This document shows, piece by piece, positions 1 through 64,000 of a DNA stretch of 64,000 bases (positions within the stretch are counted from its first letter, which is position 1; every line of letters starts with the position of its first letter). Location of the stretch: positions 34,749-98,748 of the forward strand of contig NZ_VTPZ01000004.1 in NCBI RefSeq assembly GCF_008638305.1, in the 5' to 3' direction. Made by a program: the position numbers and the translations under genes. Origin of the DNA: Pseudomonas profundi (GTDB lineage Bacteria > Pseudomonadota > Gammaproteobacteria > Pseudomonadales > Pseudomonadaceae). A model generated the notes under the pieces. The model searched no databases. It saw only the letters and a list, made by a program, of their open reading frames with translations, and was not told where the DNA came from.

Positions 1-1
1 G

Positions 2-79
2 AGCTGCTTGGCGATCATGCGCGCCGGCAGGATTTGTTGTAGCCGCGGAGCTGGCGTAGCGCAGGCGCACTACACCCCC
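2..79. repeat. Direct repeat copy A with REP-like hairpin
   Basis: First copy of a sequence that recurs 149 bases downstream (151-228) with few mismatches. It contains an imperfect inverted repeat, GTAGCGC-AGGC-GCACTAC (56-73). The block lies beyond the 3' end of the minus-strand polysaccharide operon, where it could act as a transcript-end hairpin or a REP/BIME-type element. No T-tract follows, so a classical terminator is not claimed. Confidence 0.6.
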
Positions 80-150
80 AGAAGCTGGCTGGCAGAGCGG
101 GGGCTTACTGGGGTTGGTGAACGCCTGCTCGCCGACAGGGTTGGTTTTCA

Positions 151-228
151 AGCTGCCGAGCGATCATGCGCGCCGGCAGGATTTGTTGCACCTGCGGAGC
201 TGGCGTAGCGCAGGCGCGCTACACCCCC
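151..228. repeat. Direct repeat copy B with REP-like hairpin
   Basis: Second copy of the repeat. Its inverted repeat is perfect: GTAGCGC-AGGC-GCGCTAC (205-222). A shorter relic, ending CAACGCGCTACACCCGCC, lies at about 282-299, just beyond the stop codon of the glycosidase gene. The copies look like members of a dispersed palindromic family; whether it occurs elsewhere in the genome cannot be seen here. Confidence 0.6.
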
Positions 229-303
229 CCCCAGGGGTGGCTCACATAATGGGGTTTTCCAAGGTTGGTGAGCGGCTCGGGCAACGCGCTACACCCGCCA
301 CCC

Positions 304-1278
304 TTAGCGCTTGAATATCTCCTGCGCGGGTTTGTTCTGGATGGTGAAGTCGGTGTCATTCACGCCACCGGCGTTCGGGTCGGTGTACCAGGCCCAGATC
401 GCCAGGCCATCCACCTTGCCGGTTTCGTCGAGGGCGTCGCGCCAGCTGGTCAGCACTTCATTCTGCAGGCCGAGGTTGACGGGTAATTCGCGTTCCTCGG
501 GGCTTTCCCAGGGTGCCGAGAGGCTGCCGGTGGCAGATCGCAGGCCCAGCTCTGCGACCCAGACCCGGCGCTGCGCACGCTGGCCCAACGTGTACAAGCG
601 GTCAGCCATTTCGCGCATTTCGTCGCCGCGGGCTTCCTCGTCGGTCGGCAGCTCTGCGTAGAGGCTGGTGGCCACGACATCGAACAGCGTCCAGTAGCGG
701 AACTGCTCGGCGCTTTCCAGACTGTGGGTCACGTAGACGATGGGGCCGGAGTAAACCTCGCGTACTGCTGTCACCACCGGTTGCCAGTAACCGGAGTTCT
801 GCAGCTGGCGCAACTCGCTGCCGACCACCAGCGCTTCAGCTCCTTCATCCTCTGCGACCTTGGCCAGTTTCAGCAATCCATCCCGATAGGCATGGAACCA
901 GGCCATGCGGTCGGTGGGGGCGGCTTCGCCGGCCCAGCTCTCGGGTATCCACAGGTGGACCTTGAGGATCGGATCCAGACCGGCGTCGCGCATCTGCCGC
1001 AGGCCCGCTGCAACCAGCTCGGGACTGCTGTCGCCGCCAATCACCGGATCATTGGAGTCGGGCTTGGCTTGCCACATGAAGGCGACCAGCAAGGCCTTTT
1101 CAGCTCCACTTGCGGCGAGCCGCTCAAGCGATTCCTGAGCCGCATCGCTGCCCCACTGTGCATCGCCGGATATCTTCACGTTGGCGCCCATCCACATTTC
1201 GGTCTCCTGTGCGAAACCCAATGCGGGGAGCAACATCAACGCAAGCGCGATAAGTTTTCTTTTTGCCATACCCGCCAT
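304..1278 (-). CDS. GH113-like periplasmic glycoside hydrolase of the EPS operon
   Basis: 324-residue secreted protein with an N-terminal signal peptide (KRKLIALALMLLPALGFAQ, cleavage after about residue 23). The rest reads as a single TIM barrel of the GH113/GH-A type. Glu155 in VGSELRQL sits where the acid/base lies, and Glu243 in WVAELGLR where the nucleophile lies. GH113 members are mostly beta-mannanases, but the substrate here is not known. It is the last gene of a five-gene operon, and its start overlaps the end of the upstream membrane-protein gene by about 43 bases. Synthase-dependent polysaccharide operons often carry a matching hydrolase (BcsZ, PslG, AlgL types), so trimming or clearing the operon's own polymer in the periplasm is the likeliest role. 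ATG at 1269 is an alternative start. Family placement is by motif and length only. Confidence 0.72.
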   Translation of the reverse strand: MAGMAKRKLIALALMLLPALGFAQETEMWMGANVKISGDAQWGSDAAQESLERLAASGAEKALLVAFMWQAKPDSNDPVIGGDSSPELVAAGLRQMRDAGLDPILKVHLWIPESWAGEAAPTDRMAWFHAYRDGLLKLAKVAEDEGAEALVVGSELRQLQNSGYWQPVVTAVREVYSGPIVYVTHSLESAEQFRYWTLFDVVATSLYAELPTDEEARGDEMREMADRLYTLGQRAQRRVWVAELGLRSATGSLSAPWESPEERELPVNLGLQNEVLTSWRDALDETGKVDGLAIWAWYTDPNAGGVNDTDFTIQNKPAQEIFKR

Positions 1279-2759
1279 GCCCCTCGTTCATACACTAGTT
1301 GATATCCCGGACGGCCATGCGCCCAAAGCCCGGGGAAATGTAGATTGCTTGCATCTTCCATCGCCTGCTGGCTGCCCGGTTCTGCCACGACGATTTGCGG
1401 AGGCATGCGACTGGGTGTCGCCATCGCCAGCTTGTATCGGTCACTGAAGGGCAGGATCAGGTTGCGGCCGTTGCCGCGGGCAGCGATGACCGCGTAACCG
1501 GTCTGATCATCAATAAGCGTTGGCAGGGACGAGTCCGCGAGCCATACGCCCACCAATGCCTCGTCGGTGATCGGAGCCGGTACGCGCTCGCGCAGTGCCT
1601 GGGTCCAGGGCTGCATATCCGTTGATGGCAACTGTTGCATGACCAGCCAGCCAAGGGGAATGCCCGCCAGCAGCAACGCGGTGACGACCGTTCGCTGGCG
1701 CTGCATTTCACGCAGCCCTAACGCCGCGGCGGCAAGCATCAGGGCGAGAAACTCAACAGGTTCTGATGTGTACCACACCAGGGTCGCCATGGCGCCGGCG
1801 CAGATTGTGACGCAGGCGATGATCACCGGGCCGACCCAGGCGCGAGGTCGCACGTTCCAGGGCGCCAGCAATAGCGAAGGGAATGCCAGCGCGCCTGCCG
1901 CCGTGAGCCAGATCAGCGGCACCCACCATTGCCCGCCAAACTCCAGTAGCCAGGGTAGATAAGGCGTTGATTCGAATCCGCCACGAAATGCCGAGCCCGT
2001 CTGCTTGAGGAAGATCAGTGCATCATTGAAAAACAGCCAGTTGAGATAGGCCCACCCCAATACCGCAAAAACAAAGGGCACATAGCAGACCAGATAAAAC
2101 GCCAGCGGTGCGCGCCGTAGCAATGAAGGCGGCGCGATCAGCACCAGCCAGGGCGCCAGCGCCACTGCAATGAACATGGCCCGGGTATCGACGAAGAACA
2201 GCAGGCACAGCCAGCCGGCAAAGCGCAGATAGCTGAACACCTCCGGATCTTTGCGAAAGCGCCGCAGCGAACGGCTGAGCCCGTAGAAACACAGCAGCCC
2301 GAGCGCCAGATCCTGACCGGATAGTGCGGTCCAGAGAAAGAAGGGATGCGCCGCCAGCAACGTGGTCCAGAGCGTTGCCAACAGCAGGCCATGGGATTTG
2401 TTCAGGTCGCGCCAGACCAGCGTGACGAACAGCGAAGCCAGCACGATATCGAGCAAATAGGGCACCCGCAGCAGGCTGATACCCGGAATGCCGCTCAATA
2501 GCAGTGTCAGGTAGGGCGATACCTGCGGCGAGAGAAACCCCACATCCTCGATATAGAGCCGCGAGGCGTCACGCATGATCAGCACCCGGGCGTAGCGTGC
2601 CAGCGCGTCGCTACCCTGGAATCCGTTGTCCAGGAGGTGCGCGCAGAGTGCCGCCAGCGCCAGTAGCGCAAGCAAAAAGACCAGCAGGCCGCTCGGAAAT
2701 CCGGCGTTACTCTTCCAGCGCGGCCTTACGCTCGTCAGCCATGTACTTGCTGATGCCAT
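1236..2759 (-). CDS. Polytopic membrane protein of the EPS operon, GT-C-like topology
   Basis: 507 residues with roughly ten hydrophobic segments from residue 24 to about 350, followed by a soluble C-terminal part of about 150 residues. The layout (many transmembrane helices, then a non-membrane tail) resembles GT-C glycosyltransferases or polymer-modifying membrane enzymes, but I recognise no diagnostic motif and assign no function. The chosen ATG lies inside the upstream synthase gene, giving a 53-base overlap. No good ATG or GTG exists nearer the first membrane helix. It is co-directional with, and overlaps, both neighbours, so it is almost certainly translated with the polysaccharide genes. 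Possible roles are polymer modification, lipid-linked sugar supply or export. Confidence 0.7.
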   Translation of the reverse strand: MASASTWLTSVRPRWKSNAGFPSGLLVFLLALLALAALCAHLLDNGFQGSDALARYARVLIMRDASRLYIEDVGFLSPQVSPYLTLLLSGIPGISLLRVPYLLDIVLASLFVTLVWRDLNKSHGLLLATLWTTLLAAHPFFLWTALSGQDLALGLLCFYGLSRSLRRFRKDPEVFSYLRFAGWLCLLFFVDTRAMFIAVALAPWLVLIAPPSLLRRAPLAFYLVCYVPFVFAVLGWAYLNWLFFNDALIFLKQTGSAFRGGFESTPYLPWLLEFGGQWWVPLIWLTAAGALAFPSLLLAPWNVRPRAWVGPVIIACVTICAGAMATLVWYTSEPVEFLALMLAAAALGLREMQRQRTVVTALLLAGIPLGWLVMQQLPSTDMQPWTQALRERVPAPITDEALVGVWLADSSLPTLIDDQTGYAVIAARGNGRNLILPFSDRYKLAMATPSRMPPQIVVAEPGSQQAMEDASNLHFPGLWAHGRPGYQLVYERGAWRVWQKENLSRLR

Positions 2760-4611
2760 GGGTAGTCTTTTCCCAATAGAAGGGTTTGCGAATGAGCTGC
2801 CAGAGCCCCTTGTACGCCGCGATCGATTGCAGCATCCAGTAGACAGGAACGGTCAGTGCGTAGGGCGTGAGTCGGAAATAGTCATGCTTGAATCCAGCCA
2901 CTAACGTCATGTAAATGAAGAATCCGTTGCCCAGTAGCAGGTTCAATACGCTCAGGTAGAGCAGCACGGGCGGAAAGGCCACATCAAACAGACGAATCCC
3001 GGCAAACAGCCAGACGAAGTAGATCGCCCATAACAAGGGCGCCGCCAGCGCGGTCAGAAAGTTGCCGCCGATAAAGAACTGGAAACCCCAGAAGCCGCGA
3101 AACCCGGTCGACTTGTAGAGATGCACCGGGTCGCGCATATGCACCAGCCAGGTCTGCATGTAGCCCTTGAACCAGCGCGAACGCTGGCGGATCCAATTGG
3201 GTACGCTGACATTGGCTTCTTCGTAGGTGGTCGAGTTGACCACACTGACGCGGTAGCCGCGTTGGGTCATGCGCACCCCGAGATCCGCATCCTCGGTCAC
3301 GTTGTAGGGATCCCAGGCATTCACGCCGCGCAGTACTTCCAGGCGGAAATGGTTGGAGGTGCCGCCCAGCGGAATGGGGATGCGCAGGTGCTCCAGCGCA
3401 GGCAGATAGAAGTCGAACCAGAGGGTGTATTCCAGCGCGAACATGCGGCTCAGCCAGTTCTCGTGCGCGTTGTAGTAGTTCAGCCGCGCCTGGATACAGG
3501 CCACGTTCGGGTCTGCCTTGCGGAATGCCAGGACGGCGCGCTTGAGCTGATCGGGCTCGGGCTTGTCCTCGGCATCATAGATGGTGATCAGCTCGCCGCG
3601 GGCGAACTGCAGCGCGTAGTTGCACGCCTTGGGCTTGGTCTTGGGCTGCGAAGGCGGTACGCGGATGATCTCGAATATCGCCTCCAGCCCCAGTTCCTTG
3701 GCGGCCTCGATGGTATCGCTGTCGTCCTCTTCAAGCACCAGCTTGATATCGAGCTTGGAAGTCGGGTAGTCGAGGTTGCGCAGCGCGCTGGTGATGATCG
3801 GCAGTACCTCGGGTTCCTTGTACATCGGCACCAGCACCGTGTAGACCGGCAGATCATCCTCGGGAAGATCGGCCAGCTCCTCGTCGGTGATCTTGATATC
3901 GATACGCCGTTTGGCGCCAAACCATACCAGCGCGAAACGCAGACCAAAGGTGGCCAGGAAGGCCGCGGTGATCAATGCGTTGAGCGTAATAATGGTGCTC
4001 ACCGGAAAGAACGCCAGGCCCAGCAAGGTCACGCTTGCCAGCAGATAGAGCACCAGCAGTTGCGGCTGGGTAATGACCTGGCGCGCGGAGTGTTCGGGCG
4101 TGCGCTCGGCCAACAGGTTCAGGGCATCACTGGTCAGTTGATGCTCAGCGCCCTGCTGCAGGCTCCAGAGAATGTCGAACTTGGAGGTGCCGACAAAGAG
4201 CACATCTTCGCCAAAGGTCTTGCGCGCCCACTCGAATACCTCGGGAGTGGGGTCGGCGACGGCTATTACCAGGTTGCCGTATTGGCGCCGCCACGGGATA
4301 GCCAGGCGCTGCGCGAACTCGGGGAACAGCGCGCGATCCACGCTCACTTCCACCGGTTTTTCCAGCAGATTCACGAAACTCAGACCAAACTGCGCGGACA
4401 GCAAACGATAGAACGAGAAGGCGCTGACCCAGCGGTGCGCGAGGACGATATCGCCCAGCCGGGAGCTCCAGCGTTTTTGCAGGCGCAGGGCGGTCTCCAG
4501 CTGCTCGGGTTGCAGCAGCCCCGCGTCCAGCATGCTTTGCCCGATCGGCGTATGCAGCGCGCCGGAATCCGGCATGCGTCCGACGGCAAAAGCGTTACTG
4601 CCAGCGACCAT
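2707..4611 (-). CDS. Processive GT2 polysaccharide synthase with N-terminal MshEN c-di-GMP domain
   Basis: 634 residues from ATG 4611 (GGAG nine bases upstream; an in-frame GTG at 4629 would add six residues). Residues 22-45 and 51-74 form two copies of the 24-residue MshEN c-di-GMP motif, separated by exactly five residues. Copy 1 keeps I-G, M, L, L, Q at the motif positions; copy 2 keeps R-L-G, V, F, L, Q. Two transmembrane helices follow (about 182-230), then a GT2 catalytic domain with DAED (346-349), TED (439-441) and QRSRW (476-480), the D,D,D,Q(Q/R)xRW signature of processive synthases. Three or more helices end the protein. MshEN fused to GT2 is known from NfrB of Escherichia coli, where MshEN is C-terminal; here it is N-terminal. 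The likely role is inner-membrane polymerisation and translocation of a polysaccharide, switched on by c-di-GMP. The sugar is unknown. Confidence 0.85.
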   Translation of the reverse strand: MVAGSNAFAVGRMPDSGALHTPIGQSMLDAGLLQPEQLETALRLQKRWSSRLGDIVLAHRWVSAFSFYRLLSAQFGLSFVNLLEKPVEVSVDRALFPEFAQRLAIPWRRQYGNLVIAVADPTPEVFEWARKTFGEDVLFVGTSKFDILWSLQQGAEHQLTSDALNLLAERTPEHSARQVITQPQLLVLYLLASVTLLGLAFFPVSTIITLNALITAAFLATFGLRFALVWFGAKRRIDIKITDEELADLPEDDLPVYTVLVPMYKEPEVLPIITSALRNLDYPTSKLDIKLVLEEDDSDTIEAAKELGLEAIFEIIRVPPSQPKTKPKACNYALQFARGELITIYDAEDKPEPDQLKRAVLAFRKADPNVACIQARLNYYNAHENWLSRMFALEYTLWFDFYLPALEHLRIPIPLGGTSNHFRLEVLRGVNAWDPYNVTEDADLGVRMTQRGYRVSVVNSTTYEEANVSVPNWIRQRSRWFKGYMQTWLVHMRDPVHLYKSTGFRGFWGFQFFIGGNFLTALAAPLLWAIYFVWLFAGIRLFDVAFPPVLLYLSVLNLLLGNGFFIYMTLVAGFKHDYFRLTPYALTVPVYWMLQSIAAYKGLWQLIRKPFYWEKTTHGISKYMADERKAALEE

Positions 4612-4613
4612 TT

Positions 4614-5504
4614 TTAGAATCTCCACCACGCGGCAACAAAGGGACCGCCTGCGGCGCCGGTGTTACGGCCATCAACCGGCTGCATATAGCCAGCCTGCAG
4701 TTGGAATCCGTCTGACAGCGAGTAGAGCCCAGATAGAGACAGCTTGGTCAGGTCGTAGTCGGTGCTGTTGATGTAGACCAGATCGGGATCGCGCGCTTCC
4801 TCAGGTTGGGTGTTACCGCTGTCATTGCCCAGGCCTTCAATATGGTTGAACTCGCCAATCAGCATCAGCTTCGGTGTCAGTGACAGGCCGACGGTTGCAT
4901 CCGCGCGGACTTCATCCGCGGGGTTGCCGGTGCGCTTGCGCCCGGCGATGCCGGCGTCGATATAGCCTGAACGCTCGCCGAGCATGAAGCCCCGACCAAT
5001 GCTGTAGCGCAGCTCGAAGTGATAGCCGCCTTCGCCCAGCGCCACATCAGCATCTTCGCTGTAGGTAGGCACGCTGACAATGGCTTGCAGGGACCCCACC
5101 CAGTCCTCACTGAAACCCGGATTCAGACGATAGCGCACGCCGAATTCCTGATCGCCGAAGCCACGGGTGGTGTCATCAAAGTCGTCGGCCAGGCTGTCGC
5201 TGCGGTAGCGTACTTCGTTGAAGTAAAAGTTGCCGACCAGCGTCAGATCAGGTGTTAAACCGTGCTCGATATACAGGTTGATTTGGTCCTGGCGGCTGCG
5301 GCCATTGTCATCGAAATGCGTGTGATCGCCGCTGCTGTCGAACACATCGGTGTCGTCGGTATGGCTGAGCTTCAGGATCGTCAGCGTCTTGCCTTCTTCC
5401 TGCACCCAGGCGTTCGCCAGCACCGGCGTGGCAGCCGGCAGTGTCAACAGTGAGATAGCAGCAAATCTGCACAGGGCAGGTCTGAGAAAGGGGAGGGTTT
5501 TCAT
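4614..5504 (-). CDS. Outer-membrane beta-barrel protein of the EPS operon
   Basis: 296 residues from ATG 5504, chosen because it follows a purine-rich AAGGA site and overlaps the upstream stop as ATGA. Residues 1 to about 30 are a clear signal peptide ending TPVLANA. The remainder alternates short amphipathic strands (LYIEHGLTPDLTLVGNFYF, FELRYSIGRG and similar) and ends in an aromatic-rich C-terminus, WWRF, typical of BamA-dependent barrels. It is too short to be a BcsC/AlgE-plus-TPR export channel. Between the BcsB-like gene and the synthase gene, it is the only visible candidate for an outer-membrane exit port or anchor of this system. It could instead be a sensor or adhesin barrel of the transporter/MetA-pathway type. 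Confidence 0.75.
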   Translation of the reverse strand: MKTLPFLRPALCRFAAISLLTLPAATPVLANAWVQEEGKTLTILKLSHTDDTDVFDSSGDHTHFDDNGRSRQDQINLYIEHGLTPDLTLVGNFYFNEVRYRSDSLADDFDDTTRGFGDQEFGVRYRLNPGFSEDWVGSLQAIVSVPTYSEDADVALGEGGYHFELRYSIGRGFMLGERSGYIDAGIAGRKRTGNPADEVRADATVGLSLTPKLMLIGEFNHIEGLGNDSGNTQPEEARDPDLVYINSTDYDLTKLSLSGLYSLSDGFQLQAGYMQPVDGRNTGAAGGPFVAAWWRF

Positions 5505-7477
5505 GATTTTTTCCTTATTCTTCGGGAGACCACAATGGCCACCAGAGTCAATACCACCCAGCCAATGACGAACAACAAGCCGCGATAGCGCGCGAGACGT
5601 TCCCACCAGGTCGAGTAGTCCGGATATTCCACCTTCATCAGGGCATAGTCCCTGGTATCCAGCGATACCAGCACGCCCCGTTCATCACCAAACACCAGGT
5701 CGCCGGTACTTACTTCCAGACCCGGCGGTACCCTTGGCAACCCGTCGTCCAGCGCGCGCAACCAGATGCCCCTTTGGGAGCCGCTGCGCAGCAGACTGGC
5801 GAAGCTGGTCCCTGGCAACTCGCCGGAGTCCAGCAGGATTCTGCCTTCGTTGTCGCGTATTCGCACACGGCCCTGATCAACCGCTATGGAAGCGTCGAAG
5901 CCCTCGGGTGGCTGCGACCCCAGCCATATGAAGGGACGGCTGCCTCCGGGCGCCATCGAGGTGCTGACGAATTCCGCCATGCGCGGGTCGAGTGCCAGAC
6001 TGCGGCCCAGGGACGCCAGCACACTGATCCACTCATGTGGTCGGCCCAGGGCATCAGGGGGCAAATGGACGAAATAACGGTCCGCCAGTTCATAACCGAA
6101 GGCTGCCACACTCTGTGACTGGCCTCCGGCGGGTCTGGTTTCCACGGCCGATGAAGTAAGCAGTTGCGCATAACCCGAGGGCGGTGCGGCGATACACTCA
6201 GCCCCCGGCCGGATCAGCAATACGCGGATCGGCTCGGAAGCGGTGGGGTTAACCTCATTCAGGCCGACGCGTACCGATTGCGGGCCGCCATCCGGTGAGA
6301 GCTGCTGAACGGCGCGCAACATATTGTCCTGCATAACGTACAGCGTCAGCGGTTGCTCAGCCGGGCTGGGCGGCACGACCAGGTTCAGATTTAGCGCGGT
6401 CGGCAGGCGGCCGGCGGGCAGGGCATTGGTATCTATGGCCCATTCAGCGCGGTCAGCGAAGGGCCGCGCATTGCCGTCTACGCCAAGTTGTATCAGCTGG
6501 ACCGAATCCTTGGACGGAGTTGGCGCTGGGGAACTGATGCTTTCGGGATAGCCGGAACTGGTCAGCAGCGCGCCCCAGGGATCGGCGAGGGCATCGATGT
6601 AGAACGGCTCGGTCACCGCCAGTAACCGGGAAGTGGGCTGTTGCGGGTCAGGCGCTACCACGTCGATATTATGCCCGGCCGCCAGGCGCACCCCGGTCTG
6701 GACGAGCTCTCGGCGCGAGGCGATGACGATGTCTGCACCGTTCTCGAGGCCGGTGTGTTCCACGTCATGCCCGCGCTCTTGCAACTCATGTGTCAGCAGC
6801 CAGGCGGCACGCAGGGCTTCCGGGTCGGGTGCCGGCTGGGATATGGCGATACGCACGTCATGCGGCAGCGTACTGATATAACCGCGCACACTCGGCGCCG
6901 GGCCCTGGTCGAGCTGGTAAGCGATAGCGGTTTCCGGTTCGATGGTCAGATAGGTCTGTTGAGCGCGCGGCGATGTGCAACGATCCATCGGGACGTTGGA
7001 CCTGGCGCGCACGCGGACCTGCAGGTAAGGCAGGCGCAGATCCTCTTGCTGCAACGGGACCGAGAGCATTCTGGTCTCGGCCATTGCGCCGTTTTCGGTG
7101 GACGGTGACGTGGCATCCTCGCTGATATCCGCCACGCCGATATTTTCCCGTGGCGTACCGTTGATCAGCACCTGCAAGGAGGCATCCGGGCCCAGCCAGG
7201 CGGCGGGAGAATAATGCAGTTCGAGCCGGGGTTCGCTGACCTGTGCATCCAGCGGCATGGGCATATTGAAGGCCACGCTGCCCTCGGCGGTGATCTGCTG
7301 CAGGCCTTGATAATGGCCCAGAGAGCCTAGCGTGCGGGTTATATATTGCGTTGCGGGTGCATCACCAGGAGGCGGATTATCAGGCTGTTCGTCAGTTTGT
7401 TGAGCATGGGTCGGTACCGACACAAGAATTACGCAACATAGTAGCCAATTCGGCATCCAGCCGAGTGTCGGTCTCAT
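5501..7477 (-). CDS. BcsB-like periplasmic carbohydrate-binding subunit
   Basis: 658 residues: signal peptide (about 1-25, ending THAQ), a long periplasmic region of beta-rich repeats, and a single C-terminal transmembrane helix (about 632-651) followed by the basic tail RRIRKKS. This is the architecture of BcsB, which guides nascent cellulose through the periplasm and docks on the synthase through its C-terminal helix. Segments such as GYISTLPHDVRIAI and the fold-typical LxxG strands fit the BcsB family. It is shorter than enterobacterial BcsB (about 780). First gene of the operon; its TGA overlaps the ATG of the barrel gene. No BcsC, BcsD, BcsZ or PilZ-type BcsA is present, so this is not a standard cellulose operon. 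Confidence 0.75.
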   Translation of the reverse strand: MRPTLGWMPNWLLCCVILVSVPTHAQQTDEQPDNPPPGDAPATQYITRTLGSLGHYQGLQQITAEGSVAFNMPMPLDAQVSEPRLELHYSPAAWLGPDASLQVLINGTPRENIGVADISEDATSPSTENGAMAETRMLSVPLQQEDLRLPYLQVRVRARSNVPMDRCTSPRAQQTYLTIEPETAIAYQLDQGPAPSVRGYISTLPHDVRIAISQPAPDPEALRAAWLLTHELQERGHDVEHTGLENGADIVIASRRELVQTGVRLAAGHNIDVVAPDPQQPTSRLLAVTEPFYIDALADPWGALLTSSGYPESISSPAPTPSKDSVQLIQLGVDGNARPFADRAEWAIDTNALPAGRLPTALNLNLVVPPSPAEQPLTLYVMQDNMLRAVQQLSPDGGPQSVRVGLNEVNPTASEPIRVLLIRPGAECIAAPPSGYAQLLTSSAVETRPAGGQSQSVAAFGYELADRYFVHLPPDALGRPHEWISVLASLGRSLALDPRMAEFVSTSMAPGGSRPFIWLGSQPPEGFDASIAVDQGRVRIRDNEGRILLDSGELPGTSFASLLRSGSQRGIWLRALDDGLPRVPPGLEVSTGDLVFGDERGVLVSLDTRDYALMKVEYPDYSTWWERLARYRGLLFVIGWVVLTLVAIVVSRRIRKKS

Positions 7478-7642
7478 TGTTAGCTTGCCCTCGCAGGAAG
7501 CCCGTCCAATGGGCAGACATTCAGAAATTCAGCGGCATGTACGCCGGCTACACATAGGAAAATAGTCGGATTTTGGCGACCTGTACAACGATTGCCAGCA
7601 ATCTGATGGCGTAGCGCTCACTTGGTTCCGCCCGGCTGTCAA

Positions 7643-8512
7643 TTATCTGGATGAGGGCTGCGTCACAGGTTGAAGCATCATTTTTTCGAGCTGTTGACGT
7701 AATGCTGCGGGGATGGGCACCGGGCGATTTGAGCCGGTATCGATCACGACCATGACGCTGTTGGCGGTTGCCTGCATACCCTGTGAATTGGCGGCATAGC
7801 CGGTGAACACGAATGAACTGTTGCCGATGCGATTGATCGTTGCAGCGAGGTTCATGATGTCGAAGCCGGGACGGTAGTGTTCGAAGGTGATATCCACGGA
7901 CGCCACCAGCACACCCAGGCCGCCGAAATCCAGCTGTCTGACGGCATTGTACCGAGCCTGCTCCATGTACTGGGCGAGTGCTGCCTCGCTGCGCTGGGCA
8001 TCAACATCCAGATCACCGTAACGGGGCGTCAGCTGGCAGGTCACGGGAAATTCTGCAGCGCGCTGCAGCACGTCGCGGTTCTTCGGGTCTGGCAGCGGCT
8101 CAGGCTCGCCCTCGATCATGCCGGCTAGCGCATCGCGCACCTCTGCTGGCAAGGCAACCCGCTCATGCTTGTTGAAAGCCCCCATCAGACAATCCTGGCT
8201 GCCGACATGATTGCCATTCTGAAACAGGTCACTACGCACCCGATAGCAGTCGTCCTCGCACGCCAGCACCCGCACCTGTGCCTGCACATCACTGCCATAC
8301 CAGGTTACCAGCCGATAATCGGTAGTGCTGCGCAGCGGACGCAGACGCACGTCATCGGAGAACCAGGCATCCGCGCCGAACCGCTCAAGGTGAGCGCGCA
8401 TGCGGGCCTCCTGATGTAGTTGGTAAATGCGGGAATTGTTAACGTGCCGCCAGGTATCCAGATCGGTGAAGCGGGGCGAAAGTGAACATTCGAAGAGAGT
8501 AGCTGAGGTCAT
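7643..8512 (-). CDS. Double-hotdog acyl-CoA thioesterase
   Basis: 289 residues made of two 4HBT/hotdog units. The first starts at residue 13 with RFTDLDTWRHVNNSRIY, matching the RxxDxDxxxHVNNxxY active-site signature. The second starts near residue 163 with RYGDLDVDAQRSEAALAQYM, in which HVNN is lost, so it probably serves a structural role. Such proteins hydrolyse acyl-CoA thioesters in the cytoplasm; chain length is not predictable. The gene is monocistronic, with 165 bases to the polysaccharide operon downstream and a divergent channel gene upstream. ATG 8512 has AAGGA about nine bases upstream. Confidence 0.8.
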   Translation of the reverse strand: MTSATLFECSLSPRFTDLDTWRHVNNSRIYQLHQEARMRAHLERFGADAWFSDDVRLRPLRSTTDYRLVTWYGSDVQAQVRVLACEDDCYRVRSDLFQNGNHVGSQDCLMGAFNKHERVALPAEVRDALAGMIEGEPEPLPDPKNRDVLQRAAEFPVTCQLTPRYGDLDVDAQRSEAALAQYMEQARYNAVRQLDFGGLGVLVASVDITFEHYRPGFDIMNLAATINRIGNSSFVFTGYAANSQGMQATANSVMVVIDTGSNRPVPIPAALRQQLEKMMLQPVTQPSSR

Positions 8513-8730
8513 GGCCAGGTGATTCCTTGAGTGCAGCGCAAAAGCATGAAGTCATCACCCATTGGAGGCAAGCAGAACGCCCCGCTATAGATGGTTCGTA
8601 TATCCGGTTATGAACGTGAGCGCCAGGCGAGGCTCCAATGAACGATTGCCGTTTGGTTTGTCGGTATTGCCAGCCCGCATCGGGTACGCCGGGCGGCGGT
8701 TGTCCATCTGCGAAAAGTCGGCGGGAGCTT

Positions 8731-11208
8731 ATGTATAAAGCGGTCGTTCACGGAATGTGCATGTTGATGCTGGCGCTCGTCCCGGTTGCTGGTTGGGCCG
8801 CGCCTGCTGGTGACGGAGAGATAACTGCGCCGCAAGCGCGTCGCGCACTGCAGACCCTGCAGGACGAAGCGCAGCGTGAGGAGGTGGTACGTACGCTGGA
8901 AACCATCGCCGCTGGCGCGGACGCCGACAGCAATGAAGAAACCGATGGCGAGCCGGCTGACGAAGAAAACGGGCAGGCCGCTGCGGCAGAAGAATCCTCG
9001 ATTGCCAACATAGTACCGCTGGAAGAGGGTGGCCTGATTGCCCGAACGCTCGAGCAGGTGGGGCAATGGGCGGACAGTTTGGCCGAGCTACTGGCACGCC
9101 TCGGCAATGCACTCACGGAACTGCCGGCCTGGTTTGAAGCCACTTTTGTCAGTGAGGTGGGGCGTGCGCTGCTGTTGCAGGTACTGACTGATCTGGCCAT
9201 CGTCTTCGGTATTGGTCTGGGGCTTGAATGGCTGCTGCGCAGAGTATTGCGCAAGGGCGCGCAGACCCTGATCGACACCGCCGACGAAGCGGATCAACGG
9301 CCGCCTGCTCCGCGCAGGCCCGTAGAGCCAATCGCCAGTTCGAGTCTGGCCGAACAGGCGGTAGCCGGATTGCGGCCGATCCAGGATGGCACCGCTCTGG
9401 TGCATGTTCAGCGCGACGGCGTCGAACAGGTCGAGTCTGTTGCGGTCGGCGTGGTCAATTCGGGCGCCGACCCAGCGACAGCGCCTGAACCCGCCCAGCA
9501 GATCGGCACGGGACACCCCCCAGCCAGGACCAACAAAGCCGAGCCGGAGCTCACTGCGCTGCGTCACCTGCCGTTCGCTTTTGCCAGCTTTGTGCTGGAC
9601 CTGTTGCCGTTGGGGCTGTTCTTCGGCATCGCTGCGTTGACCCTGCATTTCCTGCCGGGGCTCGATTCGCGCACGCACGAGGTAACCAGTGAGTTCGTCA
9701 TGGCCTACGTCATTACCCGGATAACCATGGCCGTGGTGCGTTTGCTGGCCTCGCCAACCCGCTACAGTCTGCGCATCGCCCGCATCAGCGATGGCGCGTC
9801 ACAGTTGCTGCACCGGTGGGCAAGGGGGCTGGTAGTGCTGGCCACGTTTGGCGTAGCCCTTGCCAACGCCGTGGAGATTCTCGGTACCGGGCCGTCAGCG
9901 CGTTTGTTGATCATCAAGAGCGTTTCCCTGCTGGCGCACATTGCGGTGGTGGTTCTGGTGTTCCGGATTCGCCATCGGGTAGGCGCGCTGATTGCCGGTC
10001 CCCAGGATCGCTCGGGCACCTGGGCCGTCCTGCGTCGGTGGCTGGCGCGAATCTGGCCTTACCTGGCGAGTGTGCTGGTCATGGGCTCCTGGCTGATCCG
10101 GACCATGCATATCGAGGACGGCTTTCCCAGATTGATCGAGTTTGTCGGGATATCCGGCGCGATTATTGTGCTTGGGCGTCTGGTTGCGGTCCTGGCTCTG
10201 GGTGCGCTCGGCCGGCTGGTGGATGAAGACGAGGAGGCGGAGCAGGCCCAGGGCTTGCGCCATCGACTGGCCGAGGATTATTACCCGCTGCTGCGCGCGC
10301 TGGTGATATTCATCATCGCGGCCGGCACCTTGCTGGCGTTGCTCCAGGCCTGGGGGCTGAATGCGCTCGCCTGGTTCGCGCCAGGCACGATTGGCGGTAG
10401 CCTTGCCTCTGCGGCGCTGACCATTCTGGTGGCGGTGATCCTCGCTATCATCGTCTGGCAGACGACCAATGCAGCCATCGACAGGCGCATCAACCTGTGG
10501 CGACAGCAGGGCGATACGGTGCGCGCAGCACGGCTGCGCACCCTGTTACCCATGCTGCGCTCGGGGCTGATGGTCGTCATCGTGCTGGTGGTCGGTTTCA
10601 CTGCGCTCAGCCAGATAGGAATCAATACGACGCCGCTGCTGGCGGGCGCAAGCATCATCGGCGTGGCCGTTGGTTTTGGTTCGCAAAAACTGGTGCAGGA
10701 CTTTATCACCGGGATTTTCCTGCTCATGGAAAACGCCATGCAGGTCGGCGATTGGGTGACCGTAGCGGGCGTATCAGGCACGGTGGAAAACCTCTCCATC
10801 CGTACGGTCCGCCTGCGCGCCGGCGACGGATCACTGCACATTGTGCCCTTCAGTTCGGTGTCGACGGTCAACAATACTACCCGTGGCCTGGGCAATGCGG
10901 CGGTGCGCATCAGCGTTCGTTATGACACAGACATCAATCAGGCGATTGCCGAGCTCAAGGCCATTGGCGCCGGGCTACGTTCCGATCCGGCGTTCGAGAA
11001 GCTGATTATTGCTGATCTGGAAGTCTGGGGCGTGGACGCGGTGGACGGCTCGCTGTTTACCCTGGCCGGCCAGATGCGCTGCGTGGACAAAGGCCGTTGG
11101 GGCGTGCAGCGTGAGATGAACCGGCGCATTCTGGAGCGCTTCCGCGAGCTGGGCATTCATGTGGCTGATCCGAGGGAGCGGTTGGTAGGGTCTATCAAGA
11201 CGCGGTAG
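8731..11208 (+). CDS. Large MscS-family mechanosensitive channel (YbiO/MscK-like)
   Basis: 825 residues from ATG 8731 (GGGAG five bases upstream; the open frame reaches upstream to 8638 but that part has no leader character). Residues 1-23 form a signal peptide ending GWAAPAG. An acidic periplasmic segment follows, then about ten transmembrane helices in the C-terminal two thirds. The MscS pore helix and beta domain are clear: GVAVGFGSQKLVQDFITGIF at about 644-663, then GDWVTVAGVSGTVENLSIRT and IVPFSSVSTV. The channel opens under membrane tension and releases solutes during hypo-osmotic shock. Size and extra helices place it with the large MscS paralogues (YbiO, MscK) rather than MscS itself. 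A long low-complexity linker (about residues 190-280) separates the first helix from the rest. Confidence 0.85.
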   Translation: MYKAVVHGMCMLMLALVPVAGWAAPAGDGEITAPQARRALQTLQDEAQREEVVRTLETIAAGADADSNEETDGEPADEENGQAAAAEESSIANIVPLEEGGLIARTLEQVGQWADSLAELLARLGNALTELPAWFEATFVSEVGRALLLQVLTDLAIVFGIGLGLEWLLRRVLRKGAQTLIDTADEADQRPPAPRRPVEPIASSSLAEQAVAGLRPIQDGTALVHVQRDGVEQVESVAVGVVNSGADPATAPEPAQQIGTGHPPARTNKAEPELTALRHLPFAFASFVLDLLPLGLFFGIAALTLHFLPGLDSRTHEVTSEFVMAYVITRITMAVVRLLASPTRYSLRIARISDGASQLLHRWARGLVVLATFGVALANAVEILGTGPSARLLIIKSVSLLAHIAVVVLVFRIRHRVGALIAGPQDRSGTWAVLRRWLARIWPYLASVLVMGSWLIRTMHIEDGFPRLIEFVGISGAIIVLGRLVAVLALGALGRLVDEDEEAEQAQGLRHRLAEDYYPLLRALVIFIIAAGTLLALLQAWGLNALAWFAPGTIGGSLASAALTILVAVILAIIVWQTTNAAIDRRINLWRQQGDTVRAARLRTLLPMLRSGLMVVIVLVVGFTALSQIGINTTPLLAGASIIGVAVGFGSQKLVQDFITGIFLLMENAMQVGDWVTVAGVSGTVENLSIRTVRLRAGDGSLHIVPFSSVSTVNNTTRGLGNAAVRISVRYDTDINQAIAELKAIGAGLRSDPAFEKLIIADLEVWGVDAVDGSLFTLAGQMRCVDKGRWGVQREMNRRILERFRELGIHVADPRERLVGSIKTR

Positions 11209-11710
11209 GGGGAGGCATCAGCGCGGTGACTTGCCACGGCTACGGCTACGGCTGGTGCTGGTTGCAGTGGCTGGCCTGGCGGCCAGCGTCGTGCCGAGGT
11301 CGACACTCCTACGGGTCTGTGCAAGCTGATGCTGGCGGGCACGGATCAACTCAACACCATCGGCGGACACTGGTTTGAAGGAGCGGCGCCTCGGGGCGCC
11401 GAACCGCCGCCGCGACGGCGTCCGCAGGGCACCCTTGGGTTGCTGCAAGCTACATCGACTGGCCTGGAGACCAGCATCGCTCCGACGGTTCGGCGATCCG
11501 ATCGGGCCTCCCACCCTTGACCGCGTCGGTGTGAATAGAGAGCGCATTCCAGATAGACACCATGTGCTCGGAATAAAACACGGTTTGTGGACAGTCGAGT
11601 TCCATCTCGACCAGCGGCATAGCCGGCGAGCACTATGGCCGGGATGGAACCCCCCCTCCATTGAGCGCGCACTCATGGAAGCGTCGGGTCTCGCCGCAGG
11701 CGGCAATGTG
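11209..11710. other. Gene-poor gap with REP-like hairpin
   Basis: Between the channel gene and the convergent hydrolase I see no convincing gene. It contains a GC hairpin (CGGCGCC-TCGG-GGCGCCG, 11384-11401) and low-complexity GC stretches of the kind produced by Pseudomonas dispersed repeats. The short open frames in both directions lack a ribosome-binding site and protein-like composition. Confidence 0.5.
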
Positions 11711-12601
11711 TCACCGCTGCGCCAGGAAATCCATCAGACACTCCATGAACGCCGCAGGCCGGTGGTGGTGCACGTTATGCCCGGCGCCCTCGACGCTGAT
11801 GATTCTGGCGTTGGGGAAGTGTCTGGAGCGGCCATCCTTTTCGGGGTTCGAGGCCCAGCTTTCCTCACCGTAGATCAGCAGTACGGGGCATTCGATTGTC
11901 TGCCATAGATCGCTGGCTTCCGGCGAGGCAACCTCCGCGGCGCCCCCGCCGCGTATCTTGGCGTCGTACTTCCAGCGCAGCTGACCATCCTCGGCTGCTG
12001 TAAGCCCATGGCTGCAAATGTGCAGCGCGGTGGCGCGGTCGACGAGAGGATCATGGCTCATTAGGCGGTCGACTGCCGCCTCGATATTGGCGTAGCGACT
12101 GGTCTGTTGCTTATCTATCTTCCCGACCTTCTCCACCCAGGCGCGCAGTTGGCCGTGCCGGGGCGTTAGATCCCGCTCGGCGCGTACCTTCGGAGACGAT
12201 CCCAATCCTTCGATCACGCAGAGCCGCTCGACCTGCTCAGGAAAGGCCGCGGTGTAATGGATGGCGATATTACCGCCCAGCGAATGCGCGACCAGCGTGG
12301 CCGGCGGGTTGCCGAGATCCTCCATCAGCGCGGCGATATCCGGCACGTAATCGGGAATGGAGTAGGCGCAACCGGTGCTCCAGTCGCTGTCACCATGACC
12401 GCGTAGATCCGGCACTACAACATGCCACTGCTCACGCAGCTGCAGTGCCACCTGATCCCAGACACGGGCGTGTTCCAATCCGCCATGCAAAAGAACCAGC
12501 AAGGGAGCGTCGGGGTTGCCCCAGTCGAGATAATGCAGACGCAAGCTGCGCGAAGAATAAAAACGGCTTACGGGTAAATCGGAGCTGTTCGGGTCGGGCA
12601 T
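11711..12601 (-). CDS. Alpha/beta-fold hydrolase
   Basis: 296 residues. Oxyanion-side motif LVLLHGGLEHARVW at about 34-47; DLRGHGDSDWS; nucleophile elbow VAHSLGGN (Ser about 113); acid-residue region LLIYGEESW; catalytic His in GAGHNVHHHRP near residue 278. This is the standard esterase/haloalkane dehalogenase/epoxide hydrolase superfamily set; the substrate cannot be assigned. ATG 12601 is chosen although the frame stays open to 13243, because the upstream part is antisense to ligD and does not resemble a hydrolase. The gene is divergent from ligD across 93 bases, which must hold both promoters. Confidence 0.8.
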   Translation of the reverse strand: MPDPNSSDLPVSRFYSSRSLRLHYLDWGNPDAPLLVLLHGGLEHARVWDQVALQLREQWHVVVPDLRGHGDSDWSTGCAYSIPDYVPDIAALMEDLGNPPATLVAHSLGGNIAIHYTAAFPEQVERLCVIEGLGSSPKVRAERDLTPRHGQLRAWVEKVGKIDKQQTSRYANIEAAVDRLMSHDPLVDRATALHICSHGLTAAEDGQLRWKYDAKIRGGGAAEVASPEASDLWQTIECPVLLIYGEESWASNPEKDGRSRHFPNARIISVEGAGHNVHHHRPAAFMECLMDFLAQR

Positions 12602-12694
12602 GTCGAAGGGGTCCAGTTTGGGGCGCCGGTGCGGGAGTGAACCTTCCAGGCCGGCGCTGTTCTTTATTGGAAAGAGCGAAGCAGAGGTGTATTC

Positions 12695-15307
12695 ATGGCC
12701 GAGGCACTCGAGGAATACAACCGCAAACGGGACTTTGGTGCAACGCCTGAGCCTTCTGGTGCGAGCAAATCGAAGCGCTCTGGCAAGCGTGGCAAGGCAG
12801 AACATGCGTTGCAATTCTGTATACAGAAACACGACGCGACGCGGCTGCATTACGATTTCCGGCTGGAGCTGGACGGTACGCTGAAGAGCTGGGCGGTGCC
12901 AAAAGGGCCGAGCCTGGATCCGAAATCTCGCCGGTTGGCGGTGCACGTCGAAGATCATCCATTGGACTACGCCACCTTTGAGGGCAATATCCCCGAAGGG
13001 CATTACGGGGCCGGCGATGTGATCGTCTGGGACCGCGGAGTGTGGATACCCGAAGGTGATCCCCGCGAGGCCTACCAGAAGGGCAAACTGAAATTCGAGC
13101 TGCAGGGCGAGAAGCTTGCCGGCAGCTGGAATCTGGTGCGCACCAACATGGATGGCAAGAAGGAGCAGTGGTTCCTGATTAAATCCAAGGACGACGCGGC
13201 GCGTCCGGCGGCTGAATACGATGTAACGGAAGAACAACCCCACAGCGTACTGAGTGACCGCACCATTGTTCCGAAACGTCGCGGCGGTAAAGCGGTAAAA
13301 CCCCAGCCGGTGGAAAAGGCACCGGCAAAGAAAACAGGCAATAAGCAGTCAACCGAGCTTGGCGATGCGAAACAGGCGGAGCTGCCCGACATACTCAAGC
13401 CTGAGCTCGCCACCCTGGTCGAGAGCGTGCCGGATGGTGACTGGCGCTACGAAATCAAGTTCGACGGTTACCGCATCATGGCGCGTATCGATGACGGCGA
13501 CGTGCGGCTTTTCACTCGGAACGGTCACGACTGGACGACAAAGATGCCGCGTCAGGCCGAAGCCCTGGCCGGGCTTGGGCTGCAAACCGCCTGGCTGGAC
13601 GGCGAAATGATCGTCGCCAACGATGAAGGCGTGCCGGATTTTCAGGCTTTGCAGAATGCCTTCGAGACCAACAAAAGCGGCGCCATCGTTTACTACCTGT
13701 TCGACATGCCTTACCTCAATGGCATGGACCTGAGAAAGGTGCCCCTTGAGCAACGCCGCGCTGCCCTGGCGAAAGTGATGGAACGCAGTGAAGACGATAT
13801 TCTGCGTTTTTCCGAGGATTTTGAGGAATCCCCCGAGGCGATGCTGAATAGCGCTTGCCAGATGAAGATGGAAGGGCTGATCGGCAAGCGCGCGGGAAGC
13901 AGTTATGTGTCCCGGCGCAGCAATGACTGGATCAAGCTCAAATGCAGTCACCGCCAGGAGTTTGTGATTGTTGGCTTCACCGATCCCAAGGGTAGCCGCA
14001 GCGCATTCGGCGCTTTGCTCCTCGGCCTGCATGACGAGGACAGTGGTGAGCTGCGTTACGCCGGCAAGGTGGGGACCGGTTTCAATGAAGCGACCCTGCG
14101 TCGCGTGCACGAACAGTTGAAGCCGCTGGAGGTGAAGAAAGCGGCTGTGGTGAACCCGCCCACCGGTGCCGATGCGCGCGGTGTGCATTGGCTTAAACCG
14201 CAGCTGCTGGCCGAAGTCGCCTACGCGGAGATGACCAAGGACGGCAGCGTGCGCCATGCCGTATTCCACGGGCTGCGCAGCGACAAGCCGGCCGAAGATA
14301 TTACCCACGAGCGACCGGCAATGACGAAGTCGAAAAAGAGCGCAGCGGACAAGCCCGGCACGAAATCGAAATCGAAAACCAGCGAAAAGTCGGCCCCGAC
14401 CAAAACCGGCAAATCCTCGACCAGCGGCAATTTCCGCATCACCCACCCCAAGCGCGTGATTGATGCCTCAAGCGGTGCGACCAAAGGGCAGTTGGCGGAG
14501 TACTACGCCCGCACCGCAGACTGGACCCTGCCGCACCTGGCCAACCGGCCGGTGGCCCTGGTGCGTGCGCCGGAGGGTTTGTCGGGGGAGCTGTTCTTCC
14601 AGAAGAATCCGGATCGCCTGTCCATTCCGAATATTGAAACCATGGGCAAGGAATATTCCGGGCAGCCGGTGATGATGATCAACAGTCCCGAGGCGCTGAT
14701 CGGGGCGGTGCAAATGAGCACCATCGAATTCCATACCTGGAATGCGACCTCGGCCGATCTTGAGCGCCCGGACCGCTTCATTCTCGACCTCGACCCGGAT
14801 CCGGCGTTGCCCTGGAAGGCGATGATCGAGGCAACGCAGCTGACCTTGGCGGTACTCGATGAGCTGGGGCTCACCGCCTTTCTCAAAACCAGTGGCGGCA
14901 AGGGCATTCACCTGGTGATTCCGCTGAAGCCGAAGGACGATTGGGCGCAGGTGAAAGCGTTCAGCCAAGCGATCGTCAAGCACATGGCCAAGCTGCTACC
15001 GGATCGCTTCTCGGCGGTATCCGGCCCGAAGAACCGTGTCGGCCGAATCTTCATTGATTACCTGCGCAACAGCCAGGGCGCGACCACTATCTGCGCCTAC
15101 GCTGCGCGCACCCGGGAAGGCATGCCGGTCTCGGTACCGATCTACCGCGACGAGATCGACGATCTGAAGGCCGCCAATACCTGGACCATCCATAATCTGC
15201 ATGAGCGTCTCGGTGAGCTGGACTCGGACCCATGGGAAGGCTATGAGAAAGCCCGCCAGACAATCACCGCTGACATGCGCAAGCGACTCGGACTCAAGAC
15301 GAAATAG
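12695..15307 (+). CDS. ATP-dependent DNA ligase LigD (NHEJ multifunctional ligase)
   Basis: 870 residues with all three LigD modules in the pseudomonad order. (a) 3'-phosphoesterase, about 35-165, with HDATRLHYDF and HVEDHP metal/substrate residues. (b) ATP-dependent ligase, about 230-530, with the nucleotidyl lysine in YEIKFDGYRI (Lys255) and EGLIGKRAGSSY. (c) Primase-like polymerase, about 580-865, with the catalytic pair in LDLDPDP (Asp698, Asp700) and SGGKGIHLVIP. Lys/Ser/Thr-rich linkers (200-225, 543-578) join the modules. Together with Ku it repairs double-strand breaks by end joining. No ku gene lies in this window, so the partner must be elsewhere. Followed after nine bases by a small DUF2188 gene. 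Confidence 0.93.
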   Translation: MAEALEEYNRKRDFGATPEPSGASKSKRSGKRGKAEHALQFCIQKHDATRLHYDFRLELDGTLKSWAVPKGPSLDPKSRRLAVHVEDHPLDYATFEGNIPEGHYGAGDVIVWDRGVWIPEGDPREAYQKGKLKFELQGEKLAGSWNLVRTNMDGKKEQWFLIKSKDDAARPAAEYDVTEEQPHSVLSDRTIVPKRRGGKAVKPQPVEKAPAKKTGNKQSTELGDAKQAELPDILKPELATLVESVPDGDWRYEIKFDGYRIMARIDDGDVRLFTRNGHDWTTKMPRQAEALAGLGLQTAWLDGEMIVANDEGVPDFQALQNAFETNKSGAIVYYLFDMPYLNGMDLRKVPLEQRRAALAKVMERSEDDILRFSEDFEESPEAMLNSACQMKMEGLIGKRAGSSYVSRRSNDWIKLKCSHRQEFVIVGFTDPKGSRSAFGALLLGLHDEDSGELRYAGKVGTGFNEATLRRVHEQLKPLEVKKAAVVNPPTGADARGVHWLKPQLLAEVAYAEMTKDGSVRHAVFHGLRSDKPAEDITHERPAMTKSKKSAADKPGTKSKSKTSEKSAPTKTGKSSTSGNFRITHPKRVIDASSGATKGQLAEYYARTADWTLPHLANRPVALVRAPEGLSGELFFQKNPDRLSIPNIETMGKEYSGQPVMMINSPEALIGAVQMSTIEFHTWNATSADLERPDRFILDLDPDPALPWKAMIEATQLTLAVLDELGLTAFLKTSGGKGIHLVIPLKPKDDWAQVKAFSQAIVKHMAKLLPDRFSAVSGPKNRVGRIFIDYLRNSQGATTICAYAARTREGMPVSVPIYRDEIDDLKAANTWTIHNLHERLGELDSDPWEGYEKARQTITADMRKRLGLKTK

Positions 15308-15316
15308 GAGATTGCG

Positions 15317-15541
15317 ATGGATAACTACCACGTCAGTCAGACGGATACGGGCTGGGAGCTGAGAAAGGAGGGCGCTTCGCAGGCTGCGCGCACGGCGGGG
15401 ACCAAAGCGGAGGTGCTGGCGCTGCTTCCGGACTATATGGAAGGGAAGACCGGCTCGGTGAAGATTCATTTGCAGAATGGCGATATCGAGGAAGAGCGGA
15501 CCTATCCCCGTCGGGCGGATCCCGCTGAAAGCCCGGGCTGA
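15317..15541 (+). CDS. DUF2188 small protein
   Basis: 74 residues: an aromatic/strand start (YHVSQTDTGWELRKEGASQA), a central TKAEVLALL helix, then VKIHLQNGDIEEERTYPR. This is the usual DUF2188 pattern (W.V..eGa..a....TK.eA...a......v.i...dG.i..e.tY). Starts nine bases after the ligD stop with GGAG seven bases before the ATG, so it is probably cotranscribed. The function of the family is unknown. The position behind ligD raises, but does not prove, a link to DNA repair. Confidence 0.75.
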   Translation: MDNYHVSQTDTGWELRKEGASQAARTAGTKAEVLALLPDYMEGKTGSVKIHLQNGDIEEERTYPRRADPAESPG

Positions 15542-15872
15542 ACGCGGCTGGATGGTCCCTCAGCAGCGATAACGTCAGTGATGCAGCTCTGTGCCGTGTC
15601 GTCTGTGCCAGAACCAGGGGTGAAGTGTCCCGAAAGTGAGAACAGGCATAGGGAAGCCAATTGCTACAATCCAGGCTGGTTTAACATTGAATGACGTTTC
15701 TGCCCGATTGAAGCCAGTCATCCGGCCCGTCCTATGGTGATTCGCTGGAGTGTCGGTGGCCGGCCGATACAGCGGAATGTAAAACGCTTGACGTTTTTTG
15801 TGACGCCGGTTCGGTATACAGTCTTTCAATGTGTATCATGATCGGCTAACGACACATTGTAGGAATAGAGCG
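15542..15872. other. Intergenic region upstream of the hybrid kinase
   Basis: Non-coding by eye. The only ordered feature is the inverted repeat at 15827-15859, described separately. A TATACA element at about 15815-15820 could be a -10 box, but no good -35 lies 16-18 bases upstream. Confidence 0.45.
15827..15859. promoter_or_regulatory. Inverted repeat in the leader of the hybrid kinase gene
   Basis: Perfect 8-base arms, CAATGTGT (15827-15834) and ACACATTG (15852-15859), separated by 17 bases. The right arm ends just before AGGAATAG, the ribosome-binding region of the kinase gene (ATG 15873). It may be an operator for a dimeric regulator or an RNA stem that hides the ribosome-binding site; the sequence alone does not decide. 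Confidence 0.45.
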
Positions 15873-17852
15873 ATGAATAAGGTTGAACAGCTGGAAGCTT
15901 CGCTGACCGACGAAGGGCGCTATCGCTTGCTCATCGACTCGGTGACAGATTATGCCATCTATATGCTGGACCCTGACGGCATTGTTTCCAGCTGGAATCC
16001 GGGAGCTGAGCGCTTCAAGGGTTATTCCGCCGATGAGATAATGGGTTGCCATTTTTCTCGCTTTTATTCTGAAAGTGATCAACGCGCTGGAAAGCCACAA
16101 CGCGGTCTCGATATAGCTGCGCGCGAAGGACGCTTCGAAACGGAAGGCTGGCGCATCCGCAAGGATGGCACTCGTTTCTGGGCGCACGTCATCATTGACC
16201 CGATCAGAGATCCCGCGGGCGAAATACTTGGTTATGCCAAGATCACCCGTGACCTAACCGAGCGCAAGATGGCCGAAGAGGCGCTGCGTGAAAGTGAGCA
16301 GCAATTTCGTCTGCTAATCGAAGGCGTGACGGATTACGCTATATATCTGCTCAGTCCGGGTGGCCTGGTCACCAACTGGAACGCCGGCGCCGAGCACATC
16401 AAGGGTTATAAGCGGGAAGAGATAGTAGGCGAGCATTTCTCGCGCTTCTATACGCCAGAGGACCGCGCTGCCGGTAAGCCCGCAGCCAGCCTGGCAACGG
16501 CCGCACGCGTTGGTCGCTTTGAAAGTGAAGGCTGGCGAATGCGCAAGGACGGCAGCCGGTTCGTTGCTCATGTGATTATCGATGCAATATACGATCCTGA
16601 GGGAAACCTGACGGGATTCGCCAAGGTTACCCGGGATGTCACCGAGCGGGTTGAACGGGAGAAAGAACTCGAGCAGGCACGTGAAGCGCTGTTCCAGGCG
16701 CAGAAAATGGAAGCGGTAGGCCAACTGACTGGCGGTATTGCGCACGATTTCAATAACCTGCTGACCGTAGTGTTGATGAGCCTGGAGATGGCCCGCAAGC
16801 GCCTCCCGGATGACACGCGGGTGATGCAATTTATCGAAAATGCCATCGAGGGTGCGAAACGCGGCGCGACGCTCACGCAACGTATGCTCGCCTTCGCCCG
16901 CAAGCAGGAACTGCGAATCGAGGCAGTCTCGGTGCCTGAACTGGTAGGGGGTATGTCCGGTTTGTTGGAAAGCTCGATCGGACCCTCGATTTCCATTAAC
17001 ACGCGATTTGCTTCGGTATTGCCCTCGGTCAAGGCTGATGCCCATCATCTTGAGACCAGCCTGCTCAACCTCGTCGTTAACGCACGTGATGCAATGCCTG
17101 AGGGCGGCACCATCGAGATTTCCGCCAGCGCCGAGTATCACGCCGGTGGCGAGACGGGTGAGCTGGAGCCGGGCGAGTATGTTCGGCTCTCCGTGACCGA
17201 TACGGGCGAAGGAATGGATGAAGCAACGCTGGCGCGGGTCACCGAACCGTTCTTTACCACCAAAGGGGTGGGTAAGGGGACAGGATTGGGTTTGTCCATG
17301 GTTCATGGGATGGCCGGCCAACTGGGCGGTAAGCTGGTGGTAAACAGCGAGAAGGATAAAGGTACGACCGTCGAGGTGTGGCTACCGGTAGCAATCAGCG
17401 AGCCGGAACCCACCCAGACTCTGGATCCAGACACGATTGCAGAATTCAAGGGGCCGCTGGATGTTCTGGCGGTGGATGATGATCCACTGGTTCTGACCAA
17501 CACAACGGCGATGCTCGAGGAGCTTGGACACAAGGTGATTGAGGCCAGTTCAGGCCCGCAAGCCCTTGAGCTGCTGCGCGAACGCAACGTGGACCTGATC
17601 ATTACAGATCACGCGATGCCGGGTATGACCGGCATGCAGCTGGCTGAGATCGTCCGGGCAGAACGCCCCGAACTGCCGATTGTATTGGCTACCGGTTACG
17701 CTGAATTGTCTCGCCGGAGCAAAATTCCCATAAAGGTTCCGCGCTTGGCCAAGCCGTTCGGCGAGAATGCGCTGGCCGAAGCAATTACTCAGGCTTTGAT
17801 TGTGGTAGCGCCTAACGTGTCCGATGAACCTGCCAATATTGCCTCTGTCTGA
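15873..17852 (+). CDS. PAS-PAS hybrid sensor histidine kinase with receiver domain
   Basis: 659 residues from ATG 15873 (AGGAATAG upstream). No transmembrane segment, so it is cytoplasmic. PAS1 at 16-132 and PAS2 at 145-261 are about 60% identical by eye (both contain VTDYAIY, GRFE.EGWR..KDG.RF.AHVIID and T.RDLTER-type ends), implying an internal duplication. HisKA phospho-acceptor His291 in GGIAHDFNNLL; N-box Asn403 in VVNARDAM; G-boxes DTGEGMD and GKGTGLGLS; receiver domain 528-645 with acidic pair VDDDP and phospho-acceptor Asp579 in IITDHAMPGM. It probably senses light, redox or a ligand through PAS and passes phosphate internally to its receiver. No DNA-binding partner gene is adjacent. 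Confidence 0.9.
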   Translation: MNKVEQLEASLTDEGRYRLLIDSVTDYAIYMLDPDGIVSSWNPGAERFKGYSADEIMGCHFSRFYSESDQRAGKPQRGLDIAAREGRFETEGWRIRKDGTRFWAHVIIDPIRDPAGEILGYAKITRDLTERKMAEEALRESEQQFRLLIEGVTDYAIYLLSPGGLVTNWNAGAEHIKGYKREEIVGEHFSRFYTPEDRAAGKPAASLATAARVGRFESEGWRMRKDGSRFVAHVIIDAIYDPEGNLTGFAKVTRDVTERVEREKELEQAREALFQAQKMEAVGQLTGGIAHDFNNLLTVVLMSLEMARKRLPDDTRVMQFIENAIEGAKRGATLTQRMLAFARKQELRIEAVSVPELVGGMSGLLESSIGPSISINTRFASVLPSVKADAHHLETSLLNLVVNARDAMPEGGTIEISASAEYHAGGETGELEPGEYVRLSVTDTGEGMDEATLARVTEPFFTTKGVGKGTGLGLSMVHGMAGQLGGKLVVNSEKDKGTTVEVWLPVAISEPEPTQTLDPDTIAEFKGPLDVLAVDDDPLVLTNTTAMLEELGHKVIEASSGPQALELLRERNVDLIITDHAMPGMTGMQLAEIVRAERPELPIVLATGYAELSRRSKIPIKVPRLAKPFGENALAEAITQALIVVAPNVSDEPANIASV

Positions 17853-18098
17853 TCCTCCCTGAAAGTCCAGCGTGTTTCCTCTGGTTTACTCTCTTCCTTA
17901 TGCTTCACGGATTAAACTCTTCCTTCGCGCGGCTTGCTCAGTTGGTTGGTGAGCCCAGGCTGCTTGCTATCCGCTCTGCTGGTCAGGAAATAGGCTTCAG
18001 ATATTCAGCATGCCGGATGGATCGAGCGAGCGAAGGAAGAACGCACTACGTGAAGCGGGGAGAGATTAGCGAACGGCACGATCCGGCAGGGACTCGAG

Positions 18099-18120
18099 CC
18101 GGTGCCTGGGTAGGCACCGG
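18099..18120. terminator. Possible terminator hairpin downstream of the Tsx-like gene
   Basis: Perfect 9-base stem CCGGTGCCT / AGGCACCGG with loop GGGT, 17 bases beyond the stop codon of the minus-strand porin gene and also downstream of the plus-strand kinase. It may serve both convergent genes. There is no U-tract on either side, so intrinsic termination is uncertain. Confidence 0.4.
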
Positions 18121-18136
18121 TAGGTTGTAACAGCGA

Positions 18137-18910
18137 TCAGAAGTGTACTTTTACCAATAGATTGGTGAGGTTCTGGTTGGTATCAAAGTCGCGGCTGTTC
18201 CGTATGCCGTACTTGTCTTTCCAGTAACTGTATTCAATACCGGCATAGAATTGCTTGGCTTTCCAGTCCAGCGCCTTGCCCAGGTCGTATTTGATTTGCG
18301 GATTGAAGTGAAAATTGGCGTGGGGGCCCGCTCCGTCGTTATCGACCACCCAGTCGATATAGCCGTCGATCAGAATGTCTGACTTGCCCGCGGCCAGCGT
18401 ATAACCCCAGACCGGAGTGATCTGCCAGCTGCCACGGCTGCCATCGGGCGTATCAGCGTGTCGATAGTAGGTATTGAGCTGAAAATAATCGAAGCCGGGG
18501 AGGTCAAGATCCACTGCAGGGCCGAGCAGGTAGTTCTTGATGTCGCCACGGCCGAATTCATAGGTTCCGGCCAGCAATACATCCTTGATAGGCCCAAAAC
18601 TGATTGATTGCCCGCTCAACTTGCCAAGCGACAGGCGCGGCGCGATCTCTCCGTAATAGGTGCTGTTGTTACCCGTCGCGTCCTTGCGGCCGTTGTACTG
18701 GATGCTATCGATGAACATGAACAGATCGCCGGCGTTCCAACCACTGGCGTGCTCCAGGGTAAAGGTCTGCTGGGTTTTCGGGTCAATCTCGAAATCCGTG
18801 CCATACAAATAGGTCAGACTGTTGTCTTGCCACTGCAGGGGGGAGGCGGCAGCGAGCCCGCTGACCACGGCGAGACTGCCCGCAACGGCGACTGTAGTTC
18901 CTTTGCGCAT
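18137..18910 (-). CDS. Tsx-like outer-membrane channel protein
   Basis: 257 residues from ATG 18910 (GGAG eight bases upstream). Signal peptide about 1-23 (SGLAAASP). The mature part starts with WQDNSLTYLYGTDFE and continues as alternating beta strands, ending in VKVHF with the C-terminal aromatic of barrel proteins. The opening motif, the FTLEHASGWNAGDLFMFID segment and the length agree with the nucleoside-specific channel (Tsx/OmpK) family. It should lie in the outer membrane and pass small solutes, perhaps nucleosides; substrate is inferred from the family only. Single gene, convergent with the histidine kinase gene. Confidence 0.85.
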   Translation of the reverse strand: MRKGTTVAVAGSLAVVSGLAAASPLQWQDNSLTYLYGTDFEIDPKTQQTFTLEHASGWNAGDLFMFIDSIQYNGRKDATGNNSTYYGEIAPRLSLGKLSGQSISFGPIKDVLLAGTYEFGRGDIKNYLLGPAVDLDLPGFDYFQLNTYYRHADTPDGSRGSWQITPVWGYTLAAGKSDILIDGYIDWVVDNDGAGPHANFHFNPQIKYDLGKALDWKAKQFYAGIEYSYWKDKYGIRNSRDFDTNQNLTNLLVKVHF

Positions 18911-19074
18911 CAATAGTGCTCCGATAATAGGGTTAAAAATCCGCGCCATCTTAAAGCCTTTGCGGCAAAAATACAGAAAATAGCGCTTGGTGCGCTTCCC
19001 GCCAGGCCGGACCAGGCTGAACTACGCTGGTGGTTGTCAGTCGAAAAATGACAGTCTTCACATCAGGAGTTTTT

Positions 19075-19161
19075 ATGCTCAAGTTTCTAGCCAGTACGGC
19101 CGGTATCATTTTTTTGATTGGTCTCGCAGTGGTGATCGGCTTTTTCATGCTGATCTTCTAA
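19075..19161 (+). CDS. 28-residue single-pass membrane peptide
   Basis: A very short open frame with AGGAG five bases before its ATG. It encodes MLKFLASTAGI followed by an unbroken hydrophobic helix ending FFMLIF. Composition (one basic residue, then about 20 hydrophobic residues) is that of a small inner-membrane protein or a type I toxin-like peptide. It stands alone, divergent from the Tsx-like gene. No homologue is recognised and translation is unproven. Confidence 0.5.
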   Translation: MLKFLASTAGIIFLIGLAVVIGFFMLIF

Positions 19162-19490
19162 CGCCTGTCAGATCGCCGAGCGCCATGCCGTGAATCACCC
19201 TCGGCTGGCGCCATTCATGTCCTGACGTTGTCCTCCCCCCTCCGAATCAAGCCTCCTCTGTTTACCTGTAGCCGGTACCGCTGGTCGTCGCGCGATGCTG
19301 TGGCTCGCTCATAAGTGATTAATTTTCAAAATGTTTCGGGCGCTGCTGTTAGGCAGTAGCGGACTGATGTCACATTTCTCGTTGTGCTGAAATGAACTTT
19401 CGTAATGCGTACGTATCATAGGACCAGTTCAAACAATCGTTTGCTCGCTACAACCCGCAACCAGCCTCACTTGGCGCAGGGAAGGCCCTT
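19162..19490. other. Intergenic region upstream of the nucleotide-sugar cluster
   Basis: No gene seen. An A+T-rich stretch at about 19315-19340 and the sequence before GGGAAGG (ribosome-binding site of the SDR gene at 19491) probably hold the promoter of the cluster. I cannot fix -35/-10 boxes with confidence. Confidence 0.4.
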
Positions 19491-20537
19491 ATGAAGATAC
19501 TCGTACTCGGAAACCTCGGATATGTCGGCCCTTCGGTTGTCAGGGAGCTGGCATCGCGCCACCCTGAAGCCGTCATTCATGGATTTGACAACGCCTTTTT
19601 CAGTCATTGCCTGACCGGCGCGATCGCTGCGCCGGAGCGCTACCTCGATCGCCAGTTCTACGGCGATGTGCGCACGATCTCCGCGTCCATGCTGGAAGGT
19701 TACACCGCTGTGGTAGAGCTTGCCGCCGTGTCGAATGACCCGATGGGCAATCGTTTCGCCGGTGTGACAGAAGAAATCAATCAGAAAGCCACCGTCTCGA
19801 TTGCCAAGCTGGCTGCCGAGGCCGGCGTCAGCAATTTCGTCTTTGCCTCCAGTTGCAGCGTGTATGGCGTCGCTCACGGTGCGCCAAGATGTGAGACTGA
19901 CCCGGTCGCGCCCATGACCGCCTATGCCAAGTCCAAGATCGGCGCCGAAGAAGAGTTGGCAGGTATCGATAGTGACATGGTCATAACCTGTCTGCGGTTC
20001 GCCACTGCGTGCGGCATGTCCGACCGGCTCCGCCTTGACCTTGTTCTCAACGATTTTGTCGCCTGTGCACTCAGCGAAGGCCGTATTACCGTGCTGAGCG
20101 ATGGTTCCCCGTGGCGTCCACTGATTGACGTGGCTGACATGGCCCGTGCAATCGACTGGGCGGTGCAGCGTCCGGCCAGCAATGGCGGCCGTTTCCTGCA
20201 CATCAATACGGGCTCTGATGAGCGCAACCATCAGGTTCGGGATCTGGCAGCGGCGGTGGCTGATGCAGTCCCCGGCACATCGGTCAGCATCAATACCGAC
20301 GCGCCGGTAGACAGCCGATCCTACAAAGTGGATTTCAGCCTGTTTGCCAAGCTTGCCCCCAATCACCAGCCGCTGATGACGCTCTCCGATTCAATCGGCC
20401 AGTTGATTGAAGGCTTGCAACGGATGAAGTTCAACGATCCTGACTTCCGGGCTTCGCCGCTGATGCGACTGCACGTTCTTCAGGACCACATTGCACAGGG
20501 TCGTTTATCAGAGGATCTCAAATGGTTACCCCTGTGA
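19491..20537 (+). CDS. Extended SDR: NAD-dependent sugar epimerase/dehydratase-like protein
   Basis: 348 residues. Rossmann dinucleotide motif GNLGYVG (residues 7-13), LAAVSNDP in place of the usual LAA....P strand, active-site Ser in ASSCSVYG and the catalytic pair YAKSK. The SSCSVYG form, lacking the T-D-E of 4,6-dehydratases, is closer to C4-epimerases than to CDP-glucose 4,6-dehydratase. First gene of a four-gene co-directional set with rfbF, a SAF-domain oxidoreductase and an rfbC-like epimerase. It likely acts on an NDP-sugar for LPS or another surface glycan. RBS GGGAAGG precedes the ATG. Exact substrate unknown. Confidence 0.8.
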   Translation: MKILVLGNLGYVGPSVVRELASRHPEAVIHGFDNAFFSHCLTGAIAAPERYLDRQFYGDVRTISASMLEGYTAVVELAAVSNDPMGNRFAGVTEEINQKATVSIAKLAAEAGVSNFVFASSCSVYGVAHGAPRCETDPVAPMTAYAKSKIGAEEELAGIDSDMVITCLRFATACGMSDRLRLDLVLNDFVACALSEGRITVLSDGSPWRPLIDVADMARAIDWAVQRPASNGGRFLHINTGSDERNHQVRDLAAAVADAVPGTSVSINTDAPVDSRSYKVDFSLFAKLAPNHQPLMTLSDSIGQLIEGLQRMKFNDPDFRASPLMRLHVLQDHIAQGRLSEDLKWLPL

Positions 20538-20595
20538 AATACAGTATTTTCCAGCCGGTCGCGCGGCCGACTTACCTACCTAAGGAGAGGTAAAA

Positions 20596-21372
20596 ATGAA
20601 AGTAGTCATATTTGCCGGCGGTTTTGGTACCCGTCTCAGTGAAGAAACAGCCGTTCGTCCCAAGCCGATGGTCGAGGTGGGCGGTAAGCCCATCATCTGG
20701 CACATCATGAAAATGTACGCCCATCATGGCTTTAACGAATTCGTGGTGCTCGGCGGCTACAAGGTTGATTACATCCGCGATTACTTTCTTAACTATCGTG
20801 GCAATCGTTCCGATTACACCATCGACCTCGCTACCGGTGAGGTCCAGTGGCATGACAAGCTGCCGGAGAACTGGAAAATAACGGTACTCGACACGGGTGG
20901 CGATACCATGACCGGCGGCCGCCTCAAGCGTGCCCAGAAGTACCTGATGGATGGTCCCTTCTGTCTGACTTATGGCGATGGCGTTAGCGATGTCAATATC
21001 ACTGCGCTGGTCGAGTCGCACCGTGCGTCGGGTTGCTGGTGCACCCTGACGGCCGTTACCCAGCCCGGTCGTTATGGCGCTTTGCGTTTGTCCGACAATC
21101 TCAGCCATGTCGACGCCTTCCGTGAGAAGGGCGCCGCTGATGGCGGTCTGATCAACGGTGGATTTTTCGTTTGCGAGCCTGAAGTCTTCGATCTGATCGA
21201 TGACGACCAGACCGTGTGGGAGAACGAACCTATGGATCGACTGGTCGAGCGTCGCATGCTGGGCAGTTTTGCGCACAAAGGCTACTGGCAGAGTATGGAC
21301 TCGTTGCGCGACAAGGTCGTGCTGGAAGAGGCCTGGGCGCGCGGTGCGCCGTGGAAGCTCTGGAAAGATTGA
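20596..21372 (+). CDS. rfbF: Glucose-1-phosphate cytidylyltransferase
   Basis: 258 residues, full length for RfbF. Nucleotidyl-transferase motif FAGGFGTRLSEETAVRPKPM at residues 6-25, GGKPIIWHIM, the metal-binding YGDGVSDV, and a C-terminal KGYWQSMDSLRDK as in RfbF enzymes. It makes CDP-glucose from CTP and glucose-1-phosphate, the entry step to CDP-3,6-dideoxyhexoses and related branched sugars. AAGGAGAGG lies just before the ATG. The next pathway enzyme, CDP-glucose 4,6-dehydratase (RfbG), is not recognisable in this window. Confidence 0.92.
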   Translation: MKVVIFAGGFGTRLSEETAVRPKPMVEVGGKPIIWHIMKMYAHHGFNEFVVLGGYKVDYIRDYFLNYRGNRSDYTIDLATGEVQWHDKLPENWKITVLDTGGDTMTGGRLKRAQKYLMDGPFCLTYGDGVSDVNITALVESHRASGCWCTLTAVTQPGRYGALRLSDNLSHVDAFREKGAADGGLINGGFFVCEPEVFDLIDDDQTVWENEPMDRLVERRMLGSFAHKGYWQSMDSLRDKVVLEEAWARGAPWKLWKD

Positions 21373-21408
21373 TCGCCAAGCCCAGCTTACGCCTGTCGGA
21401 GATGTGTG

Positions 21409-22716
21409 ATGATTATTGTTGATACGGCGCTTGCCCGGCGCCAGGCCGAGGGTCGGCCTATTCGTGTAGGTATGATCGGTGCAGGTTTTCAGGCGAGTGG
21501 CATCGCATTGCTGATCATGACGGCTACCCAGGGTATGACGTTGTGCGCCGTGGCCAACCGCAATATTGCGGCGGCGGTGGGAGTGTTTGACCAGGTCGGC
21601 ATTCAGCCGGCCCGTTGTGACTCTCAGGCCGCGCTGGAAGACGCGATCAAGGCCGGTCGCGCTGCGGTGACGGAAGATGCCGAGGCGCTTGCAAGGGCTG
21701 AAGGGCTGGACGCTATCATTGAAGTCACAGGTTCGATCGAGTTCGCCGCCCGGGCAGTGCTGGCCGCGCTGGAAGCGGGCAAGCATGTCGTGCAAATGAA
21801 CGCGGAACTGGACGGCACAATCGGTCCGATACTGAAAGCCAAGGCCGACGCCGCAGGAGTGGTCTATACCTTTTCCGATGGCGACCAGCCTGGGGTACAG
21901 ATGAATCTCTACCGATTCGTTGCGGGTCTGGGCGTAAAGCCTGTTTTATGCGGCAACATCAAGGGTTTGCACGATCCCTATCGCAACCCGACCACCCAGG
22001 AAAGCTTCGCCAGGCGGTGGGGGCAAAAGCCGGCTATGGTTGCTTCCTTCGCCGATGGCACCAAGATTTCCTTCGAGCAGGCCATTGTCGCCAATGGCAC
22101 CGGCATGCGGGTTGCTCGTCGCGGAATGATAGGGCCGGATTTTTCTGGCGGCGATCCGGGGGCTCCGTTGGTCCCGATCGAAGATACATTGCCCGCCTTT
22201 GAGCCTCACCTGGACGCGTCGAGCCCCGGGCTGGTCGATTACGTGGTAGGCGCGCGCCCTGGCCCGGGCGTATTCGTTCTGGGCACGCTGGATAACCCTC
22301 GGCAGCGGCATTATCTGGAGCTGTACAAGCTCGGCAAAGGGCCTTTTTACTGCTTCTACACGCCTTATCACCTGTGTCACTTCGAGGTACCCAACTCCGT
22401 GGCGCGCGCGGTGCTGTTCGATGATCCTGTGCTGACGCCAAAGGCAGGTCCCATGGTCGGCGTGATTGCGGTGGCAAAGAAAGATCTGCAGGAAGGTGAG
22501 CTCATCGGTGACTTCGGTGGTTACGAAGTCTATGGCGTCGCGGAAAACATTCAGCCAATTCGTAGCGAGCGCCTGTTGCCGGTTGGTCTGGCGCTGGGTT
22601 GCACCCTCAAGCGGGCAGTCAAGAAAGACACGCCGCTGACATTTGATGACGTCAATGTACCCGCTGGACGAGTAGTAGATCGTCTCTACGCCGAACAGGA
22701 AGAGATGTTTGCCTGA
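21409..22716 (+). CDS. NAD(P)-dependent oxidoreductase with C-terminal SAF domain
   Basis: 435 residues from ATG 21409 (GGAG seven bases upstream; an overlapping GTG at 21406 is possible). N-terminal Rossmann motif VGMIGAGFQASG (about residues 20-31), a homoserine-dehydrogenase-like middle (EVTGSIEFAARA, VVQMNAELDGTIGP), and a C-terminal SAF-type segment (about 350-432, AKKDLQEGELIGDFGGYEVYG). Proteins of this build occur in surface-sugar clusters beside rfbF and 3,5-epimerase genes; their reaction is not established to my knowledge. Oxidation or reduction of the CDP-linked sugar, or of a branch precursor, is the likeliest role. Confidence 0.8.
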   Translation: MIIVDTALARRQAEGRPIRVGMIGAGFQASGIALLIMTATQGMTLCAVANRNIAAAVGVFDQVGIQPARCDSQAALEDAIKAGRAAVTEDAEALARAEGLDAIIEVTGSIEFAARAVLAALEAGKHVVQMNAELDGTIGPILKAKADAAGVVYTFSDGDQPGVQMNLYRFVAGLGVKPVLCGNIKGLHDPYRNPTTQESFARRWGQKPAMVASFADGTKISFEQAIVANGTGMRVARRGMIGPDFSGGDPGAPLVPIEDTLPAFEPHLDASSPGLVDYVVGARPGPGVFVLGTLDNPRQRHYLELYKLGKGPFYCFYTPYHLCHFEVPNSVARAVLFDDPVLTPKAGPMVGVIAVAKKDLQEGELIGDFGGYEVYGVAENIQPIRSERLLPVGLALGCTLKRAVKKDTPLTFDDVNVPAGRVVDRLYAEQEEMFA

Positions 22717-22755
22717 TACCGCGCGGCTGCGCGGTTATCTTTCAAGGAGCAACAA

Positions 22756-23304
22756 ATGATATTTCACGAAACGACGCTGAAGGATGCCTGGCTGATCGAA
22801 CTGGAACCGCGTGGGGATGAGCGCGGTTTTTTTGCGCGTACGATGTGCCGGGACGAGTTTGCCAGGCATGGACTTGTCACCGATTATGTTCAGCAGAACA
22901 CCTCGGTTTCTGCAAACCGCGGGACACTACGGGGCTTGCACTACCAGGCCGAGCCCTACGCTGAAGCCAAGTTGGTGCGTTGCTTGCGCGGGGCCATCGT
23001 CGATGTGATTGTCGATCTGCGCGAAGACTCGCCAAGCTATCTGAAGCACCAGCTATTCGAGCTTACCGACCGGAACCGGCACCAGCTTTACGTGCCGCCA
23101 GGCTTTGCGCATTCATTTCAGACGCTGGAGGATGATGTAGAGGTGAGCTATCTGGTTTCGGCTCCGTATACGCCGGAGGCCGAGCGCGGCTTGCGCTATA
23201 ACGACGAACGGCTTGGGATTACCTGGCCCGAGGCGGTAACGACCATCTCGGACAAGGATGCGGCATGGCCGCTAATCGTAGACCGCTCTGAGAAACTGTT
23301 CTGA
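22756..23304 (+). CDS. rfbC: dTDP-4-dehydrorhamnose 3,5-epimerase family protein
   Basis: 182 residues, the usual RmlC cupin length. GDERGFFARTM, then LRGLHYQ with catalytic His62, the jelly-roll VDLREDSPSY and LYVPPGFAHSF, and the catalytic-Tyr segment in VSYLVSAPYTPEAERG. Such enzymes epimerise C3 and/or C5 of 4-keto-6-deoxy sugars. No dTDP-glucose genes (rmlA, rmlB, rmlD) are present, so the substrate may be a CDP-linked keto sugar made by the neighbours; the gene name is by family only. AAGGAG precedes the ATG. Its 3' end overlaps the convergent GT2 gene by 33 bases. Confidence 0.85.
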   Translation: MIFHETTLKDAWLIELEPRGDERGFFARTMCRDEFARHGLVTDYVQQNTSVSANRGTLRGLHYQAEPYAEAKLVRCLRGAIVDVIVDLREDSPSYLKHQLFELTDRNRHQLYVPPGFAHSFQTLEDDVEVSYLVSAPYTPEAERGLRYNDERLGITWPEAVTTISDKDAAWPLIVDRSEKLF

Positions 23305-24324
23305 CATATTGTCTTCGTTAACCGGCTCGAGTCTGGAGACTGCGACCGGAGGGGTAGCCAGTGGTTGCGGAGCATCCAGCAGGAAGCTACGCACGGTTAC
23401 CCCGAGATTGGAAAACGGCGCATCTATCGCTTCCGCACTCGGATGGAAGTGGCTGCTTTCAATCAGTCCTTGGAGAACAATTCTGGCTTTACCGAATTCT
23501 TTCATTCCGAGTAGTTGACTGATGAGTTTGATCTGGTGGAAAACTGACATGATCAGGCGGCGCGGACGATAATACTTTCTCGCTACAAAAACCTCGTTGC
23601 GAACGTAATGACGATGGTATTTCAATCGGTTGGGATTGTGCTCGGCGAGAATGCTGATAGCACCGTTTTCTTGTCTAAGGTGCAGGACCTTGCTATTTCC
23701 CACGATAAAGCCGGGAGCGTTCCGGGTAATACGTAATGTGTATTCCGTATCTTCGCCCCAGATAAACATCGAAGCCAGAGGTAGCCCGTACTCTGCCAGC
23801 GTCGCCCGCGGTACGAGTATCGACACAAAAGTTGCCCTGCGCACCGGGACGATGCCGTGCTCCAGGGTCAGTGGCCAATTTTCATAATCGATACGGTTGC
23901 GCCGCTGGTCCATGGAAGGTGCGTTCGTTATCAGACCGCCTTCCGTATACGCAGTGGACAGTAAAAATGCGCGCTCCATCGATTTCTGTTCCAGGAGCTC
24001 GTCCGCTTCCTGCAGGCGCTGAAGGGCGTCAGGGCTGGGGATAACGTCATCATCCATCATCCAGACGAAGTCAGCGCCTTGTTGATAAGCAATCCGAAAC
24101 CCGGCGTTGAATCCGCCTGACGCACCTATATTGTTCGACAGGATGTGTACTTCAAGATTCGGAAAATCGAGCTCTTTGAGCATCTGTTCGGTTCCATCGG
24201 TGCCAGCGTTATCGATAACAATGACACCATCACAGGCTCGGGTCTGGCTGTAGACCGCTTGCAAACACCTGTTAAGCAAATCCTTTCGATTAAAGGTGAG
24301 TATTACCGCAAAAATCTTATTCAT
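23272..24324 (-). CDS. GT2 family glycosyltransferase (surface glycan)
   Basis: 350 residues. GT-A fold start FAVILTFNRKDLLNRCLQAV, IDNAGTDGT, donor/metal motif MMDDDVIP (Asp-rich, about residues 89-96), and FIWGEDTEYTLR as the acceptor-side ED motif. It resembles rhamnosyl/galactofuranosyl-type GT2 enzymes. Probably cytoplasmic or peripheral, adding one sugar to an LPS or polysaccharide intermediate. AGGAAG precedes ATG 24324. Converges on and overlaps the 3,5-epimerase gene by 33 bases. Upstream DNA is markedly AT-rich, suggesting that this part of the cluster was acquired. Confidence 0.85.
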   Translation of the reverse strand: MNKIFAVILTFNRKDLLNRCLQAVYSQTRACDGVIVIDNAGTDGTEQMLKELDFPNLEVHILSNNIGASGGFNAGFRIAYQQGADFVWMMDDDVIPSPDALQRLQEADELLEQKSMERAFLLSTAYTEGGLITNAPSMDQRRNRIDYENWPLTLEHGIVPVRRATFVSILVPRATLAEYGLPLASMFIWGEDTEYTLRITRNAPGFIVGNSKVLHLRQENGAISILAEHNPNRLKYHRHYVRNEVFVARKYYRPRRLIMSVFHQIKLISQLLGMKEFGKARIVLQGLIESSHFHPSAEAIDAPFSNLGVTVRSFLLDAPQPLATPPVAVSRLEPVNEDNMSEQFLRAVYD

Positions 24325-24726
24325 ACCATCTTCCTAGTATGTTTGATTGTTCCTTCTGCGCTGTGAGCAGTATGGGTAAGAAGCTGCATAAGCACACGTA
24401 ATTTTACAAATCGATATAAAGCAAGTGCACCCTAACAAGACAGGCTGTTCGGGCTGTTTGTTCAAAAGTTACTGATTTTATTGTATAAAAGTTGACGGCT
24501 CACCTTCCGCTTAGAAAGTTTGTGAGCGACGATTGGCGGTTATATGAAAAATTAAACTAAAAAGTGAAATGTTATCTAGACGCGTATCACATCCTGCGCT
24601 ATAGGCAGAGTTTTAAGACAGGCGGGTAACGGCGGGAGTGAAGATTGGCAGGGATATCATGCATGGAGGGGGCAGTGATTGAGCAGGGCATGCCGGCCGG
24701 ATTCTCACCCGCACGCCCTCGTTGGA
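24325..24726. other. AT-rich intergenic segment
   Basis: Especially between about 24360 and 24600 the A+T content is clearly above the rest of the window, with runs such as TTTTATTGTATAAAAG and GAAAAATTAAACTAAAAAG. I see no gene. It is likely the promoter region of the GT2 gene, and a typical target for MvaT/H-NS-type silencing of acquired DNA. Confidence 0.5.
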
Positions 24727-24858
24727 TCAGACCAGGCCGCGCTGCTCCTGCTTGGCTTTGCGAAGGTCTTTTAGTGTGGCGGTCAGAATCACCGCCAGCA
24801 CGGCCAGCGACGCCAGCGGCCAGATCAGGATGTAAGAACCTAGAAGTAGTGATTGCAT
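24727..24858 (-). CDS. Putative transporter small subunit (43 residues)
   Basis: One transmembrane helix (SYILIWPLASLAVLAVILTA) followed by a charged tail (LKDLRKAKQEQRGLV). GGAG lies seven bases before ATG 24858. It starts 46 bases after the stop of the sodium:solute symporter gene on the same strand. Short single-helix proteins are found directly behind some SSS-family symporter genes and are annotated as transporter small subunits. A role in stabilising or tuning the symporter is inferred from position. Confidence 0.7.
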   Translation of the reverse strand: MQSLLLGSYILIWPLASLAVLAVILTATLKDLRKAKQEQRGLV

Positions 24859-24904
24859 AGTATGTCTCCTGTCGCCGCCCAGAGCGGGCGGCGGTTGTCC
24901 AAGA

Positions 24905-26557
24905 TTAGGATTGAGCCGCTTTGGCGTTGTGGTCGTAGTTGCCCACGTCGCGGCTGATTTTCTGGAAATCAAACTTGTGCGAGCTCAGCAGGCTGATGGC
25001 TATACACACGATGGTGCTTGCGCCATAGGCGGTCAGCGAGGCCAGTAGCACGGTGTAGTCGCGCAGGAAGCCCAGGGTGAAATAGGCCAGGACCAGTGCG
25101 CCGAGCACACCTATGATGAGACCTGCGCGACGGCCAAAGAACCCGAAGCTCATCAGACCGATGACCACGCCGCCGCCAGCAGAGCCGAGCAGTTCGAAGA
25201 ACACGCCGATCACGCCAGTCATGGGCAGCAGTTCGAAGCGCGCCAGGCAGAACATCAACAACCCGGCTACCACCGCCCAGGTGAACGCCGTGTTGGTCAC
25301 TCGATCCCAGAAACAGCTTGCGATCACCGGGAATACGATTGCACCCCACAGTGCACCGACAAATACCAGCATGATCAGAATATCCATGGAGAAGCTGGCA
25401 AAAATTACGCCGAGCAGCGTGGCCACGATCATGGTCAACCGGCCGATGAACAACATCTTTGTCGGGTCGGGATTGTTCTTGGCGATGTTTTTGCCGTAGA
25501 CGTCTGCCATGACAATGGCGGAAAGCGCGCACAGGTCAGAGTCCGCAGTCGATGATAACGAGCCGATAACCAGAATGAAGAAAAGACCAATGAACACCGG
25601 CGGCAGATACATCGAGACCATCTGTGGGATCAGGTTGTTCATGTCGCCATCGATGGGTTCGATGCCGGTTATCAGTGCCATGAGCCCTATCATGCCCAGG
25701 CCGATCACGATGGCACCGTAGCCAATGGTAGCGGTAATAAAGGTGGGCTTTATGTGATCTTCGCGGACCGCGAACAGACGCTGCGAAATGGTCTGGTTGC
25801 CGATCGCATAGGCCAGTACAGCCACAAAGAAAGGTGCACCCTGGTTGAGGATGGCATCCATGGAGAACAGGTTTGCCTGCTCGGGTGTGAGCACATCCAT
25901 ATTGTCGACCAGAGCGGCTGGTCCACCAAGGGAGAACAGTACTGCAGGAATGATCACGATGGCGATGGCCATCATTGCCATGAGCTGGGCGAAATCTGTC
26001 AGGACCGAGGCGCGGAAGCCAGACCAGAGTGTGTATGACAGCACGCCGACGCCAGCAATGATGACCCCGGCCTGGAAAGATAACGGCGACAGTACCGATA
26101 CCAGCGCACCGGACGCGGTGAAGTTGACCATCAGGCTGATGATGCTGCCGAGTACGTTAGACGAGGCCAGAATCAGTTGGCTCGAAGCACCGTGTCGGGC
26201 ATGTATCAATTCGCCCAGCGTGTGCGCATTCGGAGCCAGCTTGCGGAACCGGCGACCGAAGGGGTAGATAAACAGGATCATCAAGGCGCCCCACAAGCCA
26301 TAGTGCAGAGGGCCTGATACACCGTAGGTATAACCGGAGGTGGCGGCTGCGTAAAATGAGGCGGCCCAGATCCAGGTGGCGGTCATGCTGGCGGCGCCCA
26401 GGCCGAAGCCGATGCGATGGTTTGAAACCATAAAGGCGTCGGTATTTTCTTTCTTGTCCTTGATCAGCAACGTCAGCAGATAGGTGCCGCCATAAAACGC
26501 GAGCAACAGTAGCAACACAGTCAACGTCGAGAATTGGAAAAGTGTGGAATCGTTCAA
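24905..26557 (-). CDS. Sodium:solute symporter family protein
   Basis: 550 residues with about 13 transmembrane helices. SSS-family landmarks: SMTATWIWAASFYAAATSGY near residues 57-76, SYTLWSGFRASVLTDFAQ, IGNQTISQRLFAVRE and SSTADSDLCALSAIV. It imports a small solute with Na+ across the inner membrane. Sequence feel is closest to the urea/organic-acid branch, but the substrate is not assignable. The start is TTG at 26557 with AGGGA seven bases upstream, since no ATG fits better. A 43-residue membrane protein is encoded directly downstream. Confidence 0.88.
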   Translation of the reverse strand: MNDSTLFQFSTLTVLLLLLAFYGGTYLLTLLIKDKKENTDAFMVSNHRIGFGLGAASMTATWIWAASFYAAATSGYTYGVSGPLHYGLWGALMILFIYPFGRRFRKLAPNAHTLGELIHARHGASSQLILASSNVLGSIISLMVNFTASGALVSVLSPLSFQAGVIIAGVGVLSYTLWSGFRASVLTDFAQLMAMMAIAIVIIPAVLFSLGGPAALVDNMDVLTPEQANLFSMDAILNQGAPFFVAVLAYAIGNQTISQRLFAVREDHIKPTFITATIGYGAIVIGLGMIGLMALITGIEPIDGDMNNLIPQMVSMYLPPVFIGLFFILVIGSLSSTADSDLCALSAIVMADVYGKNIAKNNPDPTKMLFIGRLTMIVATLLGVIFASFSMDILIMLVFVGALWGAIVFPVIASCFWDRVTNTAFTWAVVAGLLMFCLARFELLPMTGVIGVFFELLGSAGGGVVIGLMSFGFFGRRAGLIIGVLGALVLAYFTLGFLRDYTVLLASLTAYGASTIVCIAISLLSSHKFDFQKISRDVGNYDHNAKAAQS

Positions 26558-27018
26558 ATTATCGTCCCTTTGTGAATTGACAGGGCTGGAAATCCATAAA
26601 TATCAAACGAGGATCCATCAGCGGTTAAATAACGGACTCAAGCAAGCACGGCGCGTTGAAGCTCTCGCCCAGGCACAAACAGAAGGGATATAACCCGATA
26701 GATTTCGGCGCAGATGACCGATGAAAACGCATTGCTGGCCCGGGTTTGCTACGTCCGGTGGAGGACTACCCTATCAGTTCAACCGGAGCCAGTCCACCCG
26801 GAGCGCTGTATCCTAGCCCTTTGCCAGCATTACTACGAAAGGCTGTCAAGGGTAAACTGTGCCTTTTCCGCGCTGATCAAACGGGCCTTCCGAGGACCGT
26901 GAGCGGGCATATGCAAGCAATGAAGTACAAGCACCAACACCCCGATGAGCGTGGTCGATGATAACCAGCGCACCAGGAGCGCTCGATCCATACTGAGAAG
27001 TGAGAGCTGAACACCTTC
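26558..27018. other. Intergenic region, nothing recognised
   Basis: 460 bases between the divergent symporter and lipoprotein genes. Short open frames exist but lack a ribosome-binding site and protein-like composition. Both promoters should lie here. Confidence 0.4.
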
Positions 27019-27489
27019 ATGAAGATAATTCGCCTATTGGCGTATGGCGTAGTACTCGGCTTGTCAGTTTCCGGCTGTGGTAAAAGCGGGGCTGATAAAA
27101 GCGTGCTTGGATATGAAGCAAAGCAAGCCGAGCTTGGCGAACACGTAACAGACAGCTCAGCTGAGTTTGACTCGCTGGCTGCTACGCAGAATATCGATGT
27201 CAGCTTTGCCTCGGGCCCATGTACTACAGAGGGCTGTACTGATGCTGCTGCTGCCGCCAAGGTTCCGGCTGTCATCGCCGAACCCATTCCGACTGTTGAT
27301 ACCCGACCGGCTGAGCCTGTTGTCCCCGAAGCCGACCAGAAGCTTGCGCTTGAGCCAGTCAACCCGGAAGAGGAGGCAATCGTTCGTGACGCGCTTTACA
27401 CTCTCGGCGATGAACGTTGCGCAGCGGACGGCGAGTCCGTACCAGAGTGTCCGGCCAAACCTGAGCCAGGTGATCAACTAAAATTCTGA
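27019..27489 (+). CDS. Small putative lipoprotein
   Basis: 156 residues. Signal peptide with lipobox LSVSGC (Cys20 predicted to be lipidated), then a low-complexity region rich in Ala, Pro, Glu and Val, with paired cysteines (CTTEGC at about 68-73; two more near the C-terminus). The residue after Cys20 is Gly, not Asp, so outer-membrane sorting is expected. Family and function not recognised. The ribosome-binding site is weak. Followed by a hairpin at 27500-27526. Confidence 0.65.
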   Translation: MKIIRLLAYGVVLGLSVSGCGKSGADKSVLGYEAKQAELGEHVTDSSAEFDSLAATQNIDVSFASGPCTTEGCTDAAAAAKVPAVIAEPIPTVDTRPAEPVVPEADQKLALEPVNPEEEAIVRDALYTLGDERCAADGESVPECPAKPEPGDQLKF

Positions 27490-27853
27490 TCGGTTTCAGC
27501 GTCCCGGTAAGTCAGGATTCGGGACGTTATTCAGAGCCTCGCTCGGCGCTCGAAGTTCCTTGCCCTCCCGCGTTCTTCCTCGATTCTGCCCAACGGCATC
27601 GTGCTGTCAGGTCAGTCGGCAACCTCCCCACGCTTTTCGATATGCCCTGCCGCTTTCCAATGCCCCTGGGGCTCCTGAGCGTTCGACGCTGCTGAATCGC
27701 TACATGAATCCTCTCGAGGATGGACGACCAGGGCTGGATGCCGATTCTGTTTGCTAATGAATCGTCATTCCGCTTGCTTACAGCGCAGCGCAGGGAGGTT
27801 ATGCGGAGTATCTTGGTCAGATCCTATACGCAGCTTCATCGAGGAGAATCAAT
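27490..27853. other. Intergenic region with possible terminator
   Basis: Apart from the hairpin at 27500-27526, nothing is recognised. The last 60 bases carry GAGGAG, the ribosome-binding site of the acyl-CoA dehydrogenase gene. Confidence 0.4.
27500..27526 (+). terminator. Hairpin after the lipoprotein gene
   Basis: Stem CGTCCCG / CGGGACG with a 13-base loop, ten bases after the stop codon, followed by TTATTC. The stem is short and the T-tract weak, so it is a possible intrinsic terminator only. Confidence 0.4.
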
Positions 27854-29032
27854 GTGACCGATCTTGATGCATTTCGACAGGAAACGCGCGACTGGCTGGA
27901 GGAAAACTGCCCACCGGCTATGCGCACGCCCATGAAACAGGAAGGGGATCAATGCTGGGGCGGGCGCAATTTTCAGTTTTCCAGCGATGATCAGCGAATC
28001 TGGCTGGAGCGCATGGCTGCGCGCGGCTGGACGGCGCCGGATTGGCCACGCGAGTACGGCGGCGGCGGACTCAGCCAGGCTGAGCACAAGATATTGCGTG
28101 AAGAAATGGCGCGTATCCGGGCACGCCCGCCGCTCTCCAGTTTCGGAGTGTGGATGATTGGGCCAGCCATACTCAAGTTCGGTTCCGAGTCGTTGAAGAG
28201 GCAGCATCTCCCGGCCATAGTGCGAGGTGAGATTCGCTGGTGTCAGGGCTATAGTGAACCCGGTGCAGGCTCTGATCTGGCGGGGTTGCAGACACGGGCC
28301 GAAGATCATGACGATCACTTCGTGGTTAATGGCCAGAAGATCTGGACCTCCTATGCGGATCAGGCTGACTGGATGTTCTGTCTGGTACGTACCGACCCCG
28401 ATGCGCGCAAACAATTGGGCATCTCCCTGGTTCTGTTCGACATGACGACGCCAGGCGTGAGCACCCGTCCCATCAAGTTGATTTCCGGCAATTCACCCTT
28501 CTGTGAAACTTTCCTCGACGACGTGCGCGTTGAAAAGGACCAGGTGGTGGGTGAGATCAATCAGGGCTGGACTATCGCTAAATATTTGCTGACCCATGAA
28601 CGCGAGATGATCGGCGGCATGGGCCGCACAGCAGCAGGACAGCAGACGCTACCGGACTTTGCGGTGGACAGCGTCGGGCTTGAAAACGGCCGCCTGGCTG
28701 ACGGCCTGTTACGCGCTGAGGTCGCGCGGTGGGCAATAGATGCGAAAGCCTTCGAGCTGACCGCAGAGAGGGTGCTCGATGAAGCCAAGGCCGGCCAGGG
28801 CGTGGGCCACACGTCGGCGATGCTCAAGTACTACGGCACCGAGCTGAACAAGCGACGCCAGGAGCTGATGATTGCGCTGCGCGGCAGCGATGGGCTGGTA
28901 TGGGAAGGCGAGGCCTCCCATCACGGTGCTTTGCCGCGGATGTGGCTGCGCTCGAAGGGCAACTCCATCGAAGGTGGCACCAGCGAGATTCAGCTCAACG
29001 TAATCGCGCGCAATATTCTCGCGCTTCAGTAA
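27854..29032 (+). CDS. Acyl-CoA dehydrogenase, first subunit of a pair
   Basis: 392 residues from GTG 27854 (GAGGAG upstream). Acyl-CoA dehydrogenase fold: WCQGYSEPGAGSDLAGLQTR with the FAD/substrate-binding segment, VNGQKIWTSYA, and C-terminal IEGGTSEIQLNVIARNIL. The residue before GT in that last motif is Gly, where short- and medium-chain enzymes carry the catalytic Glu, so the base must lie elsewhere. Eighteen bases separate it from a second dehydrogenase gene. Adjacent pairs of this type form alpha2-beta2 enzymes in steroid side-chain degradation (FadE26-27, FadE28-29 in actinobacteria); a heteromeric enzyme is inferred. Substrate unknown. Confidence 0.85.
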   Translation: MTDLDAFRQETRDWLEENCPPAMRTPMKQEGDQCWGGRNFQFSSDDQRIWLERMAARGWTAPDWPREYGGGGLSQAEHKILREEMARIRARPPLSSFGVWMIGPAILKFGSESLKRQHLPAIVRGEIRWCQGYSEPGAGSDLAGLQTRAEDHDDHFVVNGQKIWTSYADQADWMFCLVRTDPDARKQLGISLVLFDMTTPGVSTRPIKLISGNSPFCETFLDDVRVEKDQVVGEINQGWTIAKYLLTHEREMIGGMGRTAAGQQTLPDFAVDSVGLENGRLADGLLRAEVARWAIDAKAFELTAERVLDEAKAGQGVGHTSAMLKYYGTELNKRRQELMIALRGSDGLVWEGEASHHGALPRMWLRSKGNSIEGGTSEIQLNVIARNILALQ

Positions 29033-29050
29033 TCGACCCGAGGACGCACC

Positions 29051-30193
29051 ATGGCTGCATTGGTTTTGAATGAAGAGCAGAACATGCTCAGGGACGCCGC
29101 CCAACGTTTTTTCAGGGAGAACGCCCCGGTTTCCCAGCTACGCGGGCTGCGCGACACTCGCGACGAGACAGGTTTTTCGACCGAACTCTGGCACAACATG
29201 GCGCAGATGGGCTTTGCTGGGACCCTGATATCCGAGGATTTTGGCGGTTCGGGTTTTGGCCATGTAGGTATGGGGCAGTTATTTGAGCAGGCCGGGCGCA
29301 ACCTGAGTGCATCCCCGCTGTTCTCCAGCTCCGTGCTGGCTGCAGCGACCCTTTCACTGGCCGGTTCGGACGAGCAGAAGCGTGCGATGTTGCCGGCTAT
29401 CGCCAGCGGTAACCTGATCGTGACGCTGGCTATCGACGAAAAAGCCCGCCATCAACCCTGGTCGATCAACACGACCGCGCAGAATCTGGACGGGGGTTTT
29501 GTCATTAATGGTCACAAGTGTTCCGTGGTCGACGGGCATGTCGCCGACAAACTGATCGTGGCCGCGCGCACCAGTATTGGCAGTCAGGATAGCGACGGCA
29601 TTAGTCTGTTTGTTATCGATCCCGGCACCGACGGCGTCAGGGTGGAGCGGACCATCATGGCGGACAGCCGCAACGCCGCACGGATAACGCTGGACCACGT
29701 GCGAGTGGACGACGATGCATTGCTTGGCGAGCTGAACCAGGCGCATCCGGTAGTCGAGTCGGTGCTGAATGCCGGCAACGCGCAACTTGCTGCGGAATTA
29801 CTGGGATTGTCGCTTGAAGCCTTTGAGCGAACTGTCAGCTTTCTTCAGGAGCGTAAGCAATTTGGCGTGGTAATCGGTTCGTTCCAGGCGCTGCAGCATC
29901 GGGCGGCACATATGTTCAGCGAGCTGGAGTTAGTGAAGTCGGTGGTGTTGAAAGCGCTCGTCGCGCTGGACGAAGGTGCACCGGATGCCTCGGCTCTGGT
30001 CAGCCTGGCCAAAGCCAAGGCCTGTGAAGTGGCTGAGCTGGTGACCAACGAGATGATCCAGATGCATGGCGGCATGGGCATGACTGACGAGTTCGACGCA
30101 GGGCTGTTCATCAAGCGAGCCCGTGTCGTGCAGCAACTGCTAGGCGACTACCGCTACCACGCTGATCGCTTTGCCCTGTTGCATGGGTTCTGA
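29051..30193 (+). CDS. Acyl-CoA dehydrogenase, second subunit of a pair
   Basis: 380 residues, GAGGA seven bases upstream of the ATG. N-terminal alpha domain (NEEQNMLRDAAQRFFREN), middle beta domain with VTLAIDEKA and FVINGHKCSVVDG, C-terminal HGGMGMTDEFDAGLFIKRAR. It ends before the usual (Y/E)GT..I motif and carries QQLLGDYRYHADRFA in its place, typical of one half of heteromeric acyl-CoA dehydrogenases. Together with the preceding gene it probably makes a single enzyme with shared active sites. Cotranscription is near certain from the 18-base gap. Confidence 0.83.
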   Translation: MAALVLNEEQNMLRDAAQRFFRENAPVSQLRGLRDTRDETGFSTELWHNMAQMGFAGTLISEDFGGSGFGHVGMGQLFEQAGRNLSASPLFSSSVLAAATLSLAGSDEQKRAMLPAIASGNLIVTLAIDEKARHQPWSINTTAQNLDGGFVINGHKCSVVDGHVADKLIVAARTSIGSQDSDGISLFVIDPGTDGVRVERTIMADSRNAARITLDHVRVDDDALLGELNQAHPVVESVLNAGNAQLAAELLGLSLEAFERTVSFLQERKQFGVVIGSFQALQHRAAHMFSELELVKSVVLKALVALDEGAPDASALVSLAKAKACEVAELVTNEMIQMHGGMGMTDEFDAGLFIKRARVVQQLLGDYRYHADRFALLHGF

Positions 30194-30255
30194 TTGACCC
30201 TGTCAGCCAGCGATTGAAGGGACCGAGCCTGGCCAGATCGGTCCCGGATCCCGGC

Positions 30256-32862
30256 TCAAGGGCGTTCGGTCCGGGCCTCAATGAGCAGTCGTGAAGCCTC
30301 CTCCGGTGCCAGCGGCGGGTTGAGCTGGTCGCCCTGAACATAGTCGCATCCGTTGCGCTGGACCAGCGCCAGTTGCTCGCGTGTGTAGACGCCCTCAACC
30401 ATGGTTTTCAATCCTAGCCGGTGGGCAATATCAATCAGACTACCCAGAATTATTTCCCGGTTGCTCGCTGTCGGCTCGCTGATGAATAGTCGGTCGATTT
30501 TTACGATGTCGGGCTGGAACGACTGCATCTGCTGCAGCGACGAATAACAATCGCCGAAATTCCCGATAACAATCGACACCCCCAGCTCGCGCAGCGACTT
30601 GAGCTTGATGGCCGTCGCAGCGGGGTCTTCCATCGCAAGATCTTCCGGTATCTCCAGTTGAAGGTAGCGTGGCTCGATACTCCAGGCTTCCAGGCTCTTG
30701 CGTATCCGGGCGGGTAGATTATCCATCCTGAACTTCGCTGGGCAAAGACTCACTGCTACAGGGACCGGTGTCAGGCCTTCATCCTGCCAGCGTTTCAGCT
30801 GCGCCAGAACCTGTTGAAGTACCCAGTCGTTCAGTGCGAGCGCCTGACCACTGGCTTCGGCTATGGGCTGAAATTCTTCCACGCTGATTTCGCCCAGTTC
30901 CGCGTTGAGCCAGCGCAAACTGGCATGCAGCCCGGCCAGGTGCCGATTGCCGAGCTCCCACTGAGGTTGATAGCGCAGCGACAGTTCCAGGTGTTCCTCG
31001 GCGTCGCGCAGCAGGTTTTCCAGCTGCAGGATGTGCGCCATTCTCGCCTGCAGATCCTCGCTAAGGAATCGGTAGGTGTTGCCTCCATCCTGCTTCGCCA
31101 GCTGCAATGCTGCTGCGGCTCGGCGGGTCAGCTCGTCGAGGGTGCTGCCATCGTCCGGATAGATGGCAATACCGATTGACGCGGTAAGGGGCGCGATATG
31201 TTCACCGAAGCTCAGGGGACGGGCGATTGAATGGCACAGACGTTCGGCTACATGGGCGGCGGCTACGCTATCGAGCGCGGGCAGCGTGAGGATGAACTGA
31301 TCGCCGCTTTCACGTGAGAGCACGTCCTCCTCTCGCAGAATGGCACGCAATCGGTCTGCCAAAGCCGCGAGCAGTTGGTCCCCCGCCTGGTGGCCGTGGG
31401 CCAGGTTGATTTGCTTGAAACCGTCCAGGTTTATCTGCATCAGCGCGAAGCTGCCTTGGTTGCGGGCGGTGAGGCGGAGCGTCATCTCGGTTCGCTGGAT
31501 GAACAGCTTGCGATTGGGCAGGTGGGTGACGCTGTCATGTTGTGACAGTCTCAGGATTTCAGATTCCTGCTCCTTGGTCTTGGTAACATCGCGCGCTATG
31601 ACGAGATAGTGGTGGCCGTCAGCGCCCTGTTTGGGCGCGGCCGAAATCTGGAACCATACGGTCCTGCCGTCAATTCGCGAGCGGAAAGGTTCGCTCTGGG
31701 CGTGTCCGCGCTGCTTGGCCTCAATGAACGTGCGCTCGCAGATAGGGATGGCTTCGGGTGGAAGCAAGGGAACCATTTCCCGGCCGACCATCTGTCGTCT
31801 GCTCAGGTCCAGTTCATCACTGTGCGGCGCATGGAACTCCATTACCTTACCGGACTTGTTAACCTCAACCAGGATGTCCGGCAACGCATCGAAGATAGCT
31901 TGCAGCCGCTGTTGTGAAGCTTGCAGCGCAGCGAAGGGGCGTTCGACGGTCTCGATGAACACGGCGCGAAACAAAAACAGGTAGGAAGCTACCTTGAGCA
32001 AATGACCGAGCAAGGACATGGTGTCGTTGGTCACGCTGTAGAGCGTCAGGCAGAACTCACTGAGTGCCATGGCGCAGACGGCACCGAAAAGCGAGGCAGC
32101 ATTGAATGACAGGGGGCCGCGCATGGCACGCCATAGCAGAAAGGCGGCTACAAGGTTCAGCGTGACCAGGAAATATTCGAAACCGACCTTGAAGGGCGTC
32201 AGGCCCGAATGGGGATAGAAGGTGGCTGGTAATGCCTCCGGGAAAAAGTACAGCACCGCATGCAGCGCCGAAACCGCGGCCAGTACCCCTAGCAGCAACG
32301 CCCAGCGGTTTGGCACCTGAGCGACATCGTTCCAGGGCGCCCGAATGGCCATCCACAGCAGTGCGAGCGCTGCCAGCAGCCGCGCGCTCAACCAGTAAAT
32401 GATGGTGTTATCGATGTGCGCCGGCACAAGGAGCCCTGGGTTGCCCGGAAATGTCAGGGTGTGCGAGATATCCAACAGCGCAACACCCAGGAACAGACAG
32501 GCAAGTACCAGCAGGTTGGCAGATTGTTTACGCCGATGAGTTTCCCAACCGACCGCGAATACCAGGCTGGCAACGACGATGGAAAATACTTCCAGCAGGG
32601 TATGTGCAGATAAAAAAACAGCCGGAGGCAGCGTAGACAGCGGTAGCAGCGATGCCATCAGTAGCACCAGTGCCATGGTGATGGCGAGCCCTACCGCTTT
32701 GCGCAGCGCTGGGTGATGGCTGTTGTGGCGGCTCCGTATCAGCGTATCGACGGAGAGCTTGCTGAGGATCAAATCGCGGTTCCTTAATCTTTCTGCGCGA
32801 GCCAGTGCGCGGGTTCTACCGGAACGGGATGCGGTCGTGTCCGCTTCCTTTTCCTTCTGCAT
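30256..32862 (-). CDS. MASE3-like/PAS/GGDEF/EAL protein with degenerate catalytic motifs
   Basis: 868 residues from ATG 32862 (a TTG at 32898 would add 12). Residues about 55-305 hold seven or eight transmembrane helices with the look of a MASE3 sensor; PAS about 315-430; GGDEF about 440-605; EAL about 620-865. The diguanylate cyclase signature reads SGDQF (519-523), so the catalytic Glu is Gln, but the RxxD inhibitory site is kept five residues upstream (510-513, REED). The EAL signature is HAS (646-648), DDFG is GNFG (767-770), the Asn of the N-l-S strand is Ser, and EGVET is EGVYT. Neither activity is expected. It may bind c-di-GMP or GTP and act as a membrane sensor or scaffold. Single gene. 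Confidence 0.88.
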   Translation of the reverse strand: MQKEKEADTTASRSGRTRALARAERLRNRDLILSKLSVDTLIRSRHNSHHPALRKAVGLAITMALVLLMASLLPLSTLPPAVFLSAHTLLEVFSIVVASLVFAVGWETHRRKQSANLLVLACLFLGVALLDISHTLTFPGNPGLLVPAHIDNTIIYWLSARLLAALALLWMAIRAPWNDVAQVPNRWALLLGVLAAVSALHAVLYFFPEALPATFYPHSGLTPFKVGFEYFLVTLNLVAAFLLWRAMRGPLSFNAASLFGAVCAMALSEFCLTLYSVTNDTMSLLGHLLKVASYLFLFRAVFIETVERPFAALQASQQRLQAIFDALPDILVEVNKSGKVMEFHAPHSDELDLSRRQMVGREMVPLLPPEAIPICERTFIEAKQRGHAQSEPFRSRIDGRTVWFQISAAPKQGADGHHYLVIARDVTKTKEQESEILRLSQHDSVTHLPNRKLFIQRTEMTLRLTARNQGSFALMQINLDGFKQINLAHGHQAGDQLLAALADRLRAILREEDVLSRESGDQFILTLPALDSVAAAHVAERLCHSIARPLSFGEHIAPLTASIGIAIYPDDGSTLDELTRRAAAALQLAKQDGGNTYRFLSEDLQARMAHILQLENLLRDAEEHLELSLRYQPQWELGNRHLAGLHASLRWLNAELGEISVEEFQPIAEASGQALALNDWVLQQVLAQLKRWQDEGLTPVPVAVSLCPAKFRMDNLPARIRKSLEAWSIEPRYLQLEIPEDLAMEDPAATAIKLKSLRELGVSIVIGNFGDCYSSLQQMQSFQPDIVKIDRLFISEPTASNREIILGSLIDIAHRLGLKTMVEGVYTREQLALVQRNGCDYVQGDQLNPPLAPEEASRLLIEARTERP

Positions 32863-33172
32863 TTCCAGTGATCCGGACTCAGTGCATTGAAGCGCCAATC
32901 AGGCGCCTGGGCATGTATATCTGATTGGCTCCCCCGAAATCGGCCAAACGGCCGCTAATAGGCACAGACTACCGGTCATTTGACCGGTTCGCCACAACCA
33001 ATACCGGTGCCGTTTCACCGGCGTAATAGCCAAAAAACCGGCATCCCGCCAAGTCGTGAAATACCGATTGCAACCAAGGCGCCATCTGCTGATTGATTGC
33101 TGGTTTGCGAGAGGGGTGGGCTTTCCTCGCAACAGTGATTAACCTTCGCTTTATTTACGGCAGGAACTCGCT
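32863..33172. other. Divergent promoter region with ACCGG repeats
   Basis: Between the degenerate GGDEF/EAL gene and the lrgA-like gene. Five ACCGG cores lie at 32971, 32983, 33003, 33017 and 33037 (spacing 12, 20, 14, 20), three of them full ACCGGT. No gene is seen. The cluster could be a multi-site operator. Confidence 0.45.
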
Positions 33173-33535
33173 ATGTTGCTTCGCGGATTAACCTGGTTGA
33201 TCACCTTTCAACTGCTGGGAACCGGGCTTAATGTCCTGGTGCTGCCCTTCGTCCCGGGCCCGATTATCGGCATGCTGCTGCTGTTGATCTGTCTGTGTCT
33301 GCGCGGGGGCGTCAGTGACTCTCTGGATCAGGCCGCGAGCGGTCTGTTGAAGTATCTGCCGCTGCTCCTGGTGCCCCCAGCCGCCGGCGTGATGCTCTAT
33401 GGCCAGGAGCTTGCGGCAGGCTGGGCGGCAATTCTCGTTACCATGCTGCTGTCGTTTCTGCTGACGCTACCATTCTGTGGCTGGTTGATGCAGCGATTGA
33501 TCCGCAAGCAACAACGTATTGAGGCAGACCAATGA
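33173..33535 (+). CDS. LrgA/CidA-family holin-like membrane protein
   Basis: 120 residues, four transmembrane helices, with FQLLGTGLNVLVLPFVPGPIIGMLLLL as the family-typical start (residues about 12-38) and a basic C-terminus. LrgA/CidA proteins sit in the inner membrane and affect murein hydrolase export, cell lysis and, in some species, pyruvate uptake together with LrgB/CidB. The next gene overlaps by four bases (ATGA) and encodes the LrgB partner. CAGGAA precedes the ATG. Confidence 0.88.
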   Translation: MLLRGLTWLITFQLLGTGLNVLVLPFVPGPIIGMLLLLICLCLRGGVSDSLDQAASGLLKYLPLLLVPPAAGVMLYGQELAAGWAAILVTMLLSFLLTLPFCGWLMQRLIRKQQRIEADQ

Positions 33536-34257
33536 ACGGCTCGGTTGAGGCCGCGCTTCAGGCTGTGGTTGACCATCCGCTGTTTCTGATTGGTGTGACG
33601 CTTGCTGCCTACCAGATCGGCCTCACGCTATATGAGCGCTCCCGTCTGGCGTTATTCCACCCGATCATCGTTTCGGTGCCGCTGATCCTGGTGGTTCTCT
33701 GGGCGTTGGACTTCGACTATCCCACCTATCGCGAAGCTGTGGTGCCGGTGACCATTCTGCTGGGGCCGACCACGGTCGCGCTGGCGGTTCCGCTGTATCT
33801 CAATTTGCGCAGGATTCGCCAATTTCTGCGGCCCGTGGTGGTCACGCTATTGCTCGGCGGGCTGTTTGCCACGCTCAGCACGCTGCTCATCGGCTGGCTG
33901 ATGGGTGCAGAGTCGATGATCCTGATGACCATGGCGCCAAAGTCTCTGACCACACCGATCGCCATGTTGCTGGCAGAACAAATTGGCGGTGTGGCGGCGC
34001 TGGCTGCGGTGTTCGTGATGATTACTGCAGTGCTCGGCGCGCTACTTGGCCCCTGGTTGCTGCGCCTGTTTCACATTACGCATCCGGCTGCGTGGGGCAT
34101 GGCCATGGGCATTGTTGCCCACGCGGTTGGCACCTCGCGTGCGCTGGAAGAAGGCGAGGAAGCTGGCGCCTTCGCGGCGTTGGGGATGAGCATGATGGGT
34201 ATGGGCTCGGCAATATTGTTGCCGCTCGGCGTCACGCTGTGGACGCTGTGGTTCTGA
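33532..34257 (+). CDS. LrgB/CidB-family membrane protein
   Basis: 241 residues with six to eight hydrophobic segments. Family motifs: HPIIVSVPLILV near the N-terminus, ILLGPTTVALAVPLY, APKSLTTPIA and the C-terminal IVAHAVGTSRALEEGEEAGAFA. This is full length for LrgB. It overlaps the LrgA gene by four bases and works with it. Membrane location is certain; the transported substrate or lytic role in this organism is not. Confidence 0.92.
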   Translation: MNGSVEAALQAVVDHPLFLIGVTLAAYQIGLTLYERSRLALFHPIIVSVPLILVVLWALDFDYPTYREAVVPVTILLGPTTVALAVPLYLNLRRIRQFLRPVVVTLLLGGLFATLSTLLIGWLMGAESMILMTMAPKSLTTPIAMLLAEQIGGVAALAAVFVMITAVLGALLGPWLLRLFHITHPAAWGMAMGIVAHAVGTSRALEEGEEAGAFAALGMSMMGMGSAILLPLGVTLWTLWF

Positions 34258-34458
34258 CCCAAGTTGCCAACTCATGGCGGCTGGGCTTGGGAGGATCCTC
34301 AGCTTTCGAATCAGTCAGTTGGAGCGCTTGGCTGGATAAAAGAATGGAACGCCAGCAGCGCGGCGGTGGTCACAGCTTCGAGCTGATCGGCGTGGTGCGT
34401 ATGGCGCAGGGCTGATCGGCATAACCCAGCTTCGCCCGTTTCCGACAGGAGTCCTCTA

Positions 34459-35865
34459 ATGGAATTGGATCCGTTGTTGTTATCGCGCTTCCAGTTTGCC
34501 TTCGTCGTGTCCTTCCATGCGATCTTTCCGGTATTCACTATCGGTCTGGCCTCGTATATCGCATTCCTCGAAGCTTTGGCATTCAAAACCGGCAATCCGC
34601 TGTGGACGCAGTTGTCGAAATTCTGGATTCAGGTCTTTGCCGTGGTGTTCGGCATGGGGGTGGTATCCGGGATAGTGATGGCGTTCCAGTTCGGCACCAA
34701 CTGGAGCAATTTTTCCTATACGGCGGCGAATTTCATCGGCCCGATGTTCAGCTACGAGGTCGTTACCGCCTTTTTTCTGGAAGCGGGTTTCCTCGGTGTG
34801 CTGCTGTTCGGGCGTAACCGCGTCCCCCAGGGTATTCATCTTTTTGCGGCCTGTATGGTCGCGCTGGGAACACTTATCTCCGCGTTCTGGATTCTATCTG
34901 CCAACAGTTGGCTGCACACCCCACAGGGCACCGAGCTGCGCGATGGCGTGTTCCACGTTACCTCCTGGACGGAATCGATTTTCAACCCGTCCTTTCCTTA
35001 TCGTTTTACCCACATGGCGATTGCGTCATTCCTCACCGGTTCTTTCGTGGTGGCTGGCGTGAGCGCCTGGTACCTGCTGCGTGGGAGGGAGGTAGAGGTA
35101 AATCGCAAGGCGCTCTCGATGTGCCTGTGGATGATTCTGTTTCTGGCGCCGACACAGGCGGTGGTCGGCGATCTGCATGGCTTGAACACCTTCAAGCATC
35201 AGCCGATGAAAGTAGCTGCGATGGAAGGCAACTGGGATACCGATGTCGGCGTGCCTTTATTGTTATTCGCATTGCCGGATAGGGATCTGCAGGCCAATCG
35301 CGTCGAATTCGGTATTCCACGCCTTGGCAGCATGCTGTTGACCCATACCTGGGACGGCGAAGTCCCCGGGCTGCGCGAGATCGATGTGGAACAGCAGCCG
35401 CCGGTCTGGATCGTTTTCTTTGCTTTCCGCATTATGGTCGGCATGGGGCTGTTGATGATCGCCTTCGGGCTCGCCGGTTTGTGGTTACGCCGCGGCCAAC
35501 GCTATTGCCAGACCCGCTGGTTCCTGCAGGGCCTGCGCTTCATGAGCATCACCCCATTCATCGCGGTTACCGCCGGCTGGGTGGTCACCGAGGTGGGCCG
35601 CGCGCCCTGGATAGTCTATGAGACGTTCAGCCATGAACAGGGCCTCACACCTTCCCTGACCGGTGGGATGGCACTCTTCACATTGATCGGTTACGTACTG
35701 GTGTATGCAGCGATATTCGGTGCGGGGCTGTACTACCTGTTTGGTGTGCTACAGAAGGGTATTACGGTCGAAGAGGAGGAACTGTCGGATCAAGCGGATC
35801 AGGCTGAGCGCCCCATGCGTCCATTCTCAGCCACCCATGTTCGCTTTGAACACGAGGAGCATTGA
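34459..35865 (+). CDS. cioA: Cyanide-insensitive ubiquinol oxidase subunit I
   Basis: 468 residues, nine or so transmembrane helices. Conserved haem ligands: His in VSFHAIFP (about residue 20), His in RFTHMAIAS and Met in KHQPMKVAAMEG. The Q-loop between GNWDTD and the next helix is short, as in CioA rather than E. coli CydA. It oxidises ubiquinol and reduces O2 without proton pumping, tolerating cyanide. GACAGGAG precedes ATG 34459. Followed directly by cioB and then cydDC in the same direction. Confidence 0.92.
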   Translation: MELDPLLLSRFQFAFVVSFHAIFPVFTIGLASYIAFLEALAFKTGNPLWTQLSKFWIQVFAVVFGMGVVSGIVMAFQFGTNWSNFSYTAANFIGPMFSYEVVTAFFLEAGFLGVLLFGRNRVPQGIHLFAACMVALGTLISAFWILSANSWLHTPQGTELRDGVFHVTSWTESIFNPSFPYRFTHMAIASFLTGSFVVAGVSAWYLLRGREVEVNRKALSMCLWMILFLAPTQAVVGDLHGLNTFKHQPMKVAAMEGNWDTDVGVPLLLFALPDRDLQANRVEFGIPRLGSMLLTHTWDGEVPGLREIDVEQQPPVWIVFFAFRIMVGMGLLMIAFGLAGLWLRRGQRYCQTRWFLQGLRFMSITPFIAVTAGWVVTEVGRAPWIVYETFSHEQGLTPSLTGGMALFTLIGYVLVYAAIFGAGLYYLFGVLQKGITVEEEELSDQADQAERPMRPFSATHVRFEHEEH

Positions 35866-35866
35866 T

Positions 35867-36868
35867 ATGGGCAATATTGATCTGTCGATGATCTGGGCGG
35901 TAGTCATCGCCTTCGCCGTGATCATGTACGTGCTGATGGACGGCTTTGACCTGGGCGTCGGAATTCTGTTTCTGTTCGCCCCGGACGAAGAAGCTCGCGA
36001 CGTGATGATGAACTCGGTGGCGCCCATCTGGGATGGCAACGAAACCTGGCTGGTACTCGGCGGTGTCGGTCTGCTGGCTGCGTTTCCACTGGTCTATTCG
36101 ATCCTGTTGCCCGCCTTGTATATCGGCGTGTTTCTGATGTTGGCGGGCCTGATTTTTCGGGGCGTCGCCTTCGAGTTCCGCTTCAAGGCACACAAGTCGC
36201 GCTATCTCTGGAACTGGGCCTTTGCAGGAGGATCGGTCGTCGCATCCTTTGCCCAGGGGGCAGTCGTCGGTTCCTATATCGAAGGCTACCAGACCGAAGG
36301 GCTGGTCTATGCAGGCGGCCCGCTGGACTGGCTGACGCCCTTCACCGTATTGACCGGTTTCGGCATTCTCGTCGGCTATGCGCTGCTGGGCTGCACCTGG
36401 ATAATTCTCAAGGCTGAAGGTTACATTCAGGCATGGGCCTACAAGCTGGCGCCCTGGCTGCTGGCCGGGGTTCTGCTGATATTTCTGGCGGTCAGTGTGT
36501 GGACGCCCTCGGTAGATCCGTCCGCCTTTGAACGCTGGTTCTCGGCGATTCGCTGGATCTGGATCTTCCCGGCGCTTGCGGCGTTCTTTGCCTTTCAGAT
36601 CTGGCGCGGCCTGCGTCAGCGCAGAGAGGCGCTGCCCTTCGTGGCGACCATGGGCATGTTTGGCGCGACCTATTTCGGCTTGCTGTGGACACGCTGGCCG
36701 TACGTTATTCCGCCGAACTTCACCCTGTGGGATGCCGCCTCGGCGCCGGAGTCTCAGCTCTTCCTGCTGCTAGGGGTGTTGTTCGTCATTCCGATCATTC
36801 TGGTGTACACGGCCTGGGCCTATTGGGTATTCCGCGGCAAGGTCAGAGTCGGAGAAGGCTATCACTGA
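35867..36868 (+). CDS. cioB: Cyanide-insensitive ubiquinol oxidase subunit II
   Basis: 333 residues from ATG 35867, one base after the cioA stop, with GAGGAG upstream. Start MIWAVVIAFAVIMYVLMDGF with the family-typical DGFDLGVGIL, then NSVAPIWDGNETWLVLGG and AFPLVYSILLPALYI. Eight or nine transmembrane helices. Subunit II stabilises the haem-bearing subunit I. The frame is open upstream inside cioA, but that part does not match CydB. Confidence 0.92.
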   Translation: MGNIDLSMIWAVVIAFAVIMYVLMDGFDLGVGILFLFAPDEEARDVMMNSVAPIWDGNETWLVLGGVGLLAAFPLVYSILLPALYIGVFLMLAGLIFRGVAFEFRFKAHKSRYLWNWAFAGGSVVASFAQGAVVGSYIEGYQTEGLVYAGGPLDWLTPFTVLTGFGILVGYALLGCTWIILKAEGYIQAWAYKLAPWLLAGVLLIFLAVSVWTPSVDPSAFERWFSAIRWIWIFPALAAFFAFQIWRGLRQRREALPFVATMGMFGATYFGLLWTRWPYVIPPNFTLWDAASAPESQLFLLLGVLFVIPIILVYTAWAYWVFRGKVRVGEGYH

Positions 36869-36950
36869 GTCGGCAGGATTCGGCACGCCGGATTCGGCTC
36901 GACATTGGCTGGCTCGCCAGCAGTCGACGGTCAAGCCGCTGCTAATTGGA

Positions 36951-38549
36951 GTGGTGGTTGCAGGACTGGTTAATGCGCTGGCGTTTATCTGCCTGGCCGG
37001 ACTGCTCGCGCTGGTTATATACCGCACGGTGATCGACGGGCAAGCTTTAAGTGCGCAGATCGGGCCTGCGATCGGGTTGATAGGGGCAGTGATCGTCCGT
37101 TCGATCAGTCAGGTTGCACAGGAGCGCTTCGGTCAGCTCGCCAGCGCCAGGGTGCGCCAGCTGGTGCGCAGTGAACTGCTTGAGCAATGGGCCGCGCGGG
37201 GGCCGGTGAATCTGGCCGGGCGCTCAAGCGCTACGTTGGCCAATCACTGGGTGGAGCAGGTCGAAGCGCTGGACGGCTATTTCGCCCGTTATCTGCCCCA
37301 GCAATGGTTAGCACTGCTCGTTCCTCTGTCCATTCTTGCAGTGGTGTTCTGGCTGGATTGGCTCGCCGCCCTGTTCCTGTTGATAGCCGCGCCCCTGATT
37401 CCGCTGTTCATGGCCCTGATCGGTATGAGTGCAGAGCGCTTGAGCCAGCAACATGTTCTCGAAGCGGGCCGTCTGGCCGGGCATTTTCTCGATCGAGTCC
37501 GCAGCCTCACCACTCTGCAGCTGTTCGGTCAGGTAGCGCAGGCGAGCGCCGACGTCACCCATACGGCCGAACAGTATCGGGCCGTTACCATGCGCACCCT
37601 GCGTGTGGCGTTTCTGTCTTCTGCAGTGCTGGAGTTCTTCGCCTCCGTGGCCATTGCCGTGGTCGCCATGTATATCGGGTTTGGTCTGCTCGGCTATATC
37701 GACTTTGGGCCCGCCCCGCAGCTGACCCTGTTTAGTGGGTTATTTATCCTCTTGCTGGCCCCGGAATTCTTTCAGCCGCTGCGCAATCTCGCGCAGCACT
37801 ACCATGACCGGGCAGCGGCGCTGGGCGCCGCTGACGCACTGGTCGGGTTACCCCCCACCGAGCATGGCTATCCATTGCGTAGACGCGCACTCAGTGCAGG
37901 GCCGCGCACTAATAGCGTCATTGCTGAACACCTGAAAGCGGGCTATCCAGGCCGCAGCGCAGTGCTTGAGGACGTCAGCCTGAGCATCGATCGAGGCGAA
38001 GTGGTTGCCCTGGTCGGACCATCGGGATCAGGCAAGTCCACATTGCTCAGCTGTCTGGCAGGATTTATCCAGCCCGAGGCAGGCGATGTCACGCTGTTCG
38101 GTCAAGCACCCGGGGCGGAACCAGTCGCCTGGCTCGGCCAGAAACCATTTCTGATCAAAGGCAGCTGGGTCGACAATCTGAGACTGATCGCGCCGGATGC
38201 AGAGTTATCCGCCATGCATGCAGCGCTCGAAGCTGTCGGATTGAAGGATGTTGTGGCCGCCCAACCGCAGGGGCTCGACACACCGCTGGGCGAAGGTGGC
38301 CGCGGTCTGTCAGGGGGGCAGGCCCAACGCCTGGCGCTGGCCCGGGTATGGTTGATTGATGCCGAGCTGGTGCTGCTGGATGAGCCGACCGCAAGCCTGG
38401 ACCCTGAAAGCGAAGCAGAGGTCATTGAAGCGCTTTTGGCGCTTGCCCGCAGCGGTAGAACCATTCTGATCGCCACTCATCACCCGGCCATCGTCGCTAT
38501 TGCCAATCGGACGCTCAGACTGCACGCCGGGATACTCGCCGATGAATGA
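36951..38549 (+). CDS. cydD: Thiol reductant ABC exporter, CydD-type subunit
   Basis: Six-helix ABC exporter domain then an ATPase domain: Walker A VGPSGSGKST, signature LSGGQAQRLALARV, Walker B LVLLDEPTASLD. With CydC it exports cysteine/glutathione to the periplasm, needed to assemble bd-type oxidases, hence the place behind cioAB. From GTG 36951 it is 532 residues, but CydD-like sequence (ARHWLARQQSTVKPLLIG) continues in frame upstream to at least 36861, with no ATG, GTG or TTG available. GGAG at 36851-36854 is six bases before an ATC at 36861. The true start may be non-canonical, or a base may be wrong. The 3' end overlaps cydC by eight bases. Confidence 0.85.
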   Translation: MVVAGLVNALAFICLAGLLALVIYRTVIDGQALSAQIGPAIGLIGAVIVRSISQVAQERFGQLASARVRQLVRSELLEQWAARGPVNLAGRSSATLANHWVEQVEALDGYFARYLPQQWLALLVPLSILAVVFWLDWLAALFLLIAAPLIPLFMALIGMSAERLSQQHVLEAGRLAGHFLDRVRSLTTLQLFGQVAQASADVTHTAEQYRAVTMRTLRVAFLSSAVLEFFASVAIAVVAMYIGFGLLGYIDFGPAPQLTLFSGLFILLLAPEFFQPLRNLAQHYHDRAAALGAADALVGLPPTEHGYPLRRRALSAGPRTNSVIAEHLKAGYPGRSAVLEDVSLSIDRGEVVALVGPSGSGKSTLLSCLAGFIQPEAGDVTLFGQAPGAEPVAWLGQKPFLIKGSWVDNLRLIAPDAELSAMHAALEAVGLKDVVAAQPQGLDTPLGEGGRGLSGGQAQRLALARVWLIDAELVLLDEPTASLDPESEAEVIEALLALARSGRTILIATHHPAIVAIANRTLRLHAGILADE

Positions 38550-40197
38550 GTTGCGACCATGGCTGGCGCTGATAATGACCAAACGCGCCCGGTTGACGAT
38601 CGGCGCGCTGCTGATCGCGGCAACCTTCTTCAGCGCCATAGGCCTGTTGGCGTTGTCGGGATGGTTCATTTCCGCAACCGGCGTCACCGCCATGCTCTGG
38701 GCTGCAGGCCAGCGTGTGGCTTTCGATGTCTACGTACCCGGTGGCGGTATTCGCTTCTTCGCTCTGACGCGCACCGTCGCGCGGTATACGGAGCGCATCT
38801 ACAACCACAACACCGTGCTCGGCCTGCTCGCTGACCTGCGCAGCACGCATTTTTCCGCATTGGCGCGCCTGGACGGCGCCACCCTGAGTCGACTGCGCGC
38901 CGCCCAGTGGCTCAACCGCTTGACGGCGGATATCGATACGCTGGATACGCTCTATCTCAGGCTGCTGGCACCACCCGCCGTAGCCTTGTTTGGCGTACTG
39001 CTGGTCTGCGGCGTCATTGCGCTGTTTCATCTCGCATTAGGCGTACTGCTGGGCATGGCGCTTCTGATACTCCTGTGTGCTTTAACCTTCGGCATGGCCG
39101 CCTGGGCCATGCGCCTGAGCGCCGCACGCGTCGAGCAGCTCGATCAATTGCGAACACTGAGCATCGAACAACTGCAGGGCCTCGCCGAACTCACCGCCGC
39201 CGGCACCCTTGCTCGCCATCAAGCGCAACTGCTACAAGCCAGCCACAGCATGCTCGACGATCAACTAAAACTGCAGCTGCGAGTTGCCCTGGGGCAGGCG
39301 CTAGCTACCACCGGTGTACTGATCTGTGTGCTCATCGGCTTTTTCGGCGCGCTCTGGGTAGCCGAGCAAGGGGTTCTCAGCGGCCCCGTCGCCGTATTGA
39401 TAACCCTGGCGTTGCTCGCCCTCGGCGAAGGCCTGGCACCGCTACCCGGCGCCTTCGCCCAATACGGCGCCACCCGCGCCGCAGCGGCACGACTGAACCA
39501 GCAGGTAGCGCTAAGCAGCCAACTGCCCGAGCCAACAGCGCCGCATCCAGTGCCTGGCGACCTCACACTGAACTGGGAAGCCGTCGACGTAGAGCACGCC
39601 GGGATTGCCAATCTTGACCTCGCATTGCCGGCGGGCACCTCACTGGCAATCATCGGCCCCTCCGGGTGCGGCAAATCCACCCTCGCACAACTCGCCGCTC
39701 GGCTGATCGATCCCGACGCGGGCACGGTACGAATCGGCGAAACCGCCCTGAATCAATTAACCCTGCAGGATTGGCGCGCTCAGGTCGGCTACCTGACCCA
39801 GCAAACCGAACTGTTGCACGTCAGCATCGCCGCCAATCTGCTATTGGCCGCGCCGGATACAACCGACGCACAGCTCTGGCACGTGCTGGAGATGGTCGAG
39901 CTGGCGGACATGGTCGAACGGTTACCCGCGCGGCTGGATACCTGGGTCGGCGAATCCGGTCAGCAACTGTCAGGCGGAGAAGGGCGCCGGCTCGCGCTGG
40001 CAAGAGTGCTGCTCAAAGACAGCCCGGTGGTGATACTCGACGAGCCATTCAACGGCCTGGATAAGGCGACAGCAGAGCGCGTTCGGCGCAACATCGAACC
40101 ATGGCTGACCGGCCGCACGGTACTGCTGCTAGGACATGCGCCAGAATTATTACCCAGAGCAGACAGGACGCTAACCTGGTCCGAGCTCCAGAGTTGA
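38542..40197 (+). CDS. cydC: Thiol reductant ABC exporter, CydC-type subunit
   Basis: 551 residues from ATG 38542, overlapping cydD by eight bases. Six transmembrane helices (ALLIAATFFSAIGLLALSGW at the start), with YVPGGGIRFFALTRTVARYTER typical of CydC, then an ATPase domain: Walker A GPSGCGKST, signature LSGGEGRRLALARV, Walker B VVILDEPFNGLD. Forms a heterodimer with CydD in the inner membrane. Confidence 0.9.
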   Translation: MNELRPWLALIMTKRARLTIGALLIAATFFSAIGLLALSGWFISATGVTAMLWAAGQRVAFDVYVPGGGIRFFALTRTVARYTERIYNHNTVLGLLADLRSTHFSALARLDGATLSRLRAAQWLNRLTADIDTLDTLYLRLLAPPAVALFGVLLVCGVIALFHLALGVLLGMALLILLCALTFGMAAWAMRLSAARVEQLDQLRTLSIEQLQGLAELTAAGTLARHQAQLLQASHSMLDDQLKLQLRVALGQALATTGVLICVLIGFFGALWVAEQGVLSGPVAVLITLALLALGEGLAPLPGAFAQYGATRAAAARLNQQVALSSQLPEPTAPHPVPGDLTLNWEAVDVEHAGIANLDLALPAGTSLAIIGPSGCGKSTLAQLAARLIDPDAGTVRIGETALNQLTLQDWRAQVGYLTQQTELLHVSIAANLLLAAPDTTDAQLWHVLEMVELADMVERLPARLDTWVGESGQQLSGGEGRRLALARVLLKDSPVVILDEPFNGLDKATAERVRRNIEPWLTGRTVLLLGHAPELLPRADRTLTWSELQS

Positions 40198-40259
40198 GTC
40201 TATAGACATTGTTTTGAGGTTTGGGACAGCGAACCTAACGCCACGCGAAAGCTAATCAA

Positions 40260-40309
40260 GCCAGCGGGCTGAGCCGCTGGCGCAAGTGTCGAAAACAGGG
40301 ATGTTTTCG
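40260..40309. terminator. Two hairpins between cydC and the convergent carboxylase gene
   Basis: First stem GCCAGCGG / CCGCTGGC (40260-40267, 40274-40281; loop GCTGAG). Second stem CGAAAAC / GTTTTCG (40290-40296, 40303-40309; loop AGGGAT). Both lie between two convergent transcription units, a usual place for bidirectional termination. Neither has a long T-tract. Confidence 0.45.
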
Positions 40310-40403
40310 TCAAGCCTCCAGGGATGGATTCACGGCGTCTTGCGCCAGTGACTCAGCACGCTGGCCTATCAGCACAAACCGCCAGCGAGTCGAGCAACAT
40401 CAC

Positions 40404-43400
40404 CTACCAGGTATCCACAAAAGGCCGAGTTCCACGCTGCCGTGACTCGGGCGGCGCCGAACTCAGCCCGCGTAACAACCAATCGCGCGTTTCCAGCGGA
40501 TCAATCACCGCATCGATCTCAAGATAGCTGGCCATGCTGATACCCTTGCCGCGGGTGTAGAGCTCGGCAACCAGCTTATCGAACAAGGCCTGACGATCGC
40601 CCTCATCCTCGACCGCCGCCAGCTCCTTGGCATACCCCAGCCGAACCGCACCTTCCAACCCCATCGCGCCAAATTCACTGCTCGGCCAGCCAATGGTGAA
40701 CATCGGTGCGCCAAAGCTGCCCGCCGCCATCGCCTGAGCACCCAACCCGTAACCCTTGCGCAGCACGACGGTAAAGAAGGGCACCGTCAGGCTGGCCGCC
40801 GTCACAAACATGCGCGAAACATGCCGCACCGTGGCCTGCTGCTCAGACTCCGGGCCGACCATGAAACCGGGCGTATCGCACAAGGACACCAGCGGCAGCC
40901 CATGCGCCTGACACAGCTGCATAAAGCGTGCAGCCTTGTCACCCGCGATCGCATCTATTGCGCCACCCAGATGCATGGGATTATTCGCCATCAAGCCAAA
41001 GGCCTTGCCATCGATACGGATCAGCGCAGTGATCAGTCCTGGAGCAAACTGGCGGCGTAGTTCCAGCACAGAACCGCCGTCGGCCAGCGTCTCGATTACC
41101 TCACGGATATCGTAGGCGCGCAGACGGTTCTCCGGAATCAGATGGCGTAGCCGGCGCTGGTCGGTGCATTCGCCGCTCGGTAAATCGCCCTGGAAATAGG
41201 ACAGATATTGCTTGGCGACCCGGGTCGCTTCGGCCTCATCCTTGACCAGCACATCAATTACCCCGTTGGGTGCCTGCACGCTGGTGGGCCCGACTTGTTC
41301 CGGAGTAAAGCGCCCGAGCCCGCCGCCCTCGATCATTGCCGGGCCGGCCATGCCGATGCTTGCGTTCTCTGTCGCAATGATCACATCGCAACAACCCAAT
41401 AGTGCCGCATTGCCGGCGAAGCAGCGACCCGACACCACGCCCACCAGCGGAACCTGTCCGCTCAATCGCGCCATGCGCATGAAGGTCGTGCAGTCCAGCC
41501 CGGCCACACCCACCTTGTCGATATCCCCAGGCCGGCCGCCGCCGCCCTCGGTGAAAAACACCAGGGGCAGACGCCACTGCTCAGCCAGCTCGAGCATGCG
41601 GTCGGTCTTCTTGTGATTCATCACGCCCTGGGTGCCGGCGAATACCGTGTAGTCATAACTCATGGCCATGCAACGGGCCACCTGGTTGCCAAAGAGATCC
41701 GCGTTGACCGTGCCGATGCCGGAGATCAGGCCGTCGGCAGGGCTCATCTTCAACAGTTCTTCATGGCTACGGCGGGTGCGTTGCGCGGCCAGTGCAAAGC
41801 CGCCGTATTCCATGAAGCTGCCTTCATCGAGCAACTCGGCAAGATTCTCACGGGCGGTTCGCTGACCAGTCTTGCGCCGCTTGGCCACTGCGTCGGGACG
41901 CTCCTGGTCGGTGAGTTGCGCGCGGCGTTGCAGCACCTCATCCAGATCCGCACGGATGTACGCCAGATCCAGTTGTTCTTCGTTTTGCTGGGCGTCAGAT
42001 TGAATGTCGGCCGGTTCAATAAATAGCAGTGGACTGGATTCAAACAGATTAGCGCCGGGTGCTGCCGCCAGCGCGTGGACGATGCCGCTCTGGGTTGCCT
42101 TGACCTCGAACTCCATCTTCATGGCTTCGATGATCGCCACCTGCTGCCCGGCGGTCACTGTGTCGCCGGCCTTGACGTCGAGGCTGACAAGAACGCCCTG
42201 GACCGGGGCATTCAGAGAAAGGCATCCCTGCGGCACAGCGGCGGGACGGCCAACCAGCGCGTCTTGCTCGGGAGCCTGCTGTTCAAAGTAAAGCTGTGGA
42301 TGCGCTTCGCTAGCGATTTGGAGCAATCCAGAGGCATGGGCTTCGATAAAGCCGGTGCTGACCTGGTAATCGACCACCCCGGGATGACGCAGCAGGTTCT
42401 GCAGAAACGCCTGGTTGCTTGGCGCGCCTTCCAGGCGAAACTCGCATAACGCGCGATAGGTTCGCCGCAATACGGCCGGGAAATCGGCAGCCGCATGCAC
42501 GATCAGCTTAGCCAGCAGGGAATCGAACCCGGGGTGGCTGGTATAGCCGGTATAACCGCACCCGTCGACACGCACACCAGGCCCGCTAGGCGGATCATAA
42601 GCGGTCAGCGTGCCGCCGGCGGGTCTGGCGCTGCCATCGCTTTGCATGCTTTCCAGATTGATGCGCAGCTGTATGGCATAGCCGCGCGGTGCAGGAATGT
42701 GTGCCTGCTCGACTCCCAGTTCCGACAGGCTCATGCCCGCAGCAAGCTGTATCTGCAGCTGGGCCAGATCAAGGCCCGTCACCGCTTCAGTGACGGTGTG
42801 CTCTACCTGAATACGCGGGTTGGCTTCCATGAAAATGAAATCACCCGTGTCCTGGTCGAGCAGGAACTCGACCGTGCACAGGCCGCGATAACCGACTGCG
42901 GAGGTGAGCTTCCGCGCAGCCTCAAGCAGACGCTGGCGCAGCTCAGGGTCAAGATTCGGGGCCGGCGCAATTTCCAGGAGTTTCTGATTGCGCCGCTGCA
43001 ACGTGCAATCGCGCTCCCAGAGATGACTGACTGTTGAGCCGTCGCCGACAATCTGGACTTCAATGTGGCGGGCGCGGGAAATCAATCGCTCAATATACAG
43101 GTCGGGGTTGCCGAAGGCTGCCTGGGCTTCGGAGCTGCAGCGGGCAAAGGTTGATTCCAGCTCGGCCGCATCCGTGACCGTGCGCATGCCACGGCCGCCC
43201 CCGCCAGCCAGCGCTTTCAACATTACCGATGTGCCAGCACCCAGCGATACCATGAACGCGTGAGCTTCGTTGAGGCTGGTCGCTTGGCTGGTGCCTTGAG
43301 CCAGGGGGATGTCGAGTTCAGCAGCCAGGCGACGGGCATTTGCCTTGTCGCCGAAAACATCCAGTACGCGGGCGTCAGGACCGATGAAGGTCAATCCGGC

Positions 43401-43694
43401 GGCAGTGCATTGCCGGGCGAAATCGGCGTTCTCGCTAAGGAAACCGTAGCCAGGATGAATGGCGTCGCAGCCTTGTTCCAGCGCTACAGCGATGATCTGG
43501 GCGCCGTCCAGATAGGCGGCAACGCCGCGCCCGCGCAAGGGCACTGCGGTATCCGCCTTGCGTACATGAAGCGACAGGGAATCATCTTCTGAATAAACCG
43601 CAACGCTGGTGATTTCCAGTTCTGCCGCGGCGCGAGCCAGGCGCACGGCAATTTCACCACGGTTGGCGATCAGCATGCTTTTGAATAGCTTCAT
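40404..43694 (-). CDS. Single-chain biotin-dependent acyl-CoA carboxylase (LCC-like)
   Basis: 1096 residues uniting modules that are usually separate. Biotin carboxylase 1 to about 450 (ANRGEIAVR, ATP-grasp ALAGGGGRGMR, EANPRIQVEHTVTE). Biotin carrier about 490-562 with EAMKMEF, biotinylated Lys526. Carboxyltransferase about 575-1096, N- and C-domains fused (FTEGGGGRPGD, then GLGAQAMAAGSF). This layout equals the long-chain acyl-CoA carboxylase (LCC) class described in mycobacteria and some alphaproteobacteria, which carboxylates a broad range of acyl-CoAs. Substrate unknown. Single gene, convergent with cydC; ATG 43694 with GGACGAA upstream. Confidence 0.9.
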   Translation of the reverse strand: MKLFKSMLIANRGEIAVRLARAAAELEITSVAVYSEDDSLSLHVRKADTAVPLRGRGVAAYLDGAQIIAVALEQGCDAIHPGYGFLSENADFARQCTAAGLTFIGPDARVLDVFGDKANARRLAAELDIPLAQGTSQATSLNEAHAFMVSLGAGTSVMLKALAGGGGRGMRTVTDAAELESTFARCSSEAQAAFGNPDLYIERLISRARHIEVQIVGDGSTVSHLWERDCTLQRRNQKLLEIAPAPNLDPELRQRLLEAARKLTSAVGYRGLCTVEFLLDQDTGDFIFMEANPRIQVEHTVTEAVTGLDLAQLQIQLAAGMSLSELGVEQAHIPAPRGYAIQLRINLESMQSDGSARPAGGTLTAYDPPSGPGVRVDGCGYTGYTSHPGFDSLLAKLIVHAAADFPAVLRRTYRALCEFRLEGAPSNQAFLQNLLRHPGVVDYQVSTGFIEAHASGLLQIASEAHPQLYFEQQAPEQDALVGRPAAVPQGCLSLNAPVQGVLVSLDVKAGDTVTAGQQVAIIEAMKMEFEVKATQSGIVHALAAAPGANLFESSPLLFIEPADIQSDAQQNEEQLDLAYIRADLDEVLQRRAQLTDQERPDAVAKRRKTGQRTARENLAELLDEGSFMEYGGFALAAQRTRRSHEELLKMSPADGLISGIGTVNADLFGNQVARCMAMSYDYTVFAGTQGVMNHKKTDRMLELAEQWRLPLVFFTEGGGGRPGDIDKVGVAGLDCTTFMRMARLSGQVPLVGVVSGRCFAGNAALLGCCDVIIATENASIGMAGPAMIEGGGLGRFTPEQVGPTSVQAPNGVIDVLVKDEAEATRVAKQYLSYFQGDLPSGECTDQRRLRHLIPENRLRAYDIREVIETLADGGSVLELRRQFAPGLITALIRIDGKAFGLMANNPMHLGGAIDAIAGDKAARFMQLCQAHGLPLVSLCDTPGFMVGPESEQQATVRHVSRMFVTAASLTVPFFTVVLRKGYGLGAQAMAAGSFGAPMFTIGWPSSEFGAMGLEGAVRLGYAKELAAVEDEGDRQALFDKLVAELYTRGKGISMASYLEIDAVIDPLETRDWLLRGLSSAPPESRQRGTRPFVDTW

Positions 43695-43910
43695 ATTCGT
43701 CCTCGGCGGGCGGCCAGGCGATAAACCGCTCGAGCAGATCCCGGAGACGGTTCAAGCGGTTACAGGTTCGCTGCGTTGGACAACGAATCTGAAGCCGGGC
43801 GCGGACCCTTTGTTATTGGCAGGCAGATCGCAGCTTAGAGTCAGAGACCCGCAAAAAGCAGCGACCGTTTGCGCCTCGAATATGCTGACAGTGCTCCAGC
43901 TTATAGCGTG

Positions 43911-46310
43911 TCAGAACAGCTCAAGCGGCGTGACCGCGCCGTCGTCGCGGTAGCCGTTATCGTCTATTTCACTGAAAGAGGGCGGGGCGTCCTCTTCCTT
44001 GAATATCTCAAGAATGCTGTCATTACTGCCAGGCCGCGCGCTGCGGCCAGTGTTCGGATCGATGCGCATGGTGAGCAGGCCATCGGGCATGGGCTGGCTG
44101 TTCTCCGGTTTGTCATCCAGAGCAGTGTCCATGAACTTCATCCATATCGGCAATGCCGTCGTACCGCCATACTCGCGTCGTCCAAGCGGAGCTGGCTGGT
44201 CAAATCCAACCCAGACGGTGGCGACCAGGTCAGCGTTATAGCCCGAAAACCAGCCGTCCTTCTGATCGTTGGTGGTGCCTGTCTTGCCTGCCAGATCACT
44301 ACGCTCCAGCGCCTTCGCCCTCACGGCAGTCCCGCGATTGATCACGTCCTTGAGCATGCTGGTCAGCTGATAGGTGGTGCGCGGGTCTATGACCTGTTCG
44401 GCCAGCAATACCTGTTTAGCCTCATCCGGTTCAGCGCTGCGCCGGTAACTGTCAATGGCGTCATGCCGTTGTGCAAGGCGCTGCGGCGTCATCGCCGGCT
44501 GGGCAATGTGAATAGTTTCTCGATTGCGATCCTGAATCTGCTCGATCAAGTAGGGTTTAACGGCATAGCCGCCGTTGGCTATAACGGTGTAACCCTGCGC
44601 TATTTGCAGCGGCGTAAGCTCCGGCGTTCCAAGGGAGGCAGAGAGGTTGCGCGGTAGCTCCTCACGGGCAAACCCGAACCGCTCCATGTAGGTCAGGGCA
44701 TTGTCGACCCCGAGATCCTGCATCAGCCTGACAGATACCAGATTGCGAGAGCGGTACAGCGCTTCGCGAAGCCGAATCGGACCCAGAAAGTCGCCACCCG
44801 AGTTACGCGGCCGCCAATCGGTATCCATGTACTGATCGGCGAATACGATAGGTGCGTCGTTGACCATGCTGGCTGGTGTGTAACCGTGATCCAGTGCGGC
44901 ACTATATAGAAACGGTTTGAAGCTGGATCCCGGTTGGCGGCGTGCCTGGGTAGCACGGTTGTATTTGCTCTGGGCGAAAGAAAACCCCCCGGTCAGTGCT
45001 TTGAGGCTGCCGTCCTGTGGGTCCAGCGCGACCAAGGCGCTTTGCGCTTGCGGAATCTGGGCCAGACGGTACTGGCCTTCTTTATCCGTGGTGCGAACGC
45101 GGATGATATCGCCGGCTGCGAGTACATCAGCCGGCTGTTCAGGCACCGGCCCCATGCTGTTGACGTTCAGATAAGGCCGGGCCCAGCGCATGTCGTCCCA
45201 TTCGATGCGTCCTTGATCACCGTTGCGAAGCTGGATGCGGGCGTGCTCAGCGTTGACCTCTGTAACCAGCGCAGGCGCGAGGCCGCCAATTTCCCCGTGT
45301 TTAGCCAGCAAAGCAGGCCACTGTTGCGAATCAATATCGGAGTGGCGAGCTTCTGGTCCGCGATAGCCGTGACGCCTGTCGTATTCCTCGAGACCATCGC
45401 GGAGCGCCCGGTGGGCGAGCTCCTGAAGTTGGCTGTCAATCGTGGTGTAAACATGGAACCCATCGGTGTAAGCAGCATTGCCGTAACGCTGAATCATCTC
45501 GAGCCGGGCCATTTCGGCAACGTATGGGGCCTCCAGCTCGGGATTGGCGCCGTGGTTTCGCGCGTTATTGGGTGTAGCGATTGCGTCCTGATAGGCGGCC
45601 TGGTCTATATAGCCGAGGCCCAGCATGCGCTGCAGGATCCAGTTGCGACGGGCGATCGCTCGCTCCGGGTCGGCGATGGGGTTGTAACGCGACGGTGCCT
45701 TGGGCAAGCCGGCAATCATCGCCATATCGGCCAGCGGGAGTTCGGCGATGGGTTTGCCATAATAGATGTGAGCGGCGGCTTCGATGCCGTAGGCACGGTT
45801 GCCCAGATAAATCTTGTTGACGTAGAGCTCGAAGATCTCTTCCTTGCTCAGGCTCCGCTCGATCTGCAACGCCAGGAAAATCTCGTTGAGTTTGCGCGAA
45901 AATACCCGCTCGCTGGAGAGGAAGTAGTTCTTCGCCACCTGCATGGTGATGGTGCTACCGCCTGTCTGAATTTCACCCGTGCGGGCCAGTTCTCCGGCGG
46001 CGCGCAACAGGCCTGCTGGGTCCACGCCATGATGATTGAGGAAGTTATCGTCCTCAGCGGCCAGCATGGCCAGTATAAAGTTCTGGGGAATCTGGTCGAA
46101 ACTGATAGGGAATCGACGCATTTCTCCAAATTCAGCAATCAATTTGTGATCTGTGCTATATATCCGCAACGGCGTTTGCAATTGTACGTCACGAAGTGTT
46201 TCAACATCCGGCAAAGCGGGGCTAAGATAAAGTGCCATGCCGGTTATGCCCAGGAGAGGGGCAGTCACCAAGGCAAGCAAAGACCAGAAAACGATTTTTA
46301 TGAAGCGCAT
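43911..46310 (-). CDS. ponA: Penicillin-binding protein 1A (glycosyltransferase/transpeptidase)
   Basis: 799 residues. N-terminal membrane anchor (VFWSLLALVTAPLLGITGMAL); GT51 glycosyltransferase with catalytic Glu86 in AAEDDNFLNHHGVD and TGGSTITMQVAKN; an OB-like insert about 320-420; transpeptidase with SSFK (Ser462), then KTGTTNDQKDGWF. It polymerises and cross-links peptidoglycan in the periplasm. Divergent from pilM across 186 bases, the arrangement usual in pseudomonads. Confidence 0.95.
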   Translation of the reverse strand: MRFIKIVFWSLLALVTAPLLGITGMALYLSPALPDVETLRDVQLQTPLRIYSTDHKLIAEFGEMRRFPISFDQIPQNFILAMLAAEDDNFLNHHGVDPAGLLRAAGELARTGEIQTGGSTITMQVAKNYFLSSERVFSRKLNEIFLALQIERSLSKEEIFELYVNKIYLGNRAYGIEAAAHIYYGKPIAELPLADMAMIAGLPKAPSRYNPIADPERAIARRNWILQRMLGLGYIDQAAYQDAIATPNNARNHGANPELEAPYVAEMARLEMIQRYGNAAYTDGFHVYTTIDSQLQELAHRALRDGLEEYDRRHGYRGPEARHSDIDSQQWPALLAKHGEIGGLAPALVTEVNAEHARIQLRNGDQGRIEWDDMRWARPYLNVNSMGPVPEQPADVLAAGDIIRVRTTDKEGQYRLAQIPQAQSALVALDPQDGSLKALTGGFSFAQSKYNRATQARRQPGSSFKPFLYSAALDHGYTPASMVNDAPIVFADQYMDTDWRPRNSGGDFLGPIRLREALYRSRNLVSVRLMQDLGVDNALTYMERFGFAREELPRNLSASLGTPELTPLQIAQGYTVIANGGYAVKPYLIEQIQDRNRETIHIAQPAMTPQRLAQRHDAIDSYRRSAEPDEAKQVLLAEQVIDPRTTYQLTSMLKDVINRGTAVRAKALERSDLAGKTGTTNDQKDGWFSGYNADLVATVWVGFDQPAPLGRREYGGTTALPIWMKFMDTALDDKPENSQPMPDGLLTMRIDPNTGRSARPGSNDSILEIFKEEDAPPSFSEIDDNGYRDDGAVTPLELF

Positions 46311-46469
46311 AGGGATAGGAAGGTGTTCCCTGATTTATGAAAAGGTTAGCGGTTAGCTTGGTGAGATGCGGTTTAGCAGCGTGCATTATAAGCGTTTTGT
46401 TTTGAATTTAGCCATTTGCGCTTGTGTGTTCTCTGCTATTTAATGTAGGACAACATAAACCGCCCGTAA

Positions 46470-47560
<1,091 letters not shown>

Positions 47561-47561
<1 letters not shown>

Positions 47562-48139
47562 TGGCGCGCATTAACTTATTACCCTGGCGCGAGCAGCTCA
47601 GGGAAGAGCGCAAGAAGGAATTTCTGACCATTCTGGCGCTGATTCTGGTCTTCACTGGCGCGCTGGTGTTTCTTGTCGACCGCAATCTGAACGGCAAGAT
47701 TGATCATCAGAACGCCCGTAACGAGTTTATCTCCAAGGAAATCCGGGTGCTCGAGACCCGTATCAAGGAGATCGAAGAGTTGCAGTCCCGCCGCACCCAG
47801 CTGCTGGATCGGATGAAAATCATCCAGGATCTGCAGGGCAATCGCCCGATCATCGTTCGCGTGTTCGACGAAATGGCGCGTACCTTGCCTGACGGCGTGT
47901 ATTTCACATCGGTCGACATGAAAGAGTCGACTATCAATATCAAGGGCGGCGCCGAATCCAATAGTCGGGTTTCCAATCTGATGCGCCAGATGGACGCTTC
48001 AGAGTGGTTGACTTCGCCAAACCTGACAGCCGTGCGTGCGGTGACCCAGGGGGCTCTGGATCAGGCCAACGTCTTTGAACTGTCAGTGCGTCAGACGGAA
48101 CCGCAGACGCGTGCCGCTGAGGGAGAACAGCAGCCATGA
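47561..48139 (+). CDS. pilN: Type IV pilus assembly protein PilN
   Basis: 192 residues. Short cytoplasmic N-terminus ARINLLPWREQLREERKK, the conserved INLLPWR motif that docks into PilM, then one transmembrane helix (about 23-43), a coiled coil (about 60-90) and a ferredoxin-like periplasmic domain. Forms heterodimers with PilO. Overlaps pilO by four bases. Confidence 0.95.
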
Positions 48140-48756
48140 CTTTCGCTCAATCCATGGAAAGTTTGAAAAAGATCGACGTCAACGATCTTGATTTCAACAA
48201 TATAGGAGCCTGGCCGGGCGCGCTGAAGGTGATCGTCGCGGTATTGGTGTTCGTGATCCTGGCGTTCCTTGGCTACCATTTTCACCTCAAGGATCTGCAG
48301 GCCAGCCTGCAGCGCAGCCAGGCGCAGGAAGTAGCGCTGCGCAAGGATTTTGCCGACAAGTCGTTTCGAGCGGCGAACCTGGATGCCTATAAAGAGCAGT
48401 TGGCAGAAATCGAGGAGCGTTTCGGTACGCTGCTCAAGCAGTTGCCGAGTGACACCGAAGTCCCCGGGTTGCTTGAAGATATTACTCAGATGGGCCTCAA
48501 CAGCGGGCTGGAGTTCGAGTCGATTACCTTGCAACCTGAAGCCGCCAAGCAGTTCTATGCCGAGTTGCCAATCAGCATCCAGGTGCAGGGCAACTACCAC
48601 GATATCGGCACCTTCGTCAGTAGCGTGGCCGGGCTGCCACGTATCGTAACGCTGCACGATTTCACTATTGCGCCCGTAAGCGAGGGTAACCCGGATCTGC
48701 TCAAGATGAGCATTCTGGCCAAGACCTATCGCTACAACGAATCAGGAGCGCAATGA
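48136..48756 (+). CDS. pilO: Type IV pilus assembly protein PilO
   Basis: 206 residues: N-terminal cytoplasmic stretch (MESLKKIDVNDLDFNNIGAW), transmembrane helix about 28-48 (LKVIVAVLVFVILAFLGYHF), a coiled coil (about 55-95), then a periplasmic ferredoxin-like domain. Partner of PilN in the pilus alignment complex. Overlaps pilP by four bases (ATGA). Confidence 0.95.
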   Translation: MTFAQSMESLKKIDVNDLDFNNIGAWPGALKVIVAVLVFVILAFLGYHFHLKDLQASLQRSQAQEVALRKDFADKSFRAANLDAYKEQLAEIEERFGTLLKQLPSDTEVPGLLEDITQMGLNSGLEFESITLQPEAAKQFYAELPISIQVQGNYHDIGTFVSSVAGLPRIVTLHDFTIAPVSEGNPDLLKMSILAKTYRYNESGAQ

Positions 48757-49286
48757 TGAGCATGCACAAGCGTTTGGCCGGGCTTGCCATTGCTGCATCG
48801 GCCTTATTGACCGGGTGTGGCGGCGACGACTTCAATGATTTGCAGGTCTTCATGGAAGAAACCAGGGCGCGTCCGGCCGGCACTATTGAGCCGCTGCCGC
48901 GTTTCAGCCCTTACGAAGCGTTCGTCTACAGCGCGACCTCGTTGCGCAGCCCCTTTCAGCCGCCTATCCGTATCGACCTGACCCAGCGTCAGCGTGGTTC
49001 TCAGGACATCAAGCCGGACGAAGACAGAACCCGGCAATTCCTCGAGGGCTTCAATATCGAAGGGTTCGAAATGGTCGGCACACTCAGTAATCAGGGAGGC
49101 ATGCAGGCGCTTATACAAGGCGCTGGTAGCGTGCACCGGGTGAAGATCGGCGACTACTTGGGCCGTAATCACGGCCGTATCGTCAGCATCGAGGAAGGTC
49201 GTCTCGATGTGGTCGAGATAGTGCCTGACGGCGAAGGGGGATGGTTGGAGCGTCCGCGTACCCTCAGCTTGCCTGAGCGCGGTTAG
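48753..49286 (+). CDS. pilP: Type IV pilus lipoprotein PilP
   Basis: 177 residues. Lipobox LLTGC (Cys about 23) then GGDDFNDLQVFMEETRARPAG; C-terminal beta domain with MVGTLSNQGGMQALIQ and the HRVKIGDYLGRNHGRI strand pair typical of PilP. Lipidated in the inner membrane, it bridges PilNO to the secretin PilQ. Confidence 0.95.
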   Translation: MMSMHKRLAGLAIAASALLTGCGGDDFNDLQVFMEETRARPAGTIEPLPRFSPYEAFVYSATSLRSPFQPPIRIDLTQRQRGSQDIKPDEDRTRQFLEGFNIEGFEMVGTLSNQGGMQALIQGAGSVHRVKIGDYLGRNHGRIVSIEEGRLDVVEIVPDGEGGWLERPRTLSLPERG

Positions 49287-49307
49287 GACAACCAGGGAGA
49301 GATAATC

Positions 49308-51512
49308 ATGAACTGCAAACAGTCACGCGTGGAACGCAACCAAATGCCTCTAACCAGGAAGTTATCGCTTGCAGCAGCCCTGGCGCTGTTGAATCCTCTG
49401 GCCATCGCGGCCGACCTTCAGAATATGGACGTGGCCTCGCTGCCGGGTGAACGGGTCGAGCTCAAGCTCAGCTTTGACGAACCCGTTGCCGCACCGAAGG
49501 GCTACACCATTGAGCAACCTGCACGTATCGCTCTGGATTTGCCTGGCGTCAAGAACAAGCTGGGCGAGCGCAGCCGCGACCTCGGCCTCGGGAACGCACG
49601 TAGTGTGACCGTGGTAGAGGCCGGTGACCGGACTCGCCTGATCATCAATCTTACCGATCTTGCGCCTTACGCCACGCGGGTCGAAGGCAACAATCTGTAC
49701 GTCATGGTCGGCGCCGATCAGGCTCCGGGTTATAACGCTCCCGACAGAGCCGCTGCACCCAGCGCACCGACAACCGCGAGTTGGCGTGCTGCCGACGAGC
49801 CGGCCGTGGCAGCAAATTCGCCAGCAGCTGCTTCGGGCAAAGCCATTCGCGGCCTGGATTTTCAGCGTGGAGAGCAGGGAGAGGGTAACGTCATCGTAGA
49901 CCTGTCCGACCCGTCTGTACGAGTCGACGTGCAGGAGCAGGGCGGTCGTGTGCGGCTGACTTTCCCTGGCACTCGCCTGCCTGATGAACTGCGCGTACGG
50001 CTGGACGTCAAGGACTTCGCAACCCCCGTCAATTTCGTCAACGCCAGCACCAGCGGTAACGACACAACCATCAATATCGAACCAAACGGTTTTTACGAGC
50101 ATCTGGTATATCAGACCGATAATCGTCTGATTGTCAGCTTCAAGCCGTTGAGCAAAACTGAGGTCGAGCAACGCCGTGCTGCCGACTTTGCCTATACAGG
50201 TGAAAAACTGTCGCTTAACTTCCAGGACATCGAAGTGCGTTCGGTGCTGCAGTTGATTGCAGACTTCACTGACATGAACCTGGTCGCCAGTGATACCGTC
50301 TCGGGCAGCATCACTTTACGTTTGCAGAATGTGCCCTGGGATCAGGCGCTGGATCTGGTGCTGAAAACCAAGGGGCTCGACAAGCGCAAGGTGGGTAATG
50401 TCCTGCTGGTTGCCCCGGCCGACGAAATCGCCGCACGCGAACGTCAGGAGCTGGAATCCCAGCGGCAGATTGCCGAGCTGGCTCCGCTGCGTCGTGAGCT
50501 GATCCAGGTGAACTACGCCAACGCAGCTGATATCGCCAGCCTGTTCGCGTCGGTAACCGCAGGCGAGGGCGAGCAGCGTGGCTCCATCACCGTAGATGAC
50601 CGCACCAACAGCATCATTGCTCTGGAAACCCAGGACAAGCTCGACGAGCTGCGCCGCATTGTTACTCAGCTGGATATTCCGGTTCGCCAGGTCATGATCG
50701 AGGCGCGCATCGTTGAAGCTAACGTTGGCTTCGACAAGGCACTGGGTGTGCGCTGGGGTGGCAACCTGCGAATGGGTGATCGTTTCGATCTGTTCGGCAA
50801 GGACGGTCAGACCGGCGTAGTGGAAGATCCCAACGCGCGGGGCTTGCCTGGTGATGACGATTATATCCCGTCGCGGAATACCGGCGGCTTCATCGGTATT
50901 CCGGAACGTCCGTTCAACACGCCCTTTGTGGATATGGGTGTGCTGGGTGCGACATCAGGCGTCGGCATCGGCTTTATCACCAACAACGCCGTGCTCGATT
51001 TGCAGCTGTCGGCGATGGAAAGCACCGGTAATGGCGAGATTATTTCCCAGCCCAAAGTGGTCACCTCTGATAAGGAAACCGCAAAGATCCTGAAGGGTTC
51101 CGAGATTCCTTATCAGGAAGCGAGTTCCAGTGGGGCCACCACTACCGCCTTTGCTGAAGCTGTGCTGTCTCTGGAAGTAACCCCGCAGATCACCCCGGAC
51201 AACCAGGTGATTATGGAAGTGATCGTTACCAAGGACGAGCCGGACTTCACCAACGAAGTGAACGGGGTGCCGACTATTCGCAAGAATGAAGTGAACGCGA
51301 AGATCCTGGTGGCCGATGGCGAAACCATTGTCATCGGTGGGGTATTCTCCAGCGAAACCTCCAAGGGACAACAGAAGGTTCCGTTCCTGGGCGACCTGCC
51401 AATTTTGGGCCGGGCGTTCCGTCGTGATATAACGTCGGAAAGCAAGACCGAGCTGCTGGTATTCCTCACGCCACGCATCATCAATAGTGGAGCTATTTCC
51501 CTTGCCAAGTAA
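49308..51512 (+). CDS. pilQ: Type IV pilus secretin PilQ
   Basis: 734 residues. Signal peptide ending LNPLAIAA; two AMIN domains (about 38-140, 180-280) that bind peptidoglycan; secretin N0/N1 domains ([20 protein letters not shown] at about 300); C-terminal secretin with [14 protein letters not shown] and [12 protein letters not shown]-like end ([11 protein letters not shown]). Forms the outer-membrane gate for the pilus. GGGAGAG precedes the ATG. The stop overlaps aroK by one base. Confidence 0.96.
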
Positions 51513-52018
51513 TGCGTAACGTCTTTCTGATAGGCCCGATGGGTGCTGGTAAAAGCACCATCGGGCGTCTGCTCGCCAAGGAAATCGGGTACCCCTTCAA
51601 GGATTCAGACCGGGAGATAGAAGCGCGTACTGGCGCCGATATCCCCTGGATTTTTGACGTTGAGGGGGAGGATGGCTTTCGCGAGCGTGAGCAGGCGATG
51701 ATTGCCGAGCTGGTCAAGGAAGATGGGATCGTTCTGGCGACGGGCGGCGGTGTGGTTATGCGCGAAGCCAACCGTCAGGCGCTCGGCGCCCACGGTCTGG
51801 TGGTCTATCTGCGAACCAGTGTCGAACAACAGCTGCAGCGCACTGCGAAGGATCGGCAGCGTCCGCTGTTACGGACTCCCGATCCGGAAAAAGTCCTGCG
51901 CGAGCTGATGGCCAGGCGTGACCCGCTCTATAGCGAGATCGCTGATCTGACTATCGATACGGACCAGCGCGGGCCGAAGATTGTGGTCAATACGATTCTG
52001 ACCGCACTCAAGGCCTAA
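51512..52018 (+). CDS. aroK: Shikimate kinase
   Basis: 168 residues. Walker [13 protein letters not shown] (residues 8-19), shikimate-binding [21 protein letters not shown] and the lid [14 protein letters not shown]. Phosphorylates shikimate in chorismate synthesis. Begins inside the pilQ stop codon, so coupled translation is likely. Confidence 0.96.
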
Positions 52019-52048
52019 ACTGCAACTGCGTTGAGCAAGACGACCGAG

Positions 52049-52068
52049 CAGCCCGGGATCCCGGGCTG
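52049..52068. other. Perfect palindrome between aroK and aroB
   Basis: Twenty bases, CAGCCCGGGATCCCGGGCTG, identical on both strands. A stem of eight with a four-base loop could form in RNA. No T-tract follows, so it may be an attenuating stem, an mRNA-processing signal or a protein site. Confidence 0.5.
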
Positions 52069-52162
52069 TCTGCCATTCGATTCGAAATAAAAAACCAGCA
52101 ATACCGGCCTGCGCGCCCCGTGCGTCTGAGGTATGCTTGCGTGGACTTAAGGGAGAGGCTTC

Positions 52163-53254
52163 ATGCAGCAATTGACCGTTGAACTGGCTGACCGCAGCTA
52201 TCCAATCTACATCGGCAGCGGGTTGCTGGATCAGCCCGGTTTGCTGGGTTCGCATCTTTCGGGCAAGCAAGTATGCGTCGTCACTGACGATACCGTCGCG
52301 CCGCTTTATCTTGCCCGGTTTTTGGGCTCGCTTGCGGGATATCAGGTCGAACAGGTTGTTCTGCCAACTGGCGAAGCCTTCAAGAACTGGAGCACCCTGC
52401 AGCAGATTTTTGATGGTTTGCTTGCCGCCAGGCATGACAGGGGTACTACACTTATTGCGCTGGGTGGCGGGGTGATCGGCGACATGACCGGCTTCGCCGC
52501 TGCCTGTTACCAGCGCGGGGTGAACTTCGTTCAGATCCCAACGACGCTTTTGTCTCAGGTTGACTCATCCGTGGGTGGCAAGACAGGCATCAATCATCCC
52601 GCTGGCAAGAACATGATTGGGGCGTTTTATCAGCCTCAGGCAGTCATTATCGATACTGACAGCCTGCATACCCTGCCTGAACGTGAAATCAGTGCCGGTC
52701 TGGCCGAGATCATCAAGTACGGTTTGATCAGGGATCGGGCTTTCCTCGACTGGCTCGAAGCCAATATGTCAGCTTTGCGTGCACTCGAGCCATCGGCGAT
52801 TACCGAAGCCATCGCGCGGTCCTGCGCAATCAAGGCAGACGTTGTGGCGGTTGACGAGCGAGAGGGCGGGCTGCGCGCCATCCTCAATCTGGGGCATACA
52901 TTCGGTCATGCGATTGAGGCGCATCAGGGCTACGGACGCTGGTTGCACGGCGAGGCGGTGGGCGCCGGCATGGTTATGGCGCTGGAGCTATCCAGGCGCT
53001 CAGGCTGGTTGAGTCAGAGCGATTATGATCACGCGGTCAAGATCATTCGCTCGGCGGGGCTTCCGGTTGCGCCGCCCGACAACATGACCGCAGACGACTT
53101 CATGCGCTTGATGGCAGTGGACAAGAAAGTGGTCGGCGGGCAGCTGCGGCTTGTGCTGCTGCGTCAGCTGGGGGAAGCGGTTGTCACTGCCGATTTTGAC
53201 GTGGCCGCGTTGCAAGCCACCCTGCATTCAGAGTACCCATCAGAGCCCTTATGA
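52163..53254 (+). CDS. aroB: 3-dehydroquinate synthase
   Basis: 363 residues, normal length. [18 protein letters not shown] (NAD-binding Gly-rich segment, about 93-110), [32 protein letters not shown] with zinc-binding His, and HGEAVGAGM. Converts DAHP to 3-dehydroquinate in the cytoplasm. GGGAGAGG upstream of the ATG. The stop overlaps the next gene by four bases. Confidence 0.96.
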
Positions 53255-54726
53255 ACGCCGAACATAAACCTGACTATGCTGCTGTCGAGGCCGACCTGCT
53301 GGCGCACTATGAGCTGACTCACGACCCGTTTCTGCCGCGCACGCCCGGATTCCGCTTTTTCACTGCGCGGCGCAAGAGTGTCCTCGCCGAACTGCACCAT
53401 CTGGCGCGGTTCGCCCAGCAGTTACTGGTTGTTACCGGCCCGCGGAGCAGTGGCAAGACATTGCTCCGACAGGTTCTGGTGGCCAGCAGCAAAAAGGACC
53501 ATGTGCAATGCGTGGTTGCCTCGGCCAGGGAATTGGCGTCTGCCGATGCACTGCTAGGCTTCCTGGCGCAGGCAATCAATTCACCCGTCAGAACTGAAGC
53601 TGGCTTGCTTGATAAGGCCGCTGAACTTTTCCAGACGGGTCTCCAGCTGTATATCGTTATCGACGATGCACATCTTTTGGACCCGCAGGCGTTGCAAAGC
53701 CTCGCTGACCTCAGTCAGATCGACTTGCGGGGCGCTCCAAAGGTTTTTCTGTTCGCTGAGCCCTCTATCGAGACAGCGCTGCGTACGGTGCAAATGTCCG
53801 ACGGACAGGCATGGTTGCATACTATTGAATTACAGCCGTTTCGACCTGATGAGACGCGCGACTATCTGGCGCAGCGACTTGAAGCGGCAGGACAAGGTCT
53901 TGAACTACTCAGTGATGAGCAGCTCGGCTGGATACATCAGCAAAGCGAGGGCTGGCCAGGGCGAATCAATATGGTAGCCAGAGAAGCGATGCTGGCGGCA
54001 ATCGAGCCCCCAGCGCTGCGACCGCAACGCGGTTCTGCGTTTCCGCTTCGCTCGTTGATCGCATTGATACTGGTATCCGTCGCCGTAGTTGTCGTGTGGA
54101 CCATGGACGACAGCGAGCCTGAACCCGAGCGCACCGTGTTGGAGCTACCCAGGCCGGTCGCGACGACCGATGTGCTGGATGCAGAGGCAGCTGACGGCCG
54201 CCAGCCGTTCAATGTCGCGCCACCACCTTCTCGATCGGAAGCGCCGTCTGGAGAGAGGATACCCGAGCTGCTGCCCTCCGAAGCTCAACCTGTCGTCGAG
54301 ATAGAGCCTTTTTCGGTGGAGCAGGCTGCGCCCTCCGCACCGTCGGCGGATCCCGGTTCTGCCCCGGATGGGTCAACTGACGAACAGTCAGCAAGCGCTC
54401 GAACCGAAAGAGCTCAGGCCGGGAAGCCCGAGCCTGCCGGGAATGCTGGCTGGTATCGCCAGCAACCGGCTGGCAATTTTGCGTTGCAATTGCTGGGTAC
54501 GCGTTCGGAGCAGGCCGCAGCCGATTTCGTCACTCGTCACAGCGCGTTGTCCGAATTGCATTATTTCGAGACGGTACATGAGGGCAAGCCGTGGTTTGTC
54601 GTAACGCAAGGCGCATACGGTGGACGAGAACAGGCCCAGCGGGCGATCGCCGGGCTGCCCGACGCTGTACGCACGCTCAAACCCTGGCCACGTAGTATGG
54701 CCGGGATTCAACAGTCCTTGCCATAG
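53251..54726 (+). CDS. AAA/SPOR-domain protein (DamX-like)
   Basis: 491 residues. N-terminal AAA ATPase domain about 1-245 with Walker [13 protein letters not shown] (about 62-73) and Walker [11 protein letters not shown]; one transmembrane helix about 267-287 ([17 protein letters not shown]); a Pro/Ala/Glu-rich linker; a C-terminal SPOR domain about 408-488 ([33 protein letters not shown]) that binds septal peptidoglycan. The aroB-adjacent position and build match pseudomonad DamX-like proteins acting at the division septum. Overlaps aroB by four bases. Confidence 0.88.
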
Positions 54727-55187
54727 GAGGCTGTTACAGCATCGCGCCGGGCTTTATTCCTCGCGAATAAGCCGCCGCTGATCAGAAGGCAGTACCCGCT
54801 TTAAGTGTGGTGCTGCATTTTGCTGTCCGATCGCACTCCCTTGTCACGGGTGATATTGTTCAGCGGGTGCTGAACCGCTGCTATGGGCCGATGCTCTTCA
54901 TCGAATGGCGCTAACCGTAAGGGCTGCAGAGGTTTTGTCGCCTGACCTTCAGGTTGTCGGGATGCTCCCGCAGGGTTTCATCGCCGCTGGGTGCTGAGTT
55001 GCGAACTCCCGCGTTTCAAAAGTCTTCTCTTATTACGACATTTCTGGTCGCTTTTGCGGCACTGAATTATTGTCCCCATAGCAGGTGGTGTGTACAATCA
55101 CCTTCCCATTTTGAGTGGCGCAGCCCGGCCCGCTACTGTCCGGTTTCACTAAGCGTCTGAATACATTACATTTTTGAGAGTGTGCCT
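54727..55187. other. Intergenic region upstream of gltB
   Basis: No gene seen. An imperfect stem-loop just after the previous gene (GGCTTTATTC and GAATAAGCC, about 54750-54773) may end that transcript. The gltB promoter lies near the right end (55070-55098). Confidence 0.45.
55070..55098 (+). promoter_or_regulatory. Candidate sigma-70 promoter of gltBD
   Basis: TTGTCC (55070-55075), 17-base spacer, TACAAT (55093-55098). Both boxes differ from consensus at one or two positions and the spacing is ideal. The predicted leader is about 80 bases. Confidence 0.5.
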
Positions 55188-58100
55188 ATGAAAGCCGGTC
55201 TATATCAGCCAGACCAGTTCAAGGATAACTGTGGCTTCGGTTTGATTGCCCATATGGAAGGGCAGCCCAGTCATCACTTGCTGAAAACGGCCATTGAGGC
55301 CCTGACCTGCATGACCCACCGTGGCGGTATCAATGCCGACGGCAAGACTGGTGACGGTTGTGGTTTGCTCATTCAGAAACCAGACGGATTTCTGCGTGCT
55401 GTCGCCCAGGATGCGCTTGGCGTCACGCTGCCCGAGCAATACGCCGTGGGTATGGTATTCATGGGCGCCACGCAGTCAGCGACCGAGGCAGCCAAGCAAG
55501 CCTTCGCCGACGCGTTCAACGATCAGGGCTTGCAAGCGCTGGGCTGGCGCGAAGTGCCGGTTGATCCAAGCGTACTCGGCTCGCTGGCGCAGAGCTGCAT
55601 GCCGCGAATCGAGCAGGTCTTCGTCTCGGGCGAAGGGCTCGACGAGCAGCAATTCGGCACCCGTCTGTTCTATGCGCGGCGCAAGGCTGAGATCGCCATG
55701 CAGGCAGATGACGAGTTTTATGTCTGCAGCCTGTCGCACAAGGTAATTTCCTACAAAGGCCTGATGATGCCGGCCGATCTCGACAAGTTCTATCCGGAGC
55801 TGAGTGACAGCCGGATGGAAACCGCGATCAGCGTGTTCCACCAGCGTTTTTCTACCAACACCCTGCCGAAATGGCCGCTGGCCCAGCCGTTCCGGTTGAT
55901 TGCACACAATGGCGAGATCAACACTATCACCGCCAACCGCAACTGGGCCCAGGCTCGACGCAACAAGTTCGCCAATGAGATGTTGCCGGATCTGGACAGC
56001 CTGGCGCCGATTGTCAACGTGAAAGGCTCGGACTCCTCCAGCATGGATAACATGTTGGAGCTGCTGATCACCGGTGGCATGGACCTGTTCCGCGCCATCC
56101 GCATGGTGGTTCCGCCAGCATGGCAGAACGTCGAAACCATGGATGCCGACCTGCGGGCTTTCTATGAATTCAATTCCATGCACATGGAAGCCTGGGACGG
56201 CCCGGCCGGTATCGTTTTGACTGAAGGTCGTTACGCCGTCTGTCTGCTGGACCGTAATGGTCTGCGTCCGGCGCGGTATGTCGTCACGCGTAATGGTTAC
56301 ATCACACTCGCCTCGGAAATTGGCGTTTGGGATTATCAGCCGGAAGATGTGATCAGCAAAGGGCGTGTTGGACCCGGTCAGATTCTCGCCGTCGACACTC
56401 ACACCGGCGAGGTACTGCATACCGACGACGTCGAAGATCGACTCAAATCACGGCACCCCTACCGCAAATGGCTAAAAGAAAAAGCGGTGCGGATTCAGGC
56501 GACCATGGACGACCGCGATCACGGGTCTGAATTTCTCGAGCCGGAGCAGCTCAAGCAGTACATGAAGATGTTCCAGGTGACCTTCGAAGAGCGAGATCAG
56601 GTGCTGCGTCCATTGGCCGAGAACGGCCAGGAGGCAGTGGGCTCGATGGGCGATGACACGCCCATGGCGGTGCTTTCGAGCCGTGTACGCCCGGTCTACG
56701 ATTATTTCCGCCAGCAATTTGCCCAGGTGACCAATCCGGCAATCGACCCGTTGCGCGAGTCGGTAGTCATGTCGCTGGAGACCTGTCTAGGCGCGGAACG
56801 CAACGCATTCGAAGAAACCGCCGATCACGCCGATCGTGTGATCCTCAGTACGCCGGTGATGTCCCCTGCCAAATGGCGGACCCTGATGACCATGGACCGC
56901 CCGGGCTTCGATCGGATCACCATCAATCTAAACGTGCCTGCCGACTTGCCGCTGGGCGAAGCGGTCAAGCGCATTGTGCTGGAGGCTGAAGCGGCGGTAC
57001 GTGAAGGCAAGACGCTGTTGATTCTGAGCGACCGCGATATCAGCCAGGGTATGCTGCCGGTACATGCGTCATTGGCAGTCGGCGCCGTGCATCATCATCT
57101 GATTGCCCAGGGGCTGCGTTGCGACTGCAACATCCTGGTGGAAACCGCTACCGTTCGCGACCCACACCATTACGCAGTACTGGTTGGCTTCGGCGCGAGC
57201 GCGATCTATCCCTACCTGGCCTATGAAGTGCTCGGGGACCTGATCCGCACCGGCGAAGTGATCGGTGATCTGTACGAGCTGTTCAAGAATTACCGCAAAG
57301 GCATTTCAAAAGGCTTGATGAAGATCCTGTCGAAGATGGGTATCTCCACCGTGGCCTCCTATCGCGGTGCGCAGCTATTCGAGGCGGTGGGCCTGGCTGA
57401 CGAAGTTGTCGATCTGTGCTTCAAGGGCGTAGCCAGCCGTATTCAGGGCGCACGCTTTGAAGACATTCAGCTGGAGCAGTCCTTGCTGGCCAAGGAAGCC
57501 TGGAATCCGCGCAAGGCAATCCAGCAGGGCGGATTGCTCAAATTCGTATTTGGCGGTGAGTATCACGCTTATAATCCTGATGTCGTGCGTGCATTGCAGG
57601 ACGCGGTTCAGGGCGACAGTTATGACAAATATCTGGAATACGCCGCACTGGTCAACGAGCGTCCGGTAGCGTCACTGCGTGACTTGCTGAAGCTGCGGGA
57701 GGATCAGACGTCAATCCCGCTGGACAGCGTCGAGCCCCTTGAAAGTGTGCTGAAGCGCTTTGACTCGGCAGGTATTTCCCTGGGCGCATTGTCGCCCGAA
57801 GCCCATGAAGCGATCGCTGAGGCGATGAACCGGCTCGGTGCGCGTTCCAACTCCGGTGAGGGCGGCGAAGACCCGGCCCGCTATGGCACCGAGCGCAGCT
57901 CCAAGATCAAGCAGATCGCCTCGGGACGTTTTGGCGTGACGGCTGAATATCTGGTCAATGCTGACGTACTGCAGATAAAGGTTGCCCAGGGCGCCAAGCC
58001 CGGTGAGGGTGGCCAGCTGCCAGGCGGCAAGGTCAACGAATTGATCGCTCGTCTGCGTTACGCGGTACCGGGCGTGACCCTGATTTCGCCACCGCCGCAC

Positions 58101-59636
58101 CACGATATCTATTCAATCGAGGACCTGGCCCAGCTGATTTTTGATCTCAAGCAGGTCAATCCGGCTGCGCTGGTATCGGTCAAACTGGTATCAGAGCCAG
58201 GCGTGGGGACCATCGCCGCTGGTGTGGCCAAGGCCTACGCCGATCTGATCACCATCTCCGGTTATGACGGCGGCACCGGCGCCTCGCCGCTGACTTCGAT
58301 CCGTTATGCGGGCTCGCCCTGGGAGCTGGGTTTGTCGGAAGCGCACCAGACGCTGCGCGGCAACGATCTGCGCGGCAAGGTGCGGGTGCAGACAGATGGC
58401 GGTCTGAAGACCGGTCTGGATGTGATCAAGGCGGCCATCCTTGGCGCTGAAAGCTTCGGCTTCGGTACTGGTCCGATGATTGCACTGGGTTGCAAATACC
58501 TGCGGATCTGCCATTTGAATAACTGCGCGACCGGTATTGCTACACAGAACCGTCACCTGCGCGACAACCACTACATCGGTACCGTGGAAATGGTGATGAA
58601 TTACTTCACCTACGTCGCGACCGAGACCCGTGAATGGTTGGCCAAGCTGGGCGTAAGTTCGTTGCAGGAATTGATCGGACGCACCGATCTGCTGGAAATC
58701 CTGCCGGGCACAACCGGTAAGCAGCAGAATCTGGACCTGAAACCGCTGCTGTTCAGCGAGCACGTTCCAGCGGACAAGCCGCAGTATTGCGAGTCGCCGC
58801 GTAACGTGCCATTCGATAAGGGTCTGACCGCCGAGAAAATGGTCGAGCTGGCCCGTACGGCGATTGACGGTGCTAGTGGCGGCGAGTTCGAGATGACGTT
58901 GACTAACTGCGATCGCTCGATCGGCGCCCGGGTATCCGGTGAGATTGCCAAGATGCACGGCAACCAGGGCATGGCAAGCTCGCCGGTGGTGTTCCGTTTC
59001 AAAGGCACTGCTGGACAGAGCTTCGGCGTGTGGAATGCCGGCGGTTTGCATATGTATCTGCAGGGCGACGCGAATGATTACGTCGGTAAGGGTATGACCG
59101 GGGGCAAGCTGGTGATAGTGCCGCCTGCGGGCAGTCCGTTCCGCTCCGAGCAGACGTCGATCATCGGTAATACCTGCCTCTACGGCGCGACCGGCGGCAA
59201 GCTGTTTGCTGCGGGTGTGGCCGGTGAGCGTTTCGCTGTCCGCAACTCGGGCAGCCATGCGGTTATCGAAGGCGCTGGCGACCACTGCTGCGAATATATG
59301 ACAGGTGGCATGGTTTGTGTGTTGGGTCAGACGGGTTACAACTTCGGGGCAGGCATGACCGGTGGTCTGGCCTATGTGCTGGACATGGACAACAGCTTCT
59401 TCGACAGACTGAACCACGAACTGGTCGAACTACGCCGTGTCACCAGCGAGTCGATGGAGGCGTATCGCAGCCATCTGACCCAAGTGCTGACGGAATACGT
59501 AAGCGAGACCGGCAGTGCCTGGGGCGCGGAAGTGCTGGATGACCTGGATAACTACATCCGGCGCTTCTGGCTGGTCAAGCCGAAGGCTGCGAACTTGCGC
59601 GCCCTGCTGACGACCACTGTAGCTAACCCCCAGTAA
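55188..59636 (+). CDS. gltB: Glutamate synthase (NADPH) large subunit
   Basis: 1482 residues from ATG 55188 (an in-frame GTG at 55182 is less likely). The propeptide of 14 residues ends before Cys15 of CGFGLIAH, the N-terminal nucleophile of the class II glutamine amidotransferase domain (about 15-430). A central linker domain follows, then the FMN/3Fe-4S synthase domain (about 780-1180, [13 protein letters not shown]) with the Cys cluster [15 protein letters not shown], and a C-terminal beta-helix (about 1230-1460). Makes glutamate from glutamine and 2-oxoglutarate with GltD. Confidence 0.96.
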
Positions 59637-59646
59637 CTGTCAGTAA

Positions 59647-61146
<1,500 letters not shown>

Positions 61147-61157
61147 GCACATGGAAT

Positions 61158-61181
61158 GGCGCCTGCGGGCGCCTTTCTGCT
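61158..61181 (+). terminator. Intrinsic terminator after gltD
   Basis: Stem GGCGCC / GGCGCC with loop TGCG (61158-61173), followed by TTTCTGCT. It starts 11 bases after the gltD stop and is the clearest terminator in the window. Confidence 0.65.
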
Positions 61182-61278
61182 TCCTGCACTGAGCTTTCCC
61201 TGGGTGGGATAGCCGCGCTCTGATCTTCCTCGCGTTTTATCGGTACAATGGCCGCTGATCCCGCTATTGGACCTTCCC

Positions 61279-62361
61279 ATGTATGAATTGAAAAATGACC
61301 GTTTCCTGCGCGCCCTGATGCGCCAGCCCGTGGATGTAACGCCGGTATGGATGATGCGCCAGGCTGGCCGCTACCTGCCTGAGTACCGGGCATCGCGTAG
61401 CCGTGCTGGAGATTTCATGGGGCTTTGCACCAACCCGGAGATGGCCTGCGAAGTCACCTTGCAGCCGCTGGAGCGTTATCCGCTGGATGCCGCCATCCTG
61501 TTCTCCGACATTCTCACTATTCCTGATGCCATGGGACTAGGCCTGCATTTCGAGACAGGCGAAGGACCGCGGTTTCGCAAGCGGATCGACACGGCCGCTG
61601 ATATCGAAGCGCTGGCAGTACCGGATCCCGAACAGGACCTGGGCTATGTCATGAATGCGGTACGCACTATCCGTAGCGAACTCAACGGCCGCGTACCGCT
61701 GATCGGTTTTTCCGGCAGCCCATGGACGTTGGCGACCTATATGGTGGAAGGCGGCTCGTCGAAGGATTTCCGCAAGAGCAAAGCAATGCTCTACGATCAG
61801 CCGGAAGCCATGCATCTGCTGCTCGACAAATTGGCCGATTCGGTTATTTCCTACCTGAACGGCCAGATTATGGCCGGTGCCCAGGCGGTGCAGATTTTTG
61901 ATACCTGGGGCGGAAACCTGTCCGCCGACGCGTACCAGAAGTTTTCCCTGGCCTATATGCGCAAGATTGTCGCCGGACTTATACGCGAGCACGAAGGCCG
62001 CAAGGTGCCGGTGATTCTGTTCACCAAGAATGGCGGCCTGTGGCTGGAGAGCATTGCTGATACCGGTGCCGACGCGCTGGGTCTGGACTGGACCATTGAT
62101 ATGGGCGTGGCACGTTCACGGGTGGGTTCGCGTGTTGCATTGCAGGGCAACATGGATCCGACGGTACTCTATGCCAAGCCCGACGCGATCCGCGCCGAGG
62201 TGGGTCGGATTCTGGCCAGCTACGGCAAGGGTTCAGGCCATGTGTTCAATCTTGGTCATGGGATCACCCCCGAAGTCGACCCAGCACATGCCGGTGCGTT
62301 TATTGAAGCGGTTCACGAACTCTCCGCTGCCTACCACGATCCTTCTGCTATCGTAGCCTGA
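61279..62361 (+). CDS. hemE: Uroporphyrinogen decarboxylase
   Basis: 360 residues from ATG 61279; a TTG at 61267 would add four residues not seen in HemE. Conserved start [16 protein letters not shown] with substrate-binding Arg, [12 protein letters not shown] with catalytic Asp, [22 protein letters not shown] and [11 protein letters not shown]. Decarboxylates uroporphyrinogen III to coproporphyrinogen III in haem synthesis. Confidence 0.96.
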
Positions 62362-62385
62362 CGGTATTCCGGTTCAGGGGGCGAT

Positions 62386-63153
62386 ATGCGGCGGGTGGTG
62401 TTCAACCAGAAGGGTGGGGTAGGCAAGTCGAGTATCGCCTGTAACCTGGCAGCGGTTAGCGCCGCTGCCGGCTTCAAGACGCTGGTGGTCGATCTAGATC
62501 CCCAGGCCAACTCCAGTCATTACCTGCTGGGCGATCGGCTGGCGCAACTGGACGTTACGCTTGCGGATTTTTTCGCGCAGACGCTCGCTTCGGGTGCTGC
62601 GACGAAAAAGGCGGAGCAGTATGTGAGCGAAACGCCATTCGAAAACCTCTGGTTGATGGCGGCCGATGCGGAGCTCTCCGAACTGCAGCACAAGCTCGAG
62701 TCGCGCTACAAGATCAAGAAGCTGCGCAAGCTGCTGAATGAACTGAAGCACAACTACGAACGCATCTATATCGACACGGCGCCAAGCTTCAACTTCTTTA
62801 CCGTCTCGGCACTGATAGCTGCTAACCGTTGCCTGATTCCCTTCGACTGCGACAGCTTCTCGCGCAAGGCGTTGTACAGCCTGCTTGCGGAGCTGGAAGA
62901 TTTTCGTGACGAGCACAACGAGGATCTGCAGATCGAGGGCGTGGTGGTAAATCAGTTCCAGGCGCGTGCTTCCTTGCCGCAACAGATGATTGATGAACTG
63001 GTTGCCGAGGGATTGCCGATAATTCCGGTGTATCTGCCCAGCTCGGTGCGCATGCGTGAGTCCCACGAGGAATGCATGCCGCTTATCTATCTGGACAGCC
63101 GGCATAAACTGACCCAGCAGTTCGTGGCCTTGCACCAGCACCTCGAAGCCTAA
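62386..63153 (+). CDS. ParA-family ATPase without a ParB partner
   Basis: 255 residues. Deviant Walker [18 protein letters not shown] (about 6-22), Walker A' [16 protein letters not shown], and [17 protein letters not shown]. It looks complete as a MinD/ParA-type ATPase, but no ParB-like gene or parS site is visible. The hemE-adjacent gene is conserved in pseudomonads, so it is probably a cargo-positioning orphan and not a plasmid remnant. Function unknown. Confidence 0.88.
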
Positions 63154-63318
63154 GGCTTTTGATGGTCCAGCCCGCCAGCGGTGGTTCGTCCTTTCAGTCT
63201 GATGGCCACAAGCTCCCCTGTTCTGTTTCCGTTTATGCGTCCTGCAGCGATACTTGATCGAGCGCGGTGGTTTGCGCATGCTGCATAGCTCTCCAAATCT
63301 CAACGGAAGGACATAATA

Positions 63319-64000
63319 ATGAAGCTCGAGACTCTGGCGATCCACGCCGGCTACAGCCCGGATCCGACCACCAAGGCCGTGGCCGTGCCGATCTACCAAA
63401 CCACGTCCTACGCTTTCGACAGTACCCAGCACGGCGCGGACCTGTTCGATCTGAAAGTGCCTGGCAACATCTATACGCGGATCATGAACCCCACCAATGA
63501 CGTGCTTGAGCAGCGCGTTGCGGCACTGGAAGGGGGCGTGGGCGGGCTGGCGATGGCGTCCGGGATGGCAGCCATTACTGCCGCTATTCAGACGATTGCG
63601 GAAGTTGGCGACAACATCGTTTCGGTCGCCAAGCTATATGGCGGTACCTACAACCTGTTCGCCCACACCTTGCCTCGCCAGGGTATCGAAGTGCGTTTTG
63701 GCGCGCACAATGACATTGCCGCGCTGGAAGCGCTGATTGACGAGCGCACCAAGGCAGTCTTCTGTGAATCCATCGGCAACCCCGCGGGCAATATCATCGA
63801 TATCGCAGCCCTGGCCGAAGCGGCGCACCGCCATGGCGTGCCTTTGATTGTCGACAACACAGTGGCTACCCCGGCGCTGTGTCGCCCGATCGAACATGGC
63901 GCAGATATCGTCGTGCATTCGCTGACCAAGTACATCGGTGGTCACGGCACGACGGTGGGCGGCATGGTGATTGATGGTGGGCGTTTTCCCTGGGCAGACA
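63319..64000 (+). CDS. metY: O-acetylhomoserine sulfhydrylase, 5' part (cut by window end)
   Basis: About 227 residues are visible. [20 protein letters not shown] start, [41 protein letters not shown] (PLP phosphate site), [21 protein letters not shown], and [12 protein letters not shown] with the PLP-binding Lys. This is the class of Cys/Met-metabolism PLP enzymes that make homocysteine from O-acetylhomoserine and sulfide. GGAAGGAC precedes the ATG. The rest lies beyond base 64000. Confidence 0.92.

Follow-up and report, generated by a model that had tools for sequence, protein, structure and literature searches.

A probable xag-type polysaccharide operon headed by a BcsB-like gene in Pseudomonas profundi

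Described relatives of the operon

The genes xagABCD of Xanthomonas are described as biofilm genes: their expression rises upon mutation of rpfG, which encodes a c-di-GMP-degrading regulator, and deletion of xagA or xagB lowers the raised biofilm of the rpfG mutant (PMC3609779). According to the same report, single deletions of xagA or xagB leave virulence unchanged and, unlike deletion of gumD, do not greatly reduce total EPS (PMC3609779). In stalk-forming iron oxidisers, bcsB-xagB-xagC-xagD is presented as a candidate stalk cluster (PMC4643136), the genes of which were named sfz1-4 (PMC8250860), sfb1-4 being the other naming. In Achromobacter, a BcsB homologue is reported to cluster with nfrA, nfrB and wecB, NfrB being an MshEN glycosyltransferase (PMC8669472).

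Layout and distribution

The window analysed here is a stretch of 64,000 nucleotides from P. profundi (contig NZ_VTPZ01000004.1, positions 34,749 to 98,748). An earlier note on its sequence had described five overlapping minus-strand genes with the division of labour of a synthase-dependent polysaccharide system. Both descriptions hold: the five ORFs (Table 1) are intact, successive genes overlap by 4, 16, 53 and 43 bases, counted from the BcsB-like gene onwards, and no additional gene lies inside the operon. The note's further statement that no named operon matches has to be withdrawn: four of the genes are xagABCD (PMC3609779), and the order bcsB-xagB-xagC-xagD is published as well (PMC4643136, PMC8250860). 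Nor does the proposal of a separate class survive, the operon being of a named kind, the xag type. Of a described gene order with a known polymer, on which the note had made novelty depend, the order is on record, in two parts, and the literature consulted holds no known polymer for xag. We consider it very likely that the locus is the Halopseudomonas version of a xag-type system, consisting of a BcsB-like gene and xagABCD; an operon that seemed to have no class would thus belong to a named system.

Table 1. Features of the operon (positions within the window).
Feature	Position	Strand	Basis and remarks
BcsB-like periplasmic subunit, 658 aa	5501-7477	minus	Heads the operon; N-terminus resembling a signal peptide, anchor at the C-terminus (by eye)
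XagA outer-membrane beta-barrel, 296 aa	4614-5504	minus	ATG start; mechanical ORF extends to 5606
XagB MshEN-GT2 synthase, 640 aa	2707-4629	minus	Pfam and NCBIfam profiles; Xanthomonas identity
MshEN region of XagB, residues 28-159, putative c-di-GMP receptor	4153-4548	minus	Pfam and NCBIfam
GT2 catalytic region of XagB, residues 263-488	3166-3843	minus	Pfam and conserved motifs
XagC polytopic membrane protein, 507 aa, GT-C fold predicted	1236-2759	minus	AF2 model
XagD GH113-family glycosidase, 324 aa	304-1278	minus	Pfam; signal-peptide-like N-terminus (by eye)

Six further carriers among 37 genomes of the genus have the five genes in identical order, and so do Pseudoxanthomonas composti, Nguyenibacter vanlangensis and Gluconacetobacter diazotrophicus; because it is repeated in the genus and in these three other species, the order is not due to chance. 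Of the 83 loci, a biased sample drawn from the best 80 of 542 relatives in the contig scan, 8 have the exact order; they belong to Halopseudomonas, to Pseudoxanthomonas and to two Acetobacteraceae. In a survey of the phylum, at least 21 of 398 genomes gave a match, P. profundi included and one match being weak, a lower bound as up to three candidates were scored per genome. Neighbour families were counted in the 67 loci left after removal of 16 near-duplicates. The automatic locus classes misfile some loci with over-long ORFs: L052, L054, L077 and L082 are labelled 'noBB' despite a BcsB-like match, L019 is labelled 'noOM' though it has a barrel at a greater distance upstream, and L058 has a single ORF with matches to the BcsB-like as well as the barrel family. 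No other operon member adjoins the MshEN-type GT2 of a Neorhizobium plasmid (L008) or the GT2 of a Mycobacterium plasmid (L009). Upstream of the P. profundi operon lie a thioesterase gene and then a mechanosensitive channel gene.

The five proteins

Profile searches bear out the processive GT2 with an MshEN region that the note had seen (GT2, E 2.2e-23; MshEN, 30.4 bits, cut-off 23.1; NCBIfam c-di-GMP motif, 43.6 bits, cut-off 38). The 17 Xanthomonas homologues among the matches listed share 67-72% identity with XagB, whose GT2 catalytic motifs (D303, D352-x-E354-D355, T445-E-D and Q482-R-S-R-W) are kept in 82-83 of 83 rows. For each of the synthases of cellulose, PNAG and the Nfr system, XagB scores below the NCBIfam cut-off (TIGR03030, BcsA/CelA, its best NCBIfam match, 52 bits, cut-off 699; TIGR03937, PgaC/IcaA, 34.2 bits, cut-off 422.3; NF008411, NfrB, 28 bits, cut-off 1170), and on these scores a plain system of any of the three types was rejected. 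In the XagB tree, the operon groups with Xanthomonadaceae and two Acetobacteraceae (support 0.997); a grouping with Xanthomonadaceae alone has lower support (0.52-0.68).

The consensus of MshEN c-di-GMP receptors is described as tandem RLG motifs, with Gly and an aliphatic residue in motif II (PMC5013675). In XagB, motif II has RLG, but R66-W67 stand in place of Gly and the aliphatic residue, and in motif I the Arg is replaced by Pro and is missing here as in most of the 83 rows; G30 is present in 77 and G59 in 54 of them. By sequence, the motif is partly degenerate. Control of the operon by c-di-GMP is predicted as likely, and neighbouring genes suggest a link: the two same-site sister genomes carry a CBS-GGDEF-EAL gene convergent with xagD at its 3' end (identified by Pfam in one, the gene of the other being 90% identical), and REC-GGDEF genes come after xagC in loci L063 and L066. 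The CBS-GGDEF-EAL gene is not found beside the P. profundi operon, nor is a close copy in that genome (best 48%).

The BcsB-type subunit of the note is a true BcsB relative. Pfam BcsB (PF03170) gives 21.3 bits, barely above the gathering cut-off of 21, and the NCBIfam PRK11114 cellulose BcsB models give 14.2 bits, below their cut-off of 945. PF03170 is matched at E<=0.01 by 36 of 40 homologues (hand-picked from 72 matches), and the profile of these 40 matches eight cellulose synthase B chain sequences (E 1.1e-4 to 0.0021). Profile-profile alignment by hhalign with nine BcsB proteins encoded next to the xagABCD genes of Xanthomonas, one of which was verified, with its bcsA, as a cellulose gene, reaches a probability of 97% over 499 columns. 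A PDB search with the single sequence returned mostly antibody chains, which are chance matches. The BcsB-like gene is not universally needed, because among the matches listed none precedes xagA in the 17 Xanthomonas loci and six of the 17 genomes (drafts among them) have no BcsB relative by either profile. Borrowing of the BcsB of a cellulose operon by Xanthomonas xag would be possible in 10 of the 17 genomes, while these six show no BcsB to borrow by either profile. In Xanthomonas AmX2 (L014), a BcsB-like gene has wecB (442 bits, cut-off 210) on one side and the gene of an NfrB-related GT2 (NfrB, 652 bits, cut-off 1170; PRK15489, 1148 bits, cut-off 537) on the other, and hhalign assigns its product to the xag subfamily (100%) rather than to the cellulose subfamily (2.9%). 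That this protein and the subunit of the operon belong to one subfamily is an apparently new prediction.

XagA is 48-57% identical to five Xanthomonas barrels adjoining xagB; the single sequence matched no Pfam or NCBIfam family. Its AF2 model (pLDDT 88.5) is nearest the COG4313 channel 4rl8 (Z 24.1, rmsd 2.7, 244 aligned), with FapF 5o65 close by (Z 23.4, rmsd 2.7, 236 aligned), and the XagA profile matches 4rl8 at E 1.5e-6. We know of no polysaccharide export by COG4313 or FapF barrels. Sfz5, reported as having no assigned role, is probably a XagA homologue, an apparently new prediction. The XagA family (alignment hand-picked, 48 of 71 matches) was widened by up to six rounds of iterated search, in which drift is possible. 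As profile-profile controls, five pairs with non-barrel families gave 0.6% or less, and three single TonB-receptor-like ORFs (one Pfam-confirmed) against three barrel groups gave 1.1% or less; as the barrel controls are all of this TonB-receptor-like kind, the link between Sfz5 and XagA could partly stem from a common COG4313-type superfamily.

XagC is 29-47% identical to four Xanthomonas homologues. It has no Pfam match and, as a single sequence, no NCBIfam match, and its profile found nothing among PDB sequences. The AF2 model (pLDDT 91, pTM 0.91) has ArnT 5f15 as top VIA match (Z 20.0, rmsd 5.7, 406 aligned), and Foldseek at E<=0.001 gives 13 matches, each of them a GT-C enzyme or a chain from a complex with such an enzyme at its core (TM-scores 0.43-0.55, by query length). 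That the confidently modelled protein has a GT-C fold, nearest to that of a lipid-sugar transferase, is an apparently new prediction.

XagD matches Pfam GH113 (E 5.9e-30, 105 bits, cut-off 27) and GH113 mannanases of the PDB (best E 2.3e-12), and is 55-61% identical to its Xanthomonas counterparts, each compared with whichever of two query proteins was closer. E155 and E243, which we take to be the catalytic Glu residues of GH113, are conserved in 52 of 52 rows and align with Glu of mannanase 4cd6. A mannose-type backbone, read from the GH113 family alone, would be only a guess. The argument for a mannan from GDP-mannose genes is weak, a ManC homologue occurring in 4 of the 83 loci, of which three belong to a single Niveispirillum/Azospirillum group. 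The Sinorhizobium polysaccharide that contains arabinose was likewise rejected as a model, as the plasmid rows align, with about 25% identity, to about 37% of XagB and do not reach its MshEN region.

Proposed mechanism and comparison with known systems

By analogy with the BcsA and NfrB families, XagB would polymerise a nucleotide sugar and push the chain across the inner membrane, where the BcsB-like protein may occupy the exit on the periplasmic side, the place that BcsB has in relation to BcsA. The chain would leave through the single XagA barrel instead of a TPR exporter; as the note had observed, the operon contains no TPR/BcsC exporter. XagD may trim or release chains, XagC may add a lipid-linked sugar at the periplasmic face or act as a non-catalytic scaffold, and a biofilm or adhesion polysaccharide is the expected product. 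A xag-type synthase-dependent exopolysaccharide system working in this way is, in our judgement, a highly probable best explanation; the full mechanism is less certain than the xag identity.

As a scaffold of GT-C fold without catalysis, XagC would leave an undecorated homopolymer, which is quite possible. The acid expected after TM1 is variable: 39 of 49 homologues (hand-picked from 81 matches) have D or E among residues 49-55 of the first periplasmic loop, and the stretch is gone from three of four Xanthomonas rows (L012, L015 and L016; L014 keeps it), so that by sequence the conservation of the usual catalytic acid is not strict. The GPI transamidase subunit PIGU, which has a GT-C fold and no known catalysis, is also among the structural matches. 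Against a scaffold speak the enzyme ArnT as best match and the retention of the loop acid in most homologues. An active, undecaprenyl-phosphate-sugar-dependent XagC that decorates the chain during extrusion by XagB, the branched or substituted polymer leaving by the COG4313-type barrel, is offered tentatively and seems rather unlikely. If true, xag-type systems, iron-stalk clusters included, would unite, within a single machine, a processive synthase and a periplasmic glycosyltransferase of the lipid-linked kind; we know of no synthase-dependent system that does.

A divergent cellulose operon producing a beta-glucan, with the barrel in the place of BcsC, could account for the BcsB-like subunit, homologous across much of its length, for the fact that among NCBIfam models CelA matches the GT2 best and for a GH5 cellulase-family gene 2-3 kb past the operon. 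It is improbable, however, as the CelA score lies far below the cut-off, where a genuine Xanthomonas bcsA beside xagABCD (L015) reaches 902 bits and has PilZ rather than an N-terminal MshEN. Pfam Cellulose_synt has no match in the whole P. profundi genome, the hydrolase is GH113 and not GH8, the usual hydrolase of bcs operons, and in nine Xanthomonas loci a single stretch contains both BcsB genes and xagABCD. An Nfr-like system, with a polymer of ManNAc as its product, would share MshEN and GT2 with the operon, and the AmX2 protein beside wecB brings its BcsB-like subfamily into such a setting; yet the low NfrB score of XagB, its N-terminal MshEN (C-terminal in NfrB), the lack of NfrA inside the operon and a wecB homologue in 1 of the 83 loci make this very improbable.

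The xag assignment connects three bodies of literature, namely those on xag biofilm in Xanthomonas, on the stalks of iron oxidisers and on Nfr. It suggests testable roles for two stalk-cluster proteins reported without one, Sfz3 as XagC with a modelled GT-C fold and Sfz5 as a predicted XagA-type barrel, and it adds Halopseudomonas, beyond plant pathogens and iron oxidisers, as a further host for finding the xag polymer.

Compared with Xanthomonas xagABCD, the four genes and their order A-B-C-D are alike, whereas the Halopseudomonas operon opens with a BcsB-like gene and the first periplasmic loop of XagC is shortened in three of four Xanthomonas rows. The sfb1-4/sfz1-4 clusters encode homologues of its BcsB-like, MshEN-GT2, XagC and XagD proteins, arranged alike (XagB 54-58%, XagC 24-33% identical), but these stalk clusters have no barrel between bcsB and xagB, where xagA intervenes in Halopseudomonas; in Mariprofundus, a barrel that is sfz5 by position and length comes after xagD, followed in most loci by CotH-kinase and TLC-type genes. 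Bcs cellulose secretion likewise combines a BcsB-type subunit and a processive GT2, and differs in having PilZ instead of MshEN, BcsC instead of a TPR-less barrel, GH8 instead of GH113 and no GT-C-fold protein. NfrAB, the N4 glycan receptor of E. coli, resembles the operon in its MshEN-bearing GT2 and, in Achromobacter, in the BcsB homologue beside nfrAB, while NfrB has the reverse domain order, NfrA carries TPR units and the system depends on UDP-ManNAc from WecB (PMC8669472, PMC8669469).

An operon of the xag kind and its distribution

Five intact minus-strand genes with overlapping ends, as an earlier note had described them, encode a BcsB-like protein, the barrel XagA, the synthase XagB, the polytopic membrane protein XagC and the hydrolase XagD in the 4.2-Mb genome of Pseudomonas profundi (Table). 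Family profiles place the last gene in GH113, the middle one in MshEN plus GT2 and the first, as a borderline match, in BcsB; the barrel and the polytopic protein matched no family in profile searches with either sequence alone. The polysaccharide-type make-up proposed in that note is upheld, but not the separate class: the genes are of the xag kind, and their five-gene make-up combines two published arrangements.

The neighbourhood search across genomes that had been proposed covered 83 loci (the best 80 of 542 XagB relatives from a GT2-alignment scan, L006, L007 and the window). Counted per locus, with certain contigs stopping within the cluster, an XagC homologue is present at 81, the barrel at 70, GH113 at 52 and a BcsB relative at 71 (10 Xanthomonas BcsB genes 3′ of xagABCD and 61 xag-type BcsB-like genes). 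The exact order BcsB-barrel-GT2-XagC-GH113 occurs at eight of the 83: five loci of the window's genus, Halopseudomonas, and those of Pseudoxanthomonas composti, Nguyenibacter vanlangensis and Gluconacetobacter diazotrophicus. At Mariprofundus and related loci (L030-L035) the barrel lies 3′ of GH113; at many alphaproteobacterial loci it lies 3′ of XagC with one gene between, and GH113, if there, is divergent.

By XagC profile, 7 of the 37 genomes of the genus carry the system, its own genome counted, all in the same five-gene order (the window; the pair G090, locus L006, and G021, locus L007; G541, G535, G546 and G544, loci L108-L111). The BcsB-like protein is found in 3 of 148 genomes of the family, again counting its own and all within the genus; a phylum sample holds XagC in at least 21 of 398 genomes, and one of 72,556 plasmid records encodes the BcsB-like protein (E ≤ 1e-5). 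Among the matches listed, the closest named XagB relatives are those of Pseudomonas saliphila (96%) and a Halopseudomonas xinjiangensis MAG (74%), both of the window's genus. A tree of XagB places the genus beside Xanthomonadaceae, though weakly (support 0.52-0.68); the wider group that also takes in two Acetobacteraceae has a support of 0.997. One chromosomal site is common to the window, P. saliphila and G541, and another is shared by G021 and G090; because distribution and sites are patchy, horizontal transfer of the system is suggested.

Features at the operon and at related loci (window position 1 = L001:16001)
Location	Feature	Remarks
Window 304-7477 (-)	Five-gene operon	BcsB-like, XagA, XagB, XagC, XagD
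L001:12866-14002	GH5 cellulase-family gene	Same strand, 2-3 kb past operon; lipoprotein-like N-terminus
L001:15333-16400	Tandem repeat array	Adjoined by apparent second copy of xagD 3′ end; single N at L001:16000
L006:990-4082 (G090); L007:1075-4200 (G021)	Hybrid histidine kinase (PAS, HisKA, REC)	1030-1041 aa; convergent with operon
L063:13356-14387	Response regulator	After xagC, alphaproteobacterial
L066:13316-14293	Response regulator	After xagC, alphaproteobacterial
L059:13413-14357	Response regulator	After xagC, alphaproteobacterial
L005:17390-18319	Response regulator	After xagC, alphaproteobacterial
L005:10072-10680	Hpt protein	Near L005 response regulator
L014:13558-19106	wecB, xag-subfamily BcsB-like gene, NfrB-related GT2 (following xagABCD)	Xanthomonas AmX2
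L008:7548-9464	Stand-alone GT2, ~40% identical to XagB over residues 139-624	Neorhizobium galegae plasmid; no xag or BcsB-like neighbour found at locus

Putative regulatory domain, BcsB-like subunit and polymer

The MshEN domain of XagB, through which c-di-GMP would gate the synthase, scores above the cut-off in two profile libraries; its consensus has been given, and it can be fused to glycosyltransferases (PMC5013675). In our reading of the sequences, XagB G30 and G59, kept in 77 and 54 of the 83 rows, would correspond to G491 and G519 of NfrB, the MshEN-bearing GT2 of the NfrAB system, where changes abolish or reduce phage killing (PMC8669472). The window's XagB lacks the motif-I Arg, as most rows do, and its motif II departs from the consensus. 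In G541 and P. saliphila a CBS-GGDEF-EAL gene faces the xagD 3′ end in convergent orientation. It is absent at the matching site of the window's genome, where the repeat array and the single N of L001 lie immediately beyond the window's edge and probably mark an assembly junction; the closest of 30 GGDEF/EAL matches in the genome is 48% identical. The gene may have been lost, or the sequence may be misassembled at this point. Of the four response regulators tested, two carry a putative GGDEF domain above the cut-off.

The BcsB-like nature of the first gene is borne out by its profile relatives: a 40-sequence profile matches eight PDB BcsB chains via positions 14-208 (E 1.1e-4 to 0.0021), 36 of the 40 homologues match Pfam BcsB, and hhalign of the xag-type set (62 sequences) with nine Xanthomonas BcsB gives a probability of 97% over 499 columns. 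At L014, WecB reaches 442 bits against TIGR00236 (cut-off 210), and the GT2, with C-terminal MshE-type motifs, scores 652 bits against NfrB (below the cut-off of 1170) and 1148 against the sister model PRK15489 (cut-off 537). Because the BcsB-like protein of this locus is near the xag set (hhalign 100%, E 7.8e-48) and not the cellulose set (2.9%), one BcsB subfamily is predicted to be common to xag and an Nfr-related system; in Achromobacter, a BcsB homologue is clustered with nfrA, nfrB and wecB (PMC8669472). Two profiles found no BcsB relative in 6 of the 17 xagABCD-bearing Xanthomonas genomes.

Two glutamates, presumed catalytic, are invariant in all 52 GH113 rows, and the solved relatives are mannanases. 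Our guess, which takes BcsZ and comparable hydrolases as its model, is that the backbone may hold β-mannosyl-type linkages. A ManC homologue lies near only 4 of the 83 loci (best 80 of 542 relatives plus three).

Predicted folds of XagC and XagA

The confident AlphaFold2 model of XagC (49 homologues; pLDDT 91.0, pTM 0.91) gave 13 Foldseek matches at E ≤ 0.001, all of them GT-C enzymes or chains of GT-C-based complexes, with modest TM-scores (0.43-0.55 by query length). The best VIA-align rows are ArnT 5f15 (Z 20.0, rmsd 5.7, 406 aligned) and 5ezm (Z 19.7, rmsd 5.5, 409 aligned), followed by Pmt4, ALG12 and OST; helical models can score Z 14 without a clear match, a value that the top rows exceed. 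However, not every homologue keeps the acid that would be expected after TM1 (D/E within residues 49-55 in 39 of 49), and of four Xanthomonas rows three, L012, L015 and L016, lack the stretch holding it, which counts against activity. A predicted GT-C fold is thus supported, and XagC may or may not be catalytic.

XagA is modelled as a barrel (pLDDT 88.5) of about 12 long strands, counting residues 109-127 as one. Its nearest structures are the COG4313 channel 4rl8 (Z 24.1, rmsd 2.7, 244 aligned), also matched by the XagA profile (E 1.5e-6), and FapF (Z 23.4, rmsd 2.7, 236 aligned); 7 of 48 family members match Pfam Phenol_MetA_deg. The M. ferrooxydans PV-1 barrel 3′ of GH113 (315 aa) corresponds in place and length to sfz5, of the candidate stalk clusters of iron oxidisers. 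Barrels in this position (Mariprofundus, some gammaproteobacteria) align with those of Halopseudomonas, Xanthomonas and Acetobacteraceae at an hhalign probability of 98.7% (E 1.6e-16, 252 columns), as do alphaproteobacterial barrels at 100% (E 5e-40), whereas at most 0.6% was reached by five control pairs involving non-barrel families and at most 1.1% by three TonB-receptor-like ORFs. Given these high probabilities against low controls, Sfz5 is most probably the equivalent of XagA and, at the least, a near relative within the COG4313-type superfamily. A literature search of open-licence papers returned no fold assigned to XagC and no family to Sfz5.

Comparison with candidate stalk clusters and xagABCD

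The stalk formers Ferriphaselus and Mariprofundus carry bcsB-xagB-xagC-xagD, xagA not being found in two Ferriphaselus genomes (PMC4643136); in agreement, no barrel was found in Ferriphaselus locus L040. Within sfz1-6, sfz1 is BcsB-like, sfz2 a glycosyltransferase and sfz4 a glycosyl hydrolase, sfz3 and sfz5 being reported without function, and an antiporter adjoining sfz is noted (PMC8250860); sfz genes have served as putative stalk markers (PMC12607638). CotH-kinase and TLC ATP/ADP-transporter-like families recur together in L029-L031, L033-L035, L045, L047-L049, L056, L064 and L073. The former occurs 3′ of the barrel in 13 of 67 dereplicated loci, the latter in 12 of 67 (upstream in L029), with Pfam matches in 3/3 (CotH) and 4/4 (TLC) members tested, which suggests an extracytoplasmic kinase fed ATP by a translocase.

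In X. oryzae pv. oryzicola, xagABCD expression is raised in an rpfG mutant, whose raised biofilm is cut by deleting xagA or xagB; single xag deletions leave virulence unchanged and do not greatly reduce total EPS (PMC3609779). XagA-D homologues are mentioned for X. citri (PMC3633832), and 'xag' is absent from the text of a survey of synthase-dependent operons (PMC7112194). Nine of 17 Xanthomonas loci have a BcsB gene with an adjoining GT2 gene a few kb downstream of xagABCD, in L015 a cellulose pair (CelA 902 bits, cut-off 699; BcsB 894 bits, cut-off 750). The view that the operon matches none with a name gives way to the stalk-former order and to the barrel-GT2-XagC-GH113 order, that of xagABCD, at all 17 loci. 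None of these has a BcsB-like gene before the barrel: Xanthomonas xagABCD presents four genes in the order of the window's operon, which also carries a BcsB-like gene in front.
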